A stretch of 38,006 nucleotides of DNA from Fusobacteriaceae bacterium (GTDB taxonomy: Bacteria > Fusobacteriota > Fusobacteriia > Fusobacteriales > Fusobacteriaceae). Positions 1 to 38,006 of this stretch are shown piece by piece. The position numbers and the translations under genes were made by a program. Numbering within the stretch: position 1 is the stretch's first letter; each line of letters starts with the position of its first letter. The DNA is taken from NCBI GenBank assembly GCA_031272775.1, contig JAISTB010000022.1, forward strand, positions 1 through 38,006, in the 5' to 3' direction. Below the pieces are notes generated by a model. That model had not been told where the DNA came from. It searched no databases and saw only the letters and a list, made by a program, of their open reading frames with translations.

Positions 1-1
1 C

Positions 2-88
2 GTGCGTTCACACTTGAAATCCGTGCAGCTACTTCCCGAAAAGATCAAAGGGTTTTTCGGTTCAAAGACTACCAGTTACGCTGCATAA
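2..88 (+). CDS. possible C-terminal fragment of a gene cut by the window edge
   Basis: The frame beginning at base 2 is open from the window edge to a TAA at 86-88 and reads as 28 residues ending in FFGSKTTSYAA. It could be the tail of a plus-strand gene that starts outside the window. I do not recognise the family. A second frame starting at base 1 is open to about position 249, so an open frame alone is weak evidence here. No start codon or ribosome-binding site can be judged. Confidence is low. Confidence 0.2.
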   Translation: MRSHLKSVQLLPEKIKGFFGSKTTSYAA

Positions 89-182
89 ACTGCGCAAGGT
101 TTAATCGGGGAAGCAATAACCTACATATTATCCCATTATGGCAAACATGTCAAGCAATAAAATGTCAAAATGAAGTGTATAC

Positions 183-215
183 AAAAACTGGCCTGAATTC
201 ACGCGGAATTCGGGC
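183..215 (-). terminator. intrinsic terminator of the D-amino-acid operon
   Basis: Read on the minus strand, a ten-base arm (206-215) pairs with 191-200 across a five-base loop with one mismatch, and a run of five T follows (A run at 183-187). It lies just beyond the stop codon at 249 of the last operon gene. The plus strand also shows a T run after the stem, so it could act in both directions. Confidence 0.6.
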
Positions 216-248
216 AAAAAAGATTTTTTTGATTTGTTCATTCAAGCT

Positions 249-1361
249 TTAAATTTCAAGTTTCCGGTTTCTGGCGTCCACGCTCCATGTGTCAACAATT
301 TCCCCGTGTTCGGCGACGAGAACGGCCGGATAGAGCGCTGTGGTCGGACAGATATGGGTGGGAATGACGTAGAGTTCCGTTCCGATGGCCGGAACCTCCC
401 CCTCATGCCCCTCTTCCATCCGGAATACCCAGTGCTCTTCGCTCTGTCCCATTTCCACAACGTGGTCCAGACCGACGATCTTACCCCGGCTTCCGGGAGG
501 GTCCGCAGCGATGCCCTTATGTCCGAGATCCAGGGTAAAATAGCCTTTCTCAGGATGGCTGACGACCCGGGTGAGAACGAGCGCCCCGGGTACAAAGGGC
601 ATGTCTTTGAATTTAGAACAGTATCCGTAATCCGACAGGAATAACGTTCCCGGCGACAAATAGACGCCTTCATGCCTGGCGTGGCAGGGAAAAGACGGCG
701 TACCACCCATTACTAGAATTTCGCACGGGAGGTTTTTGGCCGCAAGCTCCTCTTTTACGGCGCGGATTTTTTCATGGACGGCGTCCACCGCGCTTTGACG
801 CTCCTCAAGATCCGGTATGCCGTGATGGCCATCATAACAGTGAAATCCCCGCAGTTGGATTCCTGGTATCGGCGATGCCTTTTCATAAAAGGCCGCGCTT
901 TGCGCGCAGGGCACGCCGGTTCGGTTCATCCCTAAATTCATGTCCACAAGGACCTGGTAGAATTCTCCGTTTTCCACGGCGCAATTCCCCAGTAATTTCA
1001 ACTGTTTTAAATCGTCTCCGATCGCGAAAAATTCCGTATCCGGGTATGTCTTGACCAGTTTCGCGAAACGCTTGATATTGGGGCCGATCAGGGGATAGGC
1101 CACAATGACCCGGGGCGCTTTCAGCATCCCCAACATTTCCCCTTCCGCGATGGTTGCGCATTTGAATCTTTTGATGCCCATGGTCATTTGCAACAAGACC
1201 ATTTCGCGCATTTTGTGCGATTTGATATGGGGCCAGAGGTTTTCCGCGGACTTTGCCACAGCGATGGCTTTTCTCGTGTTTTCTTCGATGATCTCTTTGT
1301 AATAAATCAATGCCGGCGTAATAATATTTTCCGTTTGCCTCAAAACATAGTTTTCTGACAT
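249..1361 (-). CDS. D-threonine aldolase / D-serine dehydratase-like PLP enzyme
   Basis: This is a fold-type III PLP enzyme of 370 residues, a normal length for the DSD1/D-threonine aldolase family. The N-terminal barrel carries the family motif PHIKSHK, with Lys47 as the likely PLP lysine. The C-terminal beta domain carries the metal site THICPT, with His336 and Cys338. A His-x-Cys pair is known from eukaryotic-type D-serine dehydratase, whereas characterised D-threonine aldolases have His-x-Asp, so dehydratase activity (2-aminoacrylate formation) is favoured but not proven. The start has a GAGGTG site seven bases upstream. It is the last gene of the TRAP operon, 8 bp after the M20 gene. The RidA-family gene in the same operon fits a dehydratase that releases reactive enamines. 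Confidence 0.85.
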   Translation of the reverse strand: MSENYVLRQTENIITPALIYYKEIIEENTRKAIAVAKSAENLWPHIKSHKMREMVLLQMTMGIKRFKCATIAEGEMLGMLKAPRVIVAYPLIGPNIKRFAKLVKTYPDTEFFAIGDDLKQLKLLGNCAVENGEFYQVLVDMNLGMNRTGVPCAQSAAFYEKASPIPGIQLRGFHCYDGHHGIPDLEERQSAVDAVHEKIRAVKEELAAKNLPCEILVMGGTPSFPCHARHEGVYLSPGTLFLSDYGYCSKFKDMPFVPGALVLTRVVSHPEKGYFTLDLGHKGIAADPPGSRGKIVGLDHVVEMGQSEEHWVFRMEEGHEGEVPAIGTELYVIPTHICPTTALYPAVLVAEHGEIVDTWSVDARNRKLEI

Positions 1362-1369
1362 CTTTCACC

Positions 1370-2524
1370 TCATTGCGCTGATTCTTGCGCTTTTAAAAAG
1401 AACTTCCGGTATAATTCCATGGCTTCATACAATTGCTTTTCTTCGAGAAATTCATCTTTGATGTGCGCCTGGTCAATACTTCCGGGCCCCCAGATGATTG
1501 CCTCGAAGCCTCCTTGATGAAACCATGACATATCGCAGCAGGCCGGAAAATACGTGATCTTCGGCTTATTGCCCCGATATTCCGCGTAGACGGCGCCGGC
1601 TGTCCGGACGATATCGGATGACGGCAGAACCGCACTGGGCGTCACCTGGATAAATTCTTCGATCGCCCAGCCGATTTCTTTGTGATGAAATAAATCCGTG
1701 AGAATCCCCTCGATTTTTCGCTCGAGGCTTTCCCGGGTATCACCGGGTACTGTCCTGCAATCCAGCACAACTTCACAGGTTCCGGGGATAATGTTATCCT
1801 TGATTCCGCCGTGGAGCACAGTGGCCGCCACAGTCGGCGGAGGCAGGATATCCGGCTTCATTTTCCCCAATGCTTCGTTCCATTGATCAATTTTCAGTAA
1901 AAACGCGGCCATCAGGGTTAAAGCGTTAATTCCCGCGTCCGGTTGCCCCGCGTGACACTGCTTTCCCTTGATCGTCACCCGAAAGCGAATGACGCCTCTG
2001 TGCGCGATATTCAATTGATTGCCGGTCGCCTCGCCGACGACGACCCAGTTTCTTTTTCCTTTTTGAAAATTTTGGATAAACCGCTTTGTCCCGATTCCGT
2101 CGACTTCTTCATCGGCCACAAAGGCCAGTACCAATTCACAATTGCCTTTTACCGCCCCTTCTCTCTTCAAGCGGATCGCCGCCGTGATCATGGCCGCGAT
2201 GGCGCCTTTCATATCGCAAGTTCCGCGTCCGTATAAGTATTCTCCTTCTTTCGTCAGCGTAAACGCTTCTTTTGTCCAGCCTTCACCGGCGGGGACCACG
2301 TCAAGATGCCCGTTGAGTATCAGTTTACAGGGGCCTTCCCCGGTTCGCGCGATGATGTTCGCCCTGTTTTCTCCGACAATCTGAAGCTCCGTCGAAAAGC
2401 CTTCCCGCTTCAGCAAGCCTTCGATATATTCGGCAACCGGCTTTTCATCCCCGGGTTTGTTCACGCTTTGAAACGATATCAGATCCCGCAGAATCTCCAA
2501 GGCCATTTCTTTGTATACGTCCAT
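1370..2524 (-). CDS. M20 family deacylase/peptidase (ArgE/DapE-like)
   Basis: A 384-residue cytosolic zinc amidohydrolase of the M20 family (ArgE/DapE/ACY1/CPG2). The metal and catalytic motifs are intact: NGHLDVV with His73 and Asp75, GRGTCDMKG with Asp104, ADEE with Glu139 (general base) and Glu140 (metal), VGEAT, and a C-terminal QAH histidine. The middle section has the lid/dimerisation domain typical of the family. It lies between the TRAP permease (9 bp) and the D-amino-acid enzyme (8 bp), so it probably cleaves an N-acyl amino acid or dipeptide imported by the transporter. It might instead supply the deacetylase missing from the lysine operon, but the operon context argues against that. 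The start has AAGGA six bases upstream. Confidence 0.85.
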   Translation of the reverse strand: MDVYKEMALEILRDLISFQSVNKPGDEKPVAEYIEGLLKREGFSTELQIVGENRANIIARTGEGPCKLILNGHLDVVPAGEGWTKEAFTLTKEGEYLYGRGTCDMKGAIAAMITAAIRLKREGAVKGNCELVLAFVADEEVDGIGTKRFIQNFQKGKRNWVVVGEATGNQLNIAHRGVIRFRVTIKGKQCHAGQPDAGINALTLMAAFLLKIDQWNEALGKMKPDILPPPTVAATVLHGGIKDNIIPGTCEVVLDCRTVPGDTRESLERKIEGILTDLFHHKEIGWAIEEFIQVTPSAVLPSSDIVRTAGAVYAEYRGNKPKITYFPACCDMSWFHQGGFEAIIWGPGSIDQAHIKDEFLEEKQLYEAMELYRKFFLKAQESAQ

Positions 2525-2533
2525 AATCCGTCC

Positions 2534-3805
2534 TTATCTGATAAAGCTGGCCAGATACATCGTAAGCGGCGGGCAGTAGGCCACAACGAGGATGACGATC
2601 GCGCCGGAGATAAAGAAAGGAACCAGATCCTTTGTACATTCCTCAATGGATATTTTCGCGATGTTGCAAGAGATAAAAAGCGTCGTTCCCACAGGCGGGG
2701 TAAAAAGACCCATGGCCAGCGAACACAGCACGATGATCCCCATGTGTATGGGATCGACGCCGATACCGGCCGCGATCGGCATAAAGATCGGCAGGAAAAT
2801 ATAGAGATTCGGGACATTGTCCATAACCATCCCGGCCAGGAACAGGATCATGATCATCACGAAAAGCAACATGCCGCCCGGGAGCTTGAGGTTGAGCAGC
2901 GCCCGCGCGATTTTTGTTGGGATGTTGTTGCTGATCAGGATCCACTGCATGATGGTGGCGGTGCAGACGACCATCATGACTACCGTCGTACCGATTGCTG
3001 AATCCCGCAGGGCCCGGAAGATCTTTTTGATCGTCAGCGTCCGATAGACGAAAATCCCCAGGATCAGCGAATAAACCACACAGATGGAAGCGGATTCCGT
3101 CGGCGTCGCGATCCCTAAAATAATGCTTCCCAGCATAAAAATCGGAAAGAGCATGGCCCAGAAGGCGACAATGCTTGCCGACAAAATTTCTTTCAACGAC
3201 GCCCTTTTTTCTCTCGGATACTTGTTTTTGAGCGCCATCCATACGGTTACGGCAAGATAGGTCAATCCGATCAGAATTCCCGGGATGGCGCCCGCCAGAA
3301 ACAGTTTGGCGACGGAAAGCCCGGTGATATAGGAAATCACGATCATGGTACTGCTGGGCGGAATAATGATCCCCACGACGGAACTCGTGGCGTTGATGGC
3401 CGCCGAAAAAGATTTCGGGTATCCTCTGTCATTCATTTCGGGAATGAGGATCGCGCCTACGGATGAGGCGTCCGCTACGGAAGAGCCGGAAATTCCCGCC
3501 ATGATCATACTCGTTACCACCGAAACGCAACCCAGACCGCCGGGCAGTTGCCGCACAAGAATACTCGCGAAATTGATGAGCTTTTTGGCGATTCCGGCCT
3601 CCACCATCAGATTTCCCGCCAAAATGAAGAAAGGAACGGCCAGAAATGCGAAGGATTGGGTATTGGAAAAGAATTTCTGGGCCGCGAGAGCGGTGGAAAT
3701 TCCCCGAAACTGCATAAAAAGAAGAGAACCCGTTCCCATGGCGAAGGCGATCGGCACGCCGATAACGATAAAAATGGCAAAAGTCGCGAACATAAGGATT
3801 AACAT
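2534..3805 (-). CDS. dctM: TRAP transporter large permease (DctM)
   Basis: A 423-residue, strongly hydrophobic protein of the DctM/SiaM family, the ion-coupled translocating subunit of TRAP transporters in the inner membrane. It has the usual length and about a dozen membrane segments. Conserved family stretches are visible, including GIIIPPSSTMIVIS and, near the C terminus, a LFTPPVGTTLF repeat-like counterpart, which are the two inverted half-sites of the carrier. The start overlaps the small permease gene by 7 nt, implying coupled translation. The substrate cannot be read from this subunit. Confidence 0.95.
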   Translation of the reverse strand: MLILMFATFAIFIVIGVPIAFAMGTGSLLFMQFRGISTALAAQKFFSNTQSFAFLAVPFFILAGNLMVEAGIAKKLINFASILVRQLPGGLGCVSVVTSMIMAGISGSSVADASSVGAILIPEMNDRGYPKSFSAAINATSSVVGIIIPPSSTMIVISYITGLSVAKLFLAGAIPGILIGLTYLAVTVWMALKNKYPREKRASLKEILSASIVAFWAMLFPIFMLGSIILGIATPTESASICVVYSLILGIFVYRTLTIKKIFRALRDSAIGTTVVMMVVCTATIMQWILISNNIPTKIARALLNLKLPGGMLLFVMIMILFLAGMVMDNVPNLYIFLPIFMPIAAGIGVDPIHMGIIVLCSLAMGLFTPPVGTTLFISCNIAKISIEECTKDLVPFFISGAIVILVVAYCPPLTMYLASFIR

Positions 3806-4302
3806 TTTTCTTCACCGCCCGTTTTCAAGATATCAAACAGGATGTATTTGATGAGATTGTAGGATACCACCAGAGCAACTCCACTAAATCCCACCACCAT
3901 GGAACCATAGGTAAACATTTTGCTGATTCCCGTCAAAACCAGAATCTCGTTTCGGAGAGAAAGGCTCAGACTGAACGAAGCGATGATCATGGAAACCGAA
4001 AAATACAGCATTACCATGTGTACCAGAATTTCGATCACGTGCCGCGTCGTCCCCTTGAACCGCTCCTTGATGAAAACAAGGGCGGTGTTTCCGTTACTTT
4101 TCGCTATGGCGATGGCGCTCAGCGCCACGATCCACGGAAACAAGAGGTTTGTCATCTCACTGGTGATCACGATAGGACGCTTGAACACGTAGCGGCAAAG
4201 GACTTCCATAAACACGAATCCGGTCAGTACCGCCATCATAATACCCGCGATTCCGCTCAAAACATCTGTGATGAGGTAAATTGTTTTTTCTAATTTTTTC
4301 AT
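3799..4302 (-). CDS. dctQ: TRAP transporter small permease (DctQ)
   Basis: A 167-residue membrane protein with four predicted helices, the DctQ subunit that partners DctM. The sequence MEVLCRYVFKRP and the LLFPWIVALSAIAIA stretch after helix two are typical of the family. I chose the ATG at 4302, because it has GAGG seven bases upstream. An ATG six codons further upstream (4320) lacks a suitable site. It lies 35 bp after dctP and overlaps dctM by 7 nt. Confidence 0.93.
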   Translation of the reverse strand: MKKLEKTIYLITDVLSGIAGIMMAVLTGFVFMEVLCRYVFKRPIVITSEMTNLLFPWIVALSAIAIAKSNGNTALVFIKERFKGTTRHVIEILVHMVMLYFSVSMIIASFSLSLSLRNEILVLTGISKMFTYGSMVVGFSGVALVVSYNLIKYILFDILKTGGEEKC

Positions 4303-4337
4303 TGGTCTTCCTCTCCCCATATCCTTCCCGATTGTTC

Positions 4338-5318
4338 CTATTTTTTGTATTCTTTGATGATCGCGCTCACTTTTTCGTCGGCGCCGGAATAAAAGATTTC
4401 ATAGACAGGTTTTGCCGCCTCGGCGAAAGCCGCCGGATCCGGATGCGTAATCTTTTTGAACCCGTTTTTCATCATTTCAAGATATTTGCTGTCGGCGTTT
4501 ACCGCGTACGCTCTCGATACTTCCTGCGCCTTTGCCGCTCCCTCAAGAATGATTTTTTGCGTTTCCGCGTCCATGCTCTCGAATTTTTTGTCGTTCATAA
4601 TAAAATTGATCGCATAGTAGAATACATTGACTACGGCGAGGTAATCCTGGACTTCAAAGAATTTTTGCTGATAAATCGCGTCAATGGGGTTGAACTGCCC
4701 GTCAACGACGCCCTGGCTCATGCCGAGGTACAATTCGGAGAAAGGCAGCGTTGTCACGGAACATCCGAGACTCTCAAAGGTCTTGATGGAAGCGCCTTCG
4801 TTGGGAGAGCGCATTTTGAGTCCTCTCATGTCCGCTACGCTTTCAATGGCCCGTTTGTTGTTTGTGATCTGCGCCATGCCCAGATCTCCCCATCCGATGA
4901 TCTTATACCCGAATTTCTTCGCGATTTCCTTGTAGCGTTCTCCAAGCACGCCTTCCTGCAGTTTATGTCCTTCGTCAAAATTCTTTACGAGAAAGGGAAG
5001 CGTAATCCCGGAAAATGAGGGATCCACGGTGGACATGCTCGAACATCCCGGCAGAGAAAAATCCAGGACGCCGATCTTGACCATTTCGATCATTTCCTGC
5101 TCGGAACCGAGGGTTCCGGCGGCAAATAATTCCACGGAAATACGCCCCTTGCTTTCCTTTTCGACGTATTCCTTGAATGTCTTCGCCATTTCCCCGCGGA
5201 CGGAATCCTCCACCGTATTGTAGCCCAGCTGGAATTTGTAATCTTTTGCCTGTACCACAAGCCCGGACAGCAAAATTCCCATCAGAATGACCTTCAGCAG
5301 CAATGCAACTTTTTTCAT
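4338..5318 (-). CDS. dctP: TRAP transporter substrate-binding protein (DctP)
   Basis: A 326-residue periplasmic solute receptor of the DctP family (TRAP-T). Residues 1-24 form a Sec signal peptide ending VQA, with no lipobox cysteine, so the product should be soluble in the periplasm. The family core around residues 140-200 is present: the GLKMRSP segment carries the conserved arginine that binds a carboxylate, followed by LPFSELYLGMSQGVVDGQFNP. The ligand is therefore an organic acid or amino-acid derivative. The start has AAGGAGG five bases upstream. Synteny with an M20 deacylase and a D-amino-acid enzyme suggests an (N-acyl) D-amino acid, which is inference. Confidence 0.93.
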   Translation of the reverse strand: MKKVALLLKVILMGILLSGLVVQAKDYKFQLGYNTVEDSVRGEMAKTFKEYVEKESKGRISVELFAAGTLGSEQEMIEMVKIGVLDFSLPGCSSMSTVDPSFSGITLPFLVKNFDEGHKLQEGVLGERYKEIAKKFGYKIIGWGDLGMAQITNNKRAIESVADMRGLKMRSPNEGASIKTFESLGCSVTTLPFSELYLGMSQGVVDGQFNPIDAIYQQKFFEVQDYLAVVNVFYYAINFIMNDKKFESMDAETQKIILEGAAKAQEVSRAYAVNADSKYLEMMKNGFKKITHPDPAAFAEAAKPVYEIFYSGADEKVSAIIKEYKK

Positions 5319-5371
5319 TTGTTCCTCCTTTATTTTGATGTAAGTGAACTAGTATTCCCTGTGATTCCCGG

Positions 5372-5830
5372 TTACTTTATCCTCGCGATGAGCTCCACCT
5401 CCGTGGTGATATCCGTCGGGAGCACATTCACGCCGAGGGCGCATCTTGTGTGCTTTCCTTTATCACCGAAGACTTCCATCATCAGATCGGAAGCCCCATT
5501 GATGACCTGCGGCTGTCCGTAAAAGTCGTCGGCGCTTGCCACAAAACCTTTCAAATGAACGATCTCTTCGATATTGTCCAAATCCCCGACCGCTTTTTTC
5601 ATTTGCGCGAGCAGATTATACGCGCAATATTTTGCCGATTGATAGCCTTCCTCGGCCGTGCGTTCTTTGCCGACCTTTCCGGTAAAGAGCTGCTGGCCGT
5701 TAATGATGGGCCCCTGGCCGGAAACGAACAGCAGATTCCCTACGATCTTATAGCTTGTGTATGAAGCGATGGGCGTGGGGGGCGTCGGCAGTTCAATTCC
5801 CAATTCTTTCAGTCTGTTTTCGATGATCAT
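5372..5830 (-). CDS. RidA/YjgF family protein
   Basis: A 152-residue protein of the RidA (YjgF/YER057c/UK114) superfamily, in the longer subgroup that starts RLKELGIELP. RidA proper hydrolyses enamine/imine intermediates such as 2-aminoacrylate released by PLP dehydratases. The FVSGQGP motif (36-41) and a C-terminal HTRCALGVNVLP segment are present. Arg129 aligns with the catalytic arginine of E. coli RidA by eye. It lies between the regulator gene and dctP. Its presence beside a D-serine-dehydratase-like gene suggests it clears the enamine product. The ribosome-binding site GGAGG is ten bases from the ATG, slightly long. Confidence 0.88.
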   Translation of the reverse strand: MIIENRLKELGIELPTPPTPIASYTSYKIVGNLLFVSGQGPIINGQQLFTGKVGKERTAEEGYQSAKYCAYNLLAQMKKAVGDLDNIEEIVHLKGFVASADDFYGQPQVINGASDLMMEVFGDKGKHTRCALGVNVLPTDITTEVELIARIK

Positions 5831-5845
5831 GATTTATGCTCCTCC

Positions 5846-6496
5846 TTAAAATTTTTCTCTGTTTTCATGGATTTCATCCAGATAATTGTACAGCGTGAAT
5901 TTTGATATCCCGAATACGTTGCATATTTTTGTGTTTGATTTGCTGATCAAGAGCGCCCCTTTTTCATCCAGGTAACGCAGCGCCCGTATTTTGTCTTCTC
6001 TGGTCATTTCCGCCACCGGTTTTCCGACGATCTCCAGGCTCCCGTTGATCAGATAGGTAAGCAAATCGGAAACATTCGTTGCGAAAAATTCTTCGGAAGT
6101 CCGCGCGTTGGAGTCAGGCAGTTTGGAATCCAAATAATCCCTGATTTTCATGGTTTTCGTGACGTCGCTGTTGACGCAAAGGGCGCCGATGAAGTGGCCT
6201 TGATCATTTTTCAGATACATTGTGGAAGACATCAGGGTTTTCCCGTCTTTCGTCTTTGTCACATAATTCGTCTTCAGATCCTTTGTCTCTGTGCCTTTGA
6301 TGACTTCCAGCCCCAAGTTGCTGCCGCAGTCTCCGATATTCCGTCCCGTGATGTGGTTGTTTTCGATGGCGACAATACTCCTGTCATAGCCTTTCGACCA
6401 GTCATGGAGCACAATCTCCGTTTCATCTCCAAATTGCGCTTTCAGCAATTGCATCAAATTTTTGAAAAATTCCATTTCTTCGTCAATCGTTTTCAT
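5846..6496 (-). CDS. YheO/DauR-type PAS and HTH transcriptional regulator
   Basis: A 216-residue DNA-binding regulator. Residues about 10-115 match the YheO-like PAS domain (DWSKGYDRSIVAIENNHITG, then IGDCGSNL and a GALCVNSDVT strand). Residues about 165-216 match the associated helix-turn-helix, ending SKFTLYNYLDEI. The family includes DauR, the repressor of D-arginine catabolism in Pseudomonas. It is the first gene of the TRAP operon, so it probably controls its own promoter. I chose ATG 6496, which has GAGGAG seven bases upstream. A GTG at 6511 in the same frame overlaps that site. The effector is unknown but is probably the operon's substrate. Confidence 0.87.
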   Translation of the reverse strand: MKTIDEEMEFFKNLMQLLKAQFGDETEIVLHDWSKGYDRSIVAIENNHITGRNIGDCGSNLGLEVIKGTETKDLKTNYVTKTKDGKTLMSSTMYLKNDQGHFIGALCVNSDVTKTMKIRDYLDSKLPDSNARTSEEFFATNVSDLLTYLINGSLEIVGKPVAEMTREDKIRALRYLDEKGALLISKSNTKICNVFGISKFTLYNYLDEIHENREKF

Positions 6497-6535
6497 GCTT
6501 TCACTCCTCACTGCAGGCTCATTTTCTCTTTAGAT

Positions 6536-6580
6536 ATAAATTCAAGCATAAATTCAAATTATTATTATTTTGAAATTTAT
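6536..6580. repeat. AT-rich direct and inverted repeat, candidate operator
   Basis: The ten-base sequence ATAAATTCAA occurs at 6536-6545 and again at 6548-6557, a 12-bp period. The second copy, extended to 6558, is also the left arm of a near-palindrome whose right arm is at 6569-6580 with one extra base. It lies about 30 bp downstream of the -10 hexamer in the leader of the regulator gene, a sensible place for an autoregulatory operator. Binding is inferred only. Confidence 0.4.
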
Positions 6581-6610
6581 CAAAAATCAAACTTTTTTTC
6601 ATACAACAAT

Positions 6611-6639
6611 ACTATACGCTTCTTCTGCTGTTTTGTCAA
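6611..6639 (-). promoter_or_regulatory. sigma70-type promoter of the TRAP/D-amino-acid operon
   Basis: On the minus strand a TTGACA box (6639-6634) is separated by 17 bp from TATAGT (6616-6611). This is a near-consensus vegetative promoter directed at the regulator gene, leaving a leader of about 105 nt that contains the AT-rich repeats. Confidence 0.8.
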
Positions 6640-6754
6640 GGGAAAATTTTGCCTTTGACCATGAAATCTTATTTTTCCTGACAACGCGCTTGTTTGCGCG
6701 CATAATGCAGCGCAAATAATCAGCGTATTTCTCCCGATTAAAGCCGGAAAACAC

Positions 6755-6785
6755 AAAAAAGGCCGGAAACCTTCCAGCCTTTTTC
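6755..6785. terminator. bidirectional intrinsic terminator
   Basis: A stem formed by 6756-6768 and 6772-6785, with one mismatch and a three-base loop, is flanked by A and T runs on both sides. On the minus strand it ends the permease/MetX-like/small-protein operon, whose last stop is at 6825. Confidence 0.75.
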
Positions 6786-6824
6786 AAATTTTCTTATCTT
6801 TCGGCTACGGTACAGGCGCCCTTC

Positions 6825-7154
6825 TCACGAGTCACAGTCAGGCTCGTCCGCGGGAAAATCCATCACGGATTTCAGCATATGCTCGCTGACGATCTGCTCA
6901 AATTCGGGGTCATCCTGATAGAGATCATCGAGAAGCGCCCGGATGTAGGTCACCATTTTCCGGTATTTCGGCAGATCCGTCTCGTGAGAATAGCTGTCCG
7001 CGATGGCGATGATCGGGATCAAGCGGTCGAGAAGATTGACCAAAAAACGCAAAAGGTCGACAAAAGGCTCGGGATTTTCCCGGATGGCGTCCCGGTCAAG
7101 CTGATCGATGACGGAATAGGGATATTTGCCGCCGAATGAACTTTTTTCTTTCAT
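6825..7154 (-). CDS. small acidic protein of unknown function
   Basis: A 109-residue protein I do not recognise. It begins MKEKSSFGGKYPYSVIDQLD, has a hydrophobic helix around residues 32-48 (LLRFLVNLLDRLIPIIAIAD) and ends in a very acidic tail. No cofactor or metal motif is visible, and it is probably cytosolic and helical. I chose the ATG at 7154, which has GGAG seven to eight bases upstream. A longer frame starting at 7265 would overlap the preceding gene. It follows the MetX-like gene by 22 bp and is last in the operon. Confidence 0.7.
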   Translation of the reverse strand: MKEKSSFGGKYPYSVIDQLDRDAIRENPEPFVDLLRFLVNLLDRLIPIIAIADSYSHETDLPKYRKMVTYIRALLDDLYQDDPEFEQIVSEHMLKSVMDFPADEPDCDS

Positions 7155-7176
7155 GAAATTACTCCGTTTGGCGCTC

Positions 7177-8301
7177 TTAACAATAACGCCCCAGAAAATC
7201 TTTGATTTTGCTGTCAAACAGCTGCGGTTGGAGAATGCCCGCCATATGACCCACATCGCTGTCAATCACATAGAGTTCCGCGTTGCCGCCGAGCCAATTG
7301 ATCCGATCCACGGTCCACTTTACAAATTCCGCCGGGTGCATGAGATCGCTCCGACAGGGTACGGCCAGCACGCGGGCTTTGATCCGGGAAAGGGCCTCGT
7401 CGAGATTTCCGCCGAAATGGCGGGAAATATCGTGGTTCATAAAGATGCGACACGTGTAGATCCAGTGATTCAGGTCGACCAGGGCGGACCGCTCCACCTG
7501 GAGCTTGTACAGCTGATCTTCCACGGTGGAGAAAGCGAGTACGTCTTTGTAACAGTCGACATCGGCGCTGTTTCTTTTGTAGGTCCGCTCGAGATAAGGA
7601 GCGGAAAAGGCGCCCACGGTCATGATTTGCAACGCAAGATATAAACTTTCGTCCGGTTGCTCCGCCTCGTTGTAGTAATTCCCGCCGTGCCATTTGGGAT
7701 CCAGCTTTGCCGCCCGGATCGCGTGCTGCAAAGAGATAAAGGACGTAAATGACGGATGCACCGGCGTCGCGATAACCGGAATGATCACGTCCACCCATTG
7801 GGGATAATGAACGGCCCACTCATAGGAAATGATGCCGCCGGCGGACGCGCCCATTGCCGCTTTGAGATGGCTTATGCCCAGTGACTCCAGTAAGGCCTTT
7901 TGCGTATGGACAATATCCGTCACAGTGGGCACGGGAAAGGAAAGGGCGTAGCGCTTGCCCGTGGCGGGATTTACGGAATACGGGCCCGTCGTATGGACAA
8001 AGCTCGATTTTACAGCGCAATTGCAGAGATTATCCGTACTGATCACGAAATATTTATTCGTATCCACCGCTTTTCCCGGGCCGATAAGACCGTCCCAATA
8101 TCCGGCCAATTCGTCGGTTTCGGCGTATTTTCCCGCACAATGGCTCGTCGCGGAGAAATAATGGGAGACAAGAATAACATTATCTTTTGCCGCGTTGAGC
8201 GTACCGAAGGTCTCGTATCCGATTTCCACCGGAATCGTCGGTCCGTATTCAAAGGCAAAATTCTCGATCTTGAAAACCTGTTTTTTTGTCAACAAGGCCA
8301 T
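7177..8301 (-). CDS. MetX-like alpha/beta hydrolase (homoserine acetyltransferase family)
   Basis: A 374-residue alpha/beta-hydrolase of the homoserine O-acetyltransferase (MetX) family. The Ser-Asp-His triad can be placed at Ser153 (GASAGG), Asp319 (CRSDLMHP) and His352 (DVGHMAG). MetX signatures such as INPATGK-like NPATGKRY (111-118) and FP..TV.D are present. The nucleophile elbow reads GASAGG rather than the usual GGSMGG, and the loop after NLCNCA is changed relative to the NVLGGC.GTTGP pattern of true transferases. Paired with a GntP-type permease rather than methionine genes, it may be an esterase or an acyltransferase with another substrate. The start has GGAGG seven bases upstream. 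Confidence 0.75.
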   Translation of the reverse strand: MALLTKKQVFKIENFAFEYGPTIPVEIGYETFGTLNAAKDNVILVSHYFSATSHCAGKYAETDELAGYWDGLIGPGKAVDTNKYFVISTDNLCNCAVKSSFVHTTGPYSVNPATGKRYALSFPVPTVTDIVHTQKALLESLGISHLKAAMGASAGGIISYEWAVHYPQWVDVIIPVIATPVHPSFTSFISLQHAIRAAKLDPKWHGGNYYNEAEQPDESLYLALQIMTVGAFSAPYLERTYKRNSADVDCYKDVLAFSTVEDQLYKLQVERSALVDLNHWIYTCRIFMNHDISRHFGGNLDEALSRIKARVLAVPCRSDLMHPAEFVKWTVDRINWLGGNAELYVIDSDVGHMAGILQPQLFDSKIKDFLGRYC

Positions 8302-8322
8302 GGTTCACCTCCCGAAGTTTCT

Positions 8323-9639
8323 TCAGACAATGCCGGCAAAGGTCAAAAGGATCCCGACTGCGGTCATGATGAACGGAATGATTACCGTCAAGACAAAAAC
8401 GTGTTTGTAGGAATCCCTTGGCGTAACGCCGCAGACCGAGCACATCAGAATGAAGGTGGCGCAGTGGGGCAGCGTATCCAAGCCGCAGCAGGCGATAACC
8501 ATGATTCTATGGAAAGCGGCGGGATTGATCCCCGTGGCCAGATAGTTGGGAAGCATCAGGTTCGCAAAGATCTGCAATCCGCCGAGGGCCGTTCCCGTAA
8601 TACCCGCGACGACATTGACCGCGAATACGGCGGAAACATAGGGATTGAAGGTCGTGGTCAGGCTGTTGGCGAAGTTGATAAAATACTGGAACGCCGGAGC
8701 GATCTGTACTACGCCCGCAAAGCCCATAACGCCGCCCGTCAAAAATGTGGCCGGGATACTGTTCCAGAATCCGTTGACAAATGTCTTGACAATTTTTCCT
8801 TTCAAGGTCTTGTAATTCAGCAGCACGTTGAGGAACATGGCCGTCAAAAGCGAAGTCAGGATCGTATGCAGCGCGGGCATCATGCTCTTCAGGATAAACA
8901 TCATGACAATTACGGTAATGATGGGGATGATCGACGTCGCAAAGGGAGGCAGGGACTTATCTTCTATGGCTTCAATGGCGTCGGAACCGGATACGACATA
9001 GCCGATACCTTTTTCCACGTCTCTGCCGCTGACGATCTTCAAGTACAGACTGCCCAAAACGAGACCCAGCAGCCCGATGATCGTTCCCATGATCGGCGCC
9101 GCGTAAGCGTTTGTCCCGAGGTTATACTGGGGTTGTGTCAAAAGCGCGTTTGTGAGGGTCGGATTGCCGGGAAAGGCGAGACAGAGGGAAACGGAAGCCG
9201 CCAAAACGATGCCCGGCAGGTAATTTTTGGAAATGTTCGCTTTTCTGAAAAGAGGAGCGGCTATAGGATAAATGGCAAATACGATAACAAATGCGCTGAT
9301 CCCGCCCAAAGCCAGAATCAAGGTTACCAAAAGCGCCGCCACCGCCGCCATTTTGGTACCGCACAATTTAAACAACTTTGCCGCGACGGACTCCGCCGCG
9401 CCGGAGACTTTCATGAACTCGCCGTAGGCCGCGCCCAGCCCGAACTGCAGGAAGTAGCTTCCCACAAAAGCCCTCATGGCGTTGGCGTAATCTCCCGTAA
9501 TAGACGGCCAGAACGGCAACCAGTTTGTTACTGCAACGATAGCTGCGGCAATCAATGACGCGATGAATGCATTCAGCCCTTTGTAGCTCAGGATAACCAA
9601 TGCTGCGATTGCGATGAGTAAACCGATAACTCCTATCAT
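8323..9639 (-). CDS. GntP/citrate-type permease
   Basis: A 438-residue inner-membrane carrier with about twelve hydrophobic segments. It resembles GntP-family gluconate and hydroxy-acid permeases and related CitMHS proteins. Features include the N-terminal GVIGLLIAIAALVILSYKG, the GISAFVIVFAIYPIAAPLF segment and a C-terminal GLDTLPHCATFILMCSVCG block typical of GntP relatives. I chose ATG 9639, with GGAGG seven bases upstream; a TTG two codons earlier is less likely. It is first in its operon, 21 bp before the MetX-like gene. The substrate is probably an organic acid, perhaps the substrate or product of that enzyme. Confidence 0.85.
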   Translation of the reverse strand: MIGVIGLLIAIAALVILSYKGLNAFIASLIAAAIVAVTNWLPFWPSITGDYANAMRAFVGSYFLQFGLGAAYGEFMKVSGAAESVAAKLFKLCGTKMAAVAALLVTLILALGGISAFVIVFAIYPIAAPLFRKANISKNYLPGIVLAASVSLCLAFPGNPTLTNALLTQPQYNLGTNAYAAPIMGTIIGLLGLVLGSLYLKIVSGRDVEKGIGYVVSGSDAIEAIEDKSLPPFATSIIPIITVIVMMFILKSMMPALHTILTSLLTAMFLNVLLNYKTLKGKIVKTFVNGFWNSIPATFLTGGVMGFAGVVQIAPAFQYFINFANSLTTTFNPYVSAVFAVNVVAGITGTALGGLQIFANLMLPNYLATGINPAAFHRIMVIACCGLDTLPHCATFILMCSVCGVTPRDSYKHVFVLTVIIPFIMTAVGILLTFAGIV

Positions 9640-9771
9640 TTGCAAACCTCCGCGTTTAAAGCCCGTCGGCTCTTATATGTAAAGGGCCCTCCTTTTGAGG
9701 CAGGGTTGTCCTTTTTTCGTCGAAGGCGTTCCTGATTCGGTTAAATTGTACGGAGACATAATTATCCCACA

Positions 9772-9800
9772 ATTGTAGCATACTGACAACAAAAAGTCAA
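9772..9800 (-). promoter_or_regulatory. promoter of the permease/MetX-like operon
   Basis: Minus-strand TTGACT (9800-9795), a 17-bp spacer and TACAAT (9777-9772). It points at the permease gene and gives a leader of about 125 nt. Confidence 0.72.
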
Positions 9801-9935
9801 ACTATTTTTCCTTTGAAATCGGCGGTATGACCGCGCGAATCCTAGTCGCTTATGTGTAGCTCGCGCCACAATCGAACACATCGTTCTGATAAAGTGCAAA
9901 ATCAAGCAAAATCACAAAAATTTTGCATAAAAATC

Positions 9936-9964
9936 TTGCCGTTTCTTGAAAAAAGGCGTAAACT
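9936..9964 (+). promoter_or_regulatory. promoter of the peptide-binding protein gene
   Basis: TTGCCG (9936-9941), a 17-bp spacer and TAAACT (9959-9964), about 40 bp upstream of the start codon. The gene then has an AGGGGG ribosome-binding site before the ATG at 10003. Confidence 0.6.
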
Positions 9965-10002
9965 AGTCAAGAGATACTAATTTTTTTACACAGGGGGTAC
10001 AC

Positions 10003-11511
10003 ATGAAAACACTCAAGACAAAACTATTCCTTTTTTTCCTGCTTCTTTCCCTGCTTCCCGTTTTTTCTTCCGCTAAGGCTTTTCCGAAGGATCTGGTCGT
10101 CGCGCAACAGGCGGATCCGAAAACGCTGGATCCCGCCGCGACCATCGACGTTTATTCGCACAACATCAATCTGAGCATCTATGACAGGCTGTTTGACTGG
10201 TCTTCGGAAATGAAGGCGGAACCGAGTCTGGCGGAACGCTATGAGCAAAAAGACCCGACGACGCTGTACATCAAGCTGCGGGAAGGCGTCAAATTCCATA
10301 ACGGAGATGAGCTGACCGCAGAAGACGTGAAATTTTCCCTGGAACGGGCCGCCAAAGCCCCGGCGTCCATGACATTTTTCGCAAGCATCGAAAAAGTGGA
10401 TATCCTGTCAAAATATGAAGTCAACATCATCACCAAAACGCCCTATGGTCCGCTGATCAGTTCTCTGGCCCACGCCTGCGGCTCCATTTTGAGTAAAAAA
10501 TATGTCGAATCCGGAAATCCGAACATCTTCTTTGAGCCCGTAGGTACGGGCCCCTTCAAGTTTGACTCCTGGAAAGTGAGCGACCGGATCATTCTCACGG
10601 CGAATAAAGACTATTTCGGCGGCGCGCCCTACGTGGAGCGGCTCGTTTTCCGGAATATCCCGGAAGGCGTGAGCAGGGCCATCGCCCTCGAAACAGGGGA
10701 AATTGACATGGTCTTGGCCGTGGACATCACCGACCGCGGCAGAATCGAGGAAAATCCTCATCTTGTCCTGCATTCCACCCCGTCTCTGGGACTGAACTTT
10801 ATCGGTCTGAACTGTGAAAAGGGCCCCACAAGCGACGTGCGCGTGCGTCAAGCCATCCAGATGACGATCAATTCCACGGACATCGCCGACGCCGCCTACA
10901 ACAAACGGGCCATGCCGACTTATACGGTAATCCCGCCGGGCGTTCTCGGCTACGAAAAATTGCCGCCCTACGAACTCAGCGTGGAAAAAGCGAAAAAACT
11001 CCTTGCCGACGCGGGGTATCCCAATGGGCTCAAACTGCGCTTCTGGACAAATGAAAACCAGTCCCGGAAAGACACGGCGGTCATTCTCCAGGAACAGCTG
11101 CGGGCCATCGGGATCGAGCTCTCCATTGAAATCCTCGAATGGTCGGCGTATATCGAAAAAATCAGCAAGGTGGAACAGGATCTTTATATGCTGGGCTGGC
11201 CCGGCGCCACCGACCCCGACGGCTGTCTCTACCCGATGTTCCATTCCTCCAATAAAGGCTCGGCCGGAAATATGTCCTTCTACGACAACAAAAAAGTGGA
11301 CGAACTGCTCGATAAAGGCAGAACATCCGTGGATCCCGCGGAACGGGAAAGCGCTTACCGGGAAGCCGCGAAAATCATCCGGGAAGAAGTGGGCGTGTAC
11401 GCTCTCGTGATCCCCAATGTCGCCGTCGGCGCGCAGGATTACCTCGAAGGTTTCTTCGCGTATCCGACGTTTATGCATCTGTTCAAAAACGTTAAAAAGA
11501 ATCTCAAATAA
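10003..11511 (+). CDS. ABC-type peptide/nickel substrate-binding protein (SBP family 5)
   Basis: A 502-residue periplasmic binding protein of the DppA/OppA/NikA cluster (SBP_bac_5). It starts with a Sec signal peptide of about 26 residues ending SAKA, with no lipobox cysteine, which fits a soluble periplasmic protein. The family features YDRLFDW, LREGVKFHNGDELTAEDVKFSLERA and the C-terminal VPNVAVGAQ region are all in order. Ligands are typically di- or oligopeptides. No ABC permease or ATPase gene adjoins it: it is monocistronic with its own promoter and a strong terminator, so it must work with a transporter encoded elsewhere. Exact ligand unknown. Confidence 0.93.
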   Translation: MKTLKTKLFLFFLLLSLLPVFSSAKAFPKDLVVAQQADPKTLDPAATIDVYSHNINLSIYDRLFDWSSEMKAEPSLAERYEQKDPTTLYIKLREGVKFHNGDELTAEDVKFSLERAAKAPASMTFFASIEKVDILSKYEVNIITKTPYGPLISSLAHACGSILSKKYVESGNPNIFFEPVGTGPFKFDSWKVSDRIILTANKDYFGGAPYVERLVFRNIPEGVSRAIALETGEIDMVLAVDITDRGRIEENPHLVLHSTPSLGLNFIGLNCEKGPTSDVRVRQAIQMTINSTDIADAAYNKRAMPTYTVIPPGVLGYEKLPPYELSVEKAKKLLADAGYPNGLKLRFWTNENQSRKDTAVILQEQLRAIGIELSIEILEWSAYIEKISKVEQDLYMLGWPGATDPDGCLYPMFHSSNKGSAGNMSFYDNKKVDELLDKGRTSVDPAERESAYREAAKIIREEVGVYALVIPNVAVGAQDYLEGFFAYPTFMHLFKNVKKNLK

Positions 11512-11524
11512 ATCGCCATCCATG

Positions 11525-11570
11525 AAAAAAGAGCTGTCGCCGGTCCTTTGCCGCGACAGCTCTTTTTTTT
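11525..11570. terminator. strong bidirectional terminator between convergent genes
   Basis: A perfect ten-base-pair stem (11531-11540 with 11553-11562) extended by six A on the left and eight or more T on the right. It serves the binding-protein gene on the plus strand and the phosphatase gene (stop at 11573) on the minus strand. Confidence 0.92.
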
Positions 11571-11572
11571 TC

Positions 11573-12358
11573 TTATTTCATAAATTCAATGAATTCCTTT
11601 GCCGCTTTTTCGAATTTTTCCCGGTTTTCCGGCGAGGCCTCGGGTTCGGATACGCCGAAAATGGCGCGGATCCATTGCCCGTCGGTGGGGTTGGGGAAAA
11701 GGATGAAGCGGTTCCCGAAGAGGGCTTTGTCCTCTTCCATCCGGGCCATGCGCTTTTTGACGTCGCATTCATAGTACGCCCGCCTGAAATCATTCATGTT
11801 GTCCCCGAGAAAGCAAACGATCTCGTGGGTTTTGGCGATTTCCTTCTGCCGGGCTTCCTTGTCGGAGGAGCCGATCAACACCGTGACGTGGGTCTCGTCC
11901 GCATATGGGTATTCCAGTCTTTTGAGCTGCTCCATGACATATCCCGTCGTTTTGTCCCCTTGATTCCGACTCGTGATGTAGAAAACCGCCACATCCGATT
12001 CTTTACATAATTTGAGAAAATCCGGCGCGCCCGGCGCAGGGATCATTTCGTATTTCGGAAGCCAATTTGCCCAGAGGTCGTCGTCGAAAAACTCTTTTTG
12101 CGCCGCGATCAGGGTTCCCCAGTATCGTAGCGGCAGGACTACCGTATCATCCAGATCCGTTATGACCGCGAGGGGGCTGTCTCCGGCCTTTCTGTTCCGA
12201 CAAGCCTCTTGGACGCGGGCTGTGGCGACATTGTAACCCTGATAGTATAACGCGCGGTATTCCGCCGCCGTCTGCTTCCACGCCGCCGCCATCGTCAGCA
12301 TATTGCTTTGGGGGGATTCTTCTGTTTCTTTTCTGAATTCCGCTTTGTCGTTTTTCAT
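11573..12358 (-). CDS. HAD-family class C-type acid phosphatase, no signal peptide
   Basis: A 261-residue haloacid dehalogenase-superfamily phosphatase of the lipoprotein e(P4)/class C acid phosphatase group. Motif I is ITDLDDTVV, with nucleophile Asp68 and Asp70. Motif II is YITSR (128-131), and motif IV is GDNMND (185-190). Family members are usually outer-membrane lipoproteins that dephosphorylate nucleotides. This one starts MKNDKAEFRKETEE with no signal peptide or lipobox, so a cytosolic place is expected. I chose ATG 12358, with AAGGGA six bases upstream; an ATG at 12364 abuts that site. A much longer frame upstream is an antisense shadow of the peptidase gene. Confidence 0.88.
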   Translation of the reverse strand: MKNDKAEFRKETEESPQSNMLTMAAAWKQTAAEYRALYYQGYNVATARVQEACRNRKAGDSPLAVITDLDDTVVLPLRYWGTLIAAQKEFFDDDLWANWLPKYEMIPAPGAPDFLKLCKESDVAVFYITSRNQGDKTTGYVMEQLKRLEYPYADETHVTVLIGSSDKEARQKEIAKTHEIVCFLGDNMNDFRRAYYECDVKKRMARMEEDKALFGNRFILFPNPTDGQWIRAIFGVSEPEASPENREKFEKAAKEFIEFMK

Positions 12359-12406
12359 GATCATTCCCTTGAAGGTCGAGTCTTTGCCGCCGGTTTTTGT
12401 AACCTG

Positions 12407-12435
12407 ATTATACACCCGGACAGGCGGATTGTCAA
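12407..12435 (-). promoter_or_regulatory. consensus promoter of the HAD phosphatase gene
   Basis: Minus-strand TTGACA (12435-12430), exactly 17 bp, then TATAAT (12412-12407). Both hexamers match the sigma70 consensus perfectly. The leader to the ATG at 12358 is about 42 nt. Confidence 0.9.
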
Positions 12436-12473
12436 GGGGTGGGGGGAACGAGCGCCCGCCCCCGACCTTTTCC

Positions 12474-12502
12474 TTGACATCACCCCTGATTTTGCGTATA
12501 AT
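12474..12502 (+). promoter_or_regulatory. consensus promoter of the aminopeptidase gene
   Basis: TTGACA (12474-12479), 17 bp, TATAAT (12497-12502): a second perfect consensus promoter, facing away from the phosphatase promoter. The two -35 boxes are only 38 bp apart. Confidence 0.9.
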
Positions 12503-12553
12503 GATCGTGGAAGAATCAGACAAATTTTGACTGAAAAGGACGTCACAGACGAG

Positions 12554-14350
12554 GTGAGGAAAACGGAAATCAAGGAAAGACTGGCCGCCTTGCGAAGGGA
12601 AATGGCCTCGCGGGGGATCGACGCGTATTATATCCCGTCCACGGACCCGCATCTGAGCGAATACGTGGGGGAACGCTTCAAGGCGCGGGAATTTATCAGC
12701 GGTTTTACAGGCTCGGCGGGGACTGCCGTCGTCACCCGGGAGGAGGCCGCCCTTTTTACCGACGGCCGTTACTTTATTCAAGCGGCCCGCCAGCTGGAAG
12801 GGACGGGATTCACCCTGCACAGGATAGGCGAACCGGGGGTCACGCCCTGCCCAGAGTATGTGGCGAAACTTCTGCCGGAAAAGGGAGTTCTGGGCTTTGA
12901 CGGGCGGGTCGTTTCCGTCGAGAGCGCCCTTGAAATTCGCGAGAAGGCCGGGGGAAAAGCCTTTGACATCAAAAGCGGCGAAGATCTGGTGGATCTGATC
13001 TGGCGGGACCGGCCGGCCCAGGTCCTGACGGAGGCCTTTACGCTGCCGGCGGCGCTGACGGGCGCGGGCTTCGGGGACAAGCTCGCCCGTATCCGTGAAA
13101 AAATGCGGGAAAAGGGCTGCGATTACCATGTGGTCGCCTCCCTCGACGACATCGCCTGGATCTTCAACCTGCGGGGTCACGACGTCAGGAATAATCCCGT
13201 GAACCTCGCCTACGCGGCCTTTACGCCGGCCAGGGCGATCTTGTATATCGACGAACACAAACTTACGCCCGCGGTCAAGGACGAGCTTCTGAAAAATCAT
13301 ATCGTGCTCAGGGATTATGAAGATATTTACCGGGAAATCGAAGAAATCGAAGGGAAAACCGTCCTTCTGGACAAGGCGAAAATCAATTACCGGATTTATG
13401 AGGCTTTGCGGGAGAAAAACCGCGTTATCTTCGCGGAAAATCCCTCATTTTTGATGAAGGCCTGCAAGAACGAAACGGAGCTCGCCCACATCCGGGAAGC
13501 CCATCTCCGCGACGGCGTCGCCTGTACCCTGTTTCTGCACTGGCTCAAGGAAGAGATCATCGCCAAAGGGCTTACGGAAAGTCTGACGGAGATCGACATC
13601 GCCGAAAAGCTGGAGAGCTTCCGAAAGGCGCAGAAAGACTATGTGGAGCCCAGCTTCAACACGATCGCCGCCGTCGGCGAAAACGCGGCCATGATGCACT
13701 ACCGGGCGGATCCGGCCCATCCGGTTCCCCTTGTGAGCGGAAAACTCCTGCTGATCGATTCCGGCGGACAGTATCCCGACGGGACCACGGACATCACCAG
13801 GACCTTTGCCCTGGGGCGCGTGGATCAAAAACTCAAGACGCATACGACCCTTGTCCTCAAGGGAATGCTTTCGCTGGCCAAGGCCAAATTCCTCCACGGC
13901 GTGACGGGCACGAGCCTTGACGTCCTGGCCCGGGAACCCATGTGGAAAGAAGGCATCGACTACAAATGCGGGACGGGTCACGGCATCGGCTTTTTCCTCA
14001 ATGTCCACGAAGGCCCCCAGCGGATCGCCACCAGCTGGAATCCGCAGGTCCTCGAAGAAGGCATGATCATTACCGACGAACCGGGCATTTATATTGAAAA
14101 TTCCCACGGGATCCGGATCGAAAACGAGCTCGTGGTCCGGAAGGCGGAAAAAACTGAGTTCGGGCAGTTCATGACGTTCGAGACGCTGACTTTCGCGCCC
14201 ATAGACCTCGATTGCGTGATTCCGGAACTGCTCTCGCCCGAAGAGCGGGATTTCCTCAACGCTTACCACGCGGACGTCTACGGAAAGATCGCCCCGCGTT
14301 TGCCGGAAGAATTGCGCCCCTGGCTGGCCAAGGTCACCCGGAGCGTCTGA
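12554..14350 (+). CDS. aminopeptidase P (Xaa-Pro aminopeptidase), M24 family
   Basis: A dinuclear-metal aminopeptidase that removes an N-terminal residue before proline, of the long three-domain XPNPEP1 type. From the GTG at 12554 it has 598 residues, the usual length. Two creatinase-like N-terminal domains (from ERLAALRREM) precede a pita-bread domain with all five metal ligands: about Asp402, Asp413, His476 (GHGIGF), Glu509 (TDEPGIY) and Glu525. The start is uncertain: transcription should begin near 12509, which excludes the longer open frame. GTG 12554 has only a distant AAGGA, and TTG 12527 is an alternative. It is followed 19 bp later by the PHP gene. Likely role is cytosolic peptide turnover. 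Confidence 0.9.
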   Translation: MRKTEIKERLAALRREMASRGIDAYYIPSTDPHLSEYVGERFKAREFISGFTGSAGTAVVTREEAALFTDGRYFIQAARQLEGTGFTLHRIGEPGVTPCPEYVAKLLPEKGVLGFDGRVVSVESALEIREKAGGKAFDIKSGEDLVDLIWRDRPAQVLTEAFTLPAALTGAGFGDKLARIREKMREKGCDYHVVASLDDIAWIFNLRGHDVRNNPVNLAYAAFTPARAILYIDEHKLTPAVKDELLKNHIVLRDYEDIYREIEEIEGKTVLLDKAKINYRIYEALREKNRVIFAENPSFLMKACKNETELAHIREAHLRDGVACTLFLHWLKEEIIAKGLTESLTEIDIAEKLESFRKAQKDYVEPSFNTIAAVGENAAMMHYRADPAHPVPLVSGKLLLIDSGGQYPDGTTDITRTFALGRVDQKLKTHTTLVLKGMLSLAKAKFLHGVTGTSLDVLAREPMWKEGIDYKCGTGHGIGFFLNVHEGPQRIATSWNPQVLEEGMIITDEPGIYIENSHGIRIENELVVRKAEKTEFGQFMTFETLTFAPIDLDCVIPELLSPEERDFLNAYHADVYGKIAPRLPEELRPWLAKVTRSV

Positions 14351-14369
14351 AAGAAAGGAGTATTTTTCC

Positions 14370-15131
14370 ATGTTTAAAATCGATTTGCATACCCATACGA
14401 GCGTTACGCCCCACGCCTACAGCACCGTGGAGGAAAATATCGCCCGGGCCCGGGAAAAAGGCATGGAGCTTATCGCGATTACCAATCACGGACCGGCTCT
14501 GCCCGATTCCCCCCACTGGTGGTCCCTGAAAAACCTGCGGATCATCCCCGAAACCGTCGGGGACCTCAGGATCCTCCGGGGCGTCGAGGCCAACATCGTC
14601 GACGAGGAGGGGAATATCGACCTCAACAACACGATCTACAAGGTCATGGACATTATTATTGCGGGCTTTCATCCCGTGTGGTCCTACCCGACCTGCCCCG
14701 ACCGGCAAAAGAACACCGAAGCCCTCGTCCGGCTAATGGAGCGCCAATATGTGGATATCATCGCCCATCCCGGGAATCCGCAGTTCCCCATCGACATCCC
14801 GCGGATCGTGGAGACCGCCAAGCGCTGCCATGTGGCCCTTGAGATCAACAACGCCTCCCTCTCGGGGGTCAGGAAAGGCTCCGAATCCAACTGCGCCGAG
14901 ATCTTCCGGCGTTGTCTGGAAAACGGGAACCTGATCGCCCTCGGCAGCGACGCCCATATTTCTTATGACATCGGCAATTTCACCCATATCCTCCCCTGGA
15001 TAGAAGCCAGCCATTTTCCGTCGGAACGCATCCTGAATTCAGACAAAAGTGTTCTATTTTCGTTCATTTCGCAAAGAAAGGAACTAAAACCGTCCGTTTT
15101 TGAAAATCGGCATTACTTTTGGGAGCGTTAA
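14370..15131 (+). CDS. PHP-domain phosphatase (YcdX-like)
   Basis: A 253-residue metal-dependent hydrolase of the PHP superfamily, closest by eye to the YcdX group of trinuclear-zinc phosphatases. Metal motifs are DLHTHT with His7 and His9, ITNHGP with His40, a mid-protein AGFHPVW, IIAHPGNP and C-terminal GSDAHI. It has the usual length and no extra polymerase or HisJ-specific domain. The physiological substrate of this group is poorly defined. It lies 19 bp after the aminopeptidase gene with an AAAGGAG site and is probably co-transcribed from the same promoter. Confidence 0.88.
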   Translation: MFKIDLHTHTSVTPHAYSTVEENIARAREKGMELIAITNHGPALPDSPHWWSLKNLRIIPETVGDLRILRGVEANIVDEEGNIDLNNTIYKVMDIIIAGFHPVWSYPTCPDRQKNTEALVRLMERQYVDIIAHPGNPQFPIDIPRIVETAKRCHVALEINNASLSGVRKGSESNCAEIFRRCLENGNLIALGSDAHISYDIGNFTHILPWIEASHFPSERILNSDKSVLFSFISQRKELKPSVFENRHYFWER

Positions 15132-15141
15132 AAAATTTTTC

Positions 15142-15170
15142 TTTACGAAGCGGGAAAAAAATGCTAAAAT
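15142..15170 (+). promoter_or_regulatory. promoter of fabK
   Basis: TTTACG (15142-15147), 17 bp, TAAAAT (15165-15170), placed 54 bp upstream of the fabK start. The -10 is good and the -35 is moderate. Confidence 0.6.
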
Positions 15171-15223
15171 GACAAGGTGCGCGTTATGCGCAAAATGTGC
15201 AATCTGACTTTGCGGGAGGAAAC

Positions 15224-16180
15224 ATGTTAAATAACCAACTTTGTCAATTATTGGGAATCGAATACCCTATTATACAGGGCGCCATGGCCTGGATCGCCGA
15301 CGGATACCTGGCCGGACACGTCTCCAGAGACGGCGGACTGGGCATCATCGCGGGCGGCGGCATGCCCCCCGACATCATGGAAAAGCAGATCCGGATCGCC
15401 AAGAGCATTACGGACAAGCCCTTCGGCGTCAACCTCATGCTGTTGATGGGCCAGGTCGAGGAGCAGATCGAGGTCTGCATCCGGGAAGGGGTCAAGGTCG
15501 TGACGACCGGCGCAGGCAATCCCGGTCCTTTCATGCCGAGGCTGAAGGCGGCCGGCATTAAAGTGATCCCGGTCGTGCCCACGGTGGCCCTGGCCAAACG
15601 CATGGAGCGGGCGGGCGTCGACGCCGTGATCGCCGAAGGCATGGAAAGCGGCGGCCATATCGGCAGCATTACGACCATGGTCCTCGTGCCCCAGGTCGTG
15701 GACGCCGTGAAGATTCCGGTTATCGCCGCGGGCGGCATCGCCACGGGCAGGCAGTTTCTGGCCGCTATGGCCCTCGGCGCCTGCGGAATCCAGGTGGGGA
15801 CGAAATTCCTCGTCGCCGAAGAGTGTCACGTCCATGAAAATTACAAGCAGCTGATCCTGAAAGCCAAGGATCGCTCGACGGTTCCGACCGGAACCCATAC
15901 GGGACATCCGGTCCGGGTCATTGAAAACAAATTCGCCCGGCAGCTCCTGGCCCTCGAAAAGGCGGGCGCCCCCAAGGAAGAGATCGAACGGCTGGGGACC
16001 GGAAAACTCCGACTCGCCGTCATAGAGGGGGACGTCGTCAACGGCTCCGTCATGTCCGGTCAGGTGGCCGCCATGGTGCGCGAGCGGACGACGACCAAGG
16101 CCATTCTTGAGGATTTCATGCGGGAACTTGGCGAAGAACAGAAAAAACTCGATGAAAAATTGGCCGCGTGGTATCGCTGA
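15224..16180 (+). CDS. fabK: enoyl-ACP reductase II (FabK)
   Basis: A 318-residue FMN-dependent TIM-barrel enzyme that reduces trans-2-enoyl-ACP in the last step of each fatty-acid elongation round. It aligns by memory along its whole length with pneumococcal Fab[15 protein letters not shown] at the N terminus, [32 protein letters not shown] with the catalytic-region histidine, and [12 protein letters not shown] for phosphate binding. Nitronate monooxygenase is the close relative, but these blocks favour FabK. The ATG at 15224 has GGGAGGA close upstream; an ATG nine codons earlier has no such site. It stands alone here, not in a fab cluster. Confidence 0.9.
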
Positions 16181-16197
16181 TACGCGCCAAACGCGTG

Positions 16198-16229
16198 AAG
16201 GGACCGTTACGGGACGGTCTCTTCCCCTT
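16198..16229 (+). terminator. probable terminator after fabK
   Basis: A nine-pair stem with one G-T wobble (16198-16206 with 16215-16223) and an eight-base loop, followed by a C/T-rich stretch. The T tract is poor, so termination may be partial. Confidence 0.45.
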
Positions 16230-16255
16230 TTCCGGGAAAAAAATAATAAAAAATA

Positions 16256-16285
16256 TTGCCATTATTTCGTATTATGTGGTATAAT
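16256..16285 (+). promoter_or_regulatory. promoter of the zinc-ribbon gene
   Basis: TTGCCA (16256-16261), 18 bp, consensus TATAAT (16280-16285), 45 bp upstream of the start codon. AGGAGGG precedes the ATG. Confidence 0.7.
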
Positions 16286-16330
16286 CGAAAATATAGGTAA
16301 TTATTTTGCACAATGAGGAGGGAATAAAAT

Positions 16331-16909
16331 ATGTCGATCAAAGATATATTTAACAAAGGCATCGTGGATAAGTTCAAAGACGTCGTGGACATTAACAAAC
16401 TCAACCTCAAGGTCAGCAGCAAAAAAGCCGAAATCGGTAAACTCAAGGCAAAATTGGGCGACGTGGTTTACGACAAGTACAAAGAAGGGGCTCAGCTCCC
16501 CGACGAAGCCGGTGAAATCCTGAACACGATCAAGATCGCCGAAGAGGAAATCGCCGAACTGGAAGATAAAATATCCACACTGAAGACAACGATCAAGACT
16601 CCCGCCACACAAAAATGTGTCAAATGCGGCGCGGAAAACGCGGCCGACGCCAAATTCTGCAAGGCTTGCGGAACGAAGCTCGAGAAAGAACCCGAAAAAC
16701 AGCCTGAGGAAGTCAAACCCGCCAAGGTGGTTTGCCCTGTTTGCGGCGTGGAATGCGAACCCGACGCCCGCTTTTGCCAAGAATGCGGCTATGACCTGAC
16801 GCAGGCCCCCAAAGAGGAACCCGCCCCCGAAGAAGCGGCGCCCGTTGAGGAAGCGCCCGCGGAACCCGCTCCCGAAGCATGCGATTGCGGATGCGGCGAA
16901 GGGGAATAA
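16331..16909 (+). CDS. coiled-coil protein with two zinc ribbons
   Basis: A 192-residue protein of unknown role. Residues 1-90 are helical and charged (likely coiled coil, KKAEIGKLKAKLGD and AEEEIAELEDKIS). Two zinc-ribbon modules follow: Cys96, Cys99, Cys110, Cys113 and Cys135, Cys138, Cys149, Cys152, each CxxCGxE/C...FCxxCG. A Pro/Glu/Ala-rich linker leads to a C-terminal CDCGCGE tail. Such double zinc-ribbon proteins are common in anaerobes and usually uncharacterised. It is monocistronic, with a good promoter and terminator. No signal peptide is present, so it is cytosolic. Confidence 0.85.
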   Translation: MSIKDIFNKGIVDKFKDVVDINKLNLKVSSKKAEIGKLKAKLGDVVYDKYKEGAQLPDEAGEILNTIKIAEEEIAELEDKISTLKTTIKTPATQKCVKCGAENAADAKFCKACGTKLEKEPEKQPEEVKPAKVVCPVCGVECEPDARFCQECGYDLTQAPKEEPAPEEAAPVEEAPAEPAPEACDCGCGEGE

Positions 16910-16942
16910 GCCCTCCCGGCGATACCACAAAAAAAGCAAATA

Positions 16943-16977
16943 AAAAAGCGCCTTCAGACAGAGGGCGCGTTTTTTTA
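16943..16977. terminator. bidirectional terminator between convergent transcripts
   Basis: An eight-pair stem with one wobble (16948-16955 with 16961-16968), flanked by six A on the left and eight T on the right. It ends the zinc-ribbon gene and, on the minus strand, the long operon finishing with ung at 17000. Confidence 0.88.
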
Positions 16978-16999
16978 TGTTCATGATTTCCGGAGCGGA

Positions 17000-17674
17000 T
17001 TAAAGATCGGGGATGGCCCAGTCGATTTCCTTCTTGCCGAGGCCCCGCAGGATTTCGTTGGTCTTGCGGAAATGCCCGCAACCGAAGAAGCCGCGGTGGG
17101 CTGAAAGGGGGCTCGGATGGGGAGCTTCCAAAATATAATGCCGCGTTTTATCGATAAAAGCAGCCTTTTTTCTGGCGTTTGACCCCCAGAGCAGAAAGAT
17201 CACGGGATCCTCCCGCCCGTTGAGCAGGTCAATGATCCGGTCCGTAAAGACAGCCCAGCCGATATCGGCGTGGGAATTGGGCTCACCCCGGCGGACCGTA
17301 AGGGAGGTATTGAGCAGCAGCACCCCCTGCCGGCTCCAGGGCACAAGATAGCCGTTATTGGGGATCTTGCAGCCGAATTCGGCCTTGAGTTCCTTGTACA
17401 TGTTGAGCAGGGACGGCGGGATTTCAACGCCGGGATTGACCGAAAAAGCCAGCCCGTGGGCCTGTCCCGGGCCGTGGTAGGGGTCCTGCCCGAGGAGAAC
17501 GATCTTGCAGTCCGCGTAGGACGTGTACTTGAGGGCCGCGTAGATGTTGTTCATATGGGGGTAGACCGTGTGGGCCCGGTATTCGGCAATCAAAAATTGC
17601 CGCAGTTTCCGGTAGTACTCTTTTTCAAATTCCCCGGCCAGGATCGGATCCCAGTCGTTTCCGAATTGTATCAT
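17000..17674 (-). CDS. ung: uracil-DNA glycosylase (family 1)
   Basis: A 224-residue base-excision repair enzyme that removes uracil from DNA. Both family-1 signatures are intact: [17 protein letters not shown] (62-78), with the water-activating Asp64, and the C-terminal [17 protein letters not shown], with the catalytic histidine and minor-groove loop. The length is normal. The ATG at 17674 has GGGAG six bases upstream; a longer frame reaches into uxaC and is a shadow. It is the last gene of the ten-gene run, 19 bp after uxaC. Confidence 0.97.
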
Positions 17675-17693
17675 GTCGGGCTCCCGCTTTTTT

Positions 17694-19109
17694 TCAGAAT
17701 CCGAAATAAGCCTTGGCGTTGTTGTAACAGATATCCTCGACGATCTGCCCGAGGAAGGGGATGTCGGCCGGATATTCGCCGTTTTCCACGAGGTTCCCCA
17801 ACTTGTTGCACAAGATCCGCCGGAAATACTCATGCCGCGGATAGGAGAGAAAGCTCCGGCTGTCGGTCAGCATACCGACGAACTGGCTCAAAAGCCCCAC
17901 CTGGCTCAAGGCCTCCAGCTGCTTTTCCATGCCGTCTTTCTGGTCGAGGAACCACCAGGCTGCTCCGTACTGGATCTTGCCGCGAATCCCCCGGGGATTT
18001 CCCTGGAAGCATCCGGCCAGGACGGCCAGCACTTCGTTGTCGGCTGGGTTGAGGTTGTAGAGGATCGTCTTGGGGAGTTCATCCGTAGAGTCGAGTTTGT
18101 CCAGGAGAGCCGATAGCTTCGCCGCCACTTTGGCGTCGCCGATGCCGTCAAATCCCGTGTCGGCTCCGATTTCCCGGAGCATGCGGCCCGAATTGTTCCG
18201 GAGGGCGCCGATGTGATATTGCTGCACCCAGCCGTATTTGGCGTATTGCCGCCCGAGGAAAACGAGAAGCGTTCCCTTGTATTGGTCGATTTCTTTTTTT
18301 GTGAGGGGTTCCCCGGCAAGCGCCTTCCGGAAAACGGCCTCCGCCTCCTCTTCCGTGGCTTCGGCGTAGCAGACCGTGTCGAGACCGTGGTCCGAGAGCT
18401 TGCAGCCCGCGGCGTCAAAGAACTTGATCCGGTCTTCAAGGGCCCGCAGGAGATCCTTCAACGTCTTGATCGGGTAGCCGACGACGGCGGAGAGCTTTCC
18501 GATCCAGTCTCCGAACCAGGAGAGCTCGCAGTTGATGGCCTTGTCGGGCCGGAAAGCGGGAAGAACCGTCACCTTCAGCGTCGGGTCCGCCTTCATTTTC
18601 AGATGCCACTCGAGGCTGTCAACGGGATCGTCTGTAGTGCAGACGGTTCTGACGTCAAATTTCGCCATCATTTCGCGGGCCGTCAGGGTCTCCAGCTTTT
18701 CGTTGGCTTTTTTCCAGATGAGGTCGGCGTTTTCGGGGCAAATGAGCTCCTCGATATCGAAATAGCGCTTCAATTCCAGATGACTCCAGTGGTAGAGGGG
18801 ATTTCCCACGGTCCGGGGGAGCGTCTCGACAAAGATGTCAAAGCGCGCCCTGTCGTCGGCCGCGCCGCTGATATAGTCCTCGTCATACCCTCTGGCCCGC
18901 AGTACCCGCCACTTGTAGTGGTCGCCATAGCGGTCTCCGGCCCCGAGCCAGACTTCCGTCAGGTTCCGGAATTTCTTGTTTTCGTAGATTTCTTTGGGCT
19001 GCAGGTGACAGTGATAATCAATAATCGGCATTTTCGCCGCGTATTGGTGATACAGGGTTTTGGCGGTTTCCGTGTTCAGCAAAAAATCTTTGTCCATAAA
19101 GGTTTTCAT
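17694..19109 (-). CDS. uxaC: uronate isomerase
   Basis: A 471-residue amidohydrolase-superfamily isomerase that converts D-glucuronate to D-fructuronate and D-galacturonate to D-tagaturonate. The N-terminal metal motif [11 protein letters not shown] (His33, His35) is typical of UxaC. Internal blocks such as [35 protein letters not shown] and the HIGALRNNS segment are family hallmarks. No other uronate genes (uxaA, uxaB, kdgK) are adjacent, so its place between purA and ung in a housekeeping operon is unusual. It is 13 bp after purA. Confidence 0.96.
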
Positions 19110-19122
19110 TGAGCCCCTCCCG

Positions 19123-21118
<1,996 letters not shown>

Positions 21119-21137
21119 AATTTTATCCTTTGTTTTT

Positions 21138-22391
21138 TCAGTTGAGACGTCCGCTTTGTTCCAGATGCCGCAGAGTCCTTGAGGCCACGTCGCGGTGGGC
21201 TTCGAAGAAGGCGTCTACGGCGGCTTTTACGGAGGCTTCGTCCCGGGCGAGGATCTTTTGGGCCGCAAGGACCAGCTCATCGGCATTTTTGACGAGAAAG
21301 CCGATGTCGCGCCGCAGGATTTCTCCGGAGATATCCCGCACATTTTGCAGGTAAGGCCCGAAAACGGGCGTTTTATTGTAGCAGAGAGGTTCGAGCAGGC
21401 TGTGGCCGCCGATATTGACGAGGGTTCCCCCGACGAAGGCCAGATCGCACAGGGAATAGAGGATCTTCAATTTGCCGATGGAATCCACGAGGACAACGTC
21501 CACGGGATCGGTATTTTTCCAGATCTCTTCGAGCCGGGAAAAGCGCTTGCACGTAAATCCGCGGCTTCGGATCAATTCGTCTATCCTGACGCTGTTCTCG
21601 ATATGCCTCGGGGCAATGACGAGAAGCGTATTGGGCAGTTTTTTCAGGGCCTCCAGGAGAATTTCGTTCTCGCCGGTCCGGGTGCTACCGGCGACGAAGA
21701 TCTTCCGGCCCGCGGGCTTGAGGATATTCCGGAAGCGGCTTTGGACCTCTTCGGGCACGGGTTCCCGCCGAATGTCGAATTTGAGATTTCCCATGGAAAG
21801 GACCGCTTCGGGAGCGGCGCCCAGCTCAATGACGCGTCCGGCGTCTTCTTCCGACTGCATGTAAAAAGCGTCGATTTCCGAGAGGAAGTGCTTCAGGAAA
21901 AAGCGGATCAGCCGGTAACGACCGAAGCTCTTGTCGGAAATCCTGCCGTTTACGAGGACAACGCCGCCTTTGGGCATCCGGTGGACCGAGCGGATCAGAT
22001 TGGGCCAGAGTTCGGTCTCCACCAGGACCAGCAGGCAACTTTCGCATTTGGACAGGGCCGCTCCGATCTGTTTTTTGTCGTCGATAGGGAAATAACGCAG
22101 CAGAATCCGGGCTTCCTTCCGGTATTTCTCGATGGCCTGGGCCATGCCCGCGTCGGTTATGCAGGTGAGCAGGATCCGTTCGCTTCGTTTTTCCAGAAAG
22201 AGCCGGATCAACGCGTCCGACAGGTTGATTTCCCCCACGGAGGCGCAGTGGATCCAGATGTAGGGACCCGCGGGCAGGTCGTCAAAGCGCTGGGTCAACC
22301 TTTTTTTGAAAAAGTTCCGTTTTTTTTGATTCCAATAAAACAATGTCCTCAGGATCGAAAGTCCCGCAGACCGCACGGCGTTATAGAGCAT
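21138..22391 (-). CDS. waaA: 3-deoxy-D-manno-octulosonic acid transferase (Kdo transferase)
   Basis: A 417-residue GT30 glycosyltransferase that adds Kdo from CMP-Kdo to lipid A precursor at the inner membrane. Residues 1-20 form the single N-terminal anchor helix (MLYNAVRSAGLSILRTLFYW). WIHCASVGEI carries the conserved Glu54, the likely catalytic base, and the C-terminal domain has the VGGTLVNIGGHSLLEP donor-site motif. I chose ATG 22391, because its N terminus matches the family, it has GGGGA five bases upstream and it overlaps the cmk stop by 11 nt. An ATG at 22436 in the same frame lies well inside cmk. The gene shows that the host makes LPS. Confidence 0.93.
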   Translation of the reverse strand: MLYNAVRSAGLSILRTLFYWNQKKRNFFKKRLTQRFDDLPAGPYIWIHCASVGEINLSDALIRLFLEKRSERILLTCITDAGMAQAIEKYRKEARILLRYFPIDDKKQIGAALSKCESCLLVLVETELWPNLIRSVHRMPKGGVVLVNGRISDKSFGRYRLIRFFLKHFLSEIDAFYMQSEEDAGRVIELGAAPEAVLSMGNLKFDIRREPVPEEVQSRFRNILKPAGRKIFVAGSTRTGENEILLEALKKLPNTLLVIAPRHIENSVRIDELIRSRGFTCKRFSRLEEIWKNTDPVDVVLVDSIGKLKILYSLCDLAFVGGTLVNIGGHSLLEPLCYNKTPVFGPYLQNVRDISGEILRRDIGFLVKNADELVLAAQKILARDEASVKAAVDAFFEAHRDVASRTLRHLEQSGRLN

Positions 22392-23076
22392 GATGTTCCC
22401 CGTCCTCCGGATGTAATTGATGATCGGTACGGTCAACGAGAGCGGAAATGGCGGCGGCCACTTCTTCGATTCCCATATGACTTGTGTCGATTTCCACGGC
22501 GTCGTCGGCCTTCCGCAGCGGGCTTTCCTTGCGCGTGGAATCCGTTTCGTCCCTTTTTTGGATTTCGGCCAAAACCGTCGCGTAGTCCTGCGGGGTCCCT
22601 TTGGCCAGATATTCTCCGTGGCGGCGTCTCGCCCGTTCTTCGGGGGAGGCCGCGAGGTAGATTTTGACGTCGGCCCCGGGAAAGACCACGGTGCCGATAT
22701 CCCGGCCGTCCAGGACGATGGCCTTCCCTTCCCCGATCTTTCGCTGTTGATCGACCAATTTTTCCCGCACGGCGCGGATCGTCGAAACCGACGACGCCAT
22801 AGCGCTTACTTCCGGCGTCCGTATCGCTTCGCTGACGTCCCGCCCGTTCAGATAGAATTTTCCTTCCCGGATATCGAGTTCCGCGTGATCAAGGAGTCGC
22901 TTCAGGTCTTCGGGCTTTTCCGGATCGAGCCCCGCTTCAAGGGTATAGAGGGCCATCATGCGGTACATGGCGCCCGTATCGAGGTAAGTCAGGCGGTATT
23001 TTTTCGCGAGCAGCTTGGCAATCGTGCTCTTCCCGCTGCCGGCGGGCCCGTCTATGGCGATGACAAATCCTTTCAT
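22381..23076 (-). CDS. cmk: cytidylate kinase
   Basis: A 231-residue NMP kinase that phosphorylates CMP and dCMP. The P-loop GPAGSGKST is at 10-18, followed by YLDTGAMYR, the CMP-binding region, a DGRDIGT motif (conserved in Cmk) and an ASPEERARRR lid segment. It ends 11 nt inside waaA and starts 16 bp after the phosphoesterase gene. CMP recycling has a plausible link to the neighbouring CMP-Kdo-dependent transferase, which releases CMP. Confidence 0.97.
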   Translation of the reverse strand: MKGFVIAIDGPAGSGKSTIAKLLAKKYRLTYLDTGAMYRMMALYTLEAGLDPEKPEDLKRLLDHAELDIREGKFYLNGRDVSEAIRTPEVSAMASSVSTIRAVREKLVDQQRKIGEGKAIVLDGRDIGTVVFPGADVKIYLAASPEERARRRHGEYLAKGTPQDYATVLAEIQKRDETDSTRKESPLRKADDAVEIDTSHMGIEEVAAAISALVDRTDHQLHPEDGEHHAL

Positions 23077-23092
23077 ATCTTTTGTCCTTTCT

Positions 23093-23893
23093 TCAGCTCA
23101 GTTCGATCTCGATCAGGGATTTGTTGAGGCGTTCAATGGAAATACATTCGCCGGTATCGACGTTGATTTCCGCGACGATGGCGTTGATCCGCTCTTTTCC
23201 TTCGGCCAGCAGAAATTTTTGCGGCATGGCCGTCATAAATTTCGGCAGCACGCTTTCCGTGGACATGCCGATGATCCCGTTGTCGGAGCCGGTCATTCCG
23301 ATATCCGTGATGTAGCCGGTCCCCTCGGGGAGGATTTTGTTGTCGGCGGTCTGCACATGGGTATGGGTGCCCGCCACAAGGGAAACATAGCCGTCCAGGT
23401 ACCAGGCCATGGCAAGCTTTTCCGAAGTGGCTTCCGCGTGAAAATCGATGATAATGAGCTTTGTGTCCGTCCGGATTTCGTCGACGGCTTCCCGGATCTT
23501 TTGGAATGGGCAGTCGGTAGGCGGCATAAAAACGCGCCCCTGCAGGCTGACCACGGCGATTTTGTTTTTCTTTTTGTCTTCGACGACGACATATCCCCGT
23601 CCGGGCGATTCGGGCGGGTAATTGAGCGGGCGCAGCGCCCGGGGGGCGCCGTCGAGGTATTCGTAGATCTCCCGCTTGTCCCAGATGTGGTTGCCCGAGG
23701 TCAAAACATCGCAGCCCCAGGAAAGGAGCTCGTCGGCCAATTTTCCGGTCAGGCCGAAGCCGTTGGCGGAATTCTCGCTGTTGACGATTACGAGGTCGTA
23801 GTTGTCTTTGTTTTTGTCAAGAAACCGTTTGAGGGTTTCCCGTCCGGGCCGTCCGACGATGTCGCCGACCAGAAGTATTTTTGTCTTGTTCAC
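23093..23893 (-). CDS. YmdB-like metallophosphoesterase (TIGR00282 family)
   Basis: A 266-residue calcineurin-like phosphoesterase of the YmdB/TIGR00282 family. Bacillus YmdB hydrolyses cyclic nucleotides such as 2',3'-cAMP and affects biofilm and motility decisions. Dinuclear metal motifs visible are LVGDIVGRPGR, VNSENSANG, TSGNHIWDKRE and VAGTHTHVQTAD. The start appears to be GTG at 23893 with a weak GAGAG site. It lies 45 bp after ltaE and 16 bp before cmk. Confidence 0.92.
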   Translation of the reverse strand: MNKTKILLVGDIVGRPGRETLKRFLDKNKDNYDLVIVNSENSANGFGLTGKLADELLSWGCDVLTSGNHIWDKREIYEYLDGAPRALRPLNYPPESPGRGYVVVEDKKKNKIAVVSLQGRVFMPPTDCPFQKIREAVDEIRTDTKLIIIDFHAEATSEKLAMAWYLDGYVSLVAGTHTHVQTADNKILPEGTGYITDIGMTGSDNGIIGMSTESVLPKFMTAMPQKFLLAEGKERINAIVAEINVDTGECISIERLNKSLIEIELS

Positions 23894-23938
23894 GCTGGTT
23901 CTCTCGCTTTCCGTATTCCGTAGTATGATCCCTTGATG

Positions 23939-24982
23939 TTACGTATTTGCTTCGCCGGTCCAGGCTTTGAGGTCGGCAATGAGCTCGTCGACGTCTTGCT
24001 CTTTCGTGGCCCAGGAGGTCACGAAGCGCACGATGGCCCGTTCGCCGTCCAATTCTTCCCAGAGCTCAAACACGTATTTTTTTTCGGCTTTGGCGATCAG
24101 GGCTTTCGAAAAGACCGGGAACTGCTGGTTCGTATCGGAATCATAGCCCAGGGCGATCCCGTTTTTAAGGAAGCCTTCTTTCATTTTTTTCGCCGTTTTG
24201 TTGGCGTGAGCGCCGTAGCTTTCGTAGAGACCGTTCTCAAAGAGCGTTTCAAACTGCAGGCCCAACAGGCGTCCCTTGGCAAAGAGGGCCCCGGTCTGCT
24301 TGATGATGTGGCCGATCCCTTCCTTGAGGTCCGGGTTTACAATGACGAGGGCTTCCCCGAAGAGGGCCCCGCACTTGGTCCCGCCGAGGTAGAAGGCGTC
24401 CGTCAGAGCCGGATAATCGGTAATGGCGATATCGTTTTTCTCCGAGGAAAGGGCCATAGCCATCCGGGCCCCGTCCAGATAGAGATAGTATTTTTTTTCC
24501 TTGCAAAATTCGCTGATGGCGACCAGTTCCTTTTTCGTATAGAGCGTCCCCATTTCCGTCGGATTGGAAAGATAGACCATCTTCGGCTCCACCGTGTGAG
24601 GCGGCAGCAGATGCCTGAGGGCCTTTTCGATCAGCGGAATCGAGAGTTTTCCGTCGGGGGAGGTCCCCACGTCAAGGATCTTGTGCCCCCGGGCTTCGAT
24701 GGCGCCCGACTCATGGATGCTGATGTGGCCGGTGGAGAGCGCGATCACGCCCTGCCAGGGCTTCAGGGCCCGGGCGATGGTGATGAGGTTTGTCTGGGTG
24801 CCGCCGACGAGAAAGTACACGTCCGCGTCGGGTCTGTTGAGCTTTTTCTTCAGGGTCTCCCGGGCTTTGGCGCAGTAGTCGTCTTCGCCGTAACCCACGG
24901 TGCTTTCGAGGTTTGTGGCCGCGAGGCGCGCCATGATTTCGGGAATGGCCCCTTGGCTGTAGTCGTTGCCGAAACTGATCAT
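23939..24982 (-). CDS. ltaE: low-specificity L-threonine aldolase
   Basis: A 347-residue fold-type I PLP enzyme that cleaves L-threonine or L-allo-threonine to glycine and acetaldehyde. The N terminus SFGNDYSQGA-PEI is typical, LDGAR with Asp170 binds the pyridine nitrogen, and GGTKCG carries the PLP Lys203. Family length is normal. The ATG at 24982 has GGAGGAAGGAAT upstream and shares an ATGA overlap with the HutP-family gene, so the two are translationally coupled. Confidence 0.92.
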   Translation of the reverse strand: MISFGNDYSQGAIPEIMARLAATNLESTVGYGEDDYCAKARETLKKKLNRPDADVYFLVGGTQTNLITIARALKPWQGVIALSTGHISIHESGAIEARGHKILDVGTSPDGKLSIPLIEKALRHLLPPHTVEPKMVYLSNPTEMGTLYTKKELVAISEFCKEKKYYLYLDGARMAMALSSEKNDIAITDYPALTDAFYLGGTKCGALFGEALVIVNPDLKEGIGHIIKQTGALFAKGRLLGLQFETLFENGLYESYGAHANKTAKKMKEGFLKNGIALGYDSDTNQQFPVFSKALIAKAEKKYVFELWEELDGERAIVRFVTSWATKEQDVDELIADLKAWTGEANT

Positions 24983-25407
24983 ATTCCTTCCTCCCCGGCC
25001 GGGATGGCGCGGTGACCGAGTCCGATAACGACTTCGTCGAGGCGGAACATGCCGATCGTCAGAAAGATACAGACGCACATGTGCTCCTCGGCGCAAGCGA
25101 TCCCGATTTTCCCCCCCACGTTAAATCCCAGCGCTTTGTTTTTGATTTGCTCAATGGCTTCCCGCGTCGCGCCGATCAGGGCGCCTTCATTGACATGGGA
25201 ATCATCGATGATGCCGTTCCGTTTGGCGGTAATGACCGAGCGTTCCATGATTTTCGTGACGGTATCGATGACGGATCCGCCCACGTCCACCGCGGCTGTT
25301 TTGATGTTCCGTTTCTTGTAGTCCTCTTTGAGGACCGCCTCTTCCTCCCGGGTCGAGGTCGCCATGACAATGGCGATTTTCGCGACGTCTTTGCTCTTGT
25401 ACTTCAT
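24979..25407 (-). CDS. HutP-family protein
   Basis: A 142-residue protein of the HutP family. In Bacillus, HutP is an RNA-binding antiterminator that needs L-histidine and Mg2+ to open the histidine-utilisation operon. Here the family pattern is seen as IKTAAVDVGGS, an ESxxxxA-type helix (NEGALIGATREAIEQI), a central hydrophobic strand and the C-terminal GLGHRAIP. No hut genes are nearby. I chose ATG 25407, with GGAGG nine bases upstream; an ATG at 25416 directly abuts that site. Its stop overlaps the ltaE start by four bases. Its target here is unknown. Confidence 0.8.
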   Translation of the reverse strand: MKYKSKDVAKIAIVMATSTREEEAVLKEDYKKRNIKTAAVDVGGSVIDTVTKIMERSVITAKRNGIIDDSHVNEGALIGATREAIEQIKNKALGFNVGGKIGIACAEEHMCVCIFLTIGMFRLDEVVIGLGHRAIPAGEEGI

Positions 25408-25468
25408 CCAGATCATCCTCCGATACTACAGTCCTACATGATTTTTCCGAAGATGCACAGTTTATCCG

Positions 25469-25738
25469 CTATTCTCCTTCCTTGTCCAGCTTCCGGTTCC
25501 GGAACCAGATCAGCATGTCCGTGGAGACCATGGCGGCGTTCAGGAGATAGAGAAATACCACATAATCGACGGTATTGTTGACAATTTTGTTTAAAATCCC
25601 CGAAATATAGCCGACAATGATCACGATCAGAAAAAGAACGCTTTTTCCCCTGGCGGTCCGGGATCTCCAGGACCGGTAGATCGAAAGGGGCCAGGCCGCG
25701 CCGAAACATATCAGCATGATGATTTCAAAAACCTTCAT
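25469..25738 (-). CDS. small membrane protein, PQ-loop/SemiSWEET-like
   Basis: An 89-residue protein with three hydrophobic helices (about 5-17, 37-55 and 58-75). The first helix is followed by WPLSIYRSWRSRTARGKS, resembling the P-x-x-x-x-S loop of PQ-loop and SemiSWEET half-transporters, and a C-terminal FRNRKLDKE tail. These work as dimers, but sugar transport by this subgroup is not established. I chose ATG 25738, with GGGAGG five bases upstream. It has its own promoter and precedes the HutP gene by 61 bp with no terminator between, so it may head the operon. Confidence 0.7.
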   Translation of the reverse strand: MKVFEIIMLICFGAAWPLSIYRSWRSRTARGKSVLFLIVIIVGYISGILNKIVNNTVDYVVFLYLLNAAMVSTDMLIWFRNRKLDKEGE

Positions 25739-25768
25739 AATTCCTCCCATTCATTTCAGTTACAGTAT

Positions 25769-25798
25769 ATTATACGATATTTACCGGGGAAAATTCAA
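25769..25798 (-). promoter_or_regulatory. promoter of the PQ-loop/HutP/ltaE housekeeping operon
   Basis: Minus-strand TTGAAT (25798-25793), 18 bp, consensus TATAAT (25774-25769), about 30 bp upstream of the small membrane protein start. No other good promoter was seen before the HutP gene. Confidence 0.68.
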
Positions 25799-25829
25799 GA
25801 AAAAGTTGAAAAATCCCGCTTCCGACCGT

Positions 25830-25860
25830 AAAAAAACGGCGTCTTCTCCATGAAGACACC
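25830..25860 (-). terminator. terminator of the coiled-coil gene
   Basis: On the minus strand a nine-pair stem with one wobble (25860-25852 with 25846-25838) and a five-base loop is followed by G and seven T. It lies 18 bp beyond the stop of the coiled-coil gene. Confidence 0.88.
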
Positions 25861-25877
25861 GTCCGTTTTCCGCTTTT

Positions 25878-26804
25878 TCATCTGAGACCGAAAAATTTGA
25901 CGTCCCGCAGGTAGTCGGGAATGGCTCTGTCCGACATCTGGAAGTATTCGTCCACCATTTCGGCGATGACTTCGTCGATCATGGTCTTGATGATGTCGAT
26001 CTTTTCCTTGCAGGCGTCGCGCCGGATATTGGCTTTTTTGATCTCCCGCTCGATTTTGGCGATATTGCGCTTGGCGGCGTCGATTTTCTTCAGTCCCCCG
26101 TCCAGCGTCACGCTTTCGTCATCGACGATGTCGAGACCGATCTTCCCCTGGAGGAAATTCTTCTCGTTTTCGCATTTTTCGAGCTCCGCCGAGGCTCTTG
26201 CCCGCTGGCCGTTGAGCTCTTCGAGCTGTCGCGAATAGATCTTGATGTTGTTCCGCTGGTTCGTGATCAACTCCCCGTAGCGCTCCCGCAGGCATTTCCA
26301 GTCGCTGTCCAGCGTGTCGATCATGGTCTCCAGCGTCGCGCCGCCGATCTGGTCGTCCCGGTTGCCCTTGACGGCCCCTTCGGCGTAGAAGGCGCATTCT
26401 TTGGCGTCTTCAATGATTTCGGTCTTGATTTGCTCGAGTTTTTCCTTGTGGGCCGTAAAAACCCGCTGAAAATCCTCCTGGGCCCGCTCCAGCATGTCGT
26501 CGATCTCGAGTTCTTTCAGTTTCAGCTCCGTCCGGAGGTCGCTGAGTTCGAGCTGCATGGTCATCCTGTCCATGGTCTTCACCGACGAGAGGTCCTTGCC
26601 CTGCATGTCCTCGATATTTTTCCGGATCATGCGCAACTCGGCCTCGTGCTCCAGTTTGATCTGCTCGAGGTTGTTTTCGATTTTCTTTTCTTTCTCGCTT
26701 TCGTATTCGGCGATTTTTTCGCACAGGGACTCAAATTTATCCGTCAGGGTATTCGTCATCTTGTACTCCCGTAAGAGGGTGTTGCCGGCAGAATTCGCAA
26801 CCAT
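25878..26804 (-). CDS. long coiled-coil protein of unknown function
   Basis: A protein of 308 residues from the ATG at 26804. It is nearly all charged heptad-rich helix, with two coiled-coil blocks (about 15-125 and 170-280), and it ends RAIPDYLRDVKFFGLR. No signal peptide, membrane helix or enzymatic motif is visible, so it is probably cytosolic and self-associating. The longer frame starting at 26861 has its ATG inside the -10 box of the promoter, so that start is unlikely. ATG 26810 has AGGAG only three bases away, whereas 26804 has it nine bases away. It is monocistronic. I do not recognise the family. Confidence 0.75.
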   Translation of the reverse strand: MVANSAGNTLLREYKMTNTLTDKFESLCEKIAEYESEKEKKIENNLEQIKLEHEAELRMIRKNIEDMQGKDLSSVKTMDRMTMQLELSDLRTELKLKELEIDDMLERAQEDFQRVFTAHKEKLEQIKTEIIEDAKECAFYAEGAVKGNRDDQIGGATLETMIDTLDSDWKCLRERYGELITNQRNNIKIYSRQLEELNGQRARASAELEKCENEKNFLQGKIGLDIVDDESVTLDGGLKKIDAAKRNIAKIEREIKKANIRRDACKEKIDIIKTMIDEVIAEMVDEYFQMSDRAIPDYLRDVKFFGLR

Positions 26805-26859
26805 ACGCATCTTCTCCTGTTTCAGATTATATTGTCCGGAAAGGGATTGTTCTGCTTTC

Positions 26860-26868
26860 ATTATATCA
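26860..26868 (-). promoter_or_regulatory. extended -10 promoter of the coiled-coil gene
   Basis: The minus strand reads TGATATAAT from 26868 to 26860, a textbook extended -10. No good -35 box is seen at 17 bp. Transcription should start near 26853, giving a leader of about 50 nt. Confidence 0.6.
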
Positions 26869-26918
26869 TATATGCCCCGCCCTTGTATACCCGAAAAAAA
26901 ACTTTTTTGACAGGAATC

Positions 26919-26960
26919 AAAAAGCCCGTATTTCCGGTCACAAAAAACGGGCTTCTTTTT
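26919..26960. terminator. bidirectional terminator at the end of the lysine operon
   Basis: A perfect eight-pair stem (26922-26929 with 26947-26954) flanked by A and T runs on both strands. On the minus strand it terminates the lysine operon, whose last stop is at 26988. Confidence 0.82.
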
Positions 26961-26987
26961 GACAAATACAAATTCGGTTCCGGACCG

Positions 26988-27323
26988 CTAGGGATGACTG
27001 ATCCGTTGAAATTCCTGGAAATCGCTGTTGAAAACGTTTTCCCAGTCTTTGTTGTAGCGGATGACGAGATCGGGGTTCGCCTGTTTCAGCGCGTCCAAAA
27101 CCCCGAGGGCCTGCTCTTTGGTGTCGGCGTTGAGCTCTACCCGCTCTTCCGCCGTCCGCAGGATGATCCGGTAGATTTCCGAGTAGCCCTTGCCGCAGCA
27201 GAGCCGGAAATTGACGCCCTCAACCTGCAAGTAGGCCCAGCGGATGTCCGACGCCCGATAGCGTTCCTTCCGGAATAAAGAGGAGTAGCTCAGTTCACCG
27301 TTTTCCACGATTATTTTTGCCAT
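26988..27323 (-). CDS. unknown 111-residue protein in the lysine operon
   Basis: A 111-residue protein that I do not recognise. The first 60 residues look like alternating beta strands (KIIVENGELSYSS, IRWAYLQVEGVNFRLCC, YRIILRT). A helix follows (TKEQALGVLDALKQANP), then a polar C terminus. This pattern resembles small PH-like or DUF beta-barrel domains, but that is only an impression. No signal peptide is present. It starts 34 bp after the aminotransferase gene with GAGGTG six bases upstream and is the last gene before the terminator, so it is co-expressed with lysine synthesis. Confidence 0.72.
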   Translation of the reverse strand: MAKIIVENGELSYSSLFRKERYRASDIRWAYLQVEGVNFRLCCGKGYSEIYRIILRTAEERVELNADTKEQALGVLDALKQANPDLVIRYNKDWENVFNSDFQEFQRISHP

Positions 27324-27357
27324 TTCATCACCTCGCTTTTTTTTTGTGGGAATGGCC

Positions 27358-28485
27358 TTACTTATAGTTTTTGATCCTCGCGACGGCCTCTTTGAGCCGC
27401 TCGACGCCTACGGTCAGCGACAGGCGGAAATATCCCTCGGATCCGAAGGCCTTTCCGGGCACCACCGCCACCTGGACCTGTTTCAGCAGATCGATCGCGA
27501 AATCCAGCGAATCTTTTCCGGACAGGTTTTCGTAATTGACGAAGAGGTAGAAGGCCCCCTCGCAGGGCACGACCTTGTAGCCCAGTTCCGTCAGGGCGGC
27601 CGTCATGTAGTCCACGCGCTTTTTGTACTCGGCCGCGAGCCAGGCGAGGTCGTCAAACTTCGTCAGGGCGATTTTCGCGGCTTCGAGGGAAATGGCGGCG
27701 GGGCTCCCCACCGTGAAGCCGGAGTTGTTGAGAAAATAGGGATAGAGTTCCTTGGGGCCGATCGTGTAGCCCATCCGCCAGCCGGTCATGGAGTGGGACT
27801 TGGAAAAGCCGTTGGTGATGATGAGCTTGTCCGCCACCTGCGGAAAGGCTCCGAAGGAAACGTAGTCCGTGTAGACGATCCGGTTGTAGATTTCGTCGGC
27901 CAGGATGAAGACGTCCTTGTCGGCGAGGTAATCGCAGATCGCTGAAATCTCTTCTCTGGACATCACGACGCCCGTGGGGTTGCAGGGATTGCAGAAGATG
28001 ACGGCCTTGGTCTTTTCGGTCATGGCCGCGGCGAGCAGCTCCGGCGTGATCTTGAATCCTGTCTTGGAGATATCCACGATCACGGGTTTCGCGAAGGACA
28101 TTTCCACCAGCGGCACATGGGCCGGGTAATAGGGCGCGAAGATGATAACTTCATCGCCCGGGTCAAGGATCGTCCGGACGGCGCAGGCAAGCGCTTCCGA
28201 GGACCCCGTATTCATGATGACGTTATCCCCCGTGTAGGCGGTCCCGAAATGCTTGTTGTAGGTTTCGGCCACCAATTTCCGGATTTCCATGCCGCCCCCG
28301 CTCGGCGGATATCCAAAATGGCCGCGCTCCACGAGTTTGACCGCTTCCATGACCAGTTCCCGCGGCGTGGCGATATCCGGGTCCCCGATCGTGAGGTTGA
28401 TGACGTCCTTGTAGTTGAGGCTTTCCTCAAAGATCTTCCGGATCAATGAGCGTTGCAGGTTTTGAATGGCGCTTGAGATTTTCAT
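27358..28485 (-). CDS. class I aminotransferase, probable N-acetyl-LL-diaminopimelate aminotransferase
   Basis: A 375-residue fold-type I PLP aminotransferase. NPCNPTG (166-172), LADEIYNRI and the lysine motif GFSKSHSMTGWRMG, with Lys229 forming the Schiff base, are all present, as is the tyrosine in the FAPYYP segment. Placement directly after dapH argues for the PatA role: transamination of N-acetyl-2-amino-6-oxopimelate with glutamate. By sequence alone, aspartate aminotransferase is also possible. It begins 36 bp after dapH. Confidence 0.88.
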   Translation of the reverse strand: MKISSAIQNLQRSLIRKIFEESLNYKDVINLTIGDPDIATPRELVMEAVKLVERGHFGYPPSGGGMEIRKLVAETYNKHFGTAYTGDNVIMNTGSSEALACAVRTILDPGDEVIIFAPYYPAHVPLVEMSFAKPVIVDISKTGFKITPELLAAAMTEKTKAVIFCNPCNPTGVVMSREEISAICDYLADKDVFILADEIYNRIVYTDYVSFGAFPQVADKLIITNGFSKSHSMTGWRMGYTIGPKELYPYFLNNSGFTVGSPAAISLEAAKIALTKFDDLAWLAAEYKKRVDYMTAALTELGYKVVPCEGAFYLFVNYENLSGKDSLDFAIDLLKQVQVAVVPGKAFGSEGYFRLSLTVGVERLKEAVARIKNYK

Positions 28486-28521
28486 TTTTTACATTCCCCC
28501 TTTATGCGTAATGGTTGTTGC

Positions 28522-29232
28522 TTACGAATTGCCGCGCAGGTCCTCGACGAGTTCCGTTTTGTCCTTGGTTTTCTGGTCCACGTCCTTGATGATTTTCGCG
28601 GGATTGCCGCCCACGACGGCCCCCGCGGGCACGTCTTCGAGCACGATGGCCCCCGCGCCTACGACCGCTCCTTCGCCGATCGACACCCCTTCGATGACGA
28701 CGGCGTTGGCGCCGATCAGGACATTGTCCCCCACGGTGACGGGCTTTGCCGACGGCGGTTCCACCACGCCCGCGAGGACTGCCCCCGCGCCGATGTGGCA
28801 ATGCTTGCCGACGATGGCCCGGCCGCCCAGGATGGCGCCCATATCGATCATGGTCCCTTCGCCGATTTCCGCGCCGATATTGATGACGGCCCCCATCATG
28901 ATCACGGCGTTTTTACCGATCGTGACCTTGTCGCGGATTACGGCCCCGGGCTCGATCCGCGCGTCAATGTAGCGCAGATCCAGAGTGGGCACGCCGGAAT
29001 TCCGCCGGTCGTTTTCCAGATAGGATTCCGTGATTTTTTCCTTGTAATCCGTCAAAACCCGGTCGATTTCCGTCGCTTCCCCCGCCAGGAACCAGGATCC
29101 GTCCCCTTTGAAGACTTTTGCGCTCGTCCGGAGCCCCGTCAGGTCACCGGCGATCCAAGCCTTGACCGGCGTCTTCCGGCTGGCGTTTTTGATAAAAGCG
29201 ATGATTTCCTCGGCCGTATTGAGATTTCCCAT
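28522..29232 (-). CDS. dapH: 2,3,4,5-tetrahydropyridine-2,6-dicarboxylate N-acetyltransferase
   Basis: A 236-residue acyltransferase that acetylates tetrahydrodipicolinate in the acetylase branch of lysine and DAP synthesis. An N-terminal DapH-specific domain (about 1-85) is followed by a left-handed beta helix of hexapeptide repeats (about 88-220, [20 protein letters not shown] and onward). The [17 protein letters not shown] and [17 protein letters not shown] ending are characteristic. This assigns the organism to the acetyl rather than the succinyl pathway. It lies 72 bp after dapB, the widest gap in the operon. Confidence 0.95.
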
Positions 29233-29304
29233 AATTCCTCCCTCTGAATGATCTTTATGAATCGCTATGTTCCGGGCGAATGGCCATTCGCCCCATGGTT
29301 TCCC

Positions 29305-30000
29305 TTAAATGATGTCTTCCATCGTGTAAAAACCGGCTTTTTTTTGGACCAGCAAGCGGGCCGCGGTTATGGCCCCCCGGACAAAGATGGCCTTTGAGGC
29401 CGCCGTATGCTTGAGTTCGATGATTTCGTCGTCCCCGCAGAAATAGACTGCGTGTTCTCCGGCGATGGTCCCGCCCCGAAGGGCGCTGACGCCGATTTCA
29501 TATTTTTCCCGTTTTTTGTTGCCCGCCCGGCCGTTGACTTGCGTGACCGCTTCGGGAATGGCGCTGGCGGCGGCTTCGGCCAGGGTCTTGGCCGTGCCGC
29601 TGGGGGCGTCCAGCTTCTTGTTGTGATGTTTTTCGACGATTTCAATATCGAAGGTCTCGTATAACAAGGGCGTTACGGCCTTGATCATTTTGACGAGAAT
29701 GTTGATCCCGAGGGAGACATTGGACGCCAAAAGAAGCGGAATCTTCCCGCCCGCTTGTTTCATGAGGGCAAGATCCTCCGCCGTATATCCCGTGGTCGCG
29801 ATCAAAAGCGGTATTTTACGCGTCGTCGCGAAGTCAAGGAGCTTCGGTATCCTCGAAAAATGCGAAAAACTGATGATGACGTCTCCGGTCTCGGACGTCA
29901 GCTCGTCGGCAAAGCCCGCGACTTTGAGGTCGCGGCTTTCCTCAAGGGCTTTTTTCAAAAGGCCGGACATGGTTCCGGTGCCGTGGATGATGACTTTCAT
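29305..30000 (-). CDS. dapB: 4-hydroxy-tetrahydrodipicolinate reductase
   Basis: A 231-residue NAD(P)H-dependent reductase acting after DapA. It has a short N-terminal Rossmann motif (IHGTGTMSG), a TTGYTAEDL cofactor loop, and the family signature EKHHNKKLDAPSGTA with the catalytic His and Lys residues. It is somewhat shorter than the 250-270 residue proteobacterial enzymes, as in many Clostridia. Its ATG overlaps the dapA stop by four bases. Confidence 0.95.
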   Translation of the reverse strand: MKVIIHGTGTMSGLLKKALEESRDLKVAGFADELTSETGDVIISFSHFSRIPKLLDFATTRKIPLLIATTGYTAEDLALMKQAGGKIPLLLASNVSLGINILVKMIKAVTPLLYETFDIEIVEKHHNKKLDAPSGTAKTLAEAAASAIPEAVTQVNGRAGNKKREKYEIGVSALRGGTIAGEHAVYFCGDDEIIELKHTAASKAIFVRGAITAARLLVQKKAGFYTMEDII

Positions 30001-30878
30001 AGGCGGATTCCCAACTTTTCCATCAGCGTTTTCAGGATTTCGAGATTTTTTTCCTCGATGGGTCCCAGAGGCGACCGGCCCGGGCCAACATTGAAGCCGA
30101 GGAGATTGAGGGCCGCCTTGACCGGAACGGGATTGACCTCGTAAAAGAGGGCGTTCATCAGCGGCAGATACTTGAGCTGGATCTCCCGGGCCCTGGCGTA
30201 GTCGTTGTTGAGAGCGGCCACAGCCATTTCGTGGGTTTCAAAGGGAATGAGGTTCGCCGATACGGAAATCACTCCTTTGCCGCCCAGGGAAATGACCGGC
30301 AGGACCACGTCGTCGTTGCCCGAGTAAATGTCAAACTTCGGGATTTCCGCGGCGATCTGCGCCGTATAGGACAGATTTCCCGTGGCGTCTTTTACGCCGG
30401 TTATTGTATCGATTTGGGACATTTTTTTCAATAACGGAACAGATAAATTGACGCCGGTCCGCCCGGGCACCGTGTAAATAATAATCGGGATCGAAACGGA
30501 CGCCGCGATGGCCTTGTAATAGCCGTAAATACCGTTGTCGTTTCCTTTGTTGTAATAGGGCGTCACGACCAGTAACGCATCCACGCCGCATTTTTCCGCT
30601 TCTCTGCTGATTTTGACCGCATGTTCGGTGTCGTTGGTGCCCGATCCCGCGATAACGGGGACTTTGCCGCCCACGCGGGCCTTCACGAAGCGCAGGGCCT
30701 CGACTTTTTCCTCGTCGGTGAGCGTCGGACTCTCCCCCGTCGTGCCGTTTATGATAAAGGCGTCGGTTTTGTTTTTCAGGTGAAAATCGACGAGCCTCCC
30801 GTAGACCTCGTAATCGATGTTGTTATTTTTGTCAAAGGGCGTTGCCAGAGCCACGCCGGATCCTGTAAAAATAGCCAT
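29997..30878 (-). CDS. dapA: 4-hydroxy-tetrahydrodipicolinate synthase
   Basis: A 293-residue TIM-barrel aldolase that condenses pyruvate with aspartate semialdehyde. Catalytic residues can be placed: Lys163 in TGVKDATG for the Schiff base, Tyr135 and Arg140 in IIIYTVPGRTG, and Thr46/Thr47 in NGTTGES. It lies 10 bp after asd and is coupled to dapB by an ATGA overlap. Confidence 0.97.
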   Translation of the reverse strand: MAIFTGSGVALATPFDKNNNIDYEVYGRLVDFHLKNKTDAFIINGTTGESPTLTDEEKVEALRFVKARVGGKVPVIAGSGTNDTEHAVKISREAEKCGVDALLVVTPYYNKGNDNGIYGYYKAIAASVSIPIIIYTVPGRTGVNLSVPLLKKMSQIDTITGVKDATGNLSYTAQIAAEIPKFDIYSGNDDVVLPVISLGGKGVISVSANLIPFETHEMAVAALNNDYARAREIQLKYLPLMNALFYEVNPVPVKAALNLLGFNVGPGRSPLGPIEEKNLEILKTLMEKLGIRL

Positions 30879-30888
30879 TTTTCCTCCT

Positions 30889-31872
30889 TTAAGCCTGATG
30901 CGTAAAGAGTTCCGCGATCTGGATCGTGTTGGTGGCCGCCCCTTTGCGGATGTTATCGGCCACGGTCCAGAAATTGACGCTGTTTTTGGCGCTGAAATCC
31001 CGCCGGATCCGGCCTACAAGGACGAGATCCTGACCCGAGGCTTCCGTAGCCAGAGGATATTTGTTTTGCTGCGGATCGTCGACGAGGATAAGGCCCGGGG
31101 CATCCTCAAAGGCCTTTCTGACGTCGGCAAGCTCATAATCACGTTCAAGCTCCGCTGTAATGGAGATGGAATGGGCGTTGACGACCGGAACCCGCACACA
31201 GGTCGCGGTAATCGGGAGATCGGGGATCCCCAGAATTTTTCTCGTCTCGTTGACCATCTTCATTTCCTCTTTCGTATAGCCGTTTTCGAGGAAGACGTCG
31301 ATATGCGGCAGCGCATTATTGACGATCGGATGGGGGAATTTCTGCGGGGGATTTCCTTTAAGCCCCTCTTCGAGGTCGGCGATTCCTTTCATGCCGGCCC
31401 CCGATACCGCCTGGTAGGTATTGTAAATCACGCGTTTCAGGCCGTATTTTTTGTGGAGGACATCCAGCGCTTCCACGCATTGGATCGTGGAGCAGTTGGG
31501 GTTCGCGATAATATTGTGGTTTTTGAAGGCGGCCTCCGGATTGACTTCCGGAACCACCAGAGGAACGCTTTCGTCCATGCGCCAGGCCGATGAGTTGTCG
31601 ACGACAAGGCAGCCCTTTTCGGCGGCGATGGGGGCGAATTTGCGGCTGACGTCGGCGCCCGCCGAGAAGAGGGCGATGTCTATCCCCCGGTCAAAACTTG
31701 TTTCCGTCAGTTCCTCGACGACATAGTCCTTTCCCTGGTAATTGACGGTTTTTCCGGCGCTTTTTTTCGAGGCGAACAAAAAGAGTTCGTCGTAAGGGAA
31801 TTTCCTCTCGGCCAGCACCTTGAGGAACGTGGTCCCCACTAGGCCTGTCGCGCCCGCGATTGCTAATTTCAT
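30889..31872 (-). CDS. asd: aspartate-semialdehyde dehydrogenase
   Basis: A 327-residue NADPH-dependent enzyme that reduces aspartyl phosphate to the semialdehyde. GATGLVG (7-13) binds the cofactor, and NPNCSTIQ carries the catalytic Cys127. The substrate-binding histidine lies in the RVPVVNAHSISI segment. It is 19 bp after lysC and 10 bp before dapA. Confidence 0.97.
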   Translation of the reverse strand: MKLAIAGATGLVGTTFLKVLAERKFPYDELFLFASKKSAGKTVNYQGKDYVVEELTETSFDRGIDIALFSAGADVSRKFAPIAAEKGCLVVDNSSAWRMDESVPLVVPEVNPEAAFKNHNIIANPNCSTIQCVEALDVLHKKYGLKRVIYNTYQAVSGAGMKGIADLEEGLKGNPPQKFPHPIVNNALPHIDVFLENGYTKEEMKMVNETRKILGIPDLPITATCVRVPVVNAHSISITAELERDYELADVRKAFEDAPGLILVDDPQQNKYPLATEASGQDLVLVGRIRRDFSAKNSVNFWTVADNIRKGAATNTIQIAELFTHQA

Positions 31873-31891
31873 GATATTTCCTCCCGGATTT

Positions 31892-33097
31892 TTATAAATT
31901 AAAGGCCTTGGCCGTCACCTGGACGGCCTTGTTGAGATTCTCTCTGTCAATGCTGCATGAAATGCTGATTTCGGAGGTCGTGACCTGGTAAAAATTCACG
32001 CCCGCCGCGCTGAGGGCCGAAAAGAACCTGCTCGCTACGCCGGTGCTGTTGGCCATGCCTACGCCCACGACGGAGATCATGCCGAGGTTGTCCGCGAAGG
32101 AGACCGTGGCCCGGGGCAGGTCTTTTTTGAGCTTTTCCACGGCCTGGTCCAGGAGATACTTCTCGTTGACGGCCACGCTGAACGAAAGTTCCAGAATATT
32201 GTCCTTGGTGATATTTTGCGTGATCATGTTGATGTTGATCCCCGCTTCCGTCGTGATGTCGAAGATCTTCGCGATCGTCTGGACGGAATAGGCCACGTTG
32301 GAGATGCTCGCGACCAGAATTTCCTTTGTGACGCTGATGCCGGTGATGAGTTTGTCCTCAAGCCCGTATCCTTTTTCCATGATATATGTTCCTCCGCTTT
32401 CACTGAGACTTTTTCCTACGTAAATGATGACCCCGTATTTTTTCCCGATCTCCACGGCCCGCGTTTCCATGACGCCCGCACCCAAAAGGGCCATTTCCAT
32501 CATTTCCTCATAGGAAATGTGGGAAAGGGGTTTGGCGTCGGGGTAAATCCTGGGATCCACGCTGTAGATCCCGTCGACGTCGGTGTAAATCCGGCATTCG
32601 CAGCGCAGGCTGGCGGCCAGGGCCACGGCCGACGTATCGGAACCGCCGCGACCCAGGGTCGTGATGTCCCCCGCTTCGTTTATGCCCTGAAAGCCCGCCA
32701 CCAGGACGACTTTGCCCTCGGCGAGATGGCGCTCAATCTTCTCGACGCCGATATTTTTGATTTTGCTCTTCGTGTGGATGCCGGTCGTTTCCACCTGGGC
32801 CTGATAGCCCGTCAGGGAAATGGCCGGCTGGCCTTTTTCGATCAAGGCGATGGCGAGATAGGCGATGGTCTGCTGTTCGCCGGTGGAGAGCAGCGAGTCC
32901 AGTTCGCGCTGGTCGGGAACCGGGGAAAATTCTTTGGCGCGAGCGATGAGCTCGTCCGTGGTTTTCCCCATGGCCGAGGCCACCACGACAATTTCGTCAC
33001 TGCTTTCTTTCTTGAGACGGATGATGTACTCCGCGATGCTTTTGATTTTCTCCGGCGTGGCGACGCTAGTCCCGCCGTACTTCAAGACTACTCTCAT
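31892..33097 (-). CDS. lysC: aspartate kinase
   Basis: A 401-residue kinase catalysing the first step of the aspartate family pathway. The N-terminal KYGGTSVATPEKI (6-18) binds ATP and aspartate, and GRGGSDTSAVALA and the YTDVDGIYSVDPR block complete the kinase domain. Two ACT domains in the C-terminal third (including IDITTEAGINI-type sequence, and VGVGMANSTGVASRFF) imply allosteric feedback. There is no homoserine dehydrogenase fusion. GGAGG lies four bases from the ATG. A lysine riboswitch in the leader suggests the lysine-responsive isozyme. Confidence 0.97.
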   Translation of the reverse strand: MRVVLKYGGTSVATPEKIKSIAEYIIRLKKESSDEIVVVASAMGKTTDELIARAKEFSPVPDQRELDSLLSTGEQQTIAYLAIALIEKGQPAISLTGYQAQVETTGIHTKSKIKNIGVEKIERHLAEGKVVLVAGFQGINEAGDITTLGRGGSDTSAVALAASLRCECRIYTDVDGIYSVDPRIYPDAKPLSHISYEEMMEMALLGAGVMETRAVEIGKKYGVIIYVGKSLSESGGTYIMEKGYGLEDKLITGISVTKEILVASISNVAYSVQTIAKIFDITTEAGININMITQNITKDNILELSFSVAVNEKYLLDQAVEKLKKDLPRATVSFADNLGMISVVGVGMANSTGVASRFFSALSAAGVNFYQVTTSEISISCSIDRENLNKAVQVTAKAFNL

Positions 33098-33147
33098 GGA
33101 TCCTCCGTTTTTTGACAGGCCCCGGTCGGTTTTTTCCTATTTGTAAC

Positions 33148-33172
33148 AAAAAACCGGCCCACTTTCCGCCGG
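33148..33172 (-). terminator. riboswitch-controlled intrinsic terminator before lysC
   Basis: On the minus strand CCGGC (33172-33168) pairs with GCCGG (33158-33154) and six T follow (33153-33148). It is 48 bp after the lysine aptamer and 50 bp before lysC. A second possible helix further downstream pairs the T run with an A run at 33129-33136, overlapping this hairpin. Confidence 0.78.
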
Positions 33173-33220
33173 TAGTCAATCATAATCAAAACAAGTTGAT
33201 TTTTGAGCATAATATTCACC

Positions 33221-33393
33221 ACAGAAAGCGCAACATTGAGGAGCCTCAATGACAGTGACGCGGATATTGTCCGCATCCCCAATTCCGAAGCCGGATCAGG
33301 CCCCGCAATTTCGGCAACTCTCCCTTTTTCGCCCCTTCTCCGCCCTGATCCGGGCTCCCGGTGGATACTCTTTAGAATTGCACCTCAGTCTGT
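33221..33393 (-). promoter_or_regulatory. lysine riboswitch (L box)
   Basis: The minus strand carries the conserved L-box elements in order: a P1 arm ACAGA (33393-33389), GAGGTGC (33386-33380), AGAGTAT (33371-33365), GGGAGAGTTGCCGAA (33324-33310), several hairpin arms and a closing TCTGT (33225-33221). The same motifs occur in the Bacillus lysC leader. Length, about 173 nt, is normal for the lysine aptamer. It lies between a promoter and a terminator upstream of lysC. Lysine binding should favour termination and shut off the operon. Confidence 0.92.
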
Positions 33394-33403
33394 TTTCGAT
33401 TGT

Positions 33404-33414
33404 ATTATATTATA
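33404..33414 (-). promoter_or_regulatory. -10 region of the lysine operon promoter
   Basis: Two overlapping TATAAT hexamers on the minus strand (33414-33409 and 33409-33404). The -35 match is poor. Transcription would start near 33397, just before the riboswitch P1 arm. Confidence 0.6.
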
Positions 33415-33530
33415 GCAAAGAAGGCGCCGAAAATTAAAATATATTTTTTGAATGTATATCACCCGTATAATATATTCCATATATCTTTGCGGAAAATTGT
33501 GTTTTTTTTTCTCCTAACCGGGAAAAAAGG

Positions 33531-33559
33531 TTTACATAAGGGGAAAAATCCGCTATAAT
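33531..33559 (+). promoter_or_regulatory. promoter of the YdcF/AmmeMemoRadiSam operon
   Basis: TTTACA (33531-33536), 17 bp, consensus TATAAT (33554-33559), about 60 bp upstream of the first gene. The stretch between here and the lysine promoter (33415-33530) is AT-rich and shows nothing else. Confidence 0.8.
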
Positions 33560-33620
33560 TTTCATAAGAACAAAACGCGCCGCGGGGCGCGAAAAGAAAA
33601 ATCGAAAGGCGGCGACAGGC

Positions 33621-34385
33621 ATGTACAGATACCGGCAAAAAACTCCCGGCAAATTTTCCTTCTTCATCGGCGTCCTCCTGATCATTTGGGCGGTGATCAT
33701 CCAGCTCAATTCCAATTTCAATATCGGTTACCCCATGATGATGGCCCTGGGTCTCGTCATCATGGCCTGGGGGCGCTTACGGGCGCGTCTTCCCCTTGCG
33801 GTCCGGCTTCCGGTCTATGCGGCGGGGGCCCTGGCGCTGGGCGCCATGCTCTTCTTGTTTCTCTACGGGAAAAAAGACACGGCGGATTTCCATGAAAAGG
33901 CCCTGATCGTCCTCGGGGCGGGGATCCGGGGAGACAAGCCCTCCCGCAACCTCCTGGGGCGGCTCGATTGCGCCCTTTCCTACCTCGAACGGAACCCCGG
34001 CGCCGTCGTCATTGTCTCGGGCGGGCAGGGCGAAGACGAGGACTATACGGAAGCCGAAATCATGAAGCGTTGGCTCGTGAATCACGGCGTCGCCGAAGAC
34101 CGCGTTTATAAAGAAGAGCGGGCCGCAAGCACCGCGGAGAATTTCCGCTATTCCAAAGAAATCCTTGACAATCTTTATCCGGAATCATGGACGGCTGCCT
34201 TTGTGACCTCCGAATACCATATGTTCCGTTCGGCCCAAATCGCCGGGAGACAGGGCATTACCGTCAGCCGTTACGGCGCGCCCCTTGCCTGGTATCTCTA
34301 TCCGGCCGCCTATTTACGAGAAACCCTTGCCTGTGCGTATAGCTTGATTTTCAAAAAGAAATCCGTGACCGCAAAGGACGAATGA
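33621..34385 (+). CDS. YdcF/SanA-family DUF218 membrane protein
   Basis: A 254-residue protein with two or three membrane helices in the first 85 residues, then a DUF218 domain (about 90-230). The domain shows ALIVLGAGIRGDKPS, VVIVSGGQGEDEDYTEAEIM, EERAASTAENFRYSKEIL and VTSEYHMFRS, the pattern of YdcF, SanA and ElyC proteins linked to envelope functions. The exact reaction of this family is unclear. It is first in the operon, 36 bp before the AmmeMemoRadiSam gene. The ATG has AAAGGCGG upstream. Confidence 0.88.
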   Translation: MYRYRQKTPGKFSFFIGVLLIIWAVIIQLNSNFNIGYPMMMALGLVIMAWGRLRARLPLAVRLPVYAAGALALGAMLFLFLYGKKDTADFHEKALIVLGAGIRGDKPSRNLLGRLDCALSYLERNPGAVVIVSGGQGEDEDYTEAEIMKRWLVNHGVAEDRVYKEERAASTAENFRYSKEILDNLYPESWTAAFVTSEYHMFRSAQIAGRQGITVSRYGAPLAWYLYPAAYLRETLACAYSLIFKKKSVTAKDE

Positions 34386-34421
34386 CTTTCGTCCCACTCG
34401 GACACAAGGAGGCGTATCATC

Positions 34422-35807
34422 ATGTCAGTAGCAGGCGCAATTGCCGTACCCCATCCCCCGCTGATCCTGCCGCAGGTGGGCCGCGGGGAGGAAAAGAAAA
34501 TTCAAAAGACCATTGACGGGTACCGGGAAGCGGCGGCCATGGTCGCCCGCTGGCAGCCCGAAACCATCGTCCTCGTGTCGCCCCACACGACGATCTACGC
34601 CGATTACATTCACCTCTCGCCGGGCCCGGGCGCCTCGGGAGATCTGCGTCAGTTCGGCGTCAGGGACTACGCCTTGCGTGTGGATTACGACGAAAAATTT
34701 GTGGACGCCCTGTCGGTACTCTGCAAGGACAAAGGCATTCCCGCGGGGACCATGGGCGAGCGGGAACCCGCCCTCGATTACGCGACCATGATTCCTCTGG
34801 AGTTTGTCAATGAAAAATACCGGACCTACAAGCTTGTTCGGGCCGGATTTGCGTATCTCACGCCGGTTGAGCACTACCGCTTCGGGAAAATGATCGCGGC
34901 CGCGGCGGCCCTTTTGGGGAGGCGTATTGTCTTCATCGCCAGCGGCGATCTTTCTCACAAGCTCAAAGCCGACGGCCCCTACGGCTTTGCCCCGGAAGGG
35001 CCCGACTTTGACCGGCAGGTCACGGAAGCCATGGCCAAAGGGGATTTTCTGAAATTCCTGACCTTCCCCGACAATTTCTGCGAAAAGGCGGCCGAATGCG
35101 GCTTGCGCGCATTCCAGATCATGGCCGGCGTCCTGGACGGACTGGCCGTCCAATCGAAACTGCTTTCCTATGAAGGACCCTTCGGCGTAGGCTACGGCGT
35201 CGCGGCATTTTCCGTGACGGGAACGGATCCCGCCCGGGCCTTTGACCGGACTGCCGCGGAAAGGGAACAAAAATCCGTCGACGAAGCCAAAAGCGGTGAG
35301 GACGCCTATGTGAAGCTGGCGCGGCTCAGTCTCGAGACCTATGTGAAGACCGGAAAGCAGGCGGCCCTTCCCGAGGGGCTCCCCCCCGAAATGACCGGAA
35401 AACGCGCCGGGGCCTTTGTGTCCATCAAGAAAAACGGCCGGCTCCGGGGTTGCATCGGTACCATCGGGCCCGTCCGAGAATCCGTCGCGGCGGAAATATT
35501 GCGGAACGCCGTTTCCGCAGGGCAGGAAGACCCGCGCTTTTCCCCGGTTGAGGAAAAAGAACTGCCGAGTCTTGTCTACAGCGTCGACGTGCTGGGGGAA
35601 ACGGAACCTGTGGCGGACAAGAGCGCCCTTGACGTCAAACGCTACGGCGTCATCGTCACGAGCGGCGGCAGGCGGGGTCTGCTTCTTCCGAATCTGGAGG
35701 GTATCGACGACGTAGATACCCAGATTTCCATCGCCCGGCAGAAGGCGGGCATAGGGCCCTCGGAGCCCGTCACCCTCGAGCGCTTCGAGGTGATCCGGCA
35801 CAAATGA
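34422..35807 (+). CDS. amrA: AmmeMemoRadiSam system fused protein (LigB/MEMO-like plus AMMECR1)
   Basis: A 461-residue two-domain protein. Residues 1-265 resemble class III extradiol dioxygenase subunit B and MEMO proteins, with metal-site candidates His11 (VPHPPLIL), His55 (VSPHTTIY) and the SGDLSHKL segment near 175-182. Residues 285-461 form an AMMECR1 domain with the hallmark RLRGCIGTIGP (about 339-349). This domain pair and an adjacent radical SAM gene define the AmmeMemoRadiSam system named by comparative genomics, whose reaction is not well established. Its stop overlaps the radical SAM start by four bases. An antisense frame of almost equal length is a shadow. Confidence 0.92.
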   Translation: MSVAGAIAVPHPPLILPQVGRGEEKKIQKTIDGYREAAAMVARWQPETIVLVSPHTTIYADYIHLSPGPGASGDLRQFGVRDYALRVDYDEKFVDALSVLCKDKGIPAGTMGEREPALDYATMIPLEFVNEKYRTYKLVRAGFAYLTPVEHYRFGKMIAAAAALLGRRIVFIASGDLSHKLKADGPYGFAPEGPDFDRQVTEAMAKGDFLKFLTFPDNFCEKAAECGLRAFQIMAGVLDGLAVQSKLLSYEGPFGVGYGVAAFSVTGTDPARAFDRTAAEREQKSVDEAKSGEDAYVKLARLSLETYVKTGKQAALPEGLPPEMTGKRAGAFVSIKKNGRLRGCIGTIGPVRESVAAEILRNAVSAGQEDPRFSPVEEKELPSLVYSVDVLGETEPVADKSALDVKRYGVIVTSGGRRGLLLPNLEGIDDVDTQISIARQKAGIGPSEPVTLERFEVIRHK

Positions 35808-36631
35808 AGACCCTCTGTACCCTCTGCCCCAGGCGTTGCGAGCTCAACCGGGATCAGCGCGGCTTTTGCAGGGCCCGGATCAATCGCGGCGGGCAGATCG
35901 TCTCCGAAAATTACGGCAGACTCACGGCCATCGCCCTCGATCCCATCGAAAAAAAGCCCCTGTACCATTTTTACCCGGGCAATAAAATCCTGTCGGTCGG
36001 GAGTTACGGCTGCAACCTGCGCTGTCCCTTCTGCCAGAACCACGATATCGCCCAAGTCGGGGAAGACGCCGTTCCCTGGCGCTTTGTGAGTCCCGATGAA
36101 TTGGTCGGAAAGGCCATGGAGCTCATCCCCGCGGGGAATATCGGGATCGCGTATACCTATAACGAGCCGCTGATTTCCGCCGAATATGTCCTTGACTGCG
36201 CCAAGGCGGCCCGCCGGTATCATCTGAAAAACGTCCTCGTCACAAACGGGACGGCGTCAGAAGCGACCCTGGAAGCGCTTTTGCCGTGGATAGACGCCAT
36301 GAATATCGATCTCAAGGGCTTCAGCCAGGAATTTTACGACAAGGTCGGCGGGGATTTTGAGACCGTCAGGCAAACGATCCGGAAGGCCCGTGGCAGGACC
36401 CATATTGAGCTGACGAAACTCGTCGTGCCCGGCATGAATGATACCGAAGAGGACACGGAAGCCATGGCCAAATGGATCGCGGCGCTGGATCCGGGGATCC
36501 CCCTCCATGTGAGCCGGTTTTTTCCCCGCTACCGGATGTCGGATCTCGCTCCGACGCCCATAGCCACCGTCAGGCGGATGGCGGACGTCGCGAAAAAATA
36601 TCTGAAAAATGTCTATGTGGGAAATTGTTGA
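35804..36631 (+). CDS. amrS: AmmeMemoRadiSam system radical SAM enzyme
   Basis: A 275-residue radical SAM protein related to pyruvate formate-lyase activating enzymes. The [4Fe-4S] motif is CNLRCPFC (Cys70, Cys74, Cys77). An N-terminal cysteine cluster (Cys5, Cys8, Cys12, Cys22) is characteristic of this family. The SAM-binding stretch IAYTYNEPLI and the NIDLKGFSQEFY block follow. Translational coupling to the fused AMMECR1 gene (ATGA overlap) supports a shared function, perhaps modifying that protein or a common substrate. It is the last gene before a strong terminator. Confidence 0.93.
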   Translation: MKTLCTLCPRRCELNRDQRGFCRARINRGGQIVSENYGRLTAIALDPIEKKPLYHFYPGNKILSVGSYGCNLRCPFCQNHDIAQVGEDAVPWRFVSPDELVGKAMELIPAGNIGIAYTYNEPLISAEYVLDCAKAARRYHLKNVLVTNGTASEATLEALLPWIDAMNIDLKGFSQEFYDKVGGDFETVRQTIRKARGRTHIELTKLVVPGMNDTEEDTEAMAKWIAALDPGIPLHVSRFFPRYRMSDLAPTPIATVRRMADVAKKYLKNVYVGNC

Positions 36632-36635
36632 ATGT

Positions 36636-36664
36636 AAAAAAGACCGGCGGGGCCGGTCTTTTTT
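36636..36664. terminator. strong bidirectional terminator
   Basis: A perfect stem (36640-36648 with 36652-36660) with a three-base GGG loop, A run on the left and T run on the right. It ends the radical SAM gene on the plus strand and rfbB (stop at 36683) on the minus strand. Confidence 0.93.
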
Positions 36665-36682
36665 GATTCATTTTTCCCGATT

Positions 36683-37879
36683 TTACCGCTTGCCGTACAT
36701 CCGCTCGTAATAGCTTTGATAGTCACCGGAGACGACTTCATCCACCCAGTCTTGATGATCGAGATACCAGCGAATGGTCTTTTCGATCCCGAGCGTAAAA
36801 GGCGTTTCGGGATACCAGCCCAGCTCCCGGACGATCTTCGCGGGGTCAATGGCGTAGCGGGCGTCGTGACCGAGACGGTCGGTCACATAGGTGATCAAGC
36901 CCTCGCCGATATTCTCCAAATCGGTCTTGAGGACTTTTTGGTATCGGGGATTTTCGGCGATCAATTTTTTGATCGTCGCGATGGTGAGCTTGACGATACG
37001 GATGTTTTCCTCTTCATTGAAGCCGCCGACATTGTAGATTTCCCCGGGCCGCCCCTTTTCGAGGACGAGGGCGATGGCTTTACAATGGTCGTCCACATAG
37101 AGCCAGTCCCGCACGTTTTCGCCCTTTCCATAGACCGGGAGGGGTTGCCCCGCCAGGATGTTTTTGATCATCAGGGGAATCAGCTTTTCCGGAAAATGAT
37201 AAGGCCCGTAATTGTTTGAGCAGCGCGTGATGTTCCAGGGCAGGTGATACGTCTCGCCGTAGGCGATGACGATCATGTCGGCCGCGGCCTTGGAGGCCGA
37301 GTAGGGCGAGCGGGGATCAAGGGGGGTATGTTCCGTAAACATGCCGCTTCCATAGGTTTTGATATTTTTTCTTCCCGAGGCGATTCCGGCGACCTCGGCG
37401 TCGAGCGTCAACTCTCGCGGGGTCTCATAGTCTTTTTTCAGGCTCCCGTAGACCTCGTCTGTGGAGACCTGATGAAATTTTTTCCCCTCTTTCCACAGGG
37501 GGTAACCCCGCTCATCCTTTCCGAGTGTCCAGTATTTGCGCGCCGTGTCGAGAAGATTCTGGGTCCCGAGGATATTCGTTTCAAGAAAGAGCTTCGGATT
37601 TTCGATGGATCGGTCCACATGGGATTCGGCCGCGAAATTGACGACCTTGTCGATATCTTCATTTTTGAAGATCCGCTCGGTCAATTCCCGGTCGCAGATG
37701 TCCCCCCGGATAAAGCTGACTCGAGGGTCTTCCAGCTCCTCCCGGATCGTGCCGAGGTTCCCGGCGTAGGTGAGCTTGTCCAGCAGCACGAGGCGCGTGT
37801 CCTTCGTCCGCTTCAGCAGATATTTCGCAAAATTGGCGCCGATAAAGCCCGCGGCGCCTGTGATCAGGCAGGTTTTCAT
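36683..37879 (-). CDS. rfbB: dTDP-glucose 4,6-dehydratase
   Basis: A 398-residue extended short-chain dehydrogenase that converts dTDP-glucose to dTDP-4-keto-6-deoxyglucose, the branch point to rhamnose and other deoxysugars of LPS or surface polysaccharide. GAAGFIGAN (8-16) binds NAD. STDEVYG contains the Asp-Glu pair that replaces one catalytic Tyr function, and YSASKAAADM has the Tyr-x-x-x-Lys. The usual length is about 340-360; the excess is largely an insertion between STDEVYG and the TEHTPLDP loop (about 35 residues). The start has GGAGG upstream. rfbA, rfbC and rfbD are not in the window. Confidence 0.93.
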   Translation of the reverse strand: MKTCLITGAAGFIGANFAKYLLKRTKDTRLVLLDKLTYAGNLGTIREELEDPRVSFIRGDICDRELTERIFKNEDIDKVVNFAAESHVDRSIENPKLFLETNILGTQNLLDTARKYWTLGKDERGYPLWKEGKKFHQVSTDEVYGSLKKDYETPRELTLDAEVAGIASGRKNIKTYGSGMFTEHTPLDPRSPYSASKAAADMIVIAYGETYHLPWNITRCSNNYGPYHFPEKLIPLMIKNILAGQPLPVYGKGENVRDWLYVDDHCKAIALVLEKGRPGEIYNVGGFNEEENIRIVKLTIATIKKLIAENPRYQKVLKTDLENIGEGLITYVTDRLGHDARYAIDPAKIVRELGWYPETPFTLGIEKTIRWYLDHQDWVDEVVSGDYQSYYERMYGKR

Positions 37880-37925
37880 GATTCCTCCGGTGAAAGGGAT
37901 TGTCGTTTGCGTTTTTTCTTCCCAT

Positions 37926-37954
37926 AGTATAGCGGATTTTTCCGGATTTGTCCA
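37926..37954 (-). promoter_or_regulatory. promoter of rfbB
   Basis: Minus-strand TGGACA (37954-37949), 17 bp, TATACT (37931-37926), about 50 bp upstream of the rfbB start. The -35 box lies inside the left arm of an inverted repeat. Confidence 0.65.
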
Positions 37955-38006
37955 TGAATTTATCGCAAATCAAGCGGTTGTTGAAATAAAGTCATGGACA
38001 TTTCCG
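37943..38006. repeat. inverted repeat overlapping the rfbB -35 region
   Basis: Fifteen bases at 37943-37957 are the reverse complement of 37992-38006 apart from two positions, with a 34-bp spacer. The left arm covers the rfbB -35 box, so it may be an operator. The right arm reaches the window edge, so the repeat could continue. Confidence 0.5.

What the first reader, a model, noticed from the sequence alone, without database searches (positions are those of the whole stretch)
33148..33414. Complete lysine riboswitch with terminator controlling the DAP/lysine operon
Promoter, aptamer motifs, terminator and lysC follow in order. A second possible helix downstream of the terminator pairs its T run with an A run, which may form part of the switching mechanism.
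Basis: partly seen in the sequence, partly recalled or inferred. Interest (0 to 1): 0.5.

Follow-up and report, generated by a model that had tools for sequence, protein, structure and literature searches.

The report
Lysine riboswitch ahead of lysine operon
This is an ordinary lysine-sensing RNA switch that most likely stops a bacterium of the Fusobacteriaceae from making its lysine-synthesis enzymes when lysine is plentiful; a small oddity in one of its stems is shared with some relatives.

Summary
The finding is right in its main point. A lysine riboswitch aptamer (Rfam RF00168, 91.2 bits against a cut-off of 30, E 6.2e-23) lies on the minus strand at 33396-33218. It sits between a TATAAT box and an intrinsic terminator (33173-33148); lysC, asd, dapA, dapB, dapD and an aminotransferase gene follow. 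This is the usual lysine OFF switch by transcription termination. The T-run/A-run helix offered as a possible switching part exists as a 9-bp match, but is near chance level, lies past the termination point, and has no counterpart above 6 bp in 11 of 11 other leaders of this P1 type. One detail is unusual: P1 has two neighbouring pyrimidine mismatches beside the junction, shared by 6 lysC leaders and none of 73 other parsed Fusobacteriales aptamers; U.U at that place also occurs in four Bacillaceae lysC leaders. Lysine riboswitches in Fusobacteria are published. A new member of a known kind; low interest.

The parts
33404..33414 (-). promoter -10 region, two overlapping TATAAT boxes (33414-33409 and 33409-33404), the first preceded by TG (extended -10)
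   Evidence: Read from sequence; not listed by the consensus scan, so inferred
33218..33396 (-). lysine riboswitch aptamer (RF00168), five-helix junction
   Evidence: cmscan 91.2 bits, E 6.2e-23, model 1-182 of 182
33386..33393 (-). P1 5' strand; U33387 and C33388 face U33227 and U33226 as mismatches
   Evidence: cmscan alignment; P1 table
33221..33228 (-). P1 3' strand, also part of the antiterminator
33218..33230 (-). antiterminator left side, CGCUUUCUGUGGU
   Evidence: duplex -18.1 kcal/mol with the terminator 5' arm and loop, shuffle p 0.008 and 0.005
33160..33173 (-). antiterminator right side = terminator 5' arm and most of its loop, ACCGGCGGAAAGUG, one bulged G
   Evidence: pair list checked
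33179..33213 (-). linker hairpin present in both predicted states
   Evidence: constrained folds
33148..33173 (-). intrinsic terminator hairpin and T6 run
   Evidence: a terminator at a similar distance in 12 of 12 lysC leaders
33127..33156 (-).
   Evidence: p 0.16 by energy, 0.054 by match length; only 3-6 bp in 11 of 11 orthologs
31892..33097 (-). lysC, aspartate kinase, 401 aa, preceded by GGAGG
   Evidence: NCBIfam NF005154 445 bits over its cut-off 376
30889..31872 (-). asd, aspartate-semialdehyde dehydrogenase
   Evidence: TIGR01296 over cut-off
29997..30878 (-). dapA
   Evidence: TIGR00674 over cut-off
29305..30000 (-). dapB
   Evidence: TIGR00036 over cut-off
28522..29232 (-). dapD, tetrahydrodipicolinate N-acetyltransferase
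   Evidence: TIGR03532 over cut-off
27358..28485 (-). PLP aminotransferase, perhaps the N-acetyl-DAP aminotransferase step (inferred)
   Evidence: best NCBIfam hit PRK07683, below its cut-off

Best explanation
A lysine riboswitch that acts by transcription attenuation (an OFF switch). When lysine is scarce, the nascent RNA pairs the P1 3' strand (33230-33218) with the terminator 5' arm and loop (33173-33160); the terminator cannot form and polymerase reads into lysC-asd-dapA-dapB-dapD-aminotransferase. When lysine is bound, the aptamer is held and P1 keeps its 3' strand; the terminator hairpin forms and polymerase stops in the T run at 33153-33148. Shown: the aptamer match, the terminator, the mutually exclusive pairings, the gene order, and a terminator in the lysC leaders of relatives. 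Inferred: lysine binding, the direction of regulation and the size of the effect.
For: RF00168 hit, full model, 91.2 bits. Genes of the DAP/lysine pathway directly downstream. A terminator at a similar distance in 12 of 12 lysC leaders among the 83 aptamers read; in the three same-genus terminators the fourth stem pair reads G-C, G-U and A-U. P1 3' strand x terminator 5' arm+loop: -18.1 kcal/mol in the window, p 0.008, and none of 69 non-cognate arms does as well; over 70 leaders with a terminator 31 reach p<=0.05, against 7 of 70 for the P1 3' strand x terminator 3' arm and 3 of 70 for the P1 5' strand x 5' arm. Constrained folding: before the terminator 3' arm is made, the antiterminator is in the minimum-energy fold in 5 of 6 orthologs; in the window all 6 canonically paired P1 3' bases are reused in it. 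A review says lysine riboswitches have been shown to be OFF switches in B. subtilis and E. coli (PMC11477304, passage seen).
Against: No binding or transcription data. With the terminator 5' arm and only 3 loop bases, the window's antiterminator does not beat shuffles (p 0.38); it needs the loop. With the loop, 6 of the 12 distinct leaders of this P1 type reach p<=0.05 and 6 do not. At p<=0.01 the 70-leader count is 7 against 4 and 0 for the controls, a weak margin. Once the whole terminator is made, the antiterminator state is predicted more stable than the P1+terminator state in 3 of 6 orthologs and less stable in 3. P1 has two mismatches beside the junction. The energies leave out the kissing loop and the ligand.
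Confidence: 0.93

Rival explanations
1. The downstream T-run/A-run helix is a working part: once the antiterminator frees the terminator 3' arm, the first A run (33135-33127) captures the U run, so that it does not pair with the second A run beside the Shine-Dalgarno sequence.
For: A 9-bp perfect match exists, and the minimum-energy fold of the sequence downstream of the aptamer uses it. It has the lowest energy of the 70 leaders scored, and 3 of the 70 reach p<=0.05, two of them lysC leaders of another genus (L084, L090); L201 reaches p 0.04.
Against: Energy p 0.16 and match-length p 0.054 for the window; 3 of 70 at p<=0.05 is about the number that chance gives; the longest match is 3-6 bp in 11 of 11 orthologs. 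Keeping the first A run single-stranded gave no consistent change in predicted Shine-Dalgarno accessibility: two bases less open, three more open.
Confidence: 0.05
2. Control is mainly at translation initiation or mRNA decay, with the hairpin as a secondary feature.
For: E. coli lysC works on translation and mRNA decay (recalled; the title of such a paper was seen in a reference list).
Against: A terminator with a T6 run ends 50 bases before the start codon, and 12 of 12 lysC leaders read have a terminator. No systematic search for a partner of the Shine-Dalgarno sequence was made.
Confidence: 0.05
3. The aptamer has drifted and no longer responds to lysine, or responds at a shifted threshold, because of the P1 mismatches.
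For: Tandem pyrimidine mismatches beside the junction.
Against: The type occurs in 13 of 96 genomes across 3 genera, and the 12 distinct leaders read head lysC (6 by tblastn; the others by reading the start of the gene). P1 still has 6 canonical pairs in the window. Among alignment columns at least 85% conserved in 73 other aptamers, only three P1 columns differ in the six.
Confidence: 0.1

Closest known systems
Lysine riboswitch / L box (RF00168), lysC leaders with a terminator such as Bacillus subtilis lysC (mechanism recalled)
   Same: Aptamer model matched end to end, P1 strand shared with an antiterminator, terminator, lysine biosynthesis genes downstream
   Different: P1 has U.U and C.U mismatches beside the junction and more pairs on its outer side; the antiterminator runs into the terminator loop
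Lysine riboswitches of Fusobacteria (PMC5584792)
   Same: That paper lists Sebaldella termitidis and Leptotrichia buccalis operons with lysA-lysC and Fusobacterium nucleatum kal under lysine riboswitches (passages seen)
   Different: Gene order here is lysC-asd-dapA-dapB-dapD-aminotransferase; the nearest named relatives are uncultured Fusobacteriaceae

Membership tests
Lysine riboswitch aptamer RF00168 | Covariance match above the curated gathering score | tested here: met
   91.2 bits against 30, full model
Lysine riboswitch aptamer RF00168 | Conserved junction bases | tested here: met
   Alignment; against 73 other Fusobacteriales aptamers the only well-conserved columns that differ are P1 columns 9, 10 and 194
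Lysine riboswitch aptamer RF00168 | P1 helix closing the junction | tested here: met
   6 canonical pairs over 8 positions; the second and third from the junction are U.U and C.U. A departure in detail; the accepted hits L122-L124 and L139 also have U.U at the second
Lysine riboswitch aptamer RF00168 | P2-P3 kissing-loop complementarity | tested here: inconclusive
   GGAUCAGG in the P2 loop and CCUGAUCC in the P3 loop are perfectly complementary in the window; no shuffle control was run
Lysine riboswitch acting by attenuation | Intrinsic terminator downstream | tested here: met
Lysine riboswitch acting by attenuation | Antiterminator exclusive with P1 and terminator | tested here: met
   by sequence and folding only
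Lysine riboswitch acting by attenuation | Lysine pathway gene downstream | tested here: met
Lysine riboswitch acting by attenuation | Lysine binding and lysine-dependent termination | not testable with these tools
   needs in-line probing and in vitro transcription

The most novel reading that the evidence does not exclude
In one Fusobacteriaceae group the lysC riboswitch has kept, across 3 genera, an imperfect P1 with two pyrimidine mismatches beside the binding junction. The 3' strand would be held by its second job, pairing in the antiterminator, so that the switch is biased towards ON and needs more lysine to shut off; some Bacillaceae lysC leaders would have reached a similar state independently.
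Probability: 0.25. Interest if true: 0.3.

Novelty: new member of a known kind. Interest (0 to 1): 0.14.

Why it matters
It gives the control element of the lysine/DAP operon in a little-studied Fusobacteriaceae lineage and a clear case of a P1 strand shared with an antiterminator. If the mismatched P1 does shift the lysine threshold, it would be a natural series for testing how P1 stability sets riboswitch sensitivity.

Tried and rejected
Downstream T-run/A-run helix as part of the switch: rejected on shuffles and on lack of conservation. In one search the T run picked for L197 and L198 was not the terminator's; one search repeats the count with the right run.

Antiterminator test with the terminator arm and 3 loop bases: gave p 0.38 for the window, so it was repeated with the whole loop and with the 12 distinct leaders of this P1 type. 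The repeat was chosen after seeing that the pairing runs into the loop, so the window's p value is flattered; the 70-leader count with its two controls is the fairer test. Within the 12, the two mismatched U bases are both paired in the antiterminator in 5, one in 2, none in 5, so the idea that these bases are kept only for the antiterminator is not general.

P1 mismatches as a unique feature: withdrawn after four Bacillaceae lysC leaders showed U.U at the same place. One search found an aptamer by a text pattern in 33 of the 80 loci; only those four were confirmed with Rfam. One more of the 33, L171, reads A.A there and was not checked.

Rows dropped: 83 of the 118 RF00168 matches listed were read, the other 35 were not. 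P1 could be parsed in 79 of 83 (not L052, L092a, L104a, L112). The 70 leaders are those with a terminator of -7 kcal/mol or better starting within 90 nt, three tandem-array entries being left out by name. One search aligned 79, leaving out L104a, L112, L033 and L036. Of the 14 matches, 12 distinct ones were read; one was identical to another in its core, and the second copy in G079 was not read. The kissing-loop comparison failed for L033 and L036 (empty slice).

Literature: searches; passages of PMC5584792, PMC11477058, PMC3764141, PMC10907184, PMC11477304 and PMC12452182; abstract and outline of PMC5584792. I saw no account of the P1 mismatches in these, but only open-licence papers are held and no search was aimed at mismatches alone.

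Full report
What is there. On the minus strand the order is a TATAAT box (33414-33409, with a second overlapping one at 33409-33404), a lysine aptamer (33396-33218), a linker hairpin, an intrinsic terminator (33173-33148), a GGAGG Shine-Dalgarno sequence and lysC (33097-31892). The aptamer matches Rfam RF00168 over the whole model with 91.2 bits (cut-off 30) and E 6.2e-23; it is the only Rfam match at gathering score in the 38-kb window. lysC is followed on the same strand by asd, dapA, dapB, the N-acetyltransferase form of dapD and an aminotransferase. A simple consensus scan did not list this promoter or terminator, so the promoter rests on reading the sequence; the terminator is supported by folding and by its presence in relatives.

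Host. The named relatives with lysC closest to the window's are two Fusobacteriaceae metagenome-assembled genomes, Md513_bin107 (89% identity) and Pq454_bin26 (80%); Fusobacterium mortiferum has 68%. The window's own genome holds two RF00168 matches, this one and one on contig C5. RF00168 is found in 58 of 61 genomes of a sample from genus, family and order.

How it works. Of the 118 RF00168 matches listed, 83 were read. Twelve of the 83 directly precede lysC; in four others lysC begins about 1.4 kb downstream. All 12 have a terminator whose T run begins 62-75 nt after the aptamer. The same bases cannot be in P1 and in the antiterminator at once: P1 uses 33228-33221 as its 3' strand, while CGCUUUCUGUGGU (33230-33218) can pair with ACCGGCGGAAAGUG (33173-33160), the terminator 5' arm and loop, in 13 pairs with one bulge (pair list). 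The duplex energy is -18.1 kcal/mol, shuffle p 0.008 and 0.005. Over 70 leaders with a terminator, 31 reach p<=0.05 for this pairing, against 7 of 70 and 3 of 70 for two control pairings; at p<=0.01 the counts are 7, 4 and 0. With only 3 loop bases included, the window's value was p 0.38. Folding with constraints puts the antiterminator in the minimum-energy structure, before the terminator 3' arm is made, in 5 of 6 orthologs; with the whole terminator made, the antiterminator state is the more stable in 3 of 6 and the P1+terminator state in 3 of 6. A linker hairpin at 33213-33179 is present in both predicted states of the window's leader; a review describes a hairpin of that behaviour in E. 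coli lysC that favours the antiterminator (PMC10907184, passage seen). I conclude that low lysine allows read-through and high lysine causes termination. Lysine binding and the direction are inferred from the family; a review states that lysine riboswitches have been shown to be OFF switches in B. subtilis and E. coli (PMC11477304, passage seen).

The second helix. CGGTTTTTT (33156-33148) and AAAAAACCG (33135-33127) do match over 9 bp. Against shuffles of the downstream sequence the pairing energy has p 0.16 and the match length p 0.054. Over 70 leaders, 3 reach p<=0.05, about the number expected by chance, two of them lysC leaders of another genus. In 11 of 11 other leaders of this P1 type the longest match is 3-6 bp. 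The A run is also made only after the polymerase has passed the termination point. I regard it as incidental.

An unusual detail. The second and third P1 pairs from the junction are U33387.U33227 and C33388.U33226, both mismatches. The other 73 all have A-U at the second pair, and two of them (L039, L057) have a mismatch at the third. A motif search found this P1 type in 13 of 96 genomes of the order, in 3 of 27 genera, and the 12 distinct leaders read head lysC. The pattern itself demands the mismatched bases, so this count says how far the type spreads, not how fixed it is. Among well-conserved alignment columns only three P1 columns differ in the six. The type is not unique: four Bacillaceae lysC leaders, confirmed as RF00168 at 103-110 bits, have a U.U at the second pair, two of them a second U.U at the third. 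Both mismatched U bases are reused in the antiterminator in 5 of 12 leaders, one in 2 and none in 5, so an explanation through the antiterminator is only partly borne out.

Known or new. Lysine riboswitches before lysine biosynthesis operons in Fusobacteria, and before kal in Fusobacterium nucleatum, are in print (PMC5584792, passages seen). The present case is a further member with a small lineage-specific change in P1.

Noticed in passing
L033:329-470 (own genome, contig C5) and L036:326-468 (same genus): Second lysine riboswitch, only 142-143 nt: read by eye, the C5 copy has P2 and P3 cut down to 4-nt loops that could not form the usual kissing loop, and the same-genus copy is similarly short, yet they score 98.7 and 96.7 bits. 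They head a gene that looks like yfcC (by eye). PMC3764141 (passages) calls the kissing loop essential but also poorly conserved, so these short aptamers may merit a binding test.
   Followed up: partly
L092 (G006:C2:239374-239545 and 239140-239309) and L104 (G013:C170:21-135 and 243-421): Two lysine aptamers in tandem ahead of one gene. PMC12452182 (passage) says that the enrichment of lysine riboswitches in Bacillota is seen mainly for single copies, not contiguous ones.
   Followed up: no
L038, L043, L047, L055, L064, L077, L079, L097, L104: Leaders of a gene that looks like kal (3-aminobutyryl-CoA ammonia lyase, by eye, no family search): one search finds no stable terminator between aptamer and gene, unlike most other leaders; this would fit a different, perhaps ON, mode for a degradation gene, which PMC5584792 states for catabolic genes.
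   Followed up: no
L122, L123, L124, L139 (Ornithinibacillus, Oceanobacillus and Virgibacillus lysC leaders): U.U mismatch in P1 at the same place as in the window; the Staphylococcus and Macrococcus leaders matched have U-A there, where the Fusobacteriales aptamers have A-U.
   Followed up: partly
33531-33559 (+): Sigma-70-like promoter (11 of 12 bases) pointing away from lysC towards the gene at 33621 (weak ElyC match, below cut-off), so the two promoters would be divergent.
   Followed up: no
34422-36631 (+): A gene whose C-terminal part matches AmmeMemoRadiSam system protein A over its cut-off and whose N-terminal part matches a dioxygenase model weakly (below cut-off), followed by the radical SAM enzyme of that system.
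   Followed up: no
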